DNA from: Thermodesulfobium narugense DSM 14796 | GTDB lineage: Bacteria > Thermodesulfobiota > Thermodesulfobiia > Thermodesulfobiales > Thermodesulfobiaceae | Direction of reading: 5' to 3' | Assembly (NCBI RefSeq): GCF_000212395.1 | Contig: NC_015499.1 | Span: forward strand, 124,001 to 188,000 | DNA: 64,000 nt | Shown here: positions 1 through 64,000 of the stretch, piece by piece | Numbering within the stretch: the stretch's first letter is position 1 | How the letters are laid out: every line of letters begins with the position of its first letter | Position numbers and translations under genes: made by a program | Notes under the pieces: model-generated | What the model saw: only the letters and a program-made list of their open reading frames with translations | Database searches by the model: none | What the model was told of the DNA's origin: nothing

Positions 1-2682
1 GCAAGTTTCGATCTGGTTCCAATTCCTGCTCTTCTTGCGCTCTCTGGCTTAAATCATCACCTTATCAGAAAGGGTACTAGAACAAAGGTTAGCATAGTCC
101 TGGAGTCGGCAGAGCCAAGAGAAGTACATCACTTTGCATGTTTAATTGGCTACGGAGCTAGTGCAATAAATCCTTATCTTGTTTTTGATACGCTAAAGGA
201 TATGTGCGAAAAATCTCTTTTAGAAATAGACTACGATTTGGCAGTAAAAAATTACGTAAAAGCAGCTTTAAAGGGCGTGATGAAAGTAGCCTCCAAAATG
301 GGCATTTCAACTCTTCAGAGCTATATGGGCGCTCAGATATTCGAGTGTGTAGGAATCGGCAAGGAAGTGATTGATAGATATTTTACAGGAACGCCGTCAA
401 GAATAGGCGGAATAAATTTGGATATAATTAAACAAGAAACTCTATTAAGATACAACAGGGCTTTTTTGCCAAACAATCAAGTGCTACCTTCAGGAGGCAT
501 TTATCAGTTTAGGGATGATGGCGAATACCACGCTTATAGGCCAGAAACAATATATCTTTTACAAAGAGCTGTTATGGAGGGCGATTATAAAAAATTTAAG
601 GCGTTTACTGCTTCTTTACACGAAGGGTGTGACGCTCTTCAGAACTTAAGAGGACTTTTTAGATTTAAAAAACAGAATAACCCAATACCAATTGATGAAG
701 TTGAGAGCGTGGAATCTATTGTAAAGAGATTTAAAACTGGTGCTATGAGCTATGGTTCAATCTCGAAAGAGGCGCATGAGACCCTTGCTATTGCTATGAA
801 TAGGATAGGCGGCAAGTCAAATACGGGTGAAGGCGGTGAAGATCCGTCCAGATATATTCCAGATGAAAACGGCGACTCAAGAAATAGCGCTATTAAGCAA
901 GTTGCATCAGCAAGATTTGGCGTAGACAGTCTTTATCTTGTAAATGCATCCGAAATTCAGATAAAAATGGCTCAGGGAGCAAAGCCTGGCGAGGGAGGGC
1001 AACTCCCTGGCCAGAAGGTTTATCCGTGGGTAGCGAAAACAAGATACTCAACTCCTGGAGTAGGGCTTATTTCGCCACCCCCACACCACGATATATACTC
1101 TATTGAAGATTTAGCTGAGCTCATTCACGATCTCAAGAACGCTAATCGAAACGCAAGGATTAACGTAAAGCTCGTTTCTGAGGTTGGGGTTGGTACTATC
1201 GCCGCAGGGGTTTCTAAGGGGAAAGCAGATGTAGTATTGATATCTGGATACGATGGTGGAACGGGTGCCTCTCCACGATCCAGTATACGACATGCAGGGC
1301 TTCCCTGGGAGTTGGGGTTGTCTGAAACTCATCAGACGCTTGTTTTAAATAATTTAAGGGATAGAATAACTATTGAGGTAGATGGGAAGCTTATGTCTGG
1401 CAGAGATATTGCAATTGCAGCGATGCTTGGGGCTGAAGAATTTGGATTTGCTACCTTGCCGCTTGTAGCGTTAGGTTGTGTGATGATGAGAGTTTGTAAC
1501 CTTGATACCTGTCCTGTGGGCATTGCAACCCAAAATCCAGAGTTGAGGAAGTACTTTAAGGGAAAGCCTGAATATGTAATAAATTTGATGTATTTCTTAG
1601 CAACAGAATTAAGAGAGATTATGGCCCAGATGGGATTTAGGACTGTAAACGAGATGGTTGGCAGAACTGATTGCCTTGAGATTGTAGAAACAGATCACTG
1701 GAAAGCCAAAACGCTTTGTCTTGATTCAATTCTCGCAAAACCGCCAGTAGACTCGTCAGTTGGAAGATATTGCACTAGAAAACAGGATCATTCAATTGAA
1801 AAGTCTTTGGACTATAGAGTATTACTAAAAAAGTGTAAAGGTGCAATAGAAAGCAGAGAGCCTGTCGAGATCTCTTTGCCTATTAGAAATACCAATAGAG
1901 TAGTTGGGACAATTTTAGGCAGCGAAATAACTTCAAGATATGCTCTTGAAGGTTTGCCTGAAGATACTATAAAAATAAATTTTGTAGGTTCTGCAGGCCA
2001 AAGTTTTGGCGCATTTTTGCCGAAAGGAATAACTCTTATTCTTGAGGGTGATTCAAACGACTACATAGCAAAAGGCCTAAGTGGCGGCAAGATAATAGTG
2101 TATCCGCCAAAGAATTCAAAATTTGTAGCGCATGAAAATATAATTATAGGAAACGTAGCGTTTTATGGAGCTACTTCAGGAGAGGGATATATTAGAGGAG
2201 TTGCAGGTGAAAGGTTTTGTGTAAGAAATTCAGGAGCAAAGGTCGTGGTTGAAGGTGTAGGCGATCACGGTTGTGAGTATATGACGGGCGGCATAGTTGT
2301 TTGTTTAGGGAAAACAGGAAGAAACTTTGCTGCTGGAATGACTGGTGGAATAGCTTACGTGTATGACATAGACAAAAGCTTTAAAACAAGAATAAACGTT
2401 AATACTGTATATGTAGAGTCTATAGAGAATTCTTCTGAAGAAGAGAAAGTCCGTTCAATGATCGAAAAACACTTAATGTATACAGACTCTTCACTTGCCA
2501 GACAAGTTTTGTCAGATTGGAGAGAGGAGAAAAAGAGGTTTGTAAAGATAATACCAAAAGACTACAAGAGAATGCTTCTTGCAATCGAAAAAGCTTATGC
2601 CGCTGGTTTTAGTGGAGATGAAGCTTTAATGGAAGCTTTCTATGAAAATATCAAAGATATGTCAAGGATTTCTGGTAACTAA
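1..2682 (+). CDS. gltB: Glutamate synthase large subunit, C-terminal part (5' end outside window)
   Basis: Makes glutamate from glutamine and 2-oxoglutarate together with GltD. The reading frame is open from base 1: the 67 codons before the first ATG at 202 encode typical GltB sequence ([15 protein letters not shown], then [20 protein letters not shown]), so this is a gene cut by the window edge and not a gene starting at 202. About 893 residues are visible. They cover the central and FMN-binding synthase domains, with the 3Fe-4S cysteine cluster around [13 protein letters not shown], and the C-terminal glycine-rich beta-helix (GXXG repeats near the end). The N-terminal glutaminase domain must lie upstream. 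gltD follows after 20 bp, so the two are probably one operon. Confidence 0.97.
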
Positions 2683-2702
2683 ACACAACTTAGGAGGTAT
2701 TT

Positions 2703-4169
2703 ATGGGAAAGATTGGCGCCTTTCTTGAACAAAAAAGAATAACTCCTTCTGAGAGAGCTCCTCTTGAAAGGATTAAAGACTTCAACGAGTTTAAAATACC
2801 TATGAGCGAAGAAGATATAATCCTTCAGGCATCAAGGTGTATGGATTGTGGAATACCCTTTTGCCACTCAGGGGTTCTTCTTGGAGGAATGACTGCAGGG
2901 TGTCCCCTTCACAACCTTATTCCAGAGTTTAATGATCTAATTTACAGGAGAGCATGGAAAGAGGCATATAAAAGGCTAATTTTTACCAACAACTTTCCAG
3001 AGTTTACAGGAAGAGTTTGTCCTGCTCCATGTGAAGGCTCTTGTACAGAAGGCTTGAATTGGGAGAGCGTAACTATAAAGAACAATGAACTTGCTATTAT
3101 AGAAAAGGCTTTTTCAGAAGGCTTTGTTGAGAAAAGGGTTGTTAAGAGAAGTGGTAAAAGAGTAGCTGTCGTTGGATCAGGCCCATCGGGTCTAGCTTGT
3201 GCTGATACATTAAACTCTTATGGACACGAGGTCTCAGTTTTTGAAAGAGCAGATAGAGTTGGTGGCCTTCTAATGTATGGCATACCAAACATGAAACTTG
3301 ACAAAAAAGTTGTAATGAGAAGAATTGACTTGATGCAAGAAGAGGGCGTAAGGTTTTTTACGAATAAAGAAATTGGAGTAGATATATATTTAAAAGATCT
3401 TGTAAAGGAATTTGATGCTGTAGTCCTTTGTTGTGGCGCAACCAAGCCCAGAGATCTAAAAGTTCCTGGAAGAGAGTTAAAGGGGATCTATTTTGCTGTA
3501 GATTTTTTGAAGTCAAATACCAAATGCCTTTTGGACAGCGACTATTCAAACTTGATATCAGCAAAGAACAAAAACGTAATTATAATAGGAGGGGGAGATA
3601 CAGGTACTGATTGTGTTGCTACAGCTATCAGACATGGATGTAAAGACGTTATACAAATAGAAATACTTCCTGAACCACCAAAAGTTAGATCTCAAAATAA
3701 TCCATGGCCTGAGTGGCCAAAGGTTTTAAAGGTTGACTATGGACAAGAAGAAAGAATAGCTCTTTTTGGAAAGGATCCGAGAATTTATCTTACCACTGTT
3801 ACGAGTTTTGAACCTAAAGAAGACGGCGTTAGTCTTGGATGGGTTAATACTATTAAGGTAAAATGGGAAAGAGACGATAGAGGTAATTTTATACCAAAGC
3901 ACGTTCCCTGTAGCGAAGAAAAGTTAAAAGCTGATATGGTATTGATCGCTATGGGATTTTTGGGACCAGAGGATAAAGTTATAAAGGAACTTTCCATTGA
4001 GCAAGACCACAGATCTAACGTCAAAGCACAGTTTGGAGATTTTAAAACAAACGTAGAAAAGGTTTTTGCAGCAGGAGATATGAGAAGAGGACAAAGCCTT
4101 GTCGTTTGGGCAATAGCAGAAGGAAGAGGCGTTGCAAAGAGCGTAAACGAATTTTTGATAACAAAATAA
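2703..4169 (+). CDS. gltD: Glutamate synthase small subunit (NAD(P)H-dependent)
   Basis: Flavoprotein of 488 residues that feeds electrons from NAD(P)H to GltB. The N-terminal part has the cysteine motifs for two 4Fe-4S clusters (CMDCGIPFCH, CPLHN, CPAPCEGSC). A first dinucleotide fold (GSGPSGLACAD) for FAD near residue 155 and a second (GGGDTGTDC) near residue 300 for NAD(P)H follow. The C-terminus carries the usual AAGDMRRGQSLVVWAI flavin motif. Start ATG is preceded by an AGGAGG box. It sits immediately after gltB. Length is normal for the family. Confidence 0.97.
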   Translation: MGKIGAFLEQKRITPSERAPLERIKDFNEFKIPMSEEDIILQASRCMDCGIPFCHSGVLLGGMTAGCPLHNLIPEFNDLIYRRAWKEAYKRLIFTNNFPEFTGRVCPAPCEGSCTEGLNWESVTIKNNELAIIEKAFSEGFVEKRVVKRSGKRVAVVGSGPSGLACADTLNSYGHEVSVFERADRVGGLLMYGIPNMKLDKKVVMRRIDLMQEEGVRFFTNKEIGVDIYLKDLVKEFDAVVLCCGATKPRDLKVPGRELKGIYFAVDFLKSNTKCLLDSDYSNLISAKNKNVIIIGGGDTGTDCVATAIRHGCKDVIQIEILPEPPKVRSQNNPWPEWPKVLKVDYGQEERIALFGKDPRIYLTTVTSFEPKEDGVSLGWVNTIKVKWERDDRGNFIPKHVPCSEEKLKADMVLIAMGFLGPEDKVIKELSIEQDHRSNVKAQFGDFKTNVEKVFAAGDMRRGQSLVVWAIAEGRGVAKSVNEFLITK

Positions 4170-4262
4170 AATAATTGGCTTTTTTGTAAATTTTTGTTAA
4201 ATTTTAAATAATATAGTTTAATATATTATTATCACTAATAACTTTGATTAGGGAGTGTAGAT

Positions 4263-4832
4263 ATGGCTGAAATTTCTATGAATGACTTAAAAAATGCTAC
4301 AAACATTTTAATTGATGGAGCTGTATATCAGGTTGTTTACTTTCAACACGCAAGAAAAGCACAGGGCGCTGCATATGTCAGAACAAAGCTAAAAAATCTA
4401 AAAACTGGCGCTGTCCTTGAAAAGACCTTTAGGTCTGAAGACAAGATAATAGAGGCAGATGTTGAGAGAAGGCCATTTCAATTTTTGTACAAATCAGGGG
4501 ATACCTATCACTTTATGGACTTAAATAACTACGAACAGTGGGAGTTGAATAAAGACGTTTTAGGAGATGCTGTAAATTATCTTAAAGAAGAGCAAAGCGT
4601 TGATGCAATAGTTTATAATGGTACGCTTTTAAATATTGAACTTCCGACTACTGTTGATCTAGAGGTGGTTGAGACCGATCCTGGCGTAAGAGGCGATACT
4701 GCACAGGGCGGCTCAAAGCCTGCTACCCTTGAGACTGGAGCTGTTATAAGTGTGCCTTTATTTATAAATGTGGGAGATGTGGTAAGAGTGGATACCCGAA
4801 CAAATCTTTATATTGAAAGGGTAAAGTCATGA
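4263..4832 (+). CDS. efp: Elongation factor P
   Basis: Translation factor of 189 residues that relieves ribosome stalling at polyproline stretches. KOW-like N-terminal domain, central OB domain and C-terminal OB domain are all present; the end has the signature region with [17 protein letters not shown]. Odd feature: the loop that normally reads like KPGKG, with the modified lysine or arginine at its tip, reads ARKAQG here. The tip position (residue 34) is glutamine, although a lysine sits two residues earlier. It is preceded by a 93-bp AT-rich gap and followed, with ATGA overlap, by accB, an arrangement common in Gram-positive-type genomes. Confidence 0.96.
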
Positions 4833-5293
4833 TTAATTTTGATCTTGAAGAAATAAAAGAGTTAATAAGGGCTATGCAGGAAAACTCTATTACTGAGCTT
4901 TGTTTAGAATCCGAAGGAATAAAACTAAATCTTAAGAGAGAAAGTGACCGAAAGGGTGTAGTTGATATTGGTGGCTTTAGTTTGCCTACTTCTGAAGAAA
5001 TTAAAAAGAATAGTTTAGAAGGTATTTCACAGTCTAAATCAGAGGGAGTTTTTATAAAATCTCCGATGGTTGGCACATTTTATAGATCTCCTTCGCCTAA
5101 CTCTCCGCCCTTTGTAGAGGTTGGAGACTACGTAAAAAAAGGTCAAGTTGTATGTATTATTGAAGCAATGAAACTTATGAACGAAATAGAGTCCGAAGTA
5201 GAGGGAACTATAAAGGAAATACTAGTAGAAAACGCTATGCCTGTCGAGTTTGGTCAGCCTTTGATGGTTGTTGAACCGCAAAATATTACTTAA
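4829..5293 (+). CDS. accB: Acetyl-CoA carboxylase biotin carboxyl carrier protein
   Basis: Carries the biotin that shuttles CO2 in the first step of fatty-acid synthesis. The 154-residue protein has an N-terminal helical region, a flexible linker (about residues 41-72) and a C-terminal biotinyl domain with the EAMKLMNE motif; lysine 115 is the expected biotinylation site. The start ATG overlaps the efp stop codon, so the two are likely translationally coupled. accC follows after 89 bp. Confidence 0.96.
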
Positions 5294-5326
5294 TCCTTAT
5301 ATTACGATACTTTTAGAGGTGAATTA

Positions 5327-5386
5327 ATGTCTGAACTAAGACTGTTATTTGTTAAATCTATTGATTTTAGTTACTTTGCCTTATGA
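5327..5386 (+). CDS. Candidate 19-residue leader peptide ahead of accC
   Basis: A short ORF lies in the accB-accC gap. It has its own ribosome-binding site (AGAGGTG, 9 nt before the ATG) and its TGA stop overlaps the accC ATG as ATGA. The peptide reads MSELRLLFVKSIDFSYFAL. accC has no good ribosome-binding site of its own at that position, so translation of this ORF may deliver ribosomes to accC. No recognisable domain. It is inferred from ribosome-binding site and overlap only; it could be fortuitous. Confidence 0.45.
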   Translation: MSELRLLFVKSIDFSYFAL

Positions 5387-6726
5387 AAAGGATATTGATT
5401 GCAAACAGGGGTGAAATTGCTCTAAGAATTATTAGAGCACTTAGAGAATATGGGTACTTTTCTGTCTTAGCTTATTCAGAGGCAGATAAAACGAGCCTCC
5501 CAGTGAAACAAGCTGATGCAAGCATATGTATAGGACCTGCTAGCGCAAAGGGAAGCTACTTAAACATTCCTGCTATAATTTCTGCTGTTGAGGTTACCGG
5601 ATGTGACGCTGTTCATCCAGGTTACGGCTTTCTTGCCGAATCTCCTCAATTTGCAAGGGTTTGCAAAGATGCTGGAATTACCTTTATAGGGCCATCACCC
5701 GAAGCTATGGAAAAGGTTGGAGACAAATCTGTAGCGAGATCTGTGGCTATGAGCGCAGGAGTCCCAGTGGTTCCTGGTTCAACGGGTTTTGTCAATTCAA
5801 AAGAAGACCTTTTTAGGCTTGCAAAAGAGATAGGTTTTCCGTTAATATTAAAGGCTGCGGCAGGAGGCGGCGGAAAGGGTATGAGAATAGTACAGAGTTT
5901 CAAAGAACTTGAAGACTCCTTTGAAACTGCCTCAAATGAAGCCAAAACAGCATTTGGAAACAGTAATTTATACCTTGAAAAATATGTTTCAGAGCCAAGA
6001 CATATAGAGATTCAATTTGCAAGGGACAAATTTGGAAACTGTATATCTCTTTTTGAGAGAGAGTGTTCAATCCAAAGAAAACACCAAAAGCTTCTTGAAG
6101 AGAGCCCTTCTTGTATTATTAGTCCAAAGCTGAGAAAAGATTTAAGCGAGGCAGCTCTTGCTATAGCCAACCAAGTAGGATATGTGGGAGTTGGTACTGC
6201 AGAATTCCTTGTCACTCCTGAAGAGATGTTTTATTTTATTGAAATTAACGCAAGAATTCAAGTTGAGCATCCTGTAACAGAGATGGTAACAGGAATTGAT
6301 CTGGTAGAGTTACAGCTATTGATTGCTGAAGACAGACCAATTCCATTTTCTCAGGATGATATAAAGATTATGGGACATGCTATAGAGTGTAGAATTAATG
6401 CTGAGGATTCTCGCAATAACTTTCGTCCGTCTCCGGGAAAGGTTACCCAATTTATTCCTCCAGGTGGTCCTGGTATAAGGTGTGATACTCATCTTTATTC
6501 AGGATTTGATATTGTTCCTTACTATGATTCGCTTATCGCAAAGGTTATCGCATACGCTCCTACCAGAGAAAAAGCCATAAACAGGATGGAAAGGGCTTTG
6601 TATGAGATGGTAATAGATGGAATTTCAACTACCATAGACTTTCACAGAGAGGTTTTAAAGAACGCATTCTTTAGAAAAGGGGATTATTATACGAATTTCG
6701 TTCAAAGAAGAATGGGCATAAAGTGA
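5383..6726 (+). CDS. accC: Acetyl-CoA carboxylase, biotin carboxylase subunit
   Basis: ATP-dependent carboxylation of biotin on AccB. The 447-residue protein has the ATP-grasp fold, with the N-terminal domain starting KRILIANRGEIALRIIRA, the glycine-rich ATP lid KAAAGGGGKGMRIV near residue 160, and the active-site block FIEINARIQVEHPVTE near residue 280. Length is normal. It lies between accB and nusB, and the last bases overlap the nusB GTG. The carboxyltransferase subunits accA/accD are not in this window. Confidence 0.97.
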   Translation: MKRILIANRGEIALRIIRALREYGYFSVLAYSEADKTSLPVKQADASICIGPASAKGSYLNIPAIISAVEVTGCDAVHPGYGFLAESPQFARVCKDAGITFIGPSPEAMEKVGDKSVARSVAMSAGVPVVPGSTGFVNSKEDLFRLAKEIGFPLILKAAAGGGGKGMRIVQSFKELEDSFETASNEAKTAFGNSNLYLEKYVSEPRHIEIQFARDKFGNCISLFERECSIQRKHQKLLEESPSCIISPKLRKDLSEAALAIANQVGYVGVGTAEFLVTPEEMFYFIEINARIQVEHPVTEMVTGIDLVELQLLIAEDRPIPFSQDDIKIMGHAIECRINAEDSRNNFRPSPGKVTQFIPPGGPGIRCDTHLYSGFDIVPYYDSLIAKVIAYAPTREKAINRMERALYEMVIDGISTTIDFHREVLKNAFFRKGDYYTNFVQRRMGIK

Positions 6727-7127
6727 AAAAATCCTTAAGATATTTAAGAGAGATGGTTTTAAAAATTTTGTATGAACTTGAGATAAACAGTCAGAGCACG
6801 ATTAATGTCCTTATGCAAAGATATGCCGAACACATCCAGCCAGAAGACTTTGAATTTATAAGGGTAAGAGCTGAGGGCATAATTGAAAATAAAGATGCTA
6901 TTGACAAATTATTAGACGAATTGTCTATTGATTGGCCAACTGAAAGGATGGTTGTTACCGATAGACTTATTATGGAAATTGCAGTTTTTGAAATGAATTA
7001 TTTAAAATTATCTCCTTCAATTGCCATTAACGAGGCAGTAGAGCTCTCAAAACTTTACGGAACTGAGAAATCATATAAGTTCGTAAACGCTGTACTGTCT
7101 AAAGTAGCAAACATTAGCAAATCTTAA
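6723..7127 (+). CDS. nusB: Transcription antitermination protein NusB
   Basis: All-helical RNA-binding protein of 134 residues that works with NusE in rRNA antitermination. Family features are the early Arg-rich helix (RYLREMVLKILYELEIN) and the C-terminal region SPSIAINEAVELSKLYGTEKSYKFVNAVLSKV, which is close to the standard NusB signature. Start is GTG, overlapping the accC stop as GTGA. It is the last gene of the efp-accB-accC-nusB run. Confidence 0.93.
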   Translation: MKKSLRYLREMVLKILYELEINSQSTINVLMQRYAEHIQPEDFEFIRVRAEGIIENKDAIDKLLDELSIDWPTERMVVTDRLIMEIAVFEMNYLKLSPSIAINEAVELSKLYGTEKSYKFVNAVLSKVANISKS

Positions 7128-7190
7128 ATTATAACTTAAACTTCTATTTAACTCTTTTGTGATTTACAATAAGTTTATGAGGAGGACTTT

Positions 7191-7952
7191 ATGCTCTCAA
7201 AGAGAATTATACCCTGTCTTGATGTAAAGGATGGAAGAGTCGTAAAGGGAATAAGCTTTATAAACCTAAGGGATGCTGGTGACCCTGTGCTACTTGCGAG
7301 AACCTACGATAGAGAAGGGGCTGATGAGTTGGTTTTCTTAGATATTACAGCTTCAAAAGAAAAAAGGGATATAATGCTAAAGGTTGTTCAGGATGTTGCA
7401 AAAGAAGTCTTTATTCCCTTTACCGTTGGTGGTGGCATAAAGTCTCTTAAGGATATGGAAGATCTACTTATGGCTGGTGCCGATAAGGTTTCGATAAATA
7501 CTTCAGCAGTCTATGACCCTGAACTTATTACAAAGGGCGCTACTACGTTTGGAAGGCAGTTTATGGTGGTGGCAATAGATGCAAAAAGGGAGAACGACTC
7601 GTTTAGAGTTTTTACACACGGTGGCTCAAGACCCACAGACCTTGATGCCGTTGAGTGGGCAAGAGAAGTAGAAGATAGGGGTGCTGGAGAAATACTGCTA
7701 ACCAGCATGGATCAGGATGGTAGAAAAACTGGTTATGATATTGAGCTTACCAAAAGGATCTCTGAAGCTGTAAACATTCCTGTTATAGCTTCTGGCGGAG
7801 CGGGTACAATTGAACACGTGATAGAAGTTTTTAAAAAGACCAGAGCTACAGCTGCGCTTCTTGCTAGCGTTCTCCACTTTGGCGAGATTAGAATTAAAGA
7901 CATAAAGATTGCTATGCAAAAAGAAAAAATACCGGTAAGGCTAGACTGGTAA
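7191..7952 (+). CDS. hisF: Imidazole glycerol phosphate synthase, cyclase subunit
   Basis: Cyclase half of IGP synthase in histidine biosynthesis; takes ammonia from HisH and makes IGP plus AICAR, which feeds purine synthesis. The (beta/alpha)8 barrel of 253 residues begins [19 protein letters not shown] (catalytic Asp11), has the phosphate-binding TVGGGI and the second catalytic Asp in VAIDAKR. It is preceded by GAGGAGG. No other his gene is nearby; instead purB and purC follow, a grouping that fits the AICAR link to purines. Confidence 0.97.
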
Positions 7953-7963
7953 AGGAGGCTTTT

Positions 7964-9256
7964 ATGGAACTTGACAGGTATGCCCAAAGCGAGATGAAGG
8001 CAATATTTTCTGAAGAAAACAAGATTAACCTTTGGCTAGACATTGAAATGGCGGTTTTAAAAGCATGGGAGACAGAAGGGGCTGTCCCTGAGGGGACGTA
8101 TAAAGCTGTTCGCTCAAATGCAAAAGTAGATATTAAGAGAATAAAAGAGATAGAAAGCGTAGTCCATCACGAAATTATTGCATTTCTTACTGCTCTTGCA
8201 GAAAACGTTGGCGAAAGAAGCAGATTTATTCACCTTGGACTCACATCCTCTGATATTCTTGACACTGCAACTAGCTTGCAGATAAAGGAGGCAAACAACC
8301 TTATCTATCAAGAATTAGAAAAGCTCGAATCCGTCTTGAAAGATCTGGTTATAAGGACTAAGGATATTTTGTGTGTGGGCAGAACTCATGGGGTTCACGC
8401 TGAGCCCATTACCTTTGGGTTCAAGCTTGCTGGATATTTACTTGAGCTAAAAAGAAATAAAGAAAGGCTTCAAAACGTGTCAAAAGAAGCTGCAGTAGGA
8501 AAGATTTCTGGTGCAGTAGGAACCTATGCGCACCTTAACCCAAATATAGAGCGCCTAACCCTTGAACAACTGGGACTTAAACCTCTGGAGGTATCCACTC
8601 AGATTATACCAAGGGATATATTTGCAAACGTATTTTCTGCATGGGCATTAATAGGATCCTTTATAGAAAGACTTGCTCTTGAAATTAGACATCTGCAGAA
8701 GACTGAGGTATTAGAGATGGAAGAGCCGTTTTATGAAGGTCAAAAGGGTTCTTCTGCTATGCCGCACAAGAGAAATCCAATACTTTGTGAGAGGCTTGAC
8801 GGGATGTCAAGGATACTTAGAGGCAACCTTATAGTATCCCTTGAAAATACCGCGCTTTGGCATGAGAGGGATATATCCCATTCCTCTGTGGAAAGGATGA
8901 TCATACCAGAAAGCGCTATATTGACTCATTATATGATTAAGACTATGATTAGAATCTTAACTGATTGTAAGATATATCCAGACAATATGATGGAAAATCT
9001 TAACTTCAGAGGCAAGCTTATATGTTCTCAAAGACTTCTTTTAGAGCTTGTAAGAAAGAATATGTTAAGAGAACAAGCATATAAAATAGTTCAGACGCTT
9101 GCGATGAAGGCCTTTAACGAAAAGATGAATTTTGAACAAATAGTTAGAAGCGATCCGGAAATAAAGTCATACCTAAGTGAAGAAGAGTTAAACGAGGTAT
9201 TTGACTACAAATATTTTGTCCGTTATGTAGACGAAATAGTTTCAAGAGTAATATAA
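7964..9256 (+). CDS. purB: Adenylosuccinate lyase
   Basis: Catalyses two fumarate-releasing steps of purine synthesis. The 430-residue protein has the fumarase/aspartase superfamily signature GSSAMPHKRNP near residue 263, the HLGLTSSDILDTA block near residue 85, and the histidine region RTHGVHAEPITFG. The strong AAAGGAGG ribosome-binding site lies only 11 bp after hisF. Its product is consumed by the same pathway as PurC, encoded next. Confidence 0.97.
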   Translation: MELDRYAQSEMKAIFSEENKINLWLDIEMAVLKAWETEGAVPEGTYKAVRSNAKVDIKRIKEIESVVHHEIIAFLTALAENVGERSRFIHLGLTSSDILDTATSLQIKEANNLIYQELEKLESVLKDLVIRTKDILCVGRTHGVHAEPITFGFKLAGYLLELKRNKERLQNVSKEAAVGKISGAVGTYAHLNPNIERLTLEQLGLKPLEVSTQIIPRDIFANVFSAWALIGSFIERLALEIRHLQKTEVLEMEEPFYEGQKGSSAMPHKRNPILCERLDGMSRILRGNLIVSLENTALWHERDISHSSVERMIIPESAILTHYMIKTMIRILTDCKIYPDNMMENLNFRGKLICSQRLLLELVRKNMLREQAYKIVQTLAMKAFNEKMNFEQIVRSDPEIKSYLSEEELNEVFDYKYFVRYVDEIVSRVI

Positions 9257-9282
9257 CTAAAACTCTTAAAGGAGATGATTTC

Positions 9283-9978
9283 GTGGAGCTTTTGTATGAG
9301 GGAAAAGGAAAACAAGTCTTTTTGACAGATGATCCCGATCTGGTTGTCTTTAGATTCAAGGATGAAGCTACTGCTTTTGACGGGGTAAAAAAGGAATCTT
9401 TTGGCGGCAAAGGAGAAATGTGTGCAACTATTACAGAAATCTTAATGAATCTTCTTGAAAAAAATGGCGTAAGGACACACTTTGTAAAGAGGCTTTCTAA
9501 CAACGAAATGTTAGTCAAAAGGTGCTTTATGCTACCCATAGAAGTAGTAGTTCGCAACTATTCTGCTGGTTCAATTGCAAAGAATCTTGGCCTTAAGAAA
9601 GGTATAAAGTTTCCATTTCCTATCAAAGATCTCTTTTATAAAAGCGATGAGCTTCACGATCCTATGCTAAACGACGATAGGGCAGTTGCGCTTGGGTTTG
9701 TTACCTTTGATGAACTTGACGTATTATACAATAGTGCTCTCAAAGTCAACGAGGTTCTTTCAAGTTTTCTCTTGGAAAAAGGAATTATATTAGCTGACTT
9801 TAAACTTGAGTTTGGTAAATTTAAGGATTCAATATTGTTAGCTGACGAGATTACTCCTGATTCGATGAGGCTATGGGACAAAGATACCCTTGAACCCTTT
9901 GACAAAGACAGATTTAGATTTGATTTGGGCGATCTACTTGCTGGCTATAGGCTATTTTTAGAAAAGATAACTAAATAG
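9283..9978 (+). CDS. purC: Phosphoribosylaminoimidazole-succinocarboxamide synthase (SAICAR synthase)
   Basis: Joins aspartate to CAIR in purine synthesis; PurB then removes fumarate from the product. The 231-residue protein starts at GTG after an AAAGGAGATG box. Family motifs are LLYEGKGKQVF at the N-terminus, VVRNYSAGS in the middle and LADFKLEFGKF followed by LADEITPDSMRLWD. Length is normal for the bacterial short form. Confidence 0.97.
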   Translation: MELLYEGKGKQVFLTDDPDLVVFRFKDEATAFDGVKKESFGGKGEMCATITEILMNLLEKNGVRTHFVKRLSNNEMLVKRCFMLPIEVVVRNYSAGSIAKNLGLKKGIKFPFPIKDLFYKSDELHDPMLNDDRAVALGFVTFDELDVLYNSALKVNEVLSSFLLEKGIILADFKLEFGKFKDSILLADEITPDSMRLWDKDTLEPFDKDRFRFDLGDLLAGYRLFLEKITK

Positions 9979-9987
9979 TGTAATTCT

Positions 9988-10818
9988 ATGACAATAAAAA
10001 GGGCATCTTCTTTAGGCTTTTGTTACGGAGTTAGACTTGCTCATCAGAAAGTCCTTGATGCACTAAAGAAATATCAAAAAGTTAACACGCTTGGACCGCT
10101 GATTCACAACGAGCGCGAAGTGAAGAGACTTTCTCAACTCGGAGCAATTGCTATAAATTCTCTTGACGAAGTCAGTGCTCCTGCAATAGTGTTAAGAACC
10201 CATGGAGTAAGGCGAGACGTTCTTGAAAGAGTAAAAAAGCTTGGTATAGAGGTAATAGACGCAACGTGTCCTCACGTAGCAAAAGCACAAAGCATCGCCC
10301 AAAAGTTTTATAATGAAGGCTTTCGCGTAGTAATATTAGGAGAAGTTGAACATCCTGAAGTGCAGTCAATTTTGAGCTATGCGCCAAATGCAACTGTAGT
10401 AAACGAAAACCTTGAGAAGTTTAGCTTTGACAAAAAGGTTGTAGAAAGGGTAGGATTACTATCCCAAACAACGCAACCAATTGAAAAATTAAAGTTAATT
10501 GCATCAAGGATGGTGGAGCTATCACAGGAGCTTGTAGTAGCAAATACGGTGTGCTTTGCTACCAGAAAAAGGCAGGAGGCGGCAAAGGAGCTAGCAGATG
10601 AAGTTGAAGCTATGATTGTAATAGGTGGAAGAGCTAGTTCAAACACAAAAAAGCTATTTTTGGCTCTGAGTTCATACGATATTGACGTCTATCAGGTTGA
10701 GGGAGCTGCTGATTTGCCTGAAAACGTGTCAAAATATAAAAAAATTGGGATAACTGCAGGAGCATCTACGCCCGAGTGGATTATTGAAGAGGTAGAAAGT
10801 AGGTTAAAAAGCTTATGA
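9988..10818 (+). CDS. ispH: 4-hydroxy-3-methylbut-2-enyl diphosphate reductase
   Basis: Last enzyme of the non-mevalonate isoprenoid pathway, an iron-sulfur enzyme making IPP and DMAPP. The three cluster cysteines are visible: GFCYGV (Cys12), DATCPHV and NTVCFATRKRQ. The 276-residue length is normal for the stand-alone enzyme, with no S1-domain fusion. The third motif has CFAT where many homologues have CDAT or CNAT. The gene overlaps der by 4 bp (ATGA). Confidence 0.96.
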   Translation: MTIKRASSLGFCYGVRLAHQKVLDALKKYQKVNTLGPLIHNEREVKRLSQLGAIAINSLDEVSAPAIVLRTHGVRRDVLERVKKLGIEVIDATCPHVAKAQSIAQKFYNEGFRVVILGEVEHPEVQSILSYAPNATVVNENLEKFSFDKKVVERVGLLSQTTQPIEKLKLIASRMVELSQELVVANTVCFATRKRQEAAKELADEVEAMIVIGGRASSNTKKLFLALSSYDIDVYQVEGAADLPENVSKYKKIGITAGASTPEWIIEEVESRLKSL

Positions 10819-12092
10819 GAAAACTCCCTATTGTAGTTCTTGCAGGCAGGGCAAATGTTGGAAAGTCTACGCTTTTTAACAGATTGCTCAAACAAAGTTA
10901 TTCAATGGTATCATCTGTGCCCGGAACTACGAGAGATTTTCACGAAGGAATCTTCAGATATACCGATTCGACAGCCATAACTTTAGTAGACTTACCAGGC
11001 GTTCTTGAGGGAGATTACCTTTCTGAGCTTGCTTTTGAAAAGTCTAAAAAAATTATTGAAAAGTCTGATCTAATCGTTCAGGTTGTAGAGGCAAGGGGAC
11101 TTACCAGTACAGACGAAGAAATAGCTTTGTATCTGAGAAAGTTTAACAAACCCATGATCCTTGTGGTAAACAAATGCGAGGGGAGAGTTGACTTATCAGA
11201 TTTTTATTCTCTTGGAATTGGAGATATTGTAGAGATAAGCGCCTATCACGGTCTAAACGTATATCAACTTGAAGACTTAATATTTAGCAAGATAACAGGA
11301 CAAAAGTTCGAAGAGCCAACTCCTATTGTATTTGGCATATTTGGCGCTCCGAATGTAGGAAAGTCATCTCTTGCCAATGCAATTCTTGAGGAAGAGAGAT
11401 TTATCGTTTCAGACTTTGCTGGGACAACAAGAGAAGTGGTGGCAAAGTCTTTCAGAAGACTTGGGAAAAGTTGGCTTTTACTAGATAGCGCGGGCATAAA
11501 GAGAAGAAAGTCTTATGATAAAGAGCTTGACGGCTTGAGTGTCTCAAGAAGCATATCTGCTATGAAGGCTCCTATGGGGATTCTTGTTATAGATGCAAGT
11601 CGTTTGGTCACTCACCAAGACAAAAGAATAGCCAGTTTGATGATTGAGAGAACTGGCGCTTCAATAATATTTCTAAACAAAAAGGACCTTATCCCTCACT
11701 CTTCTCTTGGAGTTGTATATAATAACGTAAAAAGCGATCTAAAGTTTATGGATTCTCCTCTAATTTTTGGTTCTGCCTTAACAGGAGAAAGCGTTCACCT
11801 TGTATTAGAAAATCTTAAAGACCTTTGGGAAAAGGCCATGACTTCTTACAACAAGAAGGACATTTTAGAGGCAATAAGAAAAGCGGTGTCACTAAGGCCT
11901 ATAACAGTAGAAAACAAAACTCTTATAATAAGAAATATTAGATTTGAGTCAAAATTTCCTCTGGAAATTGATATCAAATCAAACGTTCGTTCAGATCTTG
12001 TTCCAAAATCCTATTTAAGATATCTAATAAATACAGTAAAAAAGGATCTTGACATGAAAGGCATAAACTTGAGAATGGAGTTCAAAGATTAA
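10815..12092 (+). CDS. der: Ribosome-associated GTPase Der (EngA)
   Basis: Tandem GTPase required for 50S ribosome assembly. Two complete G domains are present: the first begins GRANVGKST with DLPG and NKCE motifs, the second begins GAPNVGKSS (near residue 175) with DSAG and NKKD. A C-terminal KH-like domain follows (about residues 345-425). The length of 425 residues is slightly short but normal. The gene lies in a conserved-looking der-plsY-gpsA-HU arrangement. Confidence 0.95.
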   Translation: MRKLPIVVLAGRANVGKSTLFNRLLKQSYSMVSSVPGTTRDFHEGIFRYTDSTAITLVDLPGVLEGDYLSELAFEKSKKIIEKSDLIVQVVEARGLTSTDEEIALYLRKFNKPMILVVNKCEGRVDLSDFYSLGIGDIVEISAYHGLNVYQLEDLIFSKITGQKFEEPTPIVFGIFGAPNVGKSSLANAILEEERFIVSDFAGTTREVVAKSFRRLGKSWLLLDSAGIKRRKSYDKELDGLSVSRSISAMKAPMGILVIDASRLVTHQDKRIASLMIERTGASIIFLNKKDLIPHSSLGVVYNNVKSDLKFMDSPLIFGSALTGESVHLVLENLKDLWEKAMTSYNKKDILEAIRKAVSLRPITVENKTLIIRNIRFESKFPLEIDIKSNVRSDLVPKSYLRYLINTVKKDLDMKGINLRMEFKD

Positions 12093-12094
12093 AT

Positions 12095-12694
12095 ATGAGC
12101 CTTCAGAGCCTTTTTTCTTATTTAATTTTTTTAACTCTATCTTATCTGATAGGTAGTTTGCCATTTTCGCAATGGATAGCGCTTTCAAAGGGATGTGATT
12201 TAAGAAAAGTGGGAAGCGGCAATGTAGGGGCTACCAACGTATATAGGGTGCTTGGTTTAAGATATGCTGTGTTTGCAGGGCTTCTTGATGCTATGAAGGG
12301 GTTTTTGCCTGTTTTCTCTGCAAGATTTATTTTTTTTCCAAATTCTGAGATATTTGCTATTTTGGTTGGATTTGCTGCGATGTTTGGGCACATAAGCTCA
12401 CCCTTTATGAACTTTAAGGGAGGAAAAGGCGTAGCAACTGGTGCAGGCGCTTTTTTGGGGCTTGATCCAGGAGCCTTAACTGTTGGGTTTATTGTGTGGT
12501 TTATGACCCTCAAGGGAACAAAAATAATGTCTCTTGCATCTATATTTGGAGCATCAAGTGTGTTAATATATGAGATATTGATAGGTTCTATATATCTAAA
12601 AGTCGTATCTTTAATTGCTTTTTTAATAATATTATATAGACACAGGGATAATATCAAAAGATTGCTAAGAGGTGAGGAGTTAAGGCTGAAGTGA
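12095..12694 (+). CDS. plsY: Glycerol-3-phosphate acyltransferase PlsY
   Basis: Integral membrane enzyme that transfers acyl groups from acyl phosphate to glycerol-3-phosphate, the first step of phospholipid synthesis. The 199-residue protein has several hydrophobic segments and the three PlsY motifs: YLIGSLPFSQ, RKVGSGNVGATNVYRVLG and FKGGKGVATGAGAF. It is followed by gpsA, which supplies its substrate; the GTG of gpsA overlaps the end of plsY. Confidence 0.96.
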   Translation: MSLQSLFSYLIFLTLSYLIGSLPFSQWIALSKGCDLRKVGSGNVGATNVYRVLGLRYAVFAGLLDAMKGFLPVFSARFIFFPNSEIFAILVGFAAMFGHISSPFMNFKGGKGVATGAGAFLGLDPGALTVGFIVWFMTLKGTKIMSLASIFGASSVLIYEILIGSIYLKVVSLIAFLIILYRHRDNIKRLLRGEELRLK

Positions 12695-13674
12695 TAGCTG
12701 TTATAGGTGCGGGAACATGGGGAACGTCCTTTTCTACGGTGATTGCAAATAGAAGTGACGTTTTGCTATTTGCAAGAGATGAGGAAGTCGTAAATAATAT
12801 AAACTCTCTTCACGAAAACGTAAGGTATCTAAAAGGCATCAAGCTACCCTTAAATGTCTTTGCAACTAGTGATAGGAGATTACTTTCTGATATAGATGAT
12901 GTTGTCTTCTCTGTTCCCGTTCAATCTATAAGACAGGTAATAGAAGATTTTAAGCCCTTTTTCAAAGAATCGGTTAGAATCCTAAATCTTGGCAAGGGGA
13001 TAGAGATAAGTACTTTAAAAAGGGTGTCTGAAATATTTAAAGAGCTCTTGCCTAACTCAAGATATTCAGTCCTTTCAGGCCCAAATTTCGCAAGAGAAGT
13101 GGCTCTAAAGGAGTATTGTGCAACTGTGATTGCATCAGAGCTTGAAGAAGAGAGTGAATATTGGCAAAAACTATTGATCTTTCCATACTTTAGAGTGTAT
13201 ACTACAGATGATGTGGTGGGAGTTGAGATTTCGGGAGGACTGAAAAACGTGATTGCTATAGCTGCGGGAGTTGTTAAAGGTTTAAAATACGGCGACAATT
13301 CGAAAGCTGCTCTCATAACGAGGGGATTAGCTGAGATTACAAGATTTGGTTTGAAATTGGGGGCAAGACAGGAAACCTTCTTTGGACTTTCTGGAGTAGG
13401 CGACCTCTTGTTGAGTTGCACCTCTTTTCAAAGCAGAAATTTTAGGGCTGGTGCTCTTCTTGCTGAGGGCTACTCTTTAGAGGATATAAAGAAAAAGTTG
13501 GGCAGCGTTATAGAGGGCATTTATACGTCTGAAGCAGCTCTTAAGTTATCTAAAAAATTAGGCGTTGATATGCCGATCACTCAACAAGTCTTTGCAATCG
13601 TAAATAAAAAGGCTTCTATTAGAGATGCAATTGATTCACTTACTTCTCGAAAGCCACTAAAAGAATTCTACTAA
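12691..13674 (+). CDS. gpsA: Glycerol-3-phosphate dehydrogenase [NAD(P)+]
   Basis: Reduces dihydroxyacetone phosphate to glycerol-3-phosphate for phospholipids. N-terminal Rossmann fold with GAGTWGTSFS, LSGPNFA near residue 130, catalytic lysine region ALKNVIAIAAGVVKGLKYGDN and the C-terminal helical domain ending in a normal place (327 residues). Start is GTG, overlapping plsY by 4 bp. Confidence 0.96.
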   Translation: MIAVIGAGTWGTSFSTVIANRSDVLLFARDEEVVNNINSLHENVRYLKGIKLPLNVFATSDRRLLSDIDDVVFSVPVQSIRQVIEDFKPFFKESVRILNLGKGIEISTLKRVSEIFKELLPNSRYSVLSGPNFAREVALKEYCATVIASELEEESEYWQKLLIFPYFRVYTTDDVVGVEISGGLKNVIAIAAGVVKGLKYGDNSKAALITRGLAEITRFGLKLGARQETFFGLSGVGDLLLSCTSFQSRNFRAGALLAEGYSLEDIKKKLGSVIEGIYTSEAALKLSKKLGVDMPITQQVFAIVNKKASIRDAIDSLTSRKPLKEFY

Positions 13675-13695
13675 ATTTGAAAGGAGGTGAATTTT

Positions 13696-14016
13696 TTGAG
13701 AAAGACAGATCTTATTAATGCAGTTGCTGAAAAGTGTAAGGGTATGACCAAAAAGGATTGCACAGTTGTAGTGGAAGCCGTTTTTGATTCTATTAAGGAT
13801 GCCCTTAAAAGAAACGAGAAGGTTCAGCTAATTGGTTTTGGTACCTTTGAGGTTAGAGAGAGAAAGGAGCGAAAGGGCAGGAACCCAAGAAGCAAGGAAG
13901 AGATAGTTATACCTGCCATGAAGACTCCAGGCTTTAAGGCCGGAAAGGCTTTGAAGGAGGCGGTCCAACCAAAAAAAGCTGAGAAAAAGCCTGTTAAGGG
14001 CGCAAAGAAAAAATAA
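13696..14016 (+). CDS. HU-family DNA-binding protein
   Basis: Small basic nucleoid protein (106 residues) that bends DNA as a dimer. The HU signature [18 protein letters not shown] is intact, followed by a lysine-rich tail ([15 protein letters not shown]) longer than in standard HU. I chose TTG at 13696 because a perfect AAGGAGGTGA box lies 6 to 8 nt upstream; a GTG at 13687 is inside that box and cannot be the start. It is the last gene of the hisF-to-HU run and is followed by a terminator-like hairpin. Confidence 0.9.
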
Positions 14017-14024
14017 TAGATATT

Positions 14025-14068
14025 TAAAAAAGGGAAAAGGGGAGGAGATTCTTTCCTTTTCCTTTTTA
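14025..14068 (+). terminator. Probable terminator after the HU gene
   Basis: An A-rich, GGG/AAAAGG-containing strand at 14026-14040 can pair with CCTTTTCC-TTTTT at 14055-14067, leaving one bulged G and ending in a T-run. The symmetrical composition could allow function on both strands. Pairing was read by eye. Confidence 0.55.
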
Positions 14069-14084
14069 AATTGTGTTGTCTTTA

Positions 14085-14113
14085 TTGCACAAAATTATTC
14101 CTTTTGTTATTAT
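14085..14113 (+). promoter_or_regulatory. Candidate sigma-70 promoter giving a leaderless mRNA
   Basis: TTGCAC (14085-14090), 17-bp spacer, TATTAT (14108-14113). Transcription would start about 14120, at or next to the ATG at 14122 of the zinc-ribbon gene, which also lacks a ribosome-binding site. The match is good for both hexamers, but no start-site data exist. Confidence 0.5.
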
Positions 14114-14121
14114 TCATGAAT

Positions 14122-14370
14122 ATGACTATCTTTAAAGGGAAAGAAGAAAAAATTTGCTATAGGTGCAATACCAAAAATCCTCCTGATGCGTTTTTTTGCA
14201 GGAACTGTGGCGCGCCTTTAACAAGAGATGCCCTCCTCCAAGATTCTACAAAAAAGTTGAGAGTGAAAAAGAACTCTATGGCTACGACGTATGCTTTGTT
14301 TTTGATAGTTGCTCTGATAATAGGCTTAGCTGTGGGTTTAGTATCTTCTCTTAGCGTGTTTAAGAAGTAA
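14122..14370 (+). CDS. Small zinc-ribbon membrane protein
   Basis: An 82-residue protein with an N-terminal zinc-ribbon (CYRC near residue 13 and CRNCGAPL about 16 residues later) and one C-terminal transmembrane helix (about 55-78, TYALFLIVALIIGLAVGLV). This layout, a cytoplasmic zinc ribbon anchored by one helix, is common in uncharacterised bacterial proteins. Starts at 14116 or 14122 are both possible; no ribosome-binding site is visible, and the promoter position favours 14122. The frame stays open upstream to 14071 but the extra residues look unlike the protein. Function unknown. Confidence 0.7.
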   Translation: MTIFKGKEEKICYRCNTKNPPDAFFCRNCGAPLTRDALLQDSTKKLRVKKNSMATTYALFLIVALIIGLAVGLVSSLSVFKK

Positions 14371-14387
14371 ATTTTACTAAATTAACT

Positions 14388-15932
14388 TTAACTTCTTAGC
14401 TTTATGTCTATCTCTATGTTTGCTTCAAAGGTTCTGTCCCATGGAAGAGAAAATCTTACATCTGTAATGTCAAATTTTATCGGGCTACACATCATAAGCT
14501 CTTCTGAAATTCCAGGAAAGTATTGAAAGAATATATTTTTTGCTATGTTTATGCTGTCTTGTGTCATCTTGAAATTTGATTGGTTGTTTTCTATCAATAT
14601 ATTGTTTATTTGTTTCCTTATAACGTTTTGATAATAGTAATCATAAATTATTCTCTCTATCAGAAATCTGAAATTTTTTTTAAAGTTTCTGCTAGAAAGG
14701 TAACTAACTGCCTGAGAAAGAGCACACCCTGTGGTATTTGCAGCTGTATTCCATCCTGCATATGCTATTAGCCTAAATATTAGGCCGCTTGCAAGCAAAA
14801 GCTTGAACATCCTTTCATCTGTCATGTTCATGTTTGAAACGTCTGCAAAGGCAACGTTTTTCCCCTCCTTAACAAGGGATCTTACTTTTTCAAAAGCTGC
14901 TTGCTCATATCCGTCTTTGCCAAAGATTATCATATAAAAGTCTGGTTCACTATTTTTCAACTTAAGGTTTAGTAGGTTTATCTGAGACAAAAGATTTTTC
15001 CCAAGAGGCACTGTCTCAAGAGGCATTATTTCTTCTTCGACTTCTTCTGGAATAAAAATAGTCTTTAAGCTTATATCTTTATCTTTGCCAAATCTCGTTA
15101 CCAAAATCATGCCTATTTCATCTGAGCCTTGTACTATTTTGGTATTTTTTGTGGCAATCATACTAAGCCTCTTCTTCTCTTCATATGCTACGCCCCTGTC
15201 AGTTGAGTCGTCTTGAGCAAGAACTAAGAGATCTACTTTATCAGAATTTTTTATTAGCGTTCTATCTACAAAATAATTGATCTTTCTTGATTCTATATAG
15301 TCTCTTAGCAAGTCTGGAGGAACGTATGTCAAAAGAAGCTCTCTTTCATAGAAGTTTACAGGATTCTTGATGTCTTCATCTGAAAACTTCATTATCTCTT
15401 CTATTTTTGTAGCATAAAAAAGCTCCTTTTCATCCAAAACTGTGGGCATGAGTCTCATAAGGGATTTGAATAGATAAACGCTGTCAAATAAGTGTGAGCT
15501 CTTAAGACCAAGAAGTCTCTTTGTGTACCACATGGCATCTTCCTTTGACATCTGTGTCTCTCTCGAAGGAACAAGCCCTCCAAATATCATTGAGTCAGCG
15601 CTAACTATAGCACAATCTGCCCAACTTTCCACTAAAAAGGCCAGTATTTCCTGACTTGCAGCCTTTTTCCTTCTCTCAGAAAGTATCTCCACCGGAGGAA
15701 CTAGCAGCTTTATTCCCAGGATATCTGCTAATCTCTTTGGGTAGATAAAATTTGGCGGTCTGTTGTCCAATGGCACATAACATGCAACTCTTTGTGAAGC
15801 TATGCTAAAATCACTGAAGTATATATTATTTATTAGAGGTGATATCATAAGTATCTTTAGGAAATCTCTTCGAGAAAGGGATGATTTTGAAAGGATCCTT
15901 TTTATAACGCTTTCTTCTTTAGGTGACACCAT
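14388..15932 (-). CDS. DUF4127 family protein with Tat-type signal
   Basis: A 514-residue protein resembling the DUF4127 family (CYVPLDNRPPNFIYPKRLA near residue 50, DSMIFGGLVPSRE, LAQDDSTDRGV). The family's function is not known to me. The N-terminus has a twin-arginine motif SRRDFLK followed by a hydrophobic stretch (about residues 28-45), so it is probably exported in folded form. The start ATG at 15932 has an AAGGT-type ribosome-binding site. Its first 131 bp overlap the divergent GT9 gene on the other strand, which is unusual. Confidence 0.8.
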   Translation of the reverse strand: MVSPKEESVIKRILSKSSLSRRDFLKILMISPLINNIYFSDFSIASQRVACYVPLDNRPPNFIYPKRLADILGIKLLVPPVEILSERRKKAASQEILAFLVESWADCAIVSADSMIFGGLVPSRETQMSKEDAMWYTKRLLGLKSSHLFDSVYLFKSLMRLMPTVLDEKELFYATKIEEIMKFSDEDIKNPVNFYERELLLTYVPPDLLRDYIESRKINYFVDRTLIKNSDKVDLLVLAQDDSTDRGVAYEEKKRLSMIATKNTKIVQGSDEIGMILVTRFGKDKDISLKTIFIPEEVEEEIMPLETVPLGKNLLSQINLLNLKLKNSEPDFYMIIFGKDGYEQAAFEKVRSLVKEGKNVAFADVSNMNMTDERMFKLLLASGLIFRLIAYAGWNTAANTTGCALSQAVSYLSSRNFKKNFRFLIERIIYDYYYQNVIRKQINNILIENNQSNFKMTQDSINIAKNIFFQYFPGISEELMMCSPIKFDITDVRFSLPWDRTFEANIEIDIKLRS

Positions 15933-16827
15933 AATGACCTTGCCCGTATTTTTTGAGATCGGGAAGCTCTTCCCAAAAGCTCAATTTGACATCCTGGTGG
16001 GAGAAAGATCAAAGGAAATGTTTTCAGCTCTGCCAAACGTGGGTGAAGTCTTCTTGTACACCTCTGAAAACAGGGGAATAAAGGGGAAAATCCCTTTGAT
16101 AAAGGCTATTTCAAAAAAAAGATACGACCTTGTCATAGACCTTAGACACTCCATTCTGCCAATATTTGTGCGTTCCAGACAAAAAATATTTACGACCTTT
16201 AAGCCAAAAATCCCTGGCATTCACGCAACCGAAGAGCACCTCAGAAATGTTTTCAACAAAGGTGCTGAAAATTTTATGTTCGACTACTCTGATAAGATTA
16301 TAATTGACAAGAAGACTATTATCAAGTTTGGCGACGTTTTTGACAAGATATTAGGTTCAGTTGGCATCGTGCCAGGTGCCACTTGGCAGCCTAAGGCGTA
16401 CGGCATTGAGGGATTCGTCAAGGTCGCAAAAATGCTGAAAAGTAATGACTTGAATCTAGTTTTACTCGGATCAAGCGAGGAGAGAGATCTTTGTGACAAG
16501 ATCTCAAAGGAAGTAGATTCACTTAATCTGTGCGGAAAGACTAATCTTGTTGAATTGTTCTACATCATAAAAAATCTCTCAGTTCTTGTTACCAATGACT
16601 CGGGACCTATGCACATAGCATCTCTTTTGAATATCCCCACAGTTGCGCTCTTTGGGCCGTCTGATGAGAGAAGATATAGGCCTTGGGGCAAAAAGTATAG
16701 GTTGTTGATGCACAAAGAGATTTGCAGAAAGTGTCTTTATCAAAGATGTGACAAAGGCGGAGAGTGTATGAATCTGATAACGCCTGATGAGATAGTCGAT
16801 GCTACGATAGATCTTTTAGGATTTTGA
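15802..16827 (+). CDS. Glycosyltransferase family 9 (heptosyltransferase-like)
   Basis: Transfers a sugar (ADP-heptose in the best-known members) onto a cell-envelope glycan. Family features: RILFITLSSLGDTIMTLPVF near the N-terminus, GSSEERDLCDKI in the middle, and the conserved VTNDSGPMHIASLLNIPTVALFGPSDERRYRPWG nucleotide-sugar site read in two adjacent pieces near residue 265. A cysteine-rich end (CRKCLYQRCDKGGEC) follows, as in many family members. The only standard start is ATG 15802, which has no clear ribosome-binding site and adds about 30 unusual residues. An AGAGGTGA box at 15835-15842 points to a nonstandard start such as ATA 15847. Confidence 0.85.
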   Translation: MLKSLKYILFIRGDIISIFRKSLRERDDFERILFITLSSLGDTIMTLPVFFEIGKLFPKAQFDILVGERSKEMFSALPNVGEVFLYTSENRGIKGKIPLIKAISKKRYDLVIDLRHSILPIFVRSRQKIFTTFKPKIPGIHATEEHLRNVFNKGAENFMFDYSDKIIIDKKTIIKFGDVFDKILGSVGIVPGATWQPKAYGIEGFVKVAKMLKSNDLNLVLLGSSEERDLCDKISKEVDSLNLCGKTNLVELFYIIKNLSVLVTNDSGPMHIASLLNIPTVALFGPSDERRYRPWGKKYRLLMHKEICRKCLYQRCDKGGECMNLITPDEIVDATIDLLGF

Positions 16828-16877
16828 TATTAAAATTAAAATAACGTTAATATAAGGTTAAAAGGATTTTTATCTAC

Positions 16878-16907
16878 TTGACAGAATTTTCTAATCTAAA
16901 GTAAACT
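16878..16907 (+). promoter_or_regulatory. Promoter of SLH porin gene 1
   Basis: TTGACA (16878-16883), 18-bp spacer, TAAACT (16902-16907). The predicted start near 16914 gives a 5' leader of about 210 nt, matching the leader lengths deduced separately for the other two porin genes. The 50 bp between the GT9 gene end and this box hold nothing else I recognise. Confidence 0.6.
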
Positions 16908-16913
16908 AATATA

Positions 16914-17125
16914 AGCTCATTTCAGTTTAACTTTGACAACTAAATATAGTTTTGCTTCTCCCAAAGCTTTGAAAGGCTTTTTAAAGCCTTCAAAGAGCCT
17001 TTTACAGATGATCTCAATCTGCAAAAAAAGGAGGTGAAATCCCCCGAGTGCAAGAAGTGATTCTGTAAAGAGGCTAATATACGAAACAAAAAAAATTAAA
17101 CTTTCCTAAAGGGGGAAATGCAAAG
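16914..17125 (+). promoter_or_regulatory. Conserved structured 5' leader of SLH porin gene 1
   Basis: The leader shares most of its sequence with those at 28743-28948 and 30841-31056. Elements in order: a hairpin at 16967-16995 (7-bp stem, one bulge, then GGC/GCC and three A-U pairs); a second small hairpin CAGAT/ATCTG near 17006-17022; a perfect AAGGAGGTGA box at 17028-17037; a C5 run at 17041-17045; a six-codon ORF GTG...TAA at 17048-17068; and the real ribosome-binding site GGGGG at 17111-17115, 10 nt before the porin ATG. The C-run can pair with the G-run (6 bp here). See findings for a model. Confidence 0.65.
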
Positions 17126-17560
17126 ATGAGAAAATTCGCTATGTTTTTTGTAGTCGCATCTCTTCTCGTCGCCCTTGCAGTTCCCGCTATGGCAGGACCA
17201 TTCTCTGATGTGCCAGCTAATTCTTGGGCATACAAAGCAGTGCAAGATTTAGCAGCAAAGGGATTGGTCATTGGTTATGGCGACGGAACATTTAGAGGCG
17301 ACAGACTTGCCACCCGTTATGAGATGGCAATGGTAGTTGCAAGAATGCTTGATATGTATGAAAAAGGTCAAAATGCACAGGATCAAAAAATCCAGCTTAA
17401 CGCTAACGACATCGCAACACTTATGAAGCTCGCTGAAGAGTTTAAGTCAGAACTCGCCTCTCTAAACGTCAGAGTTGCAGCACTTGAGAAGAAGGCAGCT
17501 CTTGACACTGTAAACTTCACAGGAGATGCAAGGTTTAGACTTGCAAGCGAAAAGCTAACT
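16927..17560 (+). repeat. Inverted repeat copy A (porin 1 leader and 5' coding part)
   Basis: The sequence from about 16927 to 17560 is nearly identical to the reverse complement of 30418-31041; I read only scattered, mostly synonymous differences. The third, less similar copy lies on the minus strand at about 28330-28940. The repeats are paralogous genes, not an insertion element. Confidence 0.85.
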
Positions 17561-18700
17561 TATTATGCACTACCAGCAGGAACAATAGTTGCACCAGTAG
17601 TAAGTAGTAGTATAAATGGATGGATTGGTGGTCAAGCGCTAGCAGCACAGACAACTACACCACCAGATAAAAAGAACGATTCATTTATGCGCTATAGAAT
17701 CAGGTTAAACGTTGCAGCACCAGTTGCTGACAACATCAGCTTCAACGCAAGGCTTACAATGCAGAAGAACGCAGGTGTAAACGGGACAAATAATTACGCT
17801 AACCCTGTGACCGCTGCAAATTCAGGTTACATGTTAGATCAGAATACTCTATTCGTAGAGAGATCTTACATCACATGGACTCTGAACCCATATCCTGTTA
17901 CATTCGTCCTTGGCAGACTTCCTACTATGGATACAGGCAGATATTACAATGCGCTCTTCCTTGATGCCTCAGTAGAAGGCGGTTTGGTAGTATTCGACAT
18001 GTCAAACTTCCTTCCATCAACTTCAGTTTCAGCTGCATGGGTAAAGCTCTTTGACGCAGGCAACGTTACGTCAGCTCAAGAAGCTAGTGGTCTTAAAGAT
18101 AAGGACGTATATATATTAAACCTCAAGACAAAGCTCTTTGACACCTTTGGTTTAGAAGCAGACTACGGTTATATAGACAAGTTTACGTATTTTGGTGCTC
18201 TTTCAGGAGTTCCTGGCGTAACATCTGGTGCAAACGGCATCTATGGCAAGTATGACTGGTGGGCAGTAATAGGTAACTGGACTATGTACAACGTAAACAT
18301 GTGGGCAGGATATAGCGGCACATCCACCGACATGCCAAGAGAGGGAGCAACGGGTCCAGATCTTAGTGGAACACACTCTGTAAACGGCGGAGCATGGAGA
18401 GTAGGAGCAACTATTCCTCTTCCAGTCGGCGCTCTAACTGGTGACTTCTTCTTTGGCGACAACAAGTACTATAACCCATTCCTTTTTAACACATGGGATG
18501 CTGGAAAGTATAAGGATTACTACAATGTATACTATCAACTTCCAGTCGCAAAGAACGCAACCTTGACTCTTAACTACGACTATTGGAAGGGTAAGAGACC
18601 TTATAACACAGATTCAGTTAATGGCTACTACTATACTTTCAACCCAGATCAGATCAAAGACGATACAAGATACTACATTCAGATGGACGTAAAGTTCTAA
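17126..18700 (+). CDS. SLH-domain outer-membrane porin, copy 1
   Basis: A 524-residue secreted protein. It has a signal peptide (cleavage likely after AVPAMA, residue 23), then one SLH domain (about 25-75, FSDVPANSWAYKAVQDLAA). A coiled-coil segment follows (about 80-120), then a long beta-rich region with alternating hydrophobic residues ending in a terminal aromatic/Phe strand (YYIQMDVKF). This is the layout of OmpM/Slp-type porins, which anchor the outer membrane to the wall by the SLH domain and form a beta-barrel. The first 145 or so residues are almost identical to copy 3. The gene has a long regulated leader and a strong terminator, consistent with very high expression. Confidence 0.88.
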   Translation: MRKFAMFFVVASLLVALAVPAMAGPFSDVPANSWAYKAVQDLAAKGLVIGYGDGTFRGDRLATRYEMAMVVARMLDMYEKGQNAQDQKIQLNANDIATLMKLAEEFKSELASLNVRVAALEKKAALDTVNFTGDARFRLASEKLTYYALPAGTIVAPVVSSSINGWIGGQALAAQTTTPPDKKNDSFMRYRIRLNVAAPVADNISFNARLTMQKNAGVNGTNNYANPVTAANSGYMLDQNTLFVERSYITWTLNPYPVTFVLGRLPTMDTGRYYNALFLDASVEGGLVVFDMSNFLPSTSVSAAWVKLFDAGNVTSAQEASGLKDKDVYILNLKTKLFDTFGLEADYGYIDKFTYFGALSGVPGVTSGANGIYGKYDWWAVIGNWTMYNVNMWAGYSGTSTDMPREGATGPDLSGTHSVNGGAWRVGATIPLPVGALTGDFFFGDNKYYNPFLFNTWDAGKYKDYYNVYYQLPVAKNATLTLNYDYWKGKRPYNTDSVNGYYYTFNPDQIKDDTRYYIQMDVKF

Positions 18701-18711
18701 AGAACTTTTTT

Positions 18712-18738
18712 AGCCCCCGAGCAATCGGGGGCTTTTTT
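18712..18738 (+). terminator. Rho-independent terminator of porin 1
   Basis: Perfect stem AGCCCCCGA / TCGGGGGCT with a GCAA loop, followed by six T residues. Located 11 bp after the porin stop codon. Confidence 0.93.
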
Positions 18739-18853
18739 ATTGATAAGCAAAAGTATTTTTATCTTAAGATTTTCTTATAGTCTCTCTTCCTTCACTAAAC
18801 TACTCTTTTTGTGATAACATAAGTAAGCTTATCTAAAAGTGAGGGGCTCTTTA

Positions 18854-19993
18854 TTGAATAATCGCAGGATAATTCTTATTTTTTCGTTGTTGTTCATATT
18901 CGCATTAAGCCTATTTATTTCTGGATGCGTCCAAATAGGCATAACAAGCCCTGCGCTAAAAATTGCTATTGTAGTCCCTCTTTCGGGGGAGTTTTCTCAG
19001 ATTGGAGAAGAGGAGAGAAATGGAGCCCTTCTTGCAATAGAGGATGCCAATGCTGCAGGAGGAGCGCTGAGCAGGAAATTTGAGCTTGTCCAGATGGACG
19101 ATAAGGGCGATCCAGTAGAATCCGCTATCATTGCCCAAAAGATTTCTGCTGATTCCTCTATTCTTGGCGTTGTTGGAGGGGCGAACGCAGGGGACACAAT
19201 TTTGCCCGCTGAAATCTATGCGAAGAACAACGTAGTAATGGTAACTCCTTCTACTACAGCCGCAGAACTTACCGCTAAAGGTTATTACAGCGTCTTTAGA
19301 ATCTGTGCCAGTGACACTTTAGAGGGACCATATGCTGCTAACTTTATAATAAATAATCTGAAATTAAAGAGAGTTGCAATAATAGAAGACAGCAGCGCCT
19401 ATGCAAGAGAACTAACAAACTCGTTTAAAAGTGAATTTTTAAAACTTGGGGGAGCAATTCTTACAGAGGAAAAGATAGTCCAGGGAGACAAGGACTTCAA
19501 GGTTCCTCTTGAAAAGATAAAGGTTCTTAATCCTGAGGTAATTTATTTTGCAGGGATGTATCCTGAGTGCGCACAGATCGTAAAAGAGGCAAAAGAAATG
19601 GGAATAAAGTCCATATTCTTTGGTGCTAATGGCATAAGAGATATCGAATTTGTAAAGATTGCAGGGATAGCATCAGAGGGCACAATGGCTACGTCGGTGG
19701 GCTTTCCATTGGACAAGTTTTTAAAGGGCACTAATTTTATTCAAAGATATAAAGAAACTTTTAAAAAAGATCCCACTGACTACTCGGTCTTTTCATACGA
19801 TGCAACTTTATCTATAATAGACGCTATTAAATTAGCGGGTAAACCGGACAGGAGTATCCTTGCAAATGCAATGCACAATTTGAAATATGATGGTATATTA
19901 GGTAGTACTTCTTTTGATAAAGAAGGCAATACTACTAATAATCTTGTTAACGTGTATGTAGTAAAGAACGGTAACTGGATAAGTTTCAACTAA
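18854..19993 (+). CDS. livK: Branched-chain amino-acid ABC transporter, substrate-binding lipoprotein
   Basis: Periplasmic-binding protein (379 residues) of the Leu/Ile/Val-type uptake system. Lipoprotein signal: hydrophobic stretch then lipobox FISGC with cysteine near residue 25. The mature part has the type I binding fold (KIAIVVPLSGEFSQIGEEERNGALLAIEDANA, then DDKGDPVESA). I chose TTG 18854 because GAGGGG lies 7 nt before it; a GTG at 18839 overlaps that box. It opens the livKHMGF operon; the actual substrate cannot be told from sequence and could be another amino acid, amide or urea. Confidence 0.9.
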   Translation: MNNRRIILIFSLLFIFALSLFISGCVQIGITSPALKIAIVVPLSGEFSQIGEEERNGALLAIEDANAAGGALSRKFELVQMDDKGDPVESAIIAQKISADSSILGVVGGANAGDTILPAEIYAKNNVVMVTPSTTAAELTAKGYYSVFRICASDTLEGPYAANFIINNLKLKRVAIIEDSSAYARELTNSFKSEFLKLGGAILTEEKIVQGDKDFKVPLEKIKVLNPEVIYFAGMYPECAQIVKEAKEMGIKSIFFGANGIRDIEFVKIAGIASEGTMATSVGFPLDKFLKGTNFIQRYKETFKKDPTDYSVFSYDATLSIIDAIKLAGKPDRSILANAMHNLKYDGILGSTSFDKEGNTTNNLVNVYVVKNGNWISFN

Positions 19994-20014
19994 TATGAGG
20001 GGAGTGATTTTACA

Positions 20015-20923
20015 ATTTTTTTACAACAATTGGTAAATGGAGTAACTTTGGGGGCGGTATATGCCCTGATCGCGTTAGGCTATACTATGGTCTACGGCAT
20101 ACTTGAGCTTATCAACTTTGCACACGGAGAGATCTTTATGATGGGCTCCTTTTTTGGGCTCCTTTTTTGGTGGATTCTTGAGATGACAGGGTTCTCAAGG
20201 ATTATCCCGATTCCTCTTATTATATTTCTGATGTTTATATTTTCTATGGTAGCCACAGCCTTTTTGGGAGCCCTTCTGGAATTTATCGCATATCGCCCGC
20301 TAAGGAGCGTGACTAATAGACTCATTCCACTGATCAGCGCACTTGGAGCATCGATTTTTTTGCAAAACTTTGCTATGCTAACGTTTGGCTCTACAAATAG
20401 GGTATATCCTGCGATATTTCCAGATGTTGGTTGGGATTTATTTCACGCAAGGATAAGTCTGATTCAGGTATTTATTTTTATTACGTGTATTTTAATGATG
20501 GCGGGATTGACCGTTCTTGTAAACAAAACCAAATTAGGTCGTTCAATGAGAGCTGTGGCACAAGACTACGTTACAGCAAGCTTAATGGGCATAAGGGTTA
20601 ATAGAATTATTACGATCACCTTTATGATAGGTTCATCTCTTGCTGCTGCTGCAGGAGTGATGTATGGGATGTATTATGGTGTGGCAAAATTTGATATGGG
20701 ATATCTTGCAGGTTTGAAGGCATTTACTGCTGCTGTTCTTGGAGGCATAGGTAACATTCCTGGCGCCATGCTCGGAGGTTTTTGTCTTGGTATTATAGAA
20801 AGCTTTGGTGCCGGATACATATCTTCTGAATACAAAGATATGTTCGCTTTTCTTATGCTTTTGTTTATTCTTCTGCTTAGACCATCGGGTTTACTAGGCC
20901 AGCAGGTACCGGATAAAGTATGA
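20015..20923 (+). CDS. livH: Branched-chain amino-acid ABC transporter permease LivH
   Basis: Membrane permease of about 302 residues with eight or so hydrophobic helices and the EAA-like cytoplasmic region (TKLGRSMRAVAQDYVTASLMGI). The first ordinary start codon, TTG 20030, is about 25 nt from the ribosome-binding site and would cut off FLQQ, which LivH proteins normally have before LVNG. Reading from ATT 20015 gives IFLQQLVNGVTLGAVYALIALGY with GGGGAGTGA 7 to 12 nt upstream. I therefore propose an ATT start. It overlaps livM by 4 bp. Confidence 0.9.
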   Translation: MFLQQLVNGVTLGAVYALIALGYTMVYGILELINFAHGEIFMMGSFFGLLFWWILEMTGFSRIIPIPLIIFLMFIFSMVATAFLGALLEFIAYRPLRSVTNRLIPLISALGASIFLQNFAMLTFGSTNRVYPAIFPDVGWDLFHARISLIQVFIFITCILMMAGLTVLVNKTKLGRSMRAVAQDYVTASLMGIRVNRIITITFMIGSSLAAAAGVMYGMYYGVAKFDMGYLAGLKAFTAAVLGGIGNIPGAMLGGFCLGIIESFGAGYISSEYKDMFAFLMLLFILLLRPSGLLGQQVPDKV

Positions 20924-21942
20924 TGAACTTCAGATTTAGAAGAACCCTTAGATCTCTTGCAAGAAATTGGAACAATCTTGATATGCGCCTCAAGTGGGGT
21001 ATACTCTTTGTAGTTGCGCTTGTCTATCCGTTTCTTGCTTCCTCTCAATATTACGTACACATTATGAACCTTGCTTTTATCTATGTGGTCCTATCTTTAG
21101 GGTTAAACATTGTATGCGGTTTGGCAGGACTTTTAGATCTGGGATTTATAGCCTTTTATGCTGTAGGAGCTTACACCTATGCAATTTTATCAATTAAACT
21201 GGGCCTTAGCTTTTGGGAAATATTGCCGATTGCCTGTTTTGCAACGGCTCTTTTTGGACTTTTGGTTGGCTCTGCTGCTTTTAGATTAAGGGGTGACTAC
21301 TTTGCAATCGTTACTATGGGATATGGCGAGATAATTAGAATCCTTGCAAATAACCTTACCTTTTTAACCAATGGTCCCATAGGAATAGCGGGTATCCCAA
21401 GACCGACTATCTTTGGATTCAAATTTGAGGACCCATTTCAGTATTACTTTCTCGCGCTTTCCTTTGTGACTATTTCGATATTCTTAACTTACAGGTTTCA
21501 AGCATCAAGAATAGGGAGGGCTCTTGAAGCTATAAGGGAGGACGAAATTGCAGCTGTTTCTATGGGAGTAAACCTTAAGAATTTCAAATTAATCTCATTT
21601 ATAATAGGTGCAATGCTTGGTGGCTCTATAGGAGTCTTTTTCGCAAGCTATGCTACCTTTGTTTCGCCTGAGAGCTTTAGCTTTATGGAATCGGTTATGG
21701 TTCTTGCAATGGTTGTGATCGGAGGGATGGGCACTATAGAGGGTCCAGTAATAGGCGCTCTCATTCTTGTCTTTTTGCCTGAGGCTCTAAGAAGCCTTTC
21801 TGATTACAGGATGCTTATATTTGGCGCTCTTATGGTATTTATGATGATTGTAATGCCAAAGGGCTTTATGGGGTGGATAAAACCAAGGAGAATCCTAAAG
21901 GTTGCAGAGGAGGAGAATTCTTTTGTTACTAGAGATTTCTAA
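20920..21942 (+). CDS. livM: Branched-chain amino-acid ABC transporter permease LivM
   Basis: Second permease (340 residues), forms the channel with LivH. Multiple hydrophobic helices; family motifs GDYFAIVTMGYGEIIRILANN and the EAA loop RIGRALEAIREDEIAAVSMGV are clear. Starts at ATG 20920 or 20923, overlapping the livH stop. It ends 20 bp inside the livG coding region. Confidence 0.94.
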   Translation: MMNFRFRRTLRSLARNWNNLDMRLKWGILFVVALVYPFLASSQYYVHIMNLAFIYVVLSLGLNIVCGLAGLLDLGFIAFYAVGAYTYAILSIKLGLSFWEILPIACFATALFGLLVGSAAFRLRGDYFAIVTMGYGEIIRILANNLTFLTNGPIGIAGIPRPTIFGFKFEDPFQYYFLALSFVTISIFLTYRFQASRIGRALEAIREDEIAAVSMGVNLKNFKLISFIIGAMLGGSIGVFFASYATFVSPESFSFMESVMVLAMVVIGGMGTIEGPVIGALILVFLPEALRSLSDYRMLIFGALMVFMMIVMPKGFMGWIKPRRILKVAEEENSFVTRDF

Positions 21943-22705
21943 TGTTACCAAACAATTTGGAGGGCTTATCGCTGTAAATGACGTTTCTATGGAGGTGAAC
22001 GAGGGGGAGATAGTTTCTGTTATAGGACCTAACGGTGCAGGAAAAACAACGCTCTTTAACTGTGTTACAGGCGTGTATACCCCTGAAAGGGGAAAGATCC
22101 TTTATAAAAAAGATGGAGTAGTAAGAGACATTGTAGGGGTTCCTGCACACAAAATTGCATATCTGGGCATATCAAGGACCTTTCAGAACATCAGGCTTTT
22201 TAAAAATATGACAGTTCTTGAAAACGTCCTTGTTGGTAGACATTCAAAATTAAAATCTAAAGTATGGGAGATACTTTTGACCCTACCGGCTTTTATAAAA
22301 GAGGAAAAGGAAAGCGTAAGATTGGCAAGAAATCTGTTAGATTTTGTGGGTCTGTTAAATAGAGAATCGGAGATCTCGGTAAATTTGCCGTACGGGCTTC
22401 AAAGAAAGCTTGAGATAGCAAGGGCTTTGGCATCTGAACCGAAAATACTTTTGCTTGATGAACCTGCCGCAGGAATGAATCCATCTGAGACTGAAGAGCT
22501 TATAAGGCTTATTAAAAAGATTAGAGAAATGGGGGTAACAATAATTTTAATAGAGCACGATATGTCTCTTGTTATGAAGCTCTCAGAAAAGATAATTGTA
22601 TTGGACTTCGGACAAAAGATTGCTGAAGGAAGTCCTGTAGAGATTAGAAACAACCCAAGGGTAATAGAAGCATATTTAGGGAAAGAGGAAGCAGAAATTG
22701 CTTAA
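21923..22705 (+). CDS. livG: Branched-chain amino-acid ABC transporter ATP-binding protein LivG
   Basis: ATPase subunit of 260 residues. Walker A GPNGAGKTT near residue 37, signature region NLPYGLQRKLEIARAL (LPYG in place of LSGG is typical for LivG), and Walker B KILLLDEPAAGMNP. Start chosen at TTG 21923, 8 nt after AGAGGAGGA; an upstream TTG at 21902 precedes that box. It overlaps livM by 20 bp and livF by 8 bp. Confidence 0.94.
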   Translation: MLLEISNVTKQFGGLIAVNDVSMEVNEGEIVSVIGPNGAGKTTLFNCVTGVYTPERGKILYKKDGVVRDIVGVPAHKIAYLGISRTFQNIRLFKNMTVLENVLVGRHSKLKSKVWEILLTLPAFIKEEKESVRLARNLLDFVGLLNRESEISVNLPYGLQRKLEIARALASEPKILLLDEPAAGMNPSETEELIRLIKKIREMGVTIILIEHDMSLVMKLSEKIIVLDFGQKIAEGSPVEIRNNPRVIEAYLGKEEAEIA

Positions 22706-23405
22706 AGTAAACAATATAGTCTTAAGATATGGCGGCATATTAGCTTTGAAAGGGGTGTCTCTTGAAGTAAACAAGGGGGAGATAGTGGCTCTAATAGGTG
22801 CTAATGGGGCAGGGAAGACTTCTGTTTTAAAAGCTATTATGGCAGTTGAAAGGGTTTCAAGCGGCGAGGTGTATCTGGACAACGTTCTTCTGACAGGACT
22901 TTCTACTGACAGGATAGTAAGCATGGGGCTGTGTCTGGTTCCTGAGGGCAGAAGGATTTTTACTAGGATGAGCGTTCATGAAAACCTTTTAATGGGGGCC
23001 TTTCTTAGGAAGGACAAAAAGGGCATTCAAGACGACATAGAAAAGGTTTTGACGCTTTTCCCCAGATTAAAGGAAAGACTGAATCAAAAGGCTGGGACTC
23101 TGTCAGGAGGAGAACAACAAATGCTTGCAATTGCAAGAGGAATGATGTCAAGGCCAAAGTATCTATTTTTGGATGAGCCATCTTTAGGACTTGCTCCAGT
23201 TTTGGTTGACGAGATATTTAAGATTATAAAGGAAATTAACGAATCAGGAACAAGTCTTTTAATTGTTGAGCAAAATGCGGTGAAAGCGTTAAAGCTAGCA
23301 GATAGAGGATACGTGATAGAGACAGGAAACATTACCATATCCGGGACCTCTGAAGAACTCTTGAATTCTGAACATGTGAGAGCGGCCTATCTTGGAGGAC
23401 ATTAA
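22698..23405 (+). CDS. livF: Branched-chain amino-acid ABC transporter ATP-binding protein LivF
   Basis: Second ATPase subunit (235 residues), pairs with LivG. Walker A GANGAGKTS, signature TLSGGEQQMLAIARGMMSRPK, Walker B YLFLDEPSLGLAP and the LivF-typical end HVRAAYLGG. Starts at TTG 22698 with AGAGGAAG 9 nt upstream. Last gene of the liv operon. Confidence 0.95.
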   Translation: MLKVNNIVLRYGGILALKGVSLEVNKGEIVALIGANGAGKTSVLKAIMAVERVSSGEVYLDNVLLTGLSTDRIVSMGLCLVPEGRRIFTRMSVHENLLMGAFLRKDKKGIQDDIEKVLTLFPRLKERLNQKAGTLSGGEQQMLAIARGMMSRPKYLFLDEPSLGLAPVLVDEIFKIIKEINESGTSLLIVEQNAVKALKLADRGYVIETGNITISGTSEELLNSEHVRAAYLGGH

Positions 23406-23436
23406 AAAGCCGCGACACAAAGCCGCGGCTTTTTAG
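23404..23436. terminator. Terminator between livF and desulfoferrodoxin
   Basis: Stem AAAAAGCCGCG / CGCGGCTTTTT with a 9-nt loop, flanked by A-run and T-run so it can work in both directions. It lies between the convergent livF (+) and dfx (-) genes and probably ends both transcripts. Confidence 0.9.
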
Positions 23437-23452
23437 TATTATAAAGCTTTTT

Positions 23453-23845
23453 TTATTCTTTGCTCTTCCAGAGACCGTGAAGGTTGCAATACTCTCTTGC
23501 CATAAGGTTTTTGGGTTCTGTAGGAAGCGAGAAGGTGGCTTCTGGCTTATCGTTAAAGTTAAGTCTTTTTATCAGAACATATGAATCATCAACGTGAAGT
23601 TCTATCCACTCAATCCAGTGGGTGCTGGTCATTGGGTGAGGAGTAGAGCCTACCTTTACCAGTACTTCCTTTCCGTTTCTCTCTATAACAGGAACGTGTT
23701 TTTCAACTACAGCATCTACGGTATTTTCCTCCATAAGCTTCATTGGACTCCCACAGCAGACGAGCTGTCCAACACCAGAGTGCAGAACCATTACTATATT
23801 ACCGCATGTCTCACACTTGTAAATTTGCAATACTTCTGTGGCCAT
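23453..23845 (-). CDS. dfx: Desulfoferrodoxin (superoxide reductase)
   Basis: Reduces superoxide to hydrogen peroxide in anaerobes. The 130-residue protein has both iron sites: the N-terminal desulforedoxin domain with CETC and CCG cysteines (centre I) and the catalytic centre II with KHVP, HPM, HWI histidines and the C-terminal CNLHGLW. The complete two-domain form indicates a strict or moderate anaerobe. Start ATG has TAGGAGGTG upstream, and an AT-rich stretch with TATAAT at about 23877-23882 could be its -10 box. It appears to be a single-gene unit. Confidence 0.96.
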   Translation of the reverse strand: MATEVLQIYKCETCGNIVMVLHSGVGQLVCCGSPMKLMEENTVDAVVEKHVPVIERNGKEVLVKVGSTPHPMTSTHWIEWIELHVDDSYVLIKRLNFNDKPEATFSLPTEPKNLMAREYCNLHGLWKSKE

Positions 23846-23914
23846 TAATTACACCTCCTAAGTGATAATTAATATTATTATAACAAATTGTAGCAAAAGT
23901 CTTAAAAAAATGCT

Positions 23915-24346
23915 CTAATGGATTAGATAAACAAATTTTACCAAATTAGATTTTTCCTTTGAAATGTCTTGCCAAATAGATTCTAATTTGTTTTCCCTTT
24001 CTTTATCTTTTTTGGAAAGGTTTATTGCTATTATCAAGTTTTCTTTGTTATTTAGTATTTCGATCCCTTGAACGCTACTAGCAAAGATCTTCCATATCCT
24101 CCTTCCTACAGTTTGAAGCATCTCAAGGAGTTCATTTTCAACTACAAAGTTACTTATTTCGGCTCTTTCTTTTTCTATGGTGTATCCTGAAAACCCTAAA
24201 ACTTCAAGTACCTTGCCATGGTCCTTTGAAATTTGATAGTTTTCAAATAGATCCTTTTCAAGTCCCAATTTCTTTATAAGTCTTGTAACCAGGTCTTCTA
24301 GCTCTTGAATTCTTAACTTTAGTATTTCAATTTCTCTTTCGTTCAA
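23915..24346 (-). CDS. Hypothetical protein with N-terminal coiled coil
   Basis: 143 residues, no family recognised. The first 35 residues are a probable coiled coil (EILKLRIQELEDLVTRLIKKLG); the rest is mixed alpha/beta with charged surface. Start at TTG 24346, chosen because AGGAGAG lies 5 to 6 nt upstream; a GTG at 24361 overlaps that box. It follows the DUF2334 gene by a 4-bp gap past the box and is probably co-transcribed with it. Confidence 0.65.
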   Translation of the reverse strand: MNEREIEILKLRIQELEDLVTRLIKKLGLEKDLFENYQISKDHGKVLEVLGFSGYTIEKERAEISNFVVENELLEMLQTVGRRIWKIFASSVQGIEILNNKENLIIAINLSKKDKERENKLESIWQDISKEKSNLVKFVYLIH

Positions 24347-24365
24347 TTTTTCTCTCCTCACTGTG

Positions 24366-25817
24366 TTAGTTATTTTTAATTTTGTATATTTTCAAAAGTT
24401 CGTTTGTGTTAACGAACAATACGTTGTCCTTTTGGGCACTATTTAATAGGGCTTCTAATTGATTTTTTCCTAAATATGGATGAAAGAAAAATGAAACTAC
24501 ACCTCTTGAAAAGGCTCTATGTTTCTCAAGTTCGTTGTAAACTGTTTTTTGGGTGAAGTTATACCCGTCATAACCAAAATCTTCAGGTATCCAGTAAAGC
24601 CCCCTATAAGTTGATGGATATGTTAACATTTGGTGAACTATTAAGGGGTTATCGAATTGAACTTCGTCTACCAGAAGAACCCTTTCATAAATCGTCTTTA
24701 TGCCCTCATTTTTGAGTGCTTTGTAGAGAATAGGTGTAGCCATATAGTGAGGAGTCTCCCATCCATCAACCTTAAGGCCAGCTTCCTTTATTATGTTTTC
24801 AGCTTCCCTAACTCTGTTTTCAAGTTGTTCAAGAGTAATTCTACCTGGAAACGGTTCTTGGGTTTTGTTGTCCCAAAATTCGTATCCTATAGCTGTTACT
24901 CCAGAAAATTGGTGTGTAAGGCCATGAATAAATATTTGGGCACCGTGAGATTGAGCATTCTTTAAAATTGCTATCAATTTTGGATCGTCTGTTAATTTTA
25001 CTTTAACCTTTTTTGCTGGGTTTACAAATATTGGTATTACACCAATAGAAAAATGAATCCTCCTCTTTTCAAGAAGATCTATTACTCCTTCTAGTTTTTT
25101 AATGTCATACATTGGATGTACGTCTTCTAATCTGATGAGCCCTAAAGGCCTTGGCTCTTCTGACACTCCAAGAAATCTCGCCAACACGTCACAAAGCGCC
25201 ATGTATCTTTTTCTGTCAGGCCCTAAAAAAGGATGGGAAGCCATAAAAAATAGATTTTTTGATCTTAAAAGTATGGGCGCTACTGAGCCTTGATTATTTT
25301 CTGCTTTAATCAGAACTTCAGATTTTTCTGGATTTATGGGCGTTACGTAAAATGGTTGTGTGTCAAATTTAAAACCTTTATATAAGACTTTATCAAAGCT
25401 GAGCTCCTTTTTAGAATATCGAAAACCTACTTTGTTTTTTCCATAACCTTCGAGCAGTGTCTCTTCGTTTGAGCCAATCCACCACGTAATTTTTTTCCCT
25501 GACTTTGCTCTCCAGACGAGTGGCTCTGGTATGAATTGCATTGCTCTTGTGCCTTCATAAAAGAGCATTTCTGGATCTTTTGCTACATAAGGTGAATCTA
25601 TACTAAATCTTTCTGCTTTGATGTTTTTTACGCCTAATATGTTTTCAATCCATCTGGATTGCATCTGATCTACACTCGAATACCAGATTCTCTTCTGATC
25701 GCAAAATATCAAAGCTTTTGGAATTTTACCTGTGTTAAGGTAAGGGCATGCGATCAATATTATTAAGAAAAAAATGCCCAGCAGTTTATCTAACGATAAA
25801 TACTGAGCACTTTGCAT
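24366..25817 (-). CDS. DUF2334-type polysaccharide deacetylase-like protein
   Basis: 483 residues with an N-terminal hydrophobic anchor (about 12-28), so the main part faces outside the cytoplasm. The second half resembles DUF2334, a divergent branch of the NodB/carbohydrate esterase 4 fold: RLEDVHPMYD near residue 225 (acidic catalytic position), IFIHGLTHQF near residue 300 and DGWETPHYMATP. Probably acts on an extracellular polysaccharide, substrate unknown. The start overlaps the end of the upstream stress-protein gene by 32 bp, suggesting coupling. Confidence 0.78.
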   Translation of the reverse strand: MQSAQYLSLDKLLGIFFLIILIACPYLNTGKIPKALIFCDQKRIWYSSVDQMQSRWIENILGVKNIKAERFSIDSPYVAKDPEMLFYEGTRAMQFIPEPLVWRAKSGKKITWWIGSNEETLLEGYGKNKVGFRYSKKELSFDKVLYKGFKFDTQPFYVTPINPEKSEVLIKAENNQGSVAPILLRSKNLFFMASHPFLGPDRKRYMALCDVLARFLGVSEEPRPLGLIRLEDVHPMYDIKKLEGVIDLLEKRRIHFSIGVIPIFVNPAKKVKVKLTDDPKLIAILKNAQSHGAQIFIHGLTHQFSGVTAIGYEFWDNKTQEPFPGRITLEQLENRVREAENIIKEAGLKVDGWETPHYMATPILYKALKNEGIKTIYERVLLVDEVQFDNPLIVHQMLTYPSTYRGLYWIPEDFGYDGYNFTQKTVYNELEKHRAFSRGVVSFFFHPYLGKNQLEALLNSAQKDNVLFVNTNELLKIYKIKNN

Positions 25818-26223
25818 GATGACTTATCTTATCCGATACGCTCCCCATCAGAAATCCTTCAAATTCATTTAACCCTCTGCTTCCCAAGACCACGAGATCG
25901 AAATTTTCACTTTTTACCCTTTCAAGGATCATATTTGCAGCATTTGCTATGTCCATAAACGTAGAAACGTTCTTTACTCCGTTATCTTCTAAATATTTTT
26001 TGGCATCTTCAATTATTTTTTTTCCGTTTTTTTCAAGGTCTTCGATCATTTGCGGCATAAAAGCTACTTCTGCTCCCATTAGATCAGGTAGCATTGGTGG
26101 CATACATATGGCATGGCAGATTTCAACTGAACTGTCAAAGGCTTTTGCAAGGGAAATTGCGGTGTCAAGAACCTTTTGAGTGTGAACAGAACCGTCAATT
26201 GCAGCAAGAATTTTTTTATACAT
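25786..26223 (-). CDS. Universal stress protein, UspA family
   Basis: 145-residue single Usp domain: KKILAAIDGS at the start, ATP-binding-type motif LVVLGSRGLNEFEGFLMGSVSDKISHHAKCSVFIVR at the end (GxxG-9x-GS pattern). I chose ATG 26223; the longer frame to 26301 runs through the upstream gene. It starts 4 nt after the end of the histidine-tail gene without an obvious ribosome-binding site, so translation is probably coupled. Confidence 0.88.
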   Translation of the reverse strand: MYKKILAAIDGSVHTQKVLDTAISLAKAFDSSVEICHAICMPPMLPDLMGAEVAFMPQMIEDLEKNGKKIIEDAKKYLEDNGVKNVSTFMDIANAANMILERVKSENFDLVVLGSRGLNEFEGFLMGSVSDKISHHAKCSVFIVR

Positions 26224-26227
26224 TGTT

Positions 26228-26551
26228 TTATTCGTGTACGTGATCGTGTGGATGAGTGTGTGGATGGGTGTGAACGCTTCCATCGCTATGAACGTGTTCA
26301 TGAGAGTGCATGTTTTCTACAGTAAAGGTGTCTTCTTGATACAAGCTTTCCTGGGCTCTTTCTAGTGCTGCGGTTGTAAGTTTTAGATGTTCAACTGCTT
26401 CCTCCAGACTCTTTTCCATGCCATCGAAACCAAGCATACTTCCCATCATCTGCCAGCGAGCTATCTCTTCTCTAAGAAGTTGAATTCTATTTATCAGGTG
26501 TTTGGTTTCAATCTTCATTACCGTCATGTACGATTCGTTATTCGAACACAT
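26228..26551 (-). CDS. Small protein with alternating histidine tail
   Basis: 107 residues, family not recognised. Residues about 13-75 form amphipathic helices (IETKHLINRIQLLREEIARW...). The last 26 residues contain 11 histidines at almost every second position (82-106), with Asp, Pro and Thr between. Such tails bind nickel, zinc or copper in metallochaperones and transporters, so metal storage or delivery is a reasonable inference, not shown. A strong AGGGAGG box precedes the ATG. It is the first gene of a unit with the UspA and DUF2334 genes. Confidence 0.75.
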   Translation of the reverse strand: MCSNNESYMTVMKIETKHLINRIQLLREEIARWQMMGSMLGFDGMEKSLEEAVEHLKLTTAALERAQESLYQEDTFTVENMHSHEHVHSDGSVHTHPHTHPHDHVHE

Positions 26552-26618
26552 AATATGCCTCCCTAAATGATTTTATTAATATAGTATAGCAAATAATATA
26601 GCAAATTTACCTAATTGA

Positions 26619-26966
26619 TTAAGCTTTTATGTATTGATACCCAGCTTTAGAAAGATTTACCATTTCTACAATGCCCGAAGGGACTATTTTTACGAACTCT
26701 AGTACGTTATCTAAAGCAGTGTGGGTTTCTCTCAGGGCGTTTTGTGAAACCATAAATTTTACTCCTTTTTTGTGCAGGTTAACCATCTCATCTTTTAAAG
26801 AATTTTCTCTATCCTTTGTAAAGAGTTTTACTCCATCGCCGTTTGCAATAAATACAATTTGTATCCCATCATCCTTATAAGCCTCTAGTAAATTTTTCGC
26901 GCTGAAAAATGCCTTAGAAAGCCTAACGCTGTCGTCAGTGTCAATATGAAATACTACGCTGTTCAT
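26619..26966 (-). CDS. DsrE/DsrF-like family protein
   Basis: 115 residues resembling the DsrE-like fold: FHIDTDDSVRLSKAFFSAKNLLEAYKDD at the start, IVFIANGDGVKLFTKD in the middle. Members include sulfur-carrier proteins. A cysteine essential in the sulfur-relay enzymes is not evident here; the sequence contains no cysteine at all, so persulfide chemistry is unlikely. Start ATG with TAAGGGGG 9 nt upstream. Single-gene unit between the histidine-tail gene and porin 2. Confidence 0.75.
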   Translation of the reverse strand: MNSVVFHIDTDDSVRLSKAFFSAKNLLEAYKDDGIQIVFIANGDGVKLFTKDRENSLKDEMVNLHKKGVKFMVSQNALRETHTALDNVLEFVKIVPSGIVEMVNLSKAGYQYIKA

Positions 26967-27053
26967 AAATATTTACCCCCTTATGTATAAGTTATATTTA
27001 TTATACAATAAAAAACACTTGAGCTACTATTATATGGGCATTTTCCAGCTAAT

Positions 27054-27084
27054 AAAAAAGCCCTCCCAATTTCTCAGGAGGGCT
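27054..27084 (-). terminator. Terminator of SLH porin gene 2
   Basis: On the minus strand: stem AGCCCTCC / GGAGGGCT with a short loop followed by TTTTTTATT. Located 15 bp after the porin 2 stop. Sequence closely resembles the porin 3 terminator at 29191-29219. Confidence 0.9.
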
Positions 27085-27098
27085 TGTGGGAGTTTTCT

Positions 27099-28742
27099 TT
27101 AGAAGTTTACGTTTAGCTCAAATTCGAATTCGTTGTAATTGTTTGCTTGAGATGGGTTGAAGGTATAGTAATATCCGTTTGTTGTGTCAGTGTTATAAGG
27201 TTTTTGACCCTTTTGGTATATGTAGACAAGAGAAAGGTGTGCGTTCTTTGCAACTGGTATTAGATAGTAGAAGTCTAAATAATCTTTATATCCTGTGCTT
27301 ACTGTGTTGTTGATAAATGGATTGTACCACTTGTTGTTTCCAAACCACAAATCAGTTCCAAGTGTGCCGACGAGGAATGGCATATCTCCACCAATTCCCC
27401 ATGCGCCGCCGTTTACGCTACTTATGCCGCTAATATTTCCGCTGCCGTCAAGAACTGGCATATCAGTTGATGTCCCTTCATAACCTAAATACATGTCTAC
27501 TCCATATATGTTCCAACTTCCAAGCACCAACCACCAGTCATACTTTCCATATTGACCGTTGTTTCCCGTTGTAAGAGCAGTAGCACCTGCAACAGGAAGA
27601 CCGGGTGTACCAGTTTGATTAGCACCTGAGTACAAACTGCCATAATAGGCGAACTTGTCTACATAGCCGTAATCTGCTTCTAAGTTAAAGGCATTAAATA
27701 ACTTTGTCTTAAGATTTAATATGTATACGTCTTTATCCTTATATCCATTTGCTTCTTGAGTAGAAGTAATAGAACCGTCGTCAAAAAATTTTGCCCAGGT
27801 AGCTGAAACGGTTGTGGATGGCAAGAAGTTTGACATATCAAATATTACTTGACCACCCTCAATGCCTTCGTCTAAAAACATGTTGTTGTAATATTGACCC
27901 TGATCCATAGTTGGCAGCCTGCCGAGTACGAACGTTATGGGATACGGATTGAGAGTCCATGTAATATATGATCTGTCAACGAAGAGCGTGTTTGAATTAT
28001 CCATGTAACCAGAAGTAGCTGCTATTACGGGATTATTGGATCCTCCTGCGGTATTGTGGCCTGCATTCTTTTCAACTACAAGCCTGCCGTTGAAGCTGAT
28101 GTTGTCTGCGACTGGCGCTGCGATGTTTAGCCTGATCCTATACTTCATGTAGGTATCGTTCTTTGTGTCCTGCAGCCCTGGATTGCCTGCATTGGTCATG
28201 CTTGGCGATACCGTGCCTATTATTGCTCCGTTTGTACTGGTATTATAGTCATAAATATCTTGCGTCACTGTGTATGTGTTGGCTTTTAAAGGACTAAGAG
28301 CATAGTAGTCCTGACTTGCAGTATTTAGTCTAAACTGTGCATCTCCTGTGAAGTTTACAGTGTCAAGAGCTGCCTTCTTCTCAAGCGCTGCAACTCTGAC
28401 GTTTAGAGAGGCGAGTTCTGACTTAAACTCTTCAGCGAGTTTCATAAGAGTTGCGATGTCGTTAGCGTTAAGCTGGATCTTTTGATCCTGTGCATTTTGA
28501 CCTTTTTCATACATATCAAGCATTCTTGCAACTACCATTGCCATCTCATAACGGGTGGCTGTTCTTTCGCCTCTAAATGTTGAGTCCCCATAACCAATGA
28601 CCAATCCCTTTGCTGCTAAATCTTGCACTGCTTTGTATGCCCAAGAATTAGCTGGCACATCAGAGAATGGTCCTGCCATAGCGGGAACTGCAAGAAAGGC
28701 GATTAGAGATGCGACTACAAAAAAGAAAGCTAATTTTCTCAA
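27099..28742 (-). CDS. SLH-domain outer-membrane porin, copy 2
   Basis: 547 residues, same architecture as copies 1 and 3: signal peptide (through AVPAMA), one SLH domain (about 25-75), coiled coil, beta-barrel with final strand FEFELNVNF. The first 130 residues are close to the other copies but not identical (MRKLAFF..., DSTFRGERTATR), and the barrel is more divergent, with different loops. It starts at TTG, not ATG. Leader is related but has a different ribosome-binding region (GGGGGATTTTAAAAG). Copies 2 and 3 are tandem on the minus strand with separate promoters and terminators. Confidence 0.88.
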   Translation of the reverse strand: MRKLAFFFVVASLIAFLAVPAMAGPFSDVPANSWAYKAVQDLAAKGLVIGYGDSTFRGERTATRYEMAMVVARMLDMYEKGQNAQDQKIQLNANDIATLMKLAEEFKSELASLNVRVAALEKKAALDTVNFTGDAQFRLNTASQDYYALSPLKANTYTVTQDIYDYNTSTNGAIIGTVSPSMTNAGNPGLQDTKNDTYMKYRIRLNIAAPVADNISFNGRLVVEKNAGHNTAGGSNNPVIAATSGYMDNSNTLFVDRSYITWTLNPYPITFVLGRLPTMDQGQYYNNMFLDEGIEGGQVIFDMSNFLPSTTVSATWAKFFDDGSITSTQEANGYKDKDVYILNLKTKLFNAFNLEADYGYVDKFAYYGSLYSGANQTGTPGLPVAGATALTTGNNGQYGKYDWWLVLGSWNIYGVDMYLGYEGTSTDMPVLDGSGNISGISSVNGGAWGIGGDMPFLVGTLGTDLWFGNNKWYNPFINNTVSTGYKDYLDFYYLIPVAKNAHLSLVYIYQKGQKPYNTDTTNGYYYTFNPSQANNYNEFEFELNVNF

Positions 28743-28940
28743 CTTTTAAAATCCCCCTTTAGGAAAGTTTAATTTTTTTTGTTTCGTATATTAGCCTCTT
28801 TACAGAATCACTTCTTGCACTCGGGGGATTTCACCTCCTTTTTTTGCAGATTGAGATCATCTGTAAAAGGCTCTTTGAAGGCTAATGCCATTCAAAGCAT
28901 TAAATAGTGGTGAATATTTAGTTATCAAAGTCCTTTACTA
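28330..28940 (-). repeat. Repeat copy B (porin 2 leader and 5' coding part)
   Basis: Related to repeat copies A and C; the leader region from 28743 to about 28880 is nearly identical apart from the bases next to the start codon, then diverges within the first hairpin while keeping its pairing. Confidence 0.75.
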
Positions 28941-28948
28941 CTAACACC
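28743..28948 (-). promoter_or_regulatory. Conserved structured 5' leader of SLH porin gene 2
   Basis: Same element order as the porin 1 leader. The first hairpin has changed sequence but keeps the 7-bp stem, a bulge at the same place and the GGC/GCC pairs, with loop ATTA instead of the longer A-U tip. The C5 run and its flank (AAATCCCCC) can pair perfectly over 9 bp with GGGGGATTT at the true ribosome-binding site, longer than in copies 1 and 3. Confidence 0.65.
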
Positions 28949-28954
28949 AGACAA

Positions 28955-28983
28955 ATAATATTATGTTTATACAACTTTGTCAA
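28955..28983 (-). promoter_or_regulatory. Promoter of SLH porin gene 2
   Basis: On the minus strand: TTGACA (28983-28978), 17-bp spacer, TATTAT (28960-28955). Gives a leader of about 205 nt. Confidence 0.7.
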
Positions 28984-28984
28984 A

Positions 28985-29190
28985 AATATTTTGTATTAAA
29001 TACAATTTATTTTTATTTAATGCTTGAGGTTTTTTAGGAGGATTAAAAGTTAATAAGATCCAAAAAATTAATTTATATATAATTTTTTTTATTTTTCTAT
29101 AGCGATTATTTTTTAAAGATATCAATAATACTTTAATATTATTGGTGTTCCAAAATTTAATTAAATTAATTTTTATTAAATAAAAACAAA
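28985..29190. other. AT-rich intergenic DNA between porins 2 and 3
   Basis: About 200 bp, almost only A and T. One AGGAGG-like box is present near 29036-29041 but no credible ORF follows. I see no further gene or structured element. Confidence 0.5.
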
Positions 29191-29219
29191 AAAAGCCCTC
29201 CCGATTTCTCGGGAGGGCT
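29191..29219 (-). terminator. Terminator of SLH porin gene 3
   Basis: Perfect stem AGCCCTCCCGA / TCGGGAGGGCT with a 4-nt loop; on the minus strand it is followed by a T-run. Located 11 bp after the porin 3 stop. Confidence 0.93.
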
Positions 29220-29229
29220 AAAAAAGTTT

Positions 29230-30840
29230 TTAGAACTTTACGTCCATCTGGATGTAGTATCTTTGATCCTTATCGATCTGATCTGGGTTGAAGGTGTAGT
29301 AATAAGTACCATCGGTGTTATAAGGCTTTTTGCCCTTCCAGTAGTCGTAGTTAAGAGTAAGAGATGCATTCTTTGCGACTGGAAGAGTGTAGTATACGTT
29401 GTAATAGTCCTTGTATTCTGTGGTGCCCATTGTGTTAAGTATGAATGGGTTAAACCACTTGTTGTTGCCAAACCAAAAGTCGCCTGTAAGTGCACCGACT
29501 GGTAGAGGAATGGTAGCTCCTACTCTGAATGCTCCGCCGTTTACAGTGCTTGTGGCGCTAAGATTTGGACCGTTTGAAGTAGCTGATGGCATATCGGTAG
29601 ATGTGCCATTGTAGCCTGCCCACATATCTACGTTGTAGATATTCCAGTTACCTATTATTGCCCACCAATCATACTTGCCATAAACTCCATTTGATGCTGT
29701 TGTTGAACTCATAGGTTGATAGGCCGAAGCAAAATATGTTAGCTTGTCTACATAGCCGTAATCTGCCTCTAAGCCAAAGGTGTTGAAGAGCTTTGTCTTG
29801 AGGTTTAATACAAATACATCTTTGTCCTTGTAACCATTTGCTTCTTGTTGAGAAGTAACCGAGCCTGCATCAAAGAGCTTTACCCATGCAGCTGAAACTG
29901 ATGTGGATGGAAGGAAGTTTGACATATCAAATACTACCATGCCACCTTCTGTGCCTGTGTCCATAAACAGGTTGCTGTAATAAGCTCCTGCATCCATAGT
30001 AGGAAGTCTACCAAGGACGAATGTTACAGGATATGGATTCAAAGTCCATGTGATGTAAGATCTCTCTACATAAAGAGTGTTGTTGTCGTCGTTGTAACCG
30101 GTAAGTGATGCATACAATGGGCTACTGTTAGAAGAACCGTTACTATTTACGCCAGCATTCTTCTCCATTGTAAGTCTTGCGTTGAAGCTGATGTTGTCAG
30201 CAACTGGCGCTGCAACGTTTAGTCTGATTCTATAACGCATAAATGTATCGTTCTTTGCATCTGCTGGTGCTGCTGAAAGGTTAGCGCCACCATTTGGATA
30301 AGAAAGATTGCCTACTATGCCGCCTGCTGTTGAGCCTAAGGTGTCCCCTGTACCTAAGTCTGGTGACACAACATTAGGTGTTGAACTACTTGGTAGTGCA
30401 TAAAATGTTTTCTTTTCGCTGCCAAGTCTAAATCTTGCATCTCCTGTGAAATTCACAGTGTCAAGAGCTGCCTTCTTCTCAAGCGCTGCAACTCTAACGT
30501 TTAGTGATGCGAGTTCTGACTTAAACTCTTCAGCGAGTTTCATAAGAGTTGCGATGTCGTTAGCGTTAAGCTGGATCTTTTGATCCTGTGCATTTTGACC
30601 TTTTTCATACATATCAAGCATTCTTGCAACTACCATTGCCATCTCATAACGGGTGGCAAGTCTGTCGCCTCTAAATGTTCCGTCGCCATAACCAATGACC
30701 AATCCCTTTGCTGCTAAATCTTGCACTGCTTTGTATGCCCAAGAATTAGCTGGCACATCAGAGAATGGTCCTGCCATAGCGGGAACTGCAAGGGCGACGA
30801 GAAGAGATGCGACTACAAAAAACATAGCAAATTTTCTCAT
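29230..30840 (-). CDS. SLH-domain outer-membrane porin, copy 3
   Basis: 536 residues. Residues 1-145 are essentially identical to copy 1 (signal peptide, SLH domain, coiled coil). The barrel is also closely related to copy 1, with shared strands (FNARLTM, RSYITWTLNPYPVTFVLGRLPTMD, FLPSTSVSAAWVKLFDAG) and differing loops, which are likely surface exposed. Same leader and ATG start context as copy 1. Confidence 0.88.
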   Translation of the reverse strand: MRKFAMFFVVASLLVALAVPAMAGPFSDVPANSWAYKAVQDLAAKGLVIGYGDGTFRGDRLATRYEMAMVVARMLDMYEKGQNAQDQKIQLNANDIATLMKLAEEFKSELASLNVRVAALEKKAALDTVNFTGDARFRLGSEKKTFYALPSSSTPNVVSPDLGTGDTLGSTAGGIVGNLSYPNGGANLSAAPADAKNDTFMRYRIRLNVAAPVADNISFNARLTMEKNAGVNSNGSSNSSPLYASLTGYNDDNNTLYVERSYITWTLNPYPVTFVLGRLPTMDAGAYYSNLFMDTGTEGGMVVFDMSNFLPSTSVSAAWVKLFDAGSVTSQQEANGYKDKDVFVLNLKTKLFNTFGLEADYGYVDKLTYFASAYQPMSSTTASNGVYGKYDWWAIIGNWNIYNVDMWAGYNGTSTDMPSATSNGPNLSATSTVNGGAFRVGATIPLPVGALTGDFWFGNNKWFNPFILNTMGTTEYKDYYNVYYTLPVAKNASLTLNYDYWKGKKPYNTDGTYYYTFNPDQIDKDQRYYIQMDVKF

Positions 30841-31041
30841 CTTTGCATTTCCCCCTTTAGGAAAGTTTAATTTTTTTTGTTTCGTATATTAGCCTCTTTA
30901 CAGAATCACTTCTTGCACTCGGGGGATTTCACCTCCTTTTTTTGCAGATTGAGATCGTCTGTAAAAGGCTCTTTGAAGGCTTTAAAAAGCCTTTCAAAGC
31001 TTTGGGAGAAGCAAAACTATATTTAGTTGTCAAAGTTGGCA
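30418..31041 (-). repeat. Inverted repeat copy C (porin 3 leader and 5' coding part)
   Basis: Near-identical reverse complement of 16927-17560; the leader part is the same to within a few bases. Together they flank a segment of about 13 kb. Confidence 0.85.
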
Positions 31042-31056
31042 AAAACATTTCAATTG
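30841..31056 (-). promoter_or_regulatory. Conserved structured 5' leader of SLH porin gene 3
   Basis: Nearly base-for-base the same as the porin 1 leader, including both hairpins, the AAGGAGGTGA box, the C5 run, the six-codon ORF and the GGGGG ribosome-binding site 10 nt before ATG. Confidence 0.65.
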
Positions 31057-31062
31057 CTAGAT

Positions 31063-31091
31063 ATTATACACCTTTGTCAATTCTTGATCAA
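31063..31091 (-). promoter_or_regulatory. Promoter of SLH porin gene 3
   Basis: On the minus strand: TTGATC (31091-31086), 17-bp spacer, TATAAT (31068-31063). Gives a leader of about 215 nt, matching the other two porin genes. Confidence 0.65.
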
Positions 31092-31204
31092 CTAATCTAA
31101 TATTATAATAGCATTAAACTACAAAGAACTTTGCAAATTTTATCTCAACTTATCTGGGTTAAAATTTTAATGTAAATTTAGTGTTTAATTGATATAATTA
31201 ATCC

Positions 31205-31339
31205 ATGTTTAAAGACTATAGGGTAAAAGCTTTGAATTCCATAAAAGTTGCTTCAAATCTATTTCGTATCTTGTTGGCTCTTTTTTTTCTATATATTATT
31301 ATGTCTTCTCAAGGATCGAAAAAACAACTCAACCGTTAA
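31205..31339 (+). CDS. Possible 44-residue membrane peptide
   Basis: Small ORF encoding a positively charged N-terminus (FKDYRVKALNSIKVA) and one hydrophobic helix (LFRILLALFFLYIIM). No ribosome-binding site, but TATAAT at 31193-31198 would start transcription at about the ATG, i.e. a leaderless mRNA. A good -35 box is missing. Weak evidence; the stretch from 31092 to 31204 shows nothing else. Confidence 0.25.
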   Translation: MFKDYRVKALNSIKVASNLFRILLALFFLYIIMSSQGSKKQLNR

Positions 31340-31340
31340 C

Positions 31341-31369
31341 TTAATATTAACATTGTGCTGTGCTATAAT
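31341..31369 (+). promoter_or_regulatory. Promoter upstream of the HNH gene
   Basis: TTAATA (31341-31346), 17-bp spacer, TATAAT (31364-31369) with a TGC just before it, i.e. an extended -10. Predicted leader about 85 nt. Confidence 0.5.
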
Positions 31370-31461
31370 CATTAAAGCTGTATTAGAGTTAGATTAGACT
31401 TTCAAATAACTTTGAGGGGTGAACAGTTTTCCTTACAAAAAAGGGGCTTTCTGATGAAAAG

Positions 31462-31959
31462 GTGTTGGTATTAAACTCTTCGTTTTATCCTCTAGGAGTT
31501 AGTTCCTGGAGAAAGGGAGTTTTGCTTGTTTGGAAGAAAAAGGCAGAGGTAATTGAATATAATGGTCATTTTTTGAGGGATGACTTAAGGCTTCCCTGTG
31601 TAATACGGCTTGATAGAAATATCTTTTTGCCACACAAAGACGTTGCACTAACGAGGAAAAATATAATTGCAAGGGATCAAAATACATGCCAATACTGTGG
31701 CAAAAAATCCTCGAACCTTACGGTTGATCATATAATTCCTAAATCCAGAGGAGGAGAGCTTTCCTGGGAAAACGTAGTAGCTGCCTGTCAGGCTTGTAAC
31801 CTGAAAAAGGGCAATAGAACTCCGGAAGAGGCCAACATGAAACTTCTTAGGCTCCCAAGAAAGCCAAAAATTCCGTCAAATCTCCTTGATATCGTTAGAT
31901 TTGCAAAAAGCCAATATCATGAATGGATAAAATATATACCTAAAAAGTATCTTTCTTAA
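31462..31959 (+). CDS. HNH endonuclease family protein
   Basis: 165 residues. N-terminal part (VLVLNSSFYPLGVSSWRKGVLLVWKKKAEVIEY) is typical of a widespread stand-alone HNH family. The HNH/zinc site follows with CQYCGKKSS, TVDHIIPKSRGGELSWENVVAACQACNLKKG (Asp-His, Asn and second CxxC). Probable nuclease of unknown substrate. The start is uncertain: GTG 31462 is used here, but the best ribosome-binding site (AAGGGG 31441-31446) serves an out-of-frame ATG at 31454, and the frame is open back to 31423. It ends exactly where convergent trmL ends. Confidence 0.85.
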   Translation: MLVLNSSFYPLGVSSWRKGVLLVWKKKAEVIEYNGHFLRDDLRLPCVIRLDRNIFLPHKDVALTRKNIIARDQNTCQYCGKKSSNLTVDHIIPKSRGGELSWENVVAACQACNLKKGNRTPEEANMKLLRLPRKPKIPSNLLDIVRFAKSQYHEWIKYIPKKYLS

Positions 31960-32409
31960 TTACCAATTTTCTATCTGTCTTAGCGCTTCGTACAAAACTA
32001 TTGCTACGCTATTAGCAAGATTTAAAGATCTTGCCTCCTTTTTCATTGGAATAAAGTATGTTTTTTCTTCAAACTCTTGAAGTATGTTTTTATCAAGACC
32101 CATGCTTTCCTTTCCGAATATTAAGATGCTTTCTTTAGAATAGCGTCCTTTTGTATAGATATTTTTGCCAGATGGGCTAAAAAGAAAGATATCATTTTGG
32201 TCAAAAACAGCTCTTGCCTCCTCGAAAGTGGGATAAAATGTGAAGTCAAGATGTTTCCAGTAGTCCATCCCAGCTCTTTTTAATTTTTTGTCGTTTAATA
32301 TAAAGCCGGTAGGTCCTACTATAATTAACGAGACTCCGGTAGCTACACAGAGTCTTCCTATGTTACCTGTATTTTGTGGAATTTCAGGTTCAACTAATAC
32401 AACCTTCAT
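31960..32409 (-). CDS. trmL: tRNA (cytidine(34)-2'-O)-methyltransferase
   Basis: SPOUT-fold methyltransferase (149 residues) that methylates the wobble base of tRNA-Leu. Motifs: VEPEIPQNTGNIGRLC at the N-terminus, LIFGKESMGLD (knot region) and PMKKEARSLNLANSVAIVLYEALRQ at the end. Stand-alone gene; its stop codon abuts that of the HNH gene. Confidence 0.95.
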   Translation of the reverse strand: MKVVLVEPEIPQNTGNIGRLCVATGVSLIIVGPTGFILNDKKLKRAGMDYWKHLDFTFYPTFEEARAVFDQNDIFLFSPSGKNIYTKGRYSKESILIFGKESMGLDKNILQEFEEKTYFIPMKKEARSLNLANSVAIVLYEALRQIENW

Positions 32410-32733
32410 TTTACTTCTGGGCTACATACGATATTATTTTAAATTTCTTCTCCTGCTTTACCAAAAATAATTTAAACAATTTAGTCTTCCTTGTTAAGAT
32501 CCTTTTTGATGTTCTGAACTTACTTTTATATATTCTACATTTATTCTACAATTAATGTGCTCAGTTTTACCCTGCGTCTGGACTGCAGAACCTATAAATT
32601 TTGAAAACTCAGTGATACTAAACACACAATTATATCATAATACAAAATACTAAAAAGCCAAAAGAAGAAATAAGATTATTTAACGATTAATTAAATAGAT
32701 TTATTGTAACTGTTAGTAGCTTTTGTTTTTCGT
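32410..32733. other. Intergenic region upstream of glnB
   Basis: About 320 bp without a supported gene. A 32-codon ORF at 32555 has no ribosome-binding site. A locally GC-rich patch at about 32571-32592 stands out in AT-rich surroundings, but I could not assign a structure. Divergent promoters for trmL and glnB must lie here. Confidence 0.4.
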
Positions 32734-32735
32734 TT

Positions 32736-32762
32736 TTGATTATTCACAGTATTCTATATAAT
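32736..32762 (+). promoter_or_regulatory. Candidate promoter of glnB-lysA
   Basis: TATAAT at 32757-32762; the -35 is weak, with TTGATT at 32736-32741 at a short 15-bp spacing. A nitrogen-responsive operator could not be recognised. Confidence 0.4.
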
Positions 32763-32793
32763 ATAGTAGAATGTTAAGATCTCTAATTATTTT

Positions 32794-34441
<1,648 letters not shown>

Positions 34442-34521
34442 TTTTGAGATGCTTAATATGTCTTGCGAAGACTTTGTGAGCACTTTTATTAGTGTAATTA
34501 GTGAATTAGAAAGGAGCTTAT

Positions 34522-35595
34522 ATGAGATTTTTAAATATAAAGTTTATTGTGCCTGTTATTTTGATTCTTGTTATCGCAGGCGCTTTATTATGGCATTTTT
34601 CACATAGAGTTGAACACGTATCCTTTGCCCAAGTTGACAAACTAAATACCGATAACATTACGGATCAAATAAGGTCAAAACTAACTGGCGATGTTCTTGA
34701 TATTAAGTCTGCATCTGATGGTTTTGTGACTGGAGCATGGGTTGCGCTGAAGGTAAACCCTCAAAGCGATAAATCGTTTGAGTTACAAGCAAAAAATATA
34801 TTTTCATCTTTGTTTTCAATTTCAGGCCTTGATTTTGTAGAGATAAGCTTCATAGAGAGGCCTGCTCCGCATAAATACGGCTACGGTGAATTATTTACTG
34901 CACTTTCCACTAAAAGTGCATTTAAGGACAATGAGCCTCTTGAAGATTGCGGTTACTTTTGGTCATGGAATAATGGTAAGCCTTATTACAAGGGCAAGGA
35001 TCCGTTTGGCAAGGTAAAAGAAACTGCTTCTTTAAAACAGGGCGAGAAAAGGGTTTATTTGACGTTTGACGATGGTCCATTTCCCCTATATTCGCTTTTG
35101 CTTGCCGATTTGATAAGACATTATGGCCATGCTACTTTTTTCTTGGTTGGCAAGATGCTTGAAGTAAGGCCTTATATAGGAAAGATCTTGCAGGATTGGG
35201 GCATTGAAATTGGATACCACTCAGAAGATCACTACAACTTCAACAAATTAGATAATGCTATGGCAAAGGATGAAATTACTCTTGAAACCGCTACCTTTAA
35301 GGCTGCAGACTTAGATTTGTCCAAAATCAAATGGTTTAGGCCACCCGGTGGGGACCTTGACAGCCAGAAGGAAGAACTCGTGAAAGATTTAGGGTTAAAA
35401 GTAGCCTGGTGGAATGTAAACACGGCAGATTATATAAAAGAAACCAGCAGAGAACAGATTGCAAACTCTTATCTTTCTGGACTTAAGGATGGAAACGTTT
35501 TCCTTGGGCATCAGGGTCTTTTAAAGACTATTCAAGCTCTTGAAGTAGTTTTGCCTATTATGAAATCAAAAGGTTATAGCTTTGGAAGTTTATGA
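34522..35595 (+). CDS. Membrane-anchored polysaccharide deacetylase
   Basis: 357 residues: N-terminal transmembrane anchor (about 7-25), an unassigned region to about 170, then a NodB/carbohydrate-esterase-4 domain. Catalytic features: TFDDGP with Asp183/Asp184, metal ligands His233 and His237 in HSEDH, and FRPPGGD near residue 272. Probably deacetylates peptidoglycan or another envelope glycan. It is followed after 21 bp by glmM, which makes the amino-sugar precursor, a sensible pairing. Confidence 0.88.
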   Translation: MRFLNIKFIVPVILILVIAGALLWHFSHRVEHVSFAQVDKLNTDNITDQIRSKLTGDVLDIKSASDGFVTGAWVALKVNPQSDKSFELQAKNIFSSLFSISGLDFVEISFIERPAPHKYGYGELFTALSTKSAFKDNEPLEDCGYFWSWNNGKPYYKGKDPFGKVKETASLKQGEKRVYLTFDDGPFPLYSLLLADLIRHYGHATFFLVGKMLEVRPYIGKILQDWGIEIGYHSEDHYNFNKLDNAMAKDEITLETATFKAADLDLSKIKWFRPPGGDLDSQKEELVKDLGLKVAWWNVNTADYIKETSREQIANSYLSGLKDGNVFLGHQGLLKTIQALEVVLPIMKSKGYSFGSL

Positions 35596-35616
35596 AAATT
35601 TTTAGGAGGATTTGAT

Positions 35617-36933
35617 TTGGCTCTTTTTGGTACGGATGGTATAAGAGGAAAAATTGGCTCAGATTTGAACGCTAAGCTTTGTTTTGATGTTAGTAGGGCG
35701 TTTGGATATTATTTAAGAAAAAACTTGCCTGGCTTACCAGTTCTGCTCGGAAAAGATACTAGGTTTTCTTCAGATATGATTGAGTCAGCTATTTCTGCAG
35801 GGCTTAGTTCTCAAGGAGTTGAGGTAATAAAATTGGGTATAATAACTACTCCAGGACTTCAATATTTATGTTCCTATAGAGAGTGCGCAGGCATAATGAT
35901 AACGGCATCTCACAACTTAGCATCTGATAATGGCATAAAGCTCTTTTCCAAAGGTGGTCTCAAACTTAGTCCTGAGGAAGAGTCTTATGTTGAAGGTTTT
36001 ATGAATAGCGATTTTAAAGAAGAGCCTCCAGCAAGAATTTATGAAGAGGGCAAGTTTGCTGAAGTCTATCTTAATTATTTAAAGGAGAGGTCAAGAGGTA
36101 TTATTGTAAAGGGCATTGTTTTAGATTGTGCCAATGGTTCTACCGTTCGCTTTGCACCTGGGATTTTCAACCACCTTCACCCAGATTTTTTGTATACTGC
36201 AGGCTGTTATCCTGATGGATACAATATAAACCTTAATTGTGGGAGCACTCATCCTGATGTTATTTGCGATCTCGTAAGAGGTTTAAACAAGACTTCGACA
36301 ATTGGATTTGCTTTTGATGGTGATGGCGACAGGGTTATAGCCTGTGATGATAGGGGAATAGTAGTTGACGGCGATGATTTTCTTGCAGTGCTTTCTTTGT
36401 GGCTAAAGGTAGTAATGGGTAAGAGAAAATTTTCTGTAGTGGGAACTGTTATGACGAATAGAGGGCTTGAAGAATTTTTGAAAAAAGAAAATATTCTTTT
36501 CTACCGATCTAAAGTAGGGGACAAAAATGTACACAGCATGATGAAAGAAAAGGGTGCGCTTCTCGGAGCAGAGACCAGTGGACATGTAATTATAGATGGT
36601 GAGTTATGTGGCGATGGAATGTTGGCTGCGATATACCTATTAAGAGGTGTTCATGAGCTTGGACTTAAAAAACTCAATCTTTTTAAAAAGTATTATCAAA
36701 TTATGAAGAGTATAAGATTAGAGTCAAGAATTTCTTCGCTTAGTCAAGAAGTAGTCGAGGAAATAGAGGAATTCCAGAAGAACTTTGATGGCAGGATAGT
36801 AGTGAGACCTTCTGGGACTGAACCTCTTGTAAGGGTTATGGTAGAGTCTAAGAGTTTAGAAGAGGCAGAGCTTGCCTGTTCGGACATCTGTAATATGATT
36901 GGGAAAAGAGAATTTAAAACTGTCAGCCAATAA
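35617..36933 (+). CDS. glmM: Phosphoglucosamine mutase
   Basis: Converts glucosamine-6-phosphate to glucosamine-1-phosphate for UDP-GlcNAc. 438 residues. FGTDGIRGK at the start, active-site serine in GIMITASHNLASDNGIK, metal loop FDGDGDR, and C-terminal phosphate site VRPSGTEPLVRVMVE. Start TTG after AGGAGGA. Confidence 0.96.
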   Translation: MALFGTDGIRGKIGSDLNAKLCFDVSRAFGYYLRKNLPGLPVLLGKDTRFSSDMIESAISAGLSSQGVEVIKLGIITTPGLQYLCSYRECAGIMITASHNLASDNGIKLFSKGGLKLSPEEESYVEGFMNSDFKEEPPARIYEEGKFAEVYLNYLKERSRGIIVKGIVLDCANGSTVRFAPGIFNHLHPDFLYTAGCYPDGYNINLNCGSTHPDVICDLVRGLNKTSTIGFAFDGDGDRVIACDDRGIVVDGDDFLAVLSLWLKVVMGKRKFSVVGTVMTNRGLEEFLKKENILFYRSKVGDKNVHSMMKEKGALLGAETSGHVIIDGELCGDGMLAAIYLLRGVHELGLKKLNLFKKYYQIMKSIRLESRISSLSQEVVEEIEEFQKNFDGRIVVRPSGTEPLVRVMVESKSLEEAELACSDICNMIGKREFKTVSQ

Positions 36934-36990
36934 ACAGGAGTTTTAGTTAAGTGGCTTTTAGGTAAAAATTATTTAGGAGGAAATTAAAAG

Positions 36991-38022
36991 ATGTCAGATA
37001 AGACAGATCAGGAAAGAAGCATTGATTCTGCAATATCTCAAATAGAGCGTCGATTTGGTAAAGGCTCAATAATGAGACTTGGTGAGGCTGAGCCACCAAA
37101 AGTAGATGTTATTAGTTCTGGTTCTATGGCTATTGATATTATTTCTGGAATTGGCGGACTTCCTAGAGGAAGAATTATAGAAATTTATGGTCCTGAAGGT
37201 TCTGGTAAGACTACAGTAGCTTTGCACGCTATAGCGGAAGCTCAAAAAGCTGGTGGAGTAGCAGCATTTATAGACGCTGAACACGCTTTGGACGTTTATT
37301 ACGCTGAAAGAATTGGCGTAAATCTTAAAAATCTTCTTATATCACAGCCTACTACGGGAGAAGAAGCCCTAGAAATAGCGGACACGCTTGTAAGAAGCAA
37401 TGCCATTGCCATTGTTGTGATAGATTCGGTTGCAGCTCTTATACCAAAGTCTGAGCTTGAAGGAGAAATGGGAGACGTGACAATTGCCTTGCAGGCGAGG
37501 TTGATGTCACAGGCCTTGAGAAAGTTAACTGGTACGGTTAACAAATCAAAGACTGCGTGCGTCTTTATAAATCAACTAAGAGAAAAAGTTAGCACAGGAT
37601 ATACTTCTGGTCCAATAGAGGTTACGCCTGGCGGAAGGGCTCTAAAGTTTTATGCCTCTATGAGAATAGAAGTTAGAAGAGGAGAAGCCATAAAGAGTTC
37701 GGTAGGCGAAATTATTGGCGCTAAGATGAAAATAAAGATCGTAAAGAACAAACTTGCCCCTCCTTTTAAGGAAACAGAGCTGATATTAATCTACGGTCAA
37801 GGTATAGACAAAACGACCGATCTGTTTGAGACGGCGCTTAATCTTGGATTTATAACTAGATCTGGTAGCTTTTACTACTTTAAGGATCTAAGACTCGGGC
37901 AAGGCAAGGACGCTTCAAGAGCATTGTTGGATGAAAATGCAGATCTGAGAAATGAGCTTATGCTTGCTGTCAGAACCTATTTTGAGCCTGATACAAAAGC
38001 AGCGACAGATGAAAAAAATTAG
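36991..38022 (+). CDS. recA: Recombinase A
   Basis: Homologous recombination and SOS co-protease, 343 residues. Walker A GPEGSGKTT, the VVIDSVAALIPKSELEGEMGD region read in two parts, and the ALKFYASMRIEVRR block are standard. AGGAGGA precedes the ATG. It is followed by rny and ymdB, a common order in Gram-positive-type genomes. No recX between them. Its presence matters for the possible inversion between porin repeats. Confidence 0.98.
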   Translation: MSDKTDQERSIDSAISQIERRFGKGSIMRLGEAEPPKVDVISSGSMAIDIISGIGGLPRGRIIEIYGPEGSGKTTVALHAIAEAQKAGGVAAFIDAEHALDVYYAERIGVNLKNLLISQPTTGEEALEIADTLVRSNAIAIVVIDSVAALIPKSELEGEMGDVTIALQARLMSQALRKLTGTVNKSKTACVFINQLREKVSTGYTSGPIEVTPGGRALKFYASMRIEVRRGEAIKSSVGEIIGAKMKIKIVKNKLAPPFKETELILIYGQGIDKTTDLFETALNLGFITRSGSFYYFKDLRLGQGKDASRALLDENADLRNELMLAVRTYFEPDTKAATDEKN

Positions 38023-38077
38023 CGGCTAATATCTATCAAAATTCTTTGATGATAAAGTGAAAGGGGTGATACCTTAA

Positions 38078-39621
38078 ATGGAACATGGTCTTTTAACGAT
38101 TATTTTACTGATACTTATAATAATTGGCGTTACTGTTATATTTTATTTATATAAGAAGACTAAGGAATTAAGGTTAGAAGCAGAAAAGCTTAGCAAGGAA
38201 GCTAAAGAAGTTCTTCAAAATAACATTAAGGAAGCTGAAAACAAAAAGAGGGAAATACTCCTTGAGGCGAAAGACGAGGCTATAAGGTTAAAGTCTGAGG
38301 CGGAAAGAGAGATAAAGGAAAGAAGAATTGAAATAAATAGGCTTGAACAAAGGCTTTTGCGAAAAGAGGAAAATCTTGAGAGAAAGCTTGAAAACCTTGA
38401 AAAGAAAGAGGAGCAAATAAATCAAAAAAAACTTCAGATAGATGAACTGAAGGCAAAGCTTGAGAGCCTCATACAAGAAAAGATGATTGAAATTGAAAGA
38501 ATATCAGGACTTACTTCTGAAGAAGCACGAAATATTTTACTTGCTGAAGTAGAAAAGGAGCTTGATGTAGAGATAGCAAACAAGGTTAGGGAAGCCCAGA
38601 TGAAAATCAAAGAGGAATCTGAAAAAAAGTCAAGAGAGATACTATCTCTTGCTATTCAGAGATGTGCTGTTGATCACACTATGGAGTCGACTGTATCTGT
38701 GATAACGCTGCCAAACGACGATATGAAAGGCAGAATTATAGGAAGAGAGGGCAGAAACATACGCTCTTTTGAGGCTGAAACAGGGGTAGAACTGATAATT
38801 GACGATACGCCTGAAGCAGTTACAATTTCTAGCTTCGATCCTATCAGGAGGGAGATTGCAAGAAGATCTCTAGAGAAACTAATATTAGACGGTAGAATAC
38901 ATCCTGGCAGAATTGAGGAGACTGTTGAAAAGTCAAGAAAAGAACTGGAACAGGAGATAAAAGAATACGGTGAGGCTGTTTGTCTTGAGATGGGCATAGC
39001 GAACTTTCATCCTGAAATAGTAAGGCTTATAGGAAGACTGAAGTTTAGAACCAGTTATGGTCAAAACATATATCAGCACTCTATAGAAGTCGCTCATCTT
39101 GCTGGGATAATGGCATCTGAGCTTGGACTTGATGCAGCTTTAGCAAAAAGAGGTGGGTTGCTTCACGATATTGGTAAGGCAGTAGATTTTGAAATGGAAG
39201 GATCTCATGCCCTTATTGGCGCAGACCTTGCAAAAAGATATAAAGAAAGTCCTGTAGTAGTAAATATGATTGCAGCACATCACGGTGAAGTGGAACCAAT
39301 GAGCCTTGAGGCTATTCTTGTTCAGGCTGCCGATGCTGTTTCAGCTTCAAGACCAGGTGCGAGAAGAGAGTCTCTTGAGACCTATATTAAAAGATTAGAG
39401 AATCTTGAAAAGATTGCACTCTCATTTGAAGGAATAGATAAGTGTTTTGCTATACAAGCCGGTAGAGAGATAAGAGTTATAGTAAAACCAGATCAAATTG
39501 ATGATATTATGACTCAAAAGCTTGCAAGGGATATAGCAAAACGGATAGAAGAGTCATTAGATTATCCTGGAGAAATTAAGGTTTGTGTGGTAAGAGAAAT
39601 CAGATCGGTTGAATATGCTAA

Positions 39622-39625
<4 letters not shown>
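38078..39625 (+). CDS. rny: Ribonuclease Y
   Basis: Membrane-anchored endoribonuclease that starts mRNA decay. 515 residues: N-terminal transmembrane helix (about 5-25), long charged coiled coil (about 28-190), KH domain ([17 protein letters not shown]) and HD domain with [12 protein letters not shown] and AAHHGE. Length is standard. It follows recA and overlaps ymdB by 4 bp. Confidence 0.97.
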
Positions 39626-41518
<1,893 letters not shown>

Positions 41519-41565
41519 AGTGACTTTTTGATCGTGAAAATTAGTTTGAAAGGAGTTGGAAGGAT

Positions 41566-43020
41566 TTGAAATTTAAAGGATTGAGGTGGGGCATCATATT
41601 TATAGTGCTTGCGGTTGCAATTGCTATAAATTATCTAATGCCTCTCAAGGAAGGCCTAGATTTGCAGGGCGGAATGGAAGTGGTCCTTGAGGCTCAGAAT
41701 ACAAAAAACATCACTGTAAACAAAGAAGTGATGCAAGGAGTCAAGGCGGTTATTGAAAATAGGGTGAACGGACTTGGTGTCTCAGAACCTCTTATACAGC
41801 TAAAAGGAAACAACTCTGTTCTAGTTCAGTTGCCTGGTATCAAGGATTATCAAAATGCTTTGAACGTTATAGGAAAGACTGCTTTTCTTGAGTTTAAGGA
41901 ACCAATTTATGATACGGCAACAGGTCAAATTACAGGGTGGAAGACGGTCTTGACAGGAGCTGATCTGCAAGATGCAAAAGTTGGGTATGACTCAAATAAT
42001 AGACCTGTGGTAGATATAACGTTTAATTCTGAAGGCGCAAAAAAGTTTGCTGAAGTTACAGCAAACAATATTGATAAACCTCTAGCAATCTTTCTTGACA
42101 ATAAGGAAATATCCGCTCCAATAGTAAAAGAAGCTATAACAGGTGGAAAGGCTCAGATATCGGGCAACTTCACCCTTCAAAGTGCAAAGGAACTTGCGAT
42201 TCAAATAAAGGCTGGTGCCTTGCCTGTTCCTGTGAAGCTGGTTGAACAAAGGGTGGTAGGCCCTACTATCGGGAAAGACGCAGTTGATTCTGGCTGGAAG
42301 GCTGGCTTTATAGGGCTTTTACTTGTTGCCATATTTATGGTTTTGTACTATAGACTGCCTGGTTTAATTGCCGATCTTGCACTAGTTTTGTATGGGGTTA
42401 TTGTGCTTGCTATATTCAAGTTTATACCGGTTACCTTGACCTTACCCGGTATTGCAGGTTTTATATTGTCTATTGGTATGGCAGTAGATGCAAATATATT
42501 GATATTTGAGAGACTAAAGGAAGAGCTCAGAAAGGGCATTCCCTTGATCTCGGCAATGGATTTAGGCTTTAAAAGGGCCTTGCCTGCCATTATTGATTCC
42601 AATGCCAGCACGCTCATTACTACAGCAGTTTTGTTTACGTGGGGATCTAGTATAATAAAGGGTTTTGCTGTTACTCTTGCTATTGGTGTAATTGTAAGCT
42701 TCTTTACTGCTGTTATAATATCTAGGGCTTTGATGGATCTTGTGGTTCACATTGAGTTTTTCAAAAAGTTAGGCTTTTACGGTGCAAGAGTTGGTATTAA
42801 CGCTTCAATTACTGATGAAGTTCCTGATGAACCTGGCGTATTCTCTTCTGAAGTTTCAAAGTCAAAAGCGAAAATGTCTAGTTCTTTAGTACAAGAAGTT
42901 AAAGAGGATGAAGGAGAAAGGGGCTCTGCTGAAGTTTTTTCTTCTGGAGAAAAGGAGAAAAAACAGGAAAAAGTTTTGACCTCCAGGAAGGACAGAAGAG
43001 CTAAAAGGAGGAGGAAATAA
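41566..43020 (+). CDS. secD: Protein translocase subunit SecD
   Basis: Uses the proton gradient to help Sec export. 484 residues: first transmembrane helix near 8-25, periplasmic P1 region (GLDLQGGMEVVLEA, FLEFKEP, GKAQISG) and five C-terminal helices with GMAVDANILIFERLKEELR. A charged tail of about 80 residues follows and ends KDRRAKRRRK; most SecD proteins lack it. Start TTG after GGAAGGA. secF follows with 1-bp overlap. Confidence 0.95.
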   Translation: MKFKGLRWGIIFIVLAVAIAINYLMPLKEGLDLQGGMEVVLEAQNTKNITVNKEVMQGVKAVIENRVNGLGVSEPLIQLKGNNSVLVQLPGIKDYQNALNVIGKTAFLEFKEPIYDTATGQITGWKTVLTGADLQDAKVGYDSNNRPVVDITFNSEGAKKFAEVTANNIDKPLAIFLDNKEISAPIVKEAITGGKAQISGNFTLQSAKELAIQIKAGALPVPVKLVEQRVVGPTIGKDAVDSGWKAGFIGLLLVAIFMVLYYRLPGLIADLALVLYGVIVLAIFKFIPVTLTLPGIAGFILSIGMAVDANILIFERLKEELRKGIPLISAMDLGFKRALPAIIDSNASTLITTAVLFTWGSSIIKGFAVTLAIGVIVSFFTAVIISRALMDLVVHIEFFKKLGFYGARVGINASITDEVPDEPGVFSSEVSKSKAKMSSSLVQEVKEDEGERGSAEVFSSGEKEKKQEKVLTSRKDRRAKRRRK

Positions 43021-43895
43021 TGAATATAATTGGACTTAGAAAGTGGTTTTACGGTTTGTCTCTATTAATAATTTTACCGGGTGTAGTTTCTCTTATATTA
43101 TTTGGTCTCAAGCCATCAATTGACTTTACTGGCGGAACTATGATACAGATGAGACCAGAAAATCCAGTTAGCATAAGTATTCTAAGATCTGTATTAGAAT
43201 CAAACAACCTTAAAGACACAATGATCCAACAATCTGGTAATTCTTTTATAATCAGGACAAAACCTTTAAGCATTGAGGAGCAAAAGGCTCTTGTTTCAAG
43301 CCTTGAATCAAAGTTAGGAAAGATTAGTTTTGACAAAATTGATATGATAGGGCCTACAGTTTCTGCTGAGCTTGTTAGACAGGCAATTATCTTGGTGTTT
43401 GTAGCAGCATTTCTAATAATAGTGTATTTGTCTTTTAGGTATAAACCTGTTTTTGCTATATGTGGTGTAATAGCCCTATTGCATGACGTACTAGTCATAA
43501 CTGGGCTTTTTTCAATCTTTGGCGTTCTTTTCCATGCTGAAGTTGATTCCTTGTTTGTTACGGCCGTTTTGAGCACTATAGGTTATTCTATGCATGACTC
43601 AATAATTATTTTTGACAGGATAAGGGAAAATATGAAATTTATAAAAAAGCACAGTTTTGAGGAAATTGCCAACTTTAGCACGCTACAAACAATTTCAAGG
43701 TCAATTAATACCTCGTTTACTGTTGTGCTGGTTTTACTGTCTCTACTTATATTTGGTAGCCCTGTCATAAAGTGGTTTATAGTAGCCTTGTTGATAGGCA
43801 TTATTAGCGGAACTTATTCTTCAATATTTAACGCTACGGCTCTAGTAGTAGATTGGACGAATTTCAGAAAAAAGATGAAAGAAAAATCCAAATAG
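43020..43895 (+). CDS. secF: Protein translocase subunit SecF
   Basis: Partner of SecD, 291 residues, six predicted helices. DFTGGTMIQM near the start, GPTVSAEL, and the conserved GYSMHDSIIIFDRIRENMK and FGSPVIKWF motifs. The AGGAGG box for the ATG sits in the secD tail codons. Confidence 0.95.
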   Translation: MNIIGLRKWFYGLSLLIILPGVVSLILFGLKPSIDFTGGTMIQMRPENPVSISILRSVLESNNLKDTMIQQSGNSFIIRTKPLSIEEQKALVSSLESKLGKISFDKIDMIGPTVSAELVRQAIILVFVAAFLIIVYLSFRYKPVFAICGVIALLHDVLVITGLFSIFGVLFHAEVDSLFVTAVLSTIGYSMHDSIIIFDRIRENMKFIKKHSFEEIANFSTLQTISRSINTSFTVVLVLLSLLIFGSPVIKWFIVALLIGIISGTYSSIFNATALVVDWTNFRKKMKEKSK

Positions 43896-43912
43896 AGAAG
43901 GACAAGTGCTTT

Positions 43913-44872
43913 TTGCTTTTAAAATTAAAAAAAGAAGAACACTTTGCATATATAGCAGCATTTTTAACCTTTGTTAGCGCTTTAATTAGAGTATATGCAG
44001 GTTATTTAACTTCATCTCTTGCTATCACTGCGGAAGGATTTCATGCACTTACTGATGTTGTTTTAAGTTTTGTAGCAGCAATTGCTTGCATTGGGGCGAG
44101 AAAGCCTGCCGATAGGACTCATCCCTATGGTCATGGAAGAATAGAGGATCTTTTTGTATTATTAGAGGCTCTTGTTCTCCTGACTCTTGCTGGTTTTATT
44201 CTTTTTGAAGCAATTACACGAATTAATAAGCCAACATTTAAGATGGATCCCATTTCAATGGCTTTTTATGCTTTTACTCTTATTTTAGTTTTATTAGGAT
44301 CCTTGTTTGAAAAATATGGTGCAAAAATTTTTGATTCAAACGTTTTAAGAGCTGATTCTATTCATCTAATGGCAGATGTATTCGTTGGTTTTGCAGTTTT
44401 AATAGGCCTCTTGGTAGAAGAAGTTTTTTCTTTGCATTTTTTGGACGCTTTCATGTCTATTTTAATTGCTCTGTGGATACTTAAAACTTCATTGTCACTG
44501 GGCTTTAGATCGATATCCTCAATAATGGAAACAAGAGTTGTAGAGGTAGAATCGTACTTAAAATCTCAGTGTACGAATATACCGGGATTACTATCAGTTC
44601 ATGCAATAAGAACGAGAAAGTCTGGAAATGGAGTATATCTTGATCTACACTTAGTTTTCCCTGCATGTTTTACGCTTTATCAAGCAAACAAGTGCGCGGA
44701 GAAATTGGTGTCCTGTCTGAAAAGGAGATTCGAAAATCTTGATATAGTTTTTAGATTAGATGCATGTGTAGAAAATGGTTCTGATTGTAATAAAAATTGC
44801 AAGAGATATAACGAAATGTGTATGTTGAAAAAAAATTTAGACAAAAATAATAAGTGTCCTTTAACGAAATAA
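43913..44872 (+). CDS. Cation diffusion facilitator (zinc/iron efflux) with cysteine-rich end
   Basis: 319-residue metal/proton antiporter of the CDF family. Helix 2 has EGFHALTDV and helix 5 has DSIHLMADVFVG, so HxxxD-type metal ligands; the cytoplasmic loop motif is THPYGHGRIEDL. The cytoplasmic C-terminal domain ends with five cysteines (CVENGSDCNKNCKRYNEMC and CPLTK), not usual for the family. TTG 43913 was chosen because GAGAAGGA lies about 10 nt upstream and just after the secF stop; TTG 43853 lies inside secF. Confidence 0.88.
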   Translation: MLLKLKKEEHFAYIAAFLTFVSALIRVYAGYLTSSLAITAEGFHALTDVVLSFVAAIACIGARKPADRTHPYGHGRIEDLFVLLEALVLLTLAGFILFEAITRINKPTFKMDPISMAFYAFTLILVLLGSLFEKYGAKIFDSNVLRADSIHLMADVFVGFAVLIGLLVEEVFSLHFLDAFMSILIALWILKTSLSLGFRSISSIMETRVVEVESYLKSQCTNIPGLLSVHAIRTRKSGNGVYLDLHLVFPACFTLYQANKCAEKLVSCLKRRFENLDIVFRLDACVENGSDCNKNCKRYNEMCMLKKNLDKNNKCPLTK

Positions 44873-45017
44873 TTGTTTGCAGTGGCCTGTCAAGTATTAC
44901 AATAAAAACATAATAAAGCGAGGTATAAAAAATGCTAAATTTGTTTAAAATTCTAATTATACAACTAAGATATTGTTTTTTAATTATATTTTAATCAATT
45001 TTACATAAGCTAATAAT

Positions 45018-45716
45018 ATGAAAAAGATTATATTTTGTGATTTTGACGGAACAATAACTAAAAAGGACACTGTAGACGAATTCCTGAGGGAATTTGCGTT
45101 GCCAGAGTGGGAAAAAATAGAACTTCTCTGGCAAAAAGGCGCTATTGGTTCAGATGAATGTCTCAAAAGACAAATTGATTGTGTAGAACATATTACTTTG
45201 GAAGAGATATACAATTTCCTTGATCTTGTAGAAATAGATAACAGCTTTGTAGATTTTTATTATTTTATAAGAGATAAAGATATCGATCTAATTGTTTTGA
45301 GTGATGGATTTGATTTGTTTATTGAATATATATTTAAAAGGTTAGAGTTAGATATAAGATTTTTTTCAAACTCTTTAACCTATAAACAAGGGAGATTGAG
45401 TATAGATTTTCCTTACAGGGACAATTTGTGTCAGGTTTCGTCTGGAATGTGTAAGTGCAAAATTATCGAGAAATATTCGAATGAACAATTTATATATTAT
45501 ATAGGCAATGGCAGATCTGATTTTTGTCCTGTAAAGTTGGCTGATTTTATATTTTCAAAGAATGAACTTACTAGATTTTCTTTTGAAAAGGGTTATAATT
45601 TTTATAATTTTGATAGCTTTTCAGAGATTAAGGACTTAATTTCTTATCATATATTAGATAATAAGTTTTTTTACAAGAATTATAAAAATTTTAAGTCTAT
45701 TTTGAATTTGCTTTAG
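45018..45716 (+). CDS. HAD-family phosphatase (MtnX/SerB-like)
   Basis: 232 residues. Catalytic motif FCDFDGTITKKDT at the N-terminus, SDGF motif II near residue 94 and GNGRSDFCPVK motif III near residue 175. The HAD-IB type cap resembles MtnX phosphatases of methionine salvage, but substrate cannot be fixed. The 145 bp upstream contain only AT-rich DNA and a doubtful 20-codon ORF (44932-44994). Confidence 0.8.
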   Translation: MKKIIFCDFDGTITKKDTVDEFLREFALPEWEKIELLWQKGAIGSDECLKRQIDCVEHITLEEIYNFLDLVEIDNSFVDFYYFIRDKDIDLIVLSDGFDLFIEYIFKRLELDIRFFSNSLTYKQGRLSIDFPYRDNLCQVSSGMCKCKIIEKYSNEQFIYYIGNGRSDFCPVKLADFIFSKNELTRFSFEKGYNFYNFDSFSEIKDLISYHILDNKFFYKNYKNFKSILNLL

Positions 45717-45742
45717 GCAATTAATTTTTAGGAGGAAAATTG

Positions 45743-47107
45743 ATGACAGATCAGGAACTTTATAGATTAGAAAGGGATTTTTGTTCCTTTGGGGATACAG
45801 TTCATTACGTAAAAGAACCTAAAATATTTCGCAGCGCTGAGGGTTCGTTTATGTTTGATTCTTCAAATACCCCTTTTTTGGATCTTCAAATGTGGTATAG
45901 TGCGTGCAATTTTGGATATAAGAACAAAAAGATTAATGATGCCTTGATAGACCAGATGAATACTCTTCCACAACTTACTTCTCAATATCTTAGTGAACCA
46001 AAAATTCTTCTGGCAAAAGAGTTATCTTTGGCTGTGCAAAAAAGGTTTAATAAGAAAGGGAGGGTTCACTTCAATGTTGGAGGGTCCCAGGCCATTGAAG
46101 ATGCGCTTAAACTTGTGAGAAATTATACTGGTAAAAGCTTGATGTTTGCCTTTATGGGCGGTTATCATGGAAGAACTCTGGGAGCTTCTGCTATTACTTC
46201 TAGTTATAGATACAGAAGAAGGTTTGGACACTTTTCTGATAGAGCCTATTTTCATCCTTATCCCTACTGCTTTAGATGTTTTTATAAGAAGACTCTAGAT
46301 AACTGCGATTTTTATTGCCTTAAGATGTTTGAAAGGCTTTTTGAAACCGAATACAATAGTGTCTGGGACCCAAAGGTTTCAGAGTGCGAGTATGCAGCTT
46401 TCTTCATTGAACCGATCCAGGGGACAGGTGGATACGTTATACCTCCAAAAGGCTACTTTGAAAGGCTCTCCAAAATTTTGAGAGAGAGAAAGATATTATT
46501 AGTTGACGACGAAATACAAATGGGATTTTATAGAACAGGCAAGATGTGGGCTGCAGAGCATTTTGGAATCTCTCCTGATATAATAACTTTTGGAAAATCC
46601 TTAACAAACGGGATGAACCCTCTTTCTGGACTATGGGCAAGAGAAGAGCTTATTAGTCCTGAAGCCTTTCCGCCAGGTTCTACTCACTCTACTTTTGCTT
46701 CAAATATATTGGGAGCAAGGGCTGGGCTCGAAGTTATGAATCTTATAAAGGAAGAAAATTTTGAAAAGGAGGTAAATAGGAAGGGTAGGCTCTTTCTTGA
46801 TGGATTAGAGTATTTAAAAAAGAAATATAAAACAATAGGACATGTAGAGGGGCTTGGTCTTGCACTGAGAATAGAAATCTGCGAAGAGGATTCCTTCACG
46901 CCAAATAAAGCACTTACGGATACAATTCTTGAAGAAGGCTTGAAGGGTGAAATAGAGATTAAGGGCAAAAAATACGGTCTTATATTGGATGTTGGAGGAT
47001 ATTACAAAAATGTTTTTACGCTAGCACCTTCATTGTATATTACCGATGAAGAAATTAATCTTGCCATAGAACTTTTAAATAAGCTTTTTTCTAAAGTATC
47101 GGTTTAA
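45743..47107 (+). CDS. Class III (PLP) aminotransferase
   Basis: 454 residues resembling 4-aminobutyrate/acetylornithine-type transaminases: GGSQAIEDALKLVR, GGYHGRTLGA, EPIQGTGGY, VDDEIQMGFYRTG and PLP lysine in FGKSLTNGMNP near residue 286. An insertion near residue 175 has four cysteines (CFRC...CDFYC), a pattern seen in some archaeal and thermophile members; role unknown. ATG 45743 is 7 nt after AGGAGG; TTG 45740 is too close. Substrate unknown; could not be linked firmly to the HAD gene upstream. Confidence 0.87.
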   Translation: MTDQELYRLERDFCSFGDTVHYVKEPKIFRSAEGSFMFDSSNTPFLDLQMWYSACNFGYKNKKINDALIDQMNTLPQLTSQYLSEPKILLAKELSLAVQKRFNKKGRVHFNVGGSQAIEDALKLVRNYTGKSLMFAFMGGYHGRTLGASAITSSYRYRRRFGHFSDRAYFHPYPYCFRCFYKKTLDNCDFYCLKMFERLFETEYNSVWDPKVSECEYAAFFIEPIQGTGGYVIPPKGYFERLSKILRERKILLVDDEIQMGFYRTGKMWAAEHFGISPDIITFGKSLTNGMNPLSGLWAREELISPEAFPPGSTHSTFASNILGARAGLEVMNLIKEENFEKEVNRKGRLFLDGLEYLKKKYKTIGHVEGLGLALRIEICEEDSFTPNKALTDTILEEGLKGEIEIKGKKYGLILDVGGYYKNVFTLAPSLYITDEEINLAIELLNKLFSKVSV

Positions 47108-47111
47108 AAAA

Positions 47112-47921
47112 TTGATTAAAGATATAGAATTAAAATCTGGGAATAAAAGAGCTGTAATTTTGTTTCATGGCTTAACAGGGACGCCATTTGAACTTTCAAG
47201 GTTTGCAAAGTATCTTTTCTCTTTAAAGTTTGATGTATTTGTCCCATGTTTGCCCGGTCATTGTGCTAAACCTTCTGCACTCGATCGCGTGGTATGGCAG
47301 GATTGGTCTTATTTTGCGCAAGATAAGTACAAAATGATATCAAAAAAGTACAATGAAGTGTTTATAAGCGGAATATGTCTTGGAGCGCTACTTTGTCTTG
47401 AAATTAGTAGAAGATTTCCAGTTAGGGCACAGGCCTTGCTCTCTCCTACCCTTGCTATAGATGGATGGAATATCCCATGGTACAAATTTTTGCTTCCCCT
47501 TGCTTTCATTCCTCCCTTTATTTGGCTTTATTCTTACAAAGAATCTGAGCCATACGGAATAAAAAATGAATCTGTTAGGCGCCAGGTCTTAAGGATTATG
47601 CAAAATAAATCATCAGGCGTATATGAGAGTTACAGCGCAATTGCAATTAGAGAACTTTTAAGATTTTCAAAAAGTGTAAAGCTTTATCTAAAAGAGATTA
47701 AAACCCCAACTCTTGTTATTCACTCCACTCAAGACGATCTTTGTAATATAAAGAACGCTAAAGACTTGTATAATAAGTTGTCATCGAAAGACAAAAAGTT
47801 TGTCGAATTGCACGATTCATATCACATGGTAACACTTGACAACGAAAGGGATATGGTGTTTAAAGAGTGTAGTGATTTTTTTATAAAATATTCAGAGGCG
47901 GTGGATGAGCAAGACTATTAA
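47112..47921 (+). CDS. Alpha/beta hydrolase with cysteine nucleophile
   Basis: 269 residues of the carboxylesterase/serine-aminopeptidase-like branch: oxyanion motif FHGLTGTP near residue 18, Asp208/209 in HSTQDD and His238 in SYHMV. The nucleophile elbow reads GICLG, so Cys89 replaces the usual serine, as in dienelactone hydrolases. A hydrophobic lid segment (about 125-142) suggests a lipid-like substrate. Start TTG with little ribosome-binding site, 4 nt after the aminotransferase gene. Confidence 0.85.
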   Translation: MIKDIELKSGNKRAVILFHGLTGTPFELSRFAKYLFSLKFDVFVPCLPGHCAKPSALDRVVWQDWSYFAQDKYKMISKKYNEVFISGICLGALLCLEISRRFPVRAQALLSPTLAIDGWNIPWYKFLLPLAFIPPFIWLYSYKESEPYGIKNESVRRQVLRIMQNKSSGVYESYSAIAIRELLRFSKSVKLYLKEIKTPTLVIHSTQDDLCNIKNAKDLYNKLSSKDKKFVELHDSYHMVTLDNERDMVFKECSDFFIKYSEAVDEQDY

Positions 47922-49941
47922 GTTTAATGTTAGATATTTTCAGATATCTGTACTCTTTTTATACATTATTGTCATTATTTTTGGCTTATTACCCGATAGC
48001 GGTCAGTTTGGAAAATATCTTAAAAATTTGTCAGGTCAATTTGGCATTGCCTTTCTTCTATTTCTGACGCTATTTTTAGTTGATTTAAAGCTTAGCCGAA
48101 GTATAAAGACCTTTTTTTCTGAGATTAGCCTTTCTGCACTAATATCCTTATGTGTTGTTTTTTTATTAGGTCTGTATGAAATACCATTTACCTTGTGGCC
48201 TACAAATACAACTCCAATCCCAAAAATCTCTTATAAGTTTGTTCCATTTTTAAAATTCTTTTTTGGGCTACAAGGAGCTACAACCTTTTTAGTGCTCTTT
48301 TTGTTCTTTTTCATTCTGCTAAAGCTTTACTACTATAACAAAAGATGGCCTACTTTAAAGCCATCTTTGCCAAGTTTTTTAAAAAAAAATTATCAAATAG
48401 ATAAAAAAAAAGATTTAAACAAAGAGATTCTTGAAACAAAAATGGATACTGTCCCTCAAACTGAGATTAAAAATCGGTCGTTGAGATCGTTAAGAACAGA
48501 AAAAAAATATTATGATTTAAGTTCTCAACAAGAGAAAAATAGCAAAAAGGTTTTTGAAATTACCAAGGAGACTTATGATTTGCCAGATTTATCTCTATTT
48601 AAACCCCCTGTTTTAACCAAATCAAGTCTTGATCACTCAAAAGTGAAAGAGAAATTAATAAAAGTTTTTTTTGATTTTGGCATAGAGATTAAAGTAACAA
48701 GCTTTTATGAAGGTCCAACTCTTCTCTTTTACGAGATTTCTCTTCCTCCTGGCACAAAACTTCAAAAGGTAATATCCCTTGCTGATGAGGTTGCATTAGG
48801 TTTGGCTACAAGCTCTGTTAGAATTGACGGTCCAATTCCAGGTAGGGGCACTCTTGGAATAGAGATTCCTAAAAGCAAGAGGACTTCTGTAAGGTTGTCT
48901 GAAATTTTGACAGACAAAAGCGTGAGAGACAATCCATCAAAGCTCTTGGTAGCACTTGGCAAAGATGTTCTTGGAAATAGCGTTGTTGCGGATATATTTG
49001 AGCTTTCTCATACTCTTATTGCAGGTGCAACAGGTGCGGGCAAATCAGTTTGTGTGAATTCAATATTAATGAGCTTGCTTGCAAGAAATACGCCCAGAGA
49101 TCTCGAACTTCTTCTGATAGATCCAAAGAGAGTAGAGCTTTCTTTATATGAAGGAATACCTCATCTTAGAACTCCTATAATAGTAAATGCAAAGGATGCG
49201 GCCAAGCTTCTTAAAGTATATGCTTTAAACGAGATGGAAAAGAGATATGATCTGTTTGCAAAAAGAGGCGTTAGAAACCTTCAGACGTTTAACGAAAGAT
49301 TTCCTGAAGAGAAGTTGCCATATATTATCATAATAATTGACGAATTTGCCGACCTTATGAAGCTTGCTTCTCAAGAAGTGGAAGAAGTAGTGTTTCGTTT
49401 AGCACAGATGGCAAGGGCTACTGGAATTTACCTTATACTCGCCACACAAAGGCCATCTGTTGACGTAATAACTGGCACAATTAAGGCAAACATACCTTCT
49501 AGAATTGCTTTTGCAGTTTCAAGTTCTGTAGATTCGAGGACAATTCTAGATTTTGGTGGAGCCGAAAAATTGTTGGGCAGAGGTGACATGCTTTATTATC
49601 CACAAGGAGTTCTAAAGCCTATAAGAGTCCAGGGCTGTCTGGTAGACGATGAAGAAATAAAGGCTCTGGTGGATCATTGGAGAAGGTACCCTTCTATACA
49701 CAAAAATCCTTTGGAAATAGAAGAAAATCATGAAGAGGTCGATCTTGAACTTGACGATTTGTTTGATGAGGCAAAAGAGATTGTGATATCTACCAGAAGG
49801 GCTTCTACTACTTATCTCCAAACCAGACTAAAGATTGGATTTTCAAGAGCTGCCAGAATAATGGAACAGCTTGAGAAAAAGGGTATAGTATCAGCTCCGA
49901 AGGGAAATTCTGGAACACGGGATGTGATTGTAGATAAGTAA
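47905..49941 (+). CDS. ftsK: DNA translocase FtsK/SpoIIIE
   Basis: Pumps chromosome DNA through the division septum. 678 residues: four N-terminal transmembrane helices (within about 10-150), a linker, the motor with Walker A GATGAGKSV near residue 377, Walker B IIIIDEFADLM, ATQRPSVDVITGTIKANIPSRIAF (read as two blocks), and the C-terminal gamma winged helix (about 615-678) that reads KOPS-type sites. Starts at ATG inside the end of the hydrolase gene. Confidence 0.95.
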   Translation: MSKTIKFNVRYFQISVLFLYIIVIIFGLLPDSGQFGKYLKNLSGQFGIAFLLFLTLFLVDLKLSRSIKTFFSEISLSALISLCVVFLLGLYEIPFTLWPTNTTPIPKISYKFVPFLKFFFGLQGATTFLVLFLFFFILLKLYYYNKRWPTLKPSLPSFLKKNYQIDKKKDLNKEILETKMDTVPQTEIKNRSLRSLRTEKKYYDLSSQQEKNSKKVFEITKETYDLPDLSLFKPPVLTKSSLDHSKVKEKLIKVFFDFGIEIKVTSFYEGPTLLFYEISLPPGTKLQKVISLADEVALGLATSSVRIDGPIPGRGTLGIEIPKSKRTSVRLSEILTDKSVRDNPSKLLVALGKDVLGNSVVADIFELSHTLIAGATGAGKSVCVNSILMSLLARNTPRDLELLLIDPKRVELSLYEGIPHLRTPIIVNAKDAAKLLKVYALNEMEKRYDLFAKRGVRNLQTFNERFPEEKLPYIIIIIDEFADLMKLASQEVEEVVFRLAQMARATGIYLILATQRPSVDVITGTIKANIPSRIAFAVSSSVDSRTILDFGGAEKLLGRGDMLYYPQGVLKPIRVQGCLVDDEEIKALVDHWRRYPSIHKNPLEIEENHEEVDLELDDLFDEAKEIVISTRRASTTYLQTRLKIGFSRAARIMEQLEKKGIVSAPKGNSGTRDVIVDK

Positions 49942-49942
49942 T

Positions 49943-50992
49943 ATGTTAAATCAACTTGAGCCATCTGAACTCATTGATCTTTTTGTAAAGTTTCCTCCAT
50001 ATGATTTTAAGGCGAGAAAAAATGAGAAAGGAATTATATTGTTTGAGACTCTTTTTGATATTTTAACTACAGCTGAGGATTTTCTTGCTAAAAGATTAAG
50101 AGCTTTTGAAAATCTTCCAATATTAAAGGGTTTTTTTAAGCCACCTGCGACTTTTGTAGGTACTACTGTATCTGAATATCTTGTTTTGCCAGAGTTAGAT
50201 AAGAATCAATTTATTGATTCTATATTTGATGGTTGGAATACTGAATACCTTATTGTAAAGGACATTCCAAAGAACTCGCCACTCCTTTCAGAGGAAGAGA
50301 ATGCCTACTCTGACAATCTGGTAAAGCTTCTTGAGAAAAGAGGTTTTGTAATACTTACAGGTCAGGCTCTTGCATATAGGTTTATTGATTTTACTAGTAT
50401 TGACGAATATTTGATGAAATTTTCCCAGAAGAGAAGGTATGACTTTAGGAGAAAGTTAAAGAAAAGGTCTCAACTAAGGCTTGAAATTGAGGATTCTGGG
50501 AATTTTGATAATAAGAGGGTAGTAGAGTATTATTCGATGTACGAGAGCGTTTACAACAAAAGTTATGTTCATTTTGACAAATTAACCCTTGACTTTTTTA
50601 GTGAGTTGTTAAAGAGTAAAACTCTTGGTGCAAAAATATTTTCGTACTATATAAAAGATACCAATGAGCTTATTGGATACAAGATATGCTTTCAGGGTAA
50701 GGATTACCTAATAGACAAGTATGCAGGGTTCAAGTATCCTGAAGCGCTGGACTTTAGCGTTTATTTTATCAGCTGGTTTGATAACTTGGAGTATTGTATT
50801 AATAACAAGTTCAAAAAGTTTATAATAGGCTGGACCAATCCAGAAGTAAAGGCTTATCTGGGAGCTGATTTTAATTTTACGCTTCATGCTGTATATCCAA
50901 GAAATCCCTTAATCAGAAGGTCTTTAAAGTATTTGTCCAGATTTTTTGAGTCTGATAAAAACGAATTGGAAAGATTTCTAAGAAAAAAGTAA
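49943..50992 (+). CDS. GNAT/FemAB-like acyltransferase (BioF2-type)
   Basis: 349 residues. The central and C-terminal parts (KFSQKRRYDFRRKLKKRSQLRLEIED, then the region ending IGWTNPEVKAYLGADFNF) resemble the Acetyltransf_6 / peptidoglycan-type GNAT group. The N-terminal 120 residues are not assigned. Could modify a cell-surface glycan or lipid. Begins 2 nt after ftsK and lies next to envelope-sugar genes. Confidence 0.6.
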   Translation: MLNQLEPSELIDLFVKFPPYDFKARKNEKGIILFETLFDILTTAEDFLAKRLRAFENLPILKGFFKPPATFVGTTVSEYLVLPELDKNQFIDSIFDGWNTEYLIVKDIPKNSPLLSEEENAYSDNLVKLLEKRGFVILTGQALAYRFIDFTSIDEYLMKFSQKRRYDFRRKLKKRSQLRLEIEDSGNFDNKRVVEYYSMYESVYNKSYVHFDKLTLDFFSELLKSKTLGAKIFSYYIKDTNELIGYKICFQGKDYLIDKYAGFKYPEALDFSVYFISWFDNLEYCINNKFKKFIIGWTNPEVKAYLGADFNFTLHAVYPRNPLIRRSLKYLSRFFESDKNELERFLRKK

Positions 50993-51064
50993 ATATAAAT
51001 TCTATATTTTCTTTAAAATATCTCCAAAGTGTGATAACCTTTAAAAAAAGAGAGGTGATAAAAG

Positions 51065-51259
51065 ATTAAGAATAAAAAACTAAAGCTAAAAAAGCTTATT
51101 GATAACCTTGAAGAGTCTGATATGGAACTTGCTGAGAGCTATCTAACATTTTTGGCGTATAGGCGAAGGCTTTTAAAAGATGATTTTGTAAAGTCCTTTG
51201 ATGAAGCGCCCTATACTAAAGAAGATGATATTATTGATGAACTGCTTGATCAAAAATAA
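51065..51259 (+). CDS. Small antitoxin-like protein, probable ATT start
   Basis: 64 residues (KNKKLKLKKLIDNLEESD..., then FLAYRRRLLKDD, ending DDIIDELLDQK). The helix-plus-acidic-tail layout resembles small antitoxin-like proteins common in thermophiles and cyanobacteria, but no toxin gene is adjacent. A good box AGAGGTGA (51051-51058) is 6 nt before ATT 51065; the first standard start, ATG 51122, is too far away and would cut the conserved helix. A real gene seems likely because the codons are consistently coding-like. Confidence 0.55.
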   Translation: MKNKKLKLKKLIDNLEESDMELAESYLTFLAYRRRLLKDDFVKSFDEAPYTKEDDIIDELLDQK

Positions 51260-51283
51260 AAATAAAGTTAGGAGATATTAAAA

Positions 51284-51832
51284 TTGCAAAGGACCTTTTG
51301 TTTGTTAATGACTGGACTCCCTTGTTCCGGCAAGACTACTCTTGGCAAAAGGCTGTACGAGAGCCTTGTTCAGAGAGGTCTAAACGTTGAGTTATTTGAT
51401 GGGGATAAGGTTAGAGAATCTATCTCAAGGGATTTAGATTTTTCAAGATTTTCAAGGATAGAAAACATAATCAGAGTGGCAAAAATAGCAAGGGATCTTA
51501 TGGACAAAGGTTCATCTTGCATTATTTCGATGGTTGCGCCCTATTATGAAGCAAGGTTCAAAGCTAGGGAGATTGTGAGGACAAACTTTGTAGAAGTTTT
51601 TCTTGATGCACCTCTTGAGGTCTGTGAAAAAAGAGATGTAAAAGGCATGTACAAGAGGGCAAGAATGGGAGAAATAAAAAATTTTACTGGAATAGATGAC
51701 GTATATGAAGTGCCTCTTAACCCTGACATTAGAATTAGAACAGGTGTCTTAGACATAGATGAAAGTCTTAAAGAGATAGAGAATTTCTTGATAGAGAATT
51801 CTTTCATAGTTGAAGCTGTATTCAAGAATTAG
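51284..51832 (+). CDS. cysC: Adenylylsulfate (APS) kinase
   Basis: Phosphorylates APS to PAPS. 182 residues with P-loop GLPCSGKTT, FDGDKVRESIS, RIENIIRVAKIARDL and MYKRARMGEIKNFTGIDDVYE. The dissimilatory sulfate pathway does not need PAPS, so this enzyme serves assimilation or sulfation of a glycan. TTG start after TAGGAGA. Its place among sugar genes favours sulfated polysaccharide, which is inference. Confidence 0.9.
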   Translation: MQRTFCLLMTGLPCSGKTTLGKRLYESLVQRGLNVELFDGDKVRESISRDLDFSRFSRIENIIRVAKIARDLMDKGSSCIISMVAPYYEARFKAREIVRTNFVEVFLDAPLEVCEKRDVKGMYKRARMGEIKNFTGIDDVYEVPLNPDIRIRTGVLDIDESLKEIENFLIENSFIVEAVFKN

Positions 51833-51836
51833 GTTT

Positions 51837-52373
51837 TTAATTTGAAATGGAAATTTTTAAGAGGTATTTTACTGCTTGATATAGATTTTTAAACTCGCTG
51901 CCTTCTTTTCCAATTTTTAGTCCTATTATTTTAGCATTTTTTGCTGTTTGCATGTCACTTTCAGTATCTCCTATGAAGTATTTTGGTACATTAATGTTAA
52001 CTCCCTCCTTTTCTAATTCAAAAAGCGCTTTTACTATCATGCCAGTTTTTGGTTTTCTGCATTCACAGTTTTCTATAATGTCGTGCGGACAATAGAATAT
52101 CTTGTCTATTTTAGCTTTAGATTTTTGAAGTGAATTTTGCATAAAGTTGTGGATCTTTTGGAGGTCTTCTTCTGTCATTAAACCCTTTGCTATGCCTCTT
52201 TGGTTTGTGATCAAGACTGTTATAAAGGATTCATCATTAAGCAATTTTATTGCCTTTTTCGAATATTTGATAAATTTAAATAAGCTAACTCTTGTAACGT
52301 ATCCGTCTATAATTCTTTCGTTTATAGTGCCGTCTCTGTCAAGAAAGACTATGCCCTTAGGGTTTTTTAAAAT
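51837..52373 (-). CDS. HAD-IIIA phosphatase, GmhB/HisB-N-like, with ATT start
   Basis: 178 residues like D-glycero-D-manno-heptose-1,7-bisphosphate phosphatase. The catalytic motif FLDRDGTIN (Asp12, Asp14) lies 32 codons before the first TTG (52244), so that TTG cannot be the start. AGAGGAG followed by 7 nt leads to ATT at 52373, with no ATG, GTG or TTG in frame between there and motif I. Further motifs are VLITNQRG, the zinc loop CPHD...CECRKPKTGM and FIGDTESDMQTAKNA. With the GT9 gene it suggests heptose in the envelope. Confidence 0.9.
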   Translation of the reverse strand: MLKNPKGIVFLDRDGTINERIIDGYVTRVSLFKFIKYSKKAIKLLNDESFITVLITNQRGIAKGLMTEEDLQKIHNFMQNSLQKSKAKIDKIFYCPHDIIENCECRKPKTGMIVKALFELEKEGVNINVPKYFIGDTESDMQTAKNAKIIGLKIGKEGSEFKNLYQAVKYLLKISISN

Positions 52374-52430
52374 TTTTTGACTCCTCTTTTAAATTTATTT
52401 TTAAAATGTCGATATATATAATAACTATAC

Positions 52431-52436
52431 TATAAT
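52431..52436 (+). promoter_or_regulatory. Probable -10 box of the GT2 gene
   Basis: TATAAT in the AT-rich gap between the divergent GmhB-like and GT2 genes; no clear -35 is seen. Predicted leader is about 20 nt and includes the AGGAG box. Confidence 0.35.
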
Positions 52437-52461
52437 ACAAAATATCGTGAAGGAGAATTAT

Positions 52462-53379
52462 ATGAAAGAATCTCTTGTTACTGTTGCAATGCCTGCATAC
52501 AATCACGAAAAATATGTACAGGATGCAATAAAAAGCGTTGTAGATCAAACTTATGAAAATATAGAATTTATAGTTATTAACGATTGTTCCCAAGACAGTA
52601 CTCACAGCAAGATATCAGAGATGATTAAATTATGTAAAGATAGATTTGTGAGATTTGAGTACATTAACTCAGATAAAAACAACGGCATAACAAAAACTCT
52701 AAATAAGTGTCTAAAGTGGGCCAAAGGCAAGTATTTTTCGCTTCTTGCTTCAGATGATATATTTTTTCCGGACAAGATTGAACTATTAGTTCACGAACTT
52801 GAGAGATTGCCAGAAAACTATGCAATTGTATTTGGCGATGCGACTTATATAAACAAGCAAGGTGAGGTAATGAAAGTTAGAAAGGGTTCAATTGAAACAG
52901 AAAATGTTATAGTTGCACTTGCCTCAACTAGAAAAGATTTTAATTACCTAAACGAAGATGAATTTGGCACGTATAAAACTCTTTTTTCGGGTTATTTACC
53001 TACTGCATCTTGGCTTGCTAGAACTGAGTGTATCCGTGAAGTTGGTGGATTTAATGAAGAATGTTTTGTAGAAGATATGCCTCTTTGGATAGCGCTTTCA
53101 AAAAAATATAGATTTAAATTTTTTAATAAATCGGTTGCAGGGTATAGATTGCATTTTCAAAACACATCTTCTTCATTTCACAACAAAATGCTTGTTAATT
53201 TATTTCGATTTTTGGAAGGTGAGAGAGAATATTGTATTCAGAATAATTTATATGATTTTTGGAAAAGGATGATGATTTTCTGGTCAAAAGACATTTTAAA
53301 AAAGGAAAACATGCCCTTTGAACAAAAAAAATATGTAATTGATATATTAAGAAATTTAAAACTTGAAAGGAAAATATAA
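52462..53379 (+). CDS. Family 2 glycosyltransferase
   Basis: 305 residues of GT-A fold. VTVAMPAYNHEKYVQDAIKS at the start, DDIFFPDKIE (DxD-like metal site) near residue 93, and an EDMPLWIALSKKYRFKF region near residue 196 typical of GT2. ATG 52462 is 6 nt after AGGAG; GTG 52447 precedes that box. Placed just before the giant glycosyltransferase and flagellin, it could take part in flagellin or O-chain glycosylation. Confidence 0.88.
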   Translation: MKESLVTVAMPAYNHEKYVQDAIKSVVDQTYENIEFIVINDCSQDSTHSKISEMIKLCKDRFVRFEYINSDKNNGITKTLNKCLKWAKGKYFSLLASDDIFFPDKIELLVHELERLPENYAIVFGDATYINKQGEVMKVRKGSIETENVIVALASTRKDFNYLNEDEFGTYKTLFSGYLPTASWLARTECIREVGGFNEECFVEDMPLWIALSKKYRFKFFNKSVAGYRLHFQNTSSSFHNKMLVNLFRFLEGEREYCIQNNLYDFWKRMMIFWSKDILKKENMPFEQKKYVIDILRNLKLERKI

Positions 53380-53390
53380 GGAGCAAAATT

Positions 53391-56300
53391 ATGATTAAGA
53401 TTCTTGGCGTTGTAAGCGATCATACGGGTTGTCCTTACTATAGGATGAAGCTTCCCTCAAAATTTGTCGAGAGATATTTTTCTAAATCTGTAGAGTTTAA
53501 TATAACTGACGAGATGAATGAAAGCTTGATGAGAGAACATGACTTTATTGTAATTCAGAAGACTCCATATCCTGAGAGATTAGAAGAATTTAGATATATA
53601 AAAAAACTTAGAAAGAAACTGATGTTAGAGTTTGATGACTTTTATCACGATGTCCCCCCATTTAACCCATCAAGGGACTACTGGCTCAACAGGTACAAGT
53701 ATTACAAGAAAAGACCGCTTGATTTTTTTGAAGATATGCTGAAAGAAGTGGACAAGGTAATTGTTTCTACTAAATTCTTAAGAGATTTTTACGAGAAATT
53801 CAATAAAAATATTGTAGTAAATCCAAACAACTTAGATCCAGATATCTTTTTGAAGGTCAATCCTGCAAGGCAAAGAGGGGTAGATAGGATAAATATATGC
53901 TGGTTTGGTTCATCTTCTCATGTAGGTGACTTCGATATAGTAGGAGGGGTTTTGAAGGAAGTTGCGCTAAAATATGAGAACGTCTTTATTCATATTGGAG
54001 GCGATCTACAAACCTTTTTGAACCTAAAAGTTGACGAAACAAAGAAAATATACCATCACTGGCTTCCATTTGACGTCTATCCTTTTCAGTATTCAGATTT
54101 CCAAATTGCTGTTGCCCCAATATTGGACCTTCCTTTCAATAGGGCAAGGTCTCCTTTGAAATACTATGAATATGGATGTTCTAACCTTGCAGGGGTGTAC
54201 GACAGACTTGATCCATATGAACTGGAAGTTGAAAATGGAAAGTGCGGCATTCTGGCAAAGGGAGAGAATGAGTGGTTTGATGCAATTTGCAAATTAGTTG
54301 AAGATGAAGAATTAAGATATTCTATTGCTAAGAATGCCAGAGAAGACGTTTTGAAAAATCACATATGGTCTGAAGAGAAGGCGAAATTTTATCTCACACA
54401 GGTTATTGGCATAGATGAAGAAGATATTTATCATCCAAAAGAAGTTTTTCCGAAGGCTGATTACTCCTTGAAAAAAGATGAAATTTTTAGCATCTTTTAC
54501 TTTTTTTACCCCGTAGACGAAGCCTTGATTGAAAACGAAATAAAGATTCTTGAAGAGTTTACAAAGGATTTTAATGCAGAGTTAAACATATTAAGAATGC
54601 CAGAAAAGATTCAGAACGTCTATTCATTTATCGAAAAAAATATAAAAGGAGAACACTTTGCTATAGTTACTCCAATCTTTTTGCCGTATGAATCTGATTT
54701 TGACGTCTTTAGTAAACTTATTAAAGAGTTAGAAGAAAACGATTTAGATATAATCTCTCCTACTCTGGTAGATATGACCGGAAAAATTTTGTCCTGTGGA
54801 ATAGCATTTAAAGAAATGGATGCCTTAAAAGGACCGGTCGCGCCAGGATATTTTCTTGCTGAGTCTTCTTTGTCATTTCCTGATGAAAGGACTCAGGTGA
54901 TGAGTGCTCTTCCATTTAAATTTCTTGTAGGTAAAAGAAGCTTTATTGATAAGGTTAAAAATGTAGAGACTGCAATTTATGAAAACAACGAGTATGCATT
55001 TATAGAAAGCCTTCTTAAAGCAAGGGATATTCTTTGGGCTGGCGTTTCAAAGAGGTGTAAAGTAACCTATGCCTTTTCTGAGAGGATCTCAGAGCAACTT
55101 CATGCTTATAGGATAGGATTGGAAAGAGACGATCAGAGAAAGCTTTTTTCAAGAGTCGAGATACTGCCTGATTTTTACATTCACACGAAGTGGTATGCTC
55201 CAAAGCAATGGGATACAAGAATTTACAAATACGGCCTGACAAATAAGGACAGAGTTTTAGAGATGAGTAGCTTTGAAAGAGGCAACAAAATATTGTCGCC
55301 GTATTTTAGTAGTGATATAGAACCAGATTTTTTAAGCGTTTGTGTTTTGAAAGAAGAAGAGTCTAATCTTGAAAGTTTTTATAAAACATTACGCTGGCAG
55401 CAGTTTCCTTTATTCCAAGCTATAGAATTTACAGATTCAAAAAGCCTTTTAAATAGAATAATTCCTATGAAGGAAAAATATTTTATTATTACAAACATAG
55501 ATGTCAGGTTTCACCCCTGGTTTATGTCCTACGTTTACGGTGTTGCAAAGGAGCACTCACCCCAGTTAATAACGCTGGATTATATTTTGGATAATGAGCC
55601 GATTTGTACGCCTATTCTTTCAGTAGAATTTTTAGAAAGCTACAACTATGTGGGGAAAACTTTTGTCGTCGAAAAGGATCTCTTAATAGACGTTTTGGAA
55701 GAAAGAATTTCTGATATGCCAGATTTAGACTCTTTACTTGAAGAGTTTTTGGAATCTGATTCTCAAGAAAGAGAAAACGAGATAACAAAAAAGCTTGAAG
55801 GAATATTGCCAGATTTTTATTACGATATATTGCTTAGAATTTCCGAAAAAAATCCAAAGACTTTTAGAATTCCAATGCATCTAATAAGAACTTCAGTGTC
55901 AGGGGATTTTGGTGCCGAAAAGGTAGCATTAGAAAATCATTTAAAAAGAATAGGGTTTGAATTTGAAAAAATAGAAGAAAATGACGGCTGTTTTAGAAAT
56001 TACCCAAAGGCCACTACAGATTCTATTGAAGTGTTTGTCGTGGGAGAAAACGTTGATGAAGATGTACTAAATTGTATTTCCAAGGACTTTAAAGTAACAA
56101 GAGTTTCAAATTTCAGACAGCTTTTCAGCGCAGCAAAAAGGTCAAATTCTGAAAACATGTTGGTCGTAAAAAGCAGTTTAAGAAGTATTAACAAAGATGC
56201 TATACTCGGGCTTAACTCCTTTCTTTCGAAAAAGGGTGTTGGTATTACCTCTTTAAAAGCGCTCTATAGCCAGAACAATTTGGTAATAGGTATAGGCATA

Positions 56301-56717
56301 GTAATTTCTAAAAATAGATTATTTTATGCAATGAACCTCTCAAATTCAAATGAAGAGGGACTTACAAAGAGAGGTACTTTTGCAAGCAACTTTATCTCTC
56401 CGGTGAGAGAGATATTTGCCATAAAGAGGCCTTTATTTTTAGAATTAGGTCCAATTTCAGATACGCCCTTTTCTCAACTTGAACTTTCGCTAAAAGCGCT
56501 TGAGATGGGGAAAAGAACCGTAATTCTTCCTTATTTTACGGCTACTTTTGAAGAGCCTATTACGTCTAATAAATTTGAGTATTCTAAGACAAAAGTATCT
56601 TTAGCAGGTAGAGAGCTTTCAAGAATTCTTACAAGGTATAAAGAATTTATTGTTAACGATGCTGATCTGTACTTTAATCCAATGCTTAACTTTTCATTTA
56701 ACGACTTTGAGTATTAA
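53391..56717 (+). CDS. Giant multidomain glycosyltransferase-like protein
   Basis: 1108 residues. The first 340 or so resemble GT-B enzymes (CPYYRMKLPSK, ICWFGSSSHVGDFDIV, APILDLPFNRARSPLKYYEYG, then the AREDVLKNHIWSEEKAK end). The remaining 750 residues have no clear catalytic motif. They contain two or three stretches with the look of degenerate GT2-like folds (for example FAIVTPIFLPYESDFDVF and FIITNIDVRFHPWFMSYVYG). No signal peptide. It ends 134 bp before the flagellin ATG, and the flagellin sigma-28 promoter overlaps its last codons. A flagellin O-glycosylation role is an inference from position. Confidence 0.7.
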   Translation: MIKILGVVSDHTGCPYYRMKLPSKFVERYFSKSVEFNITDEMNESLMREHDFIVIQKTPYPERLEEFRYIKKLRKKLMLEFDDFYHDVPPFNPSRDYWLNRYKYYKKRPLDFFEDMLKEVDKVIVSTKFLRDFYEKFNKNIVVNPNNLDPDIFLKVNPARQRGVDRINICWFGSSSHVGDFDIVGGVLKEVALKYENVFIHIGGDLQTFLNLKVDETKKIYHHWLPFDVYPFQYSDFQIAVAPILDLPFNRARSPLKYYEYGCSNLAGVYDRLDPYELEVENGKCGILAKGENEWFDAICKLVEDEELRYSIAKNAREDVLKNHIWSEEKAKFYLTQVIGIDEEDIYHPKEVFPKADYSLKKDEIFSIFYFFYPVDEALIENEIKILEEFTKDFNAELNILRMPEKIQNVYSFIEKNIKGEHFAIVTPIFLPYESDFDVFSKLIKELEENDLDIISPTLVDMTGKILSCGIAFKEMDALKGPVAPGYFLAESSLSFPDERTQVMSALPFKFLVGKRSFIDKVKNVETAIYENNEYAFIESLLKARDILWAGVSKRCKVTYAFSERISEQLHAYRIGLERDDQRKLFSRVEILPDFYIHTKWYAPKQWDTRIYKYGLTNKDRVLEMSSFERGNKILSPYFSSDIEPDFLSVCVLKEEESNLESFYKTLRWQQFPLFQAIEFTDSKSLLNRIIPMKEKYFIITNIDVRFHPWFMSYVYGVAKEHSPQLITLDYILDNEPICTPILSVEFLESYNYVGKTFVVEKDLLIDVLEERISDMPDLDSLLEEFLESDSQERENEITKKLEGILPDFYYDILLRISEKNPKTFRIPMHLIRTSVSGDFGAEKVALENHLKRIGFEFEKIEENDGCFRNYPKATTDSIEVFVVGENVDEDVLNCISKDFKVTRVSNFRQLFSAAKRSNSENMLVVKSSLRSINKDAILGLNSFLSKKGVGITSLKALYSQNNLVIGIGIVISKNRLFYAMNLSNSNEEGLTKRGTFASNFISPVREIFAIKRPLFLELGPISDTPFSQLELSLKALEMGKRTVILPYFTATFEEPITSNKFEYSKTKVSLAGRELSRILTRYKEFIVNDADLYFNPMLNFSFNDFEY

Positions 56718-56741
56718 ATTTTTCTAAAAAACTTCCGATAC
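56715..56741 (+). promoter_or_regulatory. Sigma-28 (FliA) promoter of flagellin
   Basis: TAAA (56715-56718), 15-bp spacer, TCCGATAC (56734-56741), close to the TAAA-N15-GCCGATAA consensus. The -35 overlaps the stop codon of the giant glycosyltransferase gene. Transcription would begin near 56748. Confidence 0.75.
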
Positions 56742-56747
56742 TATGTT

Positions 56748-56851
56748 TAGATGAAAAAATACTTGGTAGGGAGGTGAATGAATAGAGTAACTTGACACAA
56801 GCTTTTTGATTTATCCAGGGAAGAAAAATTTAAAACATGGAGGTTTAAAAA
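56748..56851 (+). promoter_or_regulatory. Flagellin 5' leader with upstream SD and possible CsrA sites
   Basis: About 100 nt. AGGGAGGTGA at 56768-56777 is followed at once by a five-codon ORF ATG...TGA (56778-56795), about 80 nt before the real start. The true ribosome-binding site TGGAGG (56838-56843) is 8 nt before the flagellin ATG. Three GGA-type sites (56768, 56817, 56837) are candidate CsrA sites, one covering the true ribosome-binding site. csrA itself is in this flagellar block. Confidence 0.5.
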
Positions 56852-58513
56852 ATGGCTCTTTACATTAACACGAACGTGTCTGCTATGCAGGCAAACTACA
56901 ATCTGTCTCAGACAAGTAACGCAATGAGTTCAAGTCTTGAGAAGTTGTCTACTGGTCTTAGGATTAACAGTGCTGCAGATGACCCGGCAGGACTTACAAT
57001 TTCAAACACCCTTCAGGCACAGATCAAAGGCTTAGGTCAGGCAATCCAAAACTCAAATGACGGCATAAACATGATTCAGACTGCTGCAGGTGCTCTTACT
57101 GAGGTTACAAACCTTATTCAATCCATGAGAACTCTTGCTGTTAGCGCATCAAACACTGCTGTAAACGATGTAGCTTCAAGACAAGCCGATCAATACCAGA
57201 TTAACTCTGCAATTTCCTCTTTGAAAAACATTGCAGCTACTACAGCATTTGGCAACGTAAAGCTCCTAAACGGTAACTTTGGCTACAATACTCAGATTAC
57301 TACGCCAAATGACATAACAAGTATGGGAGTAGCAGCAAGTGCTACAAATGTTCCTTATATCGGTAACATTTCAATGCAAATTAAACAGCAGGCTACTCAG
57401 GCATATATGACAGGTGCTTTTAGTACTGGTACTTATGCTTCTGGAACCGGAGGGACAGTTACCTTTTCAATCAATACACTTGATTCTGCAGGAAATATTA
57501 TAAATACGCAGGCTATTACAGCAACTATCGGCAGTGCTGATACAAGTGCTCAAGCTCTACAAGATATTGCAAATGCAATTAACCAGTTTAGTGGAACTAC
57601 AAACGTATTTGCTGCTACTAGTTCGGCTGGATATGTAGACCTTGGATCAGTAACTTATGGCAGTCAATTTAAGTTTTCTGTTTCCCCTGTTACGCTAAGT
57701 AGCGGTGTATCTGGTCTTGGCGGTGCTGTAGGAACTGCAGGATTGACTGCAACAGCAGGTCAGGATCTACAGGTATATGTCAATATAGGTTCGGGTGCTG
57801 CATCAGCAGGAGATTTACTTACTGCCAAATATATTGCAGGAAATAGCAGCGGAACTTCAGGCCAATTTGTACTAGCAGATACCGCATCTACGAACAAGTT
57901 CAATGGTTTTTATGCAAATCTTGCAGTTACCCAATCCGGTTCAGGAACTGGTATAAGTGGTACAGTCGCAGTTGCCAGTGCTGCAAGTGGTGAATTATCT
58001 GCTACTTTTGCGACTACTGCCAATCCGAACTGGACTACTGCGCAAGGTGTACTTAATACGGGAACGGGTGTTAACGTAGGCGTTCTCGCGAAAAACAGCG
58101 CTACCTTCCAGATAGGTGCAAATGCAGGACAGCTTGTTAGCATGGTAATCAACAACCTTACTCCAGATGCACTTGGATTTAGCGCTGGTCTTGGAGAAAG
58201 TGTTTCTCAAATAAACGTCCAGACACTCTCTGGCGCACAAAATGCGATACAGGTTTTGGATGCTGCAAACACAGAGATCTCAGTTATTGCATCCAGCCTT
58301 GGTGCCTTCCAGACAAACACCCTTCAGTCAAATGTCAACTCGCTTTCTATAGCACAAATTAACCTCTCTGCATCTAATGCTGCAATTCAGGATACCAACA
58401 TGGCTGCTGAGATGACCAACTTTACAAGACTTCAGATTTTGATGAAATCTGGCATAGCAATGCTATCGCAAGCAAACCAGATTCCATCTGCTCTATTAAC
58501 GCTTTTGCAATAA
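56852..58513 (+). CDS. fliC: Flagellin
   Basis: Filament protein of 553 residues. The conserved D0/D1 ends are intact: MALYINTNVSAMQANYNL and LSTGLRINSAADDPAGLTISN at the N-terminus, TNFTRLQILMKSGIAMLSQANQIPSALLTLLQ-type C-terminus. The central 300 residues (about 150-450) form a large Ser/Thr/Gly/Ala-rich variable domain with many potential O-glycosylation sites. Sigma-28 promoter and strong terminator make it a single-gene unit. Confidence 0.97.
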   Translation: MALYINTNVSAMQANYNLSQTSNAMSSSLEKLSTGLRINSAADDPAGLTISNTLQAQIKGLGQAIQNSNDGINMIQTAAGALTEVTNLIQSMRTLAVSASNTAVNDVASRQADQYQINSAISSLKNIAATTAFGNVKLLNGNFGYNTQITTPNDITSMGVAASATNVPYIGNISMQIKQQATQAYMTGAFSTGTYASGTGGTVTFSINTLDSAGNIINTQAITATIGSADTSAQALQDIANAINQFSGTTNVFAATSSAGYVDLGSVTYGSQFKFSVSPVTLSSGVSGLGGAVGTAGLTATAGQDLQVYVNIGSGAASAGDLLTAKYIAGNSSGTSGQFVLADTASTNKFNGFYANLAVTQSGSGTGISGTVAVASAASGELSATFATTANPNWTTAQGVLNTGTGVNVGVLAKNSATFQIGANAGQLVSMVINNLTPDALGFSAGLGESVSQINVQTLSGAQNAIQVLDAANTEISVIASSLGAFQTNTLQSNVNSLSIAQINLSASNAAIQDTNMAAEMTNFTRLQILMKSGIAMLSQANQIPSALLTLLQ

Positions 58514-58519
58514 TATTTT

Positions 58520-58541
58520 TGCCCGGGGGTTCCCCGGGCAT
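58520..58541 (+). terminator. Terminator of flagellin
   Basis: Stem TGCCCGGGG / CCCCGGGCA with a 3-nt loop followed by a T-rich tract, directly after the stop codon. Confidence 0.92.
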
Positions 58542-58614
58542 TTATTGTTTTTTTATGCTTCATATTTTAAAGGGTATAAAAAAACAATAAAATATACTAT
58601 TTAGGAGGAAAAAA

Positions 58615-59025
58615 GTGGATGCTAGTAGCAAGAGTCAATTGAGCAAAGCTGTTCAGACACAGCCAGAATTGATAGCTATTCAGCAATCACAGATGGCAGT
58701 TAGTAAAATAGGAAACAACCAAGCTTCAAATAATCAGGCTGAAAATATGCTAATTGGTCAGAAAGCAAATCCAGAGTCCAGTAATGTTGAAATAAATCTT
58801 AAGAGTCTTAAAAGCATAACAAAGAGCCTAAACAATATAGCAAAAAATCTTGATATAAAGAGTAAATTTGAAGTATACGAAAAGATGAAAGGAGTTTATT
58901 ATATCAAGGTTTACAACGCACAAACAAATGAAACTATAAGCGAGTTTCCACCAAAAAAGTATCTTGATATGATAGCAAGTTTTATAAATGGCTCTGGAAA
59001 TTTATTAATAGATAAGAAGGTGTGA
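58615..59025 (+). CDS. flaG: FlaG family flagellar protein
   Basis: 136 residues: unstructured polar N-terminal half, then the FlaG domain (KFEVYEKMKGVYYIKVYNAQTNETISEFPPKKYLDMIASF in two blocks). FlaG influences filament length in several species. GTG start 6 nt after TAGGAGGA. First gene of the flaG-fliD-fliS set. Confidence 0.88.
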   Translation: MDASSKSQLSKAVQTQPELIAIQQSQMAVSKIGNNQASNNQAENMLIGQKANPESSNVEINLKSLKSITKSLNNIAKNLDIKSKFEVYEKMKGVYYIKVYNAQTNETISEFPPKKYLDMIASFINGSGNLLIDKKV

Positions 59026-59029
59026 GAAG

Positions 59030-60823
59030 ATGTCTAGTGTGAATCCTGTTTCGTCCTCGAATTCAAGTTCGCTTTTGAATAACGTGAGTTTAGGAAATGC
59101 ATCAATTGTTGGTTTGGCATCTGGGATTAATACTACTGCACTTATTAATGCTATGACCCAACAAGATGAAGGAACGCTAAATCAACTTCAATCAGAACAA
59201 ACTACTTTGCAAGCAAAAATATCTGCCTGGAACAACCTGCAGAGCCTTTTTACAAAACTTCAAAGCGACGCTACTTCTCTTGCAAACCAAAACAACGTTT
59301 TATCCGCTACCGCTACCAGTTCGAATACAAACGTTCTTACTGCTACTTCATCAGGTGCAACTCAACCGGGCTCATATGTATTAAACGTTACTCAGCTTGC
59401 AACTGCTCAAAGTTCAAGGTCTCAAAGCTTTTCGTCTGCAAGCGCTACAATTGGGGAGGGTACTTTCACTATTACCCCAAATAACGGATCTACTCCTCTT
59501 ACTATAAATATTACCTCTTCTAATAATACCCTTCAGGGGTTGGCTGATGCGATAAACAGCGCATCTGGCTCTCCTGTTACTGCAAATATTATCAGCAATT
59601 CCAACGGTACCTTTTTGGTTTTGACGTCCAATAAAACTGGCGTGGCGAATGGTTTTACTGTTACCGGTAACGTAACCAATGGCGGAACTGTGGTTAGCTT
59701 TTCTGGGGCGACAAGCCCTACTGATTATACTCAAGGAGCTACGCTCACTGCAGCTCAGGATGCACAAGTTCAACTTGGAACCACTAATCCAATTACAATT
59801 AATAGTAGCTCTAATACGATTACTACAATAGTGCCAGGCCTTTCTATAAACTTAGTAGGAGTAGGGCAGTCTACTCTTAACGTTAGTTATAACGATTCTA
59901 ACGCAAAAACCCTGATAAATAACTTCATTACTGATTACAATAACATTATAGCCTTTAGGAACCAATATGCCTCGTATGATCCAAACACAAAACAGGCAGG
60001 GATTTTGTTTGGAGATCCAAGTTTCAATAATTTCATGAATCAATTAACAGGGGCTATTTCTTCTGCTGCCAAGGGAAATATATCTCAAGGAAATCCTGCT
60101 TCAATAGCTGACCTTGGAATTACAATTTCTACCGATCCGTCTACTATGGGTCAGCTTAGTTTTAACCCCTCCACCTTTGACAGCGCATTTAGTTCTAATC
60201 CTCAGGCAGTAGCAAATGCGATGATAGGACTAGGTACTACAAATAATCCAAATGCTACGGTGATAGGCTTTGCCCCTCAGACACAAGGCGGCGTTTATAC
60301 GGTAAACGTTACCGGTTGGGATCCCAATGGAAATGCTATTGCTACCATCAATGGTCAGAGTGTGACAGGACAAGGCAATATAATAAACGGTTTGAGCGGT
60401 ACCCCTGCTGATGGTTTGGGGATAAGCGTGACTTCTGGTTTTACAGGAAGTTTTCAAGTAACTATGAACAAGGGTATATTCCAACAAGTCTTGGATGTGT
60501 TGACTCCCATCACTCAGCCATTTGGTCAATTGTCTACTGTAGTTACTAACCTTAACAATACCAATACCGCACTTCAAAATCAGATAAATCAACAAACAGC
60601 CTTTGTGCAGGAAAGAAGAAATTTGTATCTAAAGCAATTTGCCCAAATGGAGGCGACACTTGCAAGCCTTGACTTGCAAAACATGTGGTTGGGATATCAA
60701 ACAGCTTCACTTTCGGGCTCAAGCGCTTTGTCAGGAACTTTGTCTTCTGCTGGCGGTTTGAGTTCGGTTACAGGATCTGGCTCAACTTCAGGATCCTCTG
60801 GGTCCACAAGTTCTTCAGGTTAA
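59030..60823 (+). CDS. fliD: Flagellar filament cap protein FliD
   Basis: Caps the growing filament and inserts flagellin. 597 residues with helical ends and a Ser/Thr/Asn-rich middle. N-terminal signature IVGLASGINTTALINAMTQQDEGTLNQLQSEQTTLQAKISAWNNL read in parts; the C-terminal helices end QMEATLASLDLQNMWLGYQTASL, followed by a serine/glycine-rich tail of about 45 residues that is longer than usual. Starts 4 nt after flaG. Confidence 0.94.
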   Translation: MSSVNPVSSSNSSSLLNNVSLGNASIVGLASGINTTALINAMTQQDEGTLNQLQSEQTTLQAKISAWNNLQSLFTKLQSDATSLANQNNVLSATATSSNTNVLTATSSGATQPGSYVLNVTQLATAQSSRSQSFSSASATIGEGTFTITPNNGSTPLTINITSSNNTLQGLADAINSASGSPVTANIISNSNGTFLVLTSNKTGVANGFTVTGNVTNGGTVVSFSGATSPTDYTQGATLTAAQDAQVQLGTTNPITINSSSNTITTIVPGLSINLVGVGQSTLNVSYNDSNAKTLINNFITDYNNIIAFRNQYASYDPNTKQAGILFGDPSFNNFMNQLTGAISSAAKGNISQGNPASIADLGITISTDPSTMGQLSFNPSTFDSAFSSNPQAVANAMIGLGTTNNPNATVIGFAPQTQGGVYTVNVTGWDPNGNAIATINGQSVTGQGNIINGLSGTPADGLGISVTSGFTGSFQVTMNKGIFQQVLDVLTPITQPFGQLSTVVTNLNNTNTALQNQINQQTAFVQERRNLYLKQFAQMEATLASLDLQNMWLGYQTASLSGSSALSGTLSSAGGLSSVTGSGSTSGSSGSTSSSG

Positions 60824-60873
60824 TGACTTTAAGTTAAATTATAATGTAGTTATTATGAAAAAGGAGGAAAAGG

Positions 60874-61260
60874 ATGACGCCTTATGGCTCGCAGGTATAT
60901 AAAGCAAATGAAGTAGAGACGTCCCCACCATGGAAAGTTCTTATTATGTCATATGAGACTATTATAAAAAACTTAAAAATAGCAAAAGAAGCTATCAAGA
61001 GAAAAGATTTTTTTGTAAAAAGTAAAAGTATATCCAAGGCTCAAATGATAATACTTACTTTGGTTTCAATGTTAGATCAGAGTCAAGACAAAGAAATTGT
61101 GGGATCTCTTACGTCTTTATATTTTTATTACACAAAAGAGCTAACAATAGCAAATGCTGAGAATTCTGTTGAGAGGATAGATAACGTAATTAACCTTATA
61201 AATACCTTAAAAAGTAGCTGGGAAGAAGCTTTTTCTAAGATGGGACTCTTGGCAAAGTGA
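60874..61260 (+). CDS. fliS: Flagellin export chaperone FliS
   Basis: 128 residues. Binds flagellin and keeps it unfolded for export. Family pattern: YKANEVETSPPWKVLIMSYETIIKNLKIAKEAI at the start (in parts), then YFYYTKELTIANAENSVERIDNVINLINTLKSSWEEA at the end. AAGGAGGAAAAGG precedes the ATG. Its end overlaps the next gene by 4 bp. Confidence 0.93.
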   Translation: MTPYGSQVYKANEVETSPPWKVLIMSYETIIKNLKIAKEAIKRKDFFVKSKSISKAQMIILTLVSMLDQSQDKEIVGSLTSLYFYYTKELTIANAENSVERIDNVINLINTLKSSWEEAFSKMGLLAK

Positions 61261-61607
61261 AAGAAGAACTGCTTTTTGATAAGTTTAGGAAATTGCTTCT
61301 TAAAGAAAGAGAACTATTAAAGGAAAATAGGCTCTCTGAGGTTGACAGTGTTATAAAGGAAAAGAGTTTAATAATTAGAGAGCTTGATGATATAAAGGCT
61401 AAACGTGGCCAATTTAAACCTGAATCGTTAGATATTTTAAACGAATTGAAAAGGCTTCAGGGGGAAAACATCGAAATATTAAATAAAGAAATTGAAAGAG
61501 TAAAACAAGATCTCAAGAATTTGAGATTTGAAGAGGACTCAAAAAGAGAATATTTGCAGTCAAATTTAGTTGAAGATAAGAAAAGAATTTTAGATCAAAA
61601 TACATAG
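61257..61607 (+). CDS. FlgN/FliT-like flagellar chaperone (putative)
   Basis: 116 residues, almost wholly charged coiled coil (LLLKERELLKENRLSEVDS...IIRELDDIKAKRG...). This size, the all-helical layout and the position after fliS fit FlgN or FliT export chaperones for hook-associated proteins. No certain motif. GTG start overlaps the fliS stop. Confidence 0.55.
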   Translation: MKEELLFDKFRKLLLKERELLKENRLSEVDSVIKEKSLIIRELDDIKAKRGQFKPESLDILNELKRLQGENIEILNKEIERVKQDLKNLRFEEDSKREYLQSNLVEDKKRILDQNT

Positions 61608-61654
61608 TTTAGATAATAAATATAATTTTTCTTCCGAATAGTCACTTTCCTGTG

Positions 61655-61663
61655 TGATATAAT
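61655..61663 (+). promoter_or_regulatory. Extended -10 promoter of the HD-GYP gene
   Basis: TGA followed by TATAAT (61658-61663), i.e. an extended -10; no good -35 at normal spacing. Start near 61670 gives a leader of about 50 nt. Confidence 0.45.
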
Positions 61664-61720
61664 AGCAATTAAAGGCGCGGTTTATTTTTTGCCCAAAAAT
61701 TTTGTTGGGAGTTAATTTCG

Positions 61721-62839
61721 ATGATAAGAACTAGAGTTGAAAATCTTAAGGAAGGTGACGTATTAGCTTATCCTGTAATTGATGAAGCAGGCCGGGTTCT
61801 TATCGGAGCAGGTATACCACTGAAAGCTATTGTTATAAAGCGGCTTAAGGAATTAGGATTTAACTACGTTTATGTTGAAGCGCCTGGTTTTGAGGATGTT
61901 GAGCGCCTTGAAATGATATCCCAAAATACAGAACTTGAAATTATAAAGACATCAAAGGATGTATTTGGCAAGATAAAGAGAACTCAAGAATTAGACCCCC
62001 AGAAGATTCAGCACCTGGCTGTTACCGTCATAAATGAAATATTGAGCAAAAAGAACATTGCCATAGTAATAGACGATTTGATGGTATCTTCTGATTATCT
62101 TTTTAGGCACCTTGCTAGAACTATGCTTTTTTGTTCTATTTTGGGTATAAGTATGGGATATAGCGAGAATAAACTCAGGGATTTAGCAAAGGCTGCGTTT
62201 TTACACGATATTGGGTTTGCATTCATAGACGAGAGCATCAGGAACAAGAAGGGAAAGCTCAGTCCCGAAGAAATAGAGACCATAAAGCAACATCCGAAGC
62301 TTGCAGATGTCATTCTTTCAAAAAATAAATTTTCTTCAGCTGTTCGAAAAGCAGTTTTGCAGCATCACGAAAGGTTTGATGGGAGCGGCTACCCATCAGG
62401 GTTAAAAGGGGAAGAGATCTTTGAGCTTGCAAGGGTAATTGCCGTTATTGATGTTTTTGAAGCAATGACATCTGATACTCCATATAGGAAAGCTCTTTTC
62501 CCAAGCGAGGTATACGAGTACGTTATGTCTCAATCGGGTAAGCTCTTTGATCCAGAAATTGTAAAGCTCTTTTCAAAAAAGATAATAATATATCCAACTG
62601 GCACATCGGTAATTCTGTCAAATAACCTTGTTGGAGTAGTAAAGTCAATAAACCCCTCTTACCCTTTAAGGCCTGTAGTAAAGGTTTTTGCAAAAATGTC
62701 AGATGACGGAACTGTAACTTATCTCGAAAGAGATATGGAGATTGATTTACTTAAAACCTTAGACGTTGTTATAGTCGGCTCTACTGATTTGTACGGGAAC
62801 ATTATAGATTACGAGAGAGATATTAGTGTTAGTTATTAG
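61721..62839 (+). CDS. HD-GYP cyclic-di-GMP phosphodiesterase
   Basis: 372 residues. An N-terminal domain (RVENLKEGDVLAYPVIDEAG...) common in HD-GYP proteins is followed by the HD-GYP domain: HLARTMLFCSILG, FLHDIGFAFID near residue 166, KQHPKLADVIL, and QHHERFDGSGYPSGLKGEEI near residue 215 with intact GYP. It should degrade c-di-GMP, favouring motility. No receiver or membrane domain, so input is unclear. The csrA start overlaps its end. Confidence 0.92.
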   Translation: MIRTRVENLKEGDVLAYPVIDEAGRVLIGAGIPLKAIVIKRLKELGFNYVYVEAPGFEDVERLEMISQNTELEIIKTSKDVFGKIKRTQELDPQKIQHLAVTVINEILSKKNIAIVIDDLMVSSDYLFRHLARTMLFCSILGISMGYSENKLRDLAKAAFLHDIGFAFIDESIRNKKGKLSPEEIETIKQHPKLADVILSKNKFSSAVRKAVLQHHERFDGSGYPSGLKGEEIFELARVIAVIDVFEAMTSDTPYRKALFPSEVYEYVMSQSGKLFDPEIVKLFSKKIIIYPTGTSVILSNNLVGVVKSINPSYPLRPVVKVFAKMSDDGTVTYLERDMEIDLLKTLDVVIVGSTDLYGNIIDYERDISVSY

Positions 62840-63065
62840 TAGAAAGGCAGGTCAGAGTTTTGTTATAAGCGATAATATTGTTGTAACAGTGGTTTCTATT
62901 GATAAAGATGTGGTAAAGATTGGAATTGACGCTGCAAAAGATATTAAGGTGCTAAGAAGTGAACTACTTGACAAGATAAAAGATTCTATGAAAAATTCTG
63001 TTTTTAAAGAGAAAGATATGAATAGTTTATTAAAAGTTTTAAAAGATGAAAATAAAAAACTCTAA
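62826..63065 (+). CDS. csrA: Carbon storage regulator CsrA
   Basis: 79-residue RNA-binding regulator. LVISRKAGQSFVISDNIVVTVVSID with the later VKIGIDAAKDIKVLRSEL is the standard fold; the C-terminal extension is moderately long. GTG start overlaps the HD-GYP gene by 14 bp. In B. subtilis CsrA represses flagellin translation and is held in check by FliW; no fliW is in this window. Confidence 0.95.
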   Translation: MLVISRKAGQSFVISDNIVVTVVSIDKDVVKIGIDAAKDIKVLRSELLDKIKDSMKNSVFKEKDMNSLLKVLKDENKKL

Positions 63066-63714
63066 AGTTTTAAAGAACGTATATTTGGGTAAAGAGTGCT
63101 TTGTTGTTCCTGTGAAACAGCAAGTTGAAAGTGCTGAGTCTGAAGTTTTATCAGATAATGCTGAGAAAGATAAAGAATTAGTGAATAAAGAGGATATAAT
63201 AAATCAGGCGATGTCTGAAATTGAAAGGCTAAAAGAGGATGCCAAAAAGGACGGCTTTGAGTTAGGATATAAAGAGGGCATGAAAAAAGCACAAGAAGAG
63301 ATGGAGATTAGAGAAAAGGAAAGACTTCAAATATTTAAAGAAAATATATTACGGATAGAAAAAGAAAATAGAGAATATCTTGATAGAATTGAAAAAAGGC
63401 TTGAAGAGGAAGCTTTTGATATAGTAGTGAAGTCAATAAGTCAGATTTTACACTCTAATGTGCTGAAAAATATAGATGTTCTGAAAGAGCGAATCAGAGC
63501 CTTTTTAAGGGAGATCCCGCCTAACGTTGAAATAATGATAAAGGTTTCTGAGGATGACATAGATAAATTTGATGGCTTTGAGTTGCCAGTAGAGGTTGAC
63601 CCAGTTTTAAAGAGCGGGGATTTTATGATAAAAACTGATTTAGGCTTTCTTGACGGAAGAATAAAATCTCTGGAAAATGATTTTCTCAAGGAATTAGAGA
63701 GGATCTTCGAATAG
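63046..63714 (+). CDS. fliH: Flagellar export assembly protein FliH
   Basis: 222 residues. Charged linker, then a GxxxG-type helix region (KDGFELGYKEGMKKAQEE), a long coiled coil, and the C-terminal FliH/V-ATPase E-like domain (DIVVKSISQILHSN... VEVDPVLKSGDFMIKTDLGFLDGRIKSLENDFL in parts). Binds and controls the ATPase FliI encoded next. ATG overlaps csrA by 20 bp. Confidence 0.85.
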   Translation: MKIKNSKVLKNVYLGKECFVVPVKQQVESAESEVLSDNAEKDKELVNKEDIINQAMSEIERLKEDAKKDGFELGYKEGMKKAQEEMEIREKERLQIFKENILRIEKENREYLDRIEKRLEEEAFDIVVKSISQILHSNVLKNIDVLKERIRAFLREIPPNVEIMIKVSEDDIDKFDGFELPVEVDPVLKSGDFMIKTDLGFLDGRIKSLENDFLKELERIFE

Positions 63715-63716
63715 AT

Positions 63717-64000
63717 GTGAAAAATCTCAAAGTTTTAAAAGATTTTATAGAAGATTATAATTATTTGCCCTGGAACGGGACAATTGATAAGATAAGTGGT
63801 TATGTAATTGAATCAATTGGTCCAAAGGTTTCAATTGGGGAGATAGTATATATTGATTCAGGCAAGAGTCAAATTCCATGTCTTGTTATCGGGTTTTCTT
63901 CAAATAAGGTTTATCTTACGCCATTTGATGCTATTGAAGGCATAGAGCCGGGCTCAATTGTAAAAAAGACCGGTAAGCAACTTGGCCTGTGGGTGGGAAA
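63717..64000 (+). CDS. fliI: Flagellum-specific ATP synthase FliI, N-terminal part (cut by window edge)
   Basis: Reading from GTG 63717 gives about 94 codons: GTIDKISGYVIESIGPKVSIGEIVYID, then CLVIGFSSNKVYLTPFDAIEGIEPGSIV and GKQLGLWVGK. This is the N-terminal beta-barrel of the FliI/F1-type ATPase family. The catalytic P-loop would lie beyond the edge. It starts 2 nt after the fliH stop, so the two are an operon. Confidence 0.9.
   Translation, partial: MKNLKVLKDFIEDYNYLPWNGTIDKISGYVIESIGPKVSIGEIVYIDSGKSQIPCLVIGFSSNKVYLTPFDAIEGIEPGSIVKKTGKQLGLWVG

Follow-up and report, generated by a model that had tools for sequence, protein, structure and literature searches.

A hairpin-borne upstream Shine-Dalgarno sequence in porin leaders of Thermodesulfobium narugense: a candidate mRNA stabilizer or ribosome-loading site

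Three genes for OmpM-like SLH porins lie in a stretch of 64,000 nucleotides from Thermodesulfobium narugense DSM 14796 (contig NC_015499.1, positions 124,001 to 188,000; here called the window), and each is preceded by a long leader with predicted hairpins. On balance, and by a small margin of belief, we read these leaders as carriers of a hairpin-borne mRNA stabilizer resembling the STAB-SD, of a ribosome-loading site, or of both, and as part of a genome-wide set of such sites. The most telling part of the porin leader is a strong Shine-Dalgarno (SD) sequence that lies upstream and has no start codon of its own. An earlier sequence-only reading of the window had assigned a shared leader to "all three SLH porin genes", which is right for the window but not for the whole genome (1,898,865 bases in a single contig), where about nine loci encode OmpM-like SLH porins.

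The three leaders are present where the earlier reading had placed them, at 16914 to 17125 on the plus strand (copy 1) and at 28743 to 28948 (copy 2) and 30841 to 31056 (copy 3) on the minus strand, and they share one order of elements: a predicted promoter, hairpin 1, the long hairpin 2, UUUCCUAAAGGGGG with an SD, and the start codon. Provided that the predicted promoters are correct, the distances from transcription start to start codon are 212, 206, and 216 nt for copies 1, 2, and 3. In copy 1, the predicted promoter TTGACA-18-TAAACT, a consensus match only, spans 16878 to 16907 (–35 and –10 at 16878 and 16907). It is followed by hairpin 1 at 16967 to 16995, which has a CUUUGAA/UUCAAAG stem, a bulged A, and a GGC/GCC inner stem, and by hairpin 2 (AGCCUUUUACAGA...UCUGUAAAGAGGCU) at 16996 to 17075, which has a fold z score of –3.8 and encloses the upstream, or stand-off, extended SD AAAGGAGGUGA at 17027 to 17037, the GGAGG being located 96 nt before the start codon. 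The stretch UUUCCUAAAGGGGG at 17102 to 17115 combines an anti-SD-like sequence with the gene's own weaker SD, and porin gene 1 (SLH plus DUF3373) occupies 17126 to 18700, all of these on the plus strand. Copy 2, on the minus strand, has the predicted promoter TTGACA-17-TATTAT at 28955 to 28983 (–35 and –10 at 28983 and 28955), a hairpin 1 at 28873 to 28897 with the same 7-bp stem as copy 1, a bulged U, and a shorter tip, and a hairpin 2 at 28793 to 28872 identical in sequence to that of copy 1; its upstream extended SD AAAGGAGGUGA lies at 28831 to 28841 and the gene's own SD, GGGGG, at 28753 to 28757, before the TTG start at 28742 of porin gene 2 (27099 to 28742). Copy 3, on the same strand, consists of the predicted promoter TTGATC-17-TATAAT at 31063 to 31091 (–35 and –10 at 31091 and 31063), hairpin 1 at 30971 to 30999, hairpin 2 at 30891 to 30970, which again encloses the upstream extended SD AAAGGAGGUGA (30929 to 30939), and the gene's own GGGGG at 30851 to 30855, followed by porin gene 3 (29230 to 30840). 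Hairpin 2, with the 11-nt extended SD in its apical part, is the longer and better-preserved element compared with hairpin 1, and it had gone unmentioned in the earlier reading. The leader of the window, assigned to class A below, folds better than dinucleotide shuffles (z of –3.8 to –4.7, with at most 1 in 200 shuffles as good).

The products of the three genes match the Pfam families SLH and DUF3373. Their SLH domain and stalk (residues 4 to 153) match the OmpM chains 8bys and 8bym in sequence, at 1e-23 to 3e-22; the same two parts are matched in OmpM of Negativicutes (PMC10628300; PDB 8bym, 8bys) and in SlpA of Deinococcus (7zgx). Unlike in OmpM and SlpA, the part behind the stalk matches DUF3373. 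We describe the gene products as OmpM-like SLH porins with a putative outer membrane barrel.

Hairpin 1 had been taken by the sequence-only reading as the sign of selection on RNA structure, with a sequence that changed between copies while the stem was kept. The 7-bp stem, the single bulged base in the same place, and the inner GGC/GCC pairs are indeed found in all three copies, but the claimed change is not: the stem reads CUUUGAA/UUCAAAG in every copy, 10 of 10 pairs are unchanged, and the copies differ only in the bulged base (A to U) and in the tip. Because the stem is identical letter for letter, the window itself contains no compensatory change. The comparison set consists of four genomes of the phylum (G000, the window genome, to G003); family-level and phylum-level searches give the same set, and a wider contig scan yielded one MAG only, with the same contigs as G002. 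In the class A leaders of G003 and G002, hairpin 1 carries two G-U-type changes that keep the pairing.

Within each genome, the copies have been homogenized, with leader cores 96 to 99% alike next to promoters about 55% alike (99% and 53%, respectively, for copies 1 and 3 of the window genome), so the similarity of the leaders in the window mainly reflects gene conversion or recent duplication and is a poor guide to selection on structure. Between genomes, copy 1 and its G001 counterpart, matched by their promoters (about 80% alike), have leader cores that are 92% alike. A broken porin gene in G001 has a leader identical to that of an intact copy, and since both flanks differ (the promoter is 53% and the signal peptide 76% alike), this leader was homogenized as a unit. 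In this broken gene (L012, at 1406 kb of G001), a complete class A leader and the first 34 or so porin codons run into unrelated sequence. In the window, inverted repeats of 647 nt with 97% identity (16929 to 17575 and 30391 to 31037) span the leader and 5' coding sequence, and recombination between them could invert about 13 kb. Several contigs of G002 (MAG BP4.bin65) stop within a porin leader or signal peptide, which is to be expected if near-identical 5' ends break the assembly.

Evidence for selection on a structured leader comes instead from the leaders of other porin paralogues and of the three related genomes; to this extent the earlier claim stands, and its in-window covariation argument falls. 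The leaders fall into several classes. Class A comprises the three of the window in G000, three in G001, one in G003, and one that is cut off in G002; class B is found at 1429 kb of G000, in G003, and in G002; and class C is found at 1497 kb of G000, twice in G003, and in G002. These three classes are alignable (alignment A2, 13 leaders), and all have a long hairpin with an apical GGAGG, placed 80 to 97 nt before the start codon and followed by a second, weaker SD. Compared with 500 dinucleotide shuffles, the hairpins reach z scores of –3.8 to –4.0 in class A of G000 and G001, –6.8 and –4.1 in class B, and –2.1 to –3.5 in class C, with only –1.5 in class A of G003; the hairpins of class D leaders are not better than their shuffles. 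Class E leaders stand behind a tRNA gene, and class F consists of operon copies without a leader. In three genomes, the same layout is seen at L032 (1348 to 1419 and downstream), L021, and L050: a tRNA gene comes first, then a terminator-like hairpin, then the porin gene; an obvious promoter is lacking in between, and the porin gene is possibly cotranscribed with the tRNA.

In the 13 sequences of A2, 94.4% of the cells are paired, and five pairs have changed on both sides. The covariation score is 0.38; slid partners give 0.09 to 0.19 and shuffles 0.22. We regard the support for a structured leader as good, though not overwhelming, because the shuffle controls leave relatedness in and the both-sided changes stem from differences between the three classes. 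Changes within classes are one-sided, about 11 of them keeping and about 4 breaking the pairing in a register set by hand. A covariance-model search of the related genomes gave strong scores for porin leaders only. The class B leader of G002 (G002:C47), left out of model building, scored 71 bits for sequence and structure taken together, and in its outer helix the four pairs that have changed can all still form (again in a hand-set register). The sequence-only reading had not recognized the element as a known RNA family, and in agreement with this, no leader matches an Rfam 15 family at its gathering score, the best subthreshold match having 17 bits against a gathering score of 60. As judged from these alignments, the class A to C leaders are one family of structured 5' untranslated regions (UTRs) built on an undescribed hairpin family.

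The upstream SD is the sole element common to leader classes A to E, and it is missing from the operon copies. It has the general form AAAGGAGG and the class A form AAAGGAGGUGA; its GGAGG is present in 13 of the 13 class A to C leaders of A2, in invariant columns, and also in the class D and E leaders, whose sequences differ, whereas the operon-type copies of class F have no upstream GGAGG. Across classes A to C, in the G000 to G003 comparison, the upstream GGAGG is not followed by a conserved start codon. The leaders thus have one mark of a STAB-SD, an SD-like sequence in the 5' UTR without a start codon in reach, and the gene has a second SD. The 11 nt of AAAGGAGGUGA are complementary to the canonical 16S rRNA tail (–17.7 kcal/mol); this anti-SD is assumed because the host's own 16S rRNA gene was not recovered with model RF00177 in the near-complete assembly. 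With the same canonical tail, the predicted pairing energies are –15.7 to –18.1 kcal/mol for the class A upstream SDs and –10.8 kcal/mol for the gene's own SD of copies 1 and 2, so that GGGGG is the weaker of the two. In the predicted fold of class A, the upstream SD is largely paired, with a mean unpaired probability of about 0.2 to 0.3, a state less than ideal for binding a ribosome.

Stand-off sites of this kind are not confined to porins. The octamer GGAGGTGA occurs at 63 genome sites, compared with 23 for its reversed control. Classification of 61 sites gave 35 ordinary SDs and 12 stand-off sites at genes with a second SD; porin copy 2 is a thirteenth, left out of this count because sites repeated in an identical sequence context entered it only once. 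The stand-off sites lie 45 to 110 nt before a gene having its own second SD, and these genes encode porins (including two beyond the three of the window), flagellin, type IV pilin, DsrA, AprB, a cold-shock protein, a TauE-type protein, an MFS-like transporter, and one unnamed product. Judging by their functions, they are probably highly expressed. In the window, the flagellin gene (56852 to 58513) is preceded at a distance of 82 nt by GGAGGUGA (56770 to 56777, plus strand) with no porin hairpin, and GGAGGTGA stands 67 to 110 nt before dsrA (L153), aprB (L163), and the pilin (L128), cold-shock (L140), and TauE-type (L162) genes. In a 464-kb sample, GGAGGTGA ranks first among 168 permuted 8-mers in stand-off position (6 sites against a mean of 0.22, 3 of the 6 being the porin copies of the window); the next two commonest permutations are overlapping frames of GGAGGTGA itself, and the reverse complement is found 0 times. 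Plain GGAGG upstream of genes has no strand bias (16 versus 16 CCTCC, partly terminators), and a bias exists only for the extended GGAGGTG(A), with counts of 8 versus 0 and 6 versus 0.

G001 has orthologous sites at nearly the same distances before the flagellin, pilin, dsrA, aprB, TauE-type, cold-shock, L167, and porin genes. The aligned ortholog pairs had been preselected for the motif, so their identity in 8 of 8 positions tests nothing; what does count as a test is that the sites came up again in a separate search of the whole genome. At the flagellin site, the surrounding 24 nt have 58% identity between G000 and G001, and the ATG directly behind the site in G000 is absent in G001, so the site does not head a conserved short gene. 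The rpsL (L131) and glnB-like (L121) genes have a different arrangement, also present in G001, in which a single strong SD is followed by a short hairpin (CCUCUAAAAGAGG and GCCCGGCUGGGC, respectively) and then the start codon, as if the hairpin shortened the SD-to-start distance. A search for literature on upstream or tandem SDs in this phylum found nothing.

Ribosome-binding sites that lack a start codon are known as mRNA stabilizers mainly from a few Gram-positive genes. The STAB-SD of Bacillus thuringiensis cry3A (Agaisse and Lereclus 1996, as presented in PMC4113751) contacts 16S rRNA without initiating, and the bound 30S subunit stops RNase J1 (PMC4113751); in ompA and ermC, a strong SD is reported to stabilize the mRNA even without a start codon (PMC7509114). 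The genome encodes RNase J (TIGR00649, 529.8 bits against a cutoff of 400) and RNase Y (a match over its cutoff), and in other diderm Terrabacteria, OmpM-like proteins belong to the major components of the envelope (PMC10628300). These precedents, the two nucleases, and the abundance of related proteins elsewhere are why we lean toward stabilization and/or loading. A 30S subunit would bind the upstream SD but not initiate there, and the bound subunit and the hairpins would jointly block 5'-to-3' decay by RNase J and entry by RNase Y; alternatively or in addition, the upstream SD would serve as a loading site that feeds the weaker GGGGG at the gene. The mRNAs of abundant envelope proteins would thereby be long-lived and well translated. 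A pure standby site, which would raise translation and leave stability unaffected, we hold to be rather unlikely: the arrangement it calls for is indeed there, with a strong SD placed before a weak one that is predicted to be structured, but stand-off sites are also found at genes that already have a good SD of their own (pilin, aprB, and the class D porins), and the computed evidence otherwise fits standby and stabilization alike.

The partial pairing of the upstream SD may, in the folding model, leave room for a translational switch, in which a ligand, the temperature, or the ribosome supply would determine whether an anti-SD stretch pairs with the upstream SD or with that of the gene itself. 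Such a switch is unlikely. In full-leader folds, the SD next to the gene and the start codon are for the most part paired (class A SDs are unpaired at 0.03 to 0.24), and there are several candidate anti-SDs: UUUCCU just before the gene's own SD, CCCCC in the loop of hairpin 2, and UUUUGCUUCUCCC upstream of hairpin 1, which is predicted to pair with GGGGGAAAUGCAAAG in copies 1 and 3 and in G003. In class B, UUUUCCUU has an alternative to pairing with the SD in an upstream AAGGGGA, and dsrA has UCACCUU between its two SDs. However, these partners are not conserved across classes, and no long-range pairing is backed by covariation. The pairing of UUUUGCUUCUCCC with the SD was rejected as a general feature, since it is confined to some copies and absent in copy 2, which lacks UUUUGCUUCUCCC; classes B and C lack the CCCCC. 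A riboswitch or attenuator with a terminator was likewise discarded, as the three window leaders have no intrinsic terminator on the sense strand and match no riboswitch or other known aptamer family in Rfam. A more specific idea, that occupancy of the upstream SD as a decoy by free 30S subunits decides, via the intervening anti-SD stretch, whether the gene's weaker SD opens, is improbable; if true, such a ribosome-supply sensor would act, in an isolated bacterial phylum, genome-wide on the mRNAs of the major envelope, filament, and sulfate respiration proteins, with the porin hairpin as its most elaborate form. That the leaders have no RNA function and were simply carried along as the 5' ends of the genes were duplicated recently and spread by gene conversion would account for homogenization within each genome and for the 97%-identical 647-nt repeats over leader and 5' coding sequence; we think it very improbable, for the hairpin and the GGAGG persist in classes B and C and in the other species despite large sequence divergence, and the leader of the broken G001 copy has stayed identical to an intact one between flanks that differ. 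Least credible of all is that the upstream SD directs the translation of a leader peptide or attenuator. In the G000 copies, a GTG 18 nt after the start of GGAGG opens the frame GTG CAA GAA GTG ATT CTG TAA (MQEVIL), and class D of G002 and G003 has an ATG 9 nt after; yet the frame is absent from class A of G001 and G003, from classes B and C, and from class D of G000 and G001, and the flagellin ATG of G000 has no equivalent in G001. With the short frame behind the upstream SD not conserved, the peptide was rejected as a candidate.

The stabilizer and/or loading device that we favor appears to be in systematic use in a diderm phylum that branches deeply and is poorly sampled, before the genes whose products are probably most in demand. 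If confirmed, it would allow long-lived transcripts of such organisms to be predicted from sequence, and the paralogous leaders would form a natural set for testing how upstream 30S binding works.

The porin leaders resemble the E. coli ompA 5' UTR stabilizer in that a structured leader and, here as a prediction, ribosome binding are combined on the mRNA of what is, or for the porins is presumed to be, a major outer membrane protein. In the ompA stabilizer, which acts against RNase E, the gene's own SD is combined with a stem-loop at the very 5' end, and no second SD upstream is known. The porin leaders differ from it in carrying one, and no sequence relation between the two is claimed. The likeness to the cry3A STAB-SD lies in a strong, noninitiating SD in the 5' UTR about 100 nt before the gene of a presumably abundant protein, in a genome with RNase J. 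Unlike that of cry3A, the upstream SD of the porins is enclosed by a conserved hairpin, and a further hairpin precedes it; it is about 110 nt from the predicted 5' end, whereas the stable cry3A transcript has the element close to its 5' end. In addition, the putative stabilizer described here is common to a paralogous porin family and to core sulfate reduction genes of a diderm phylum.
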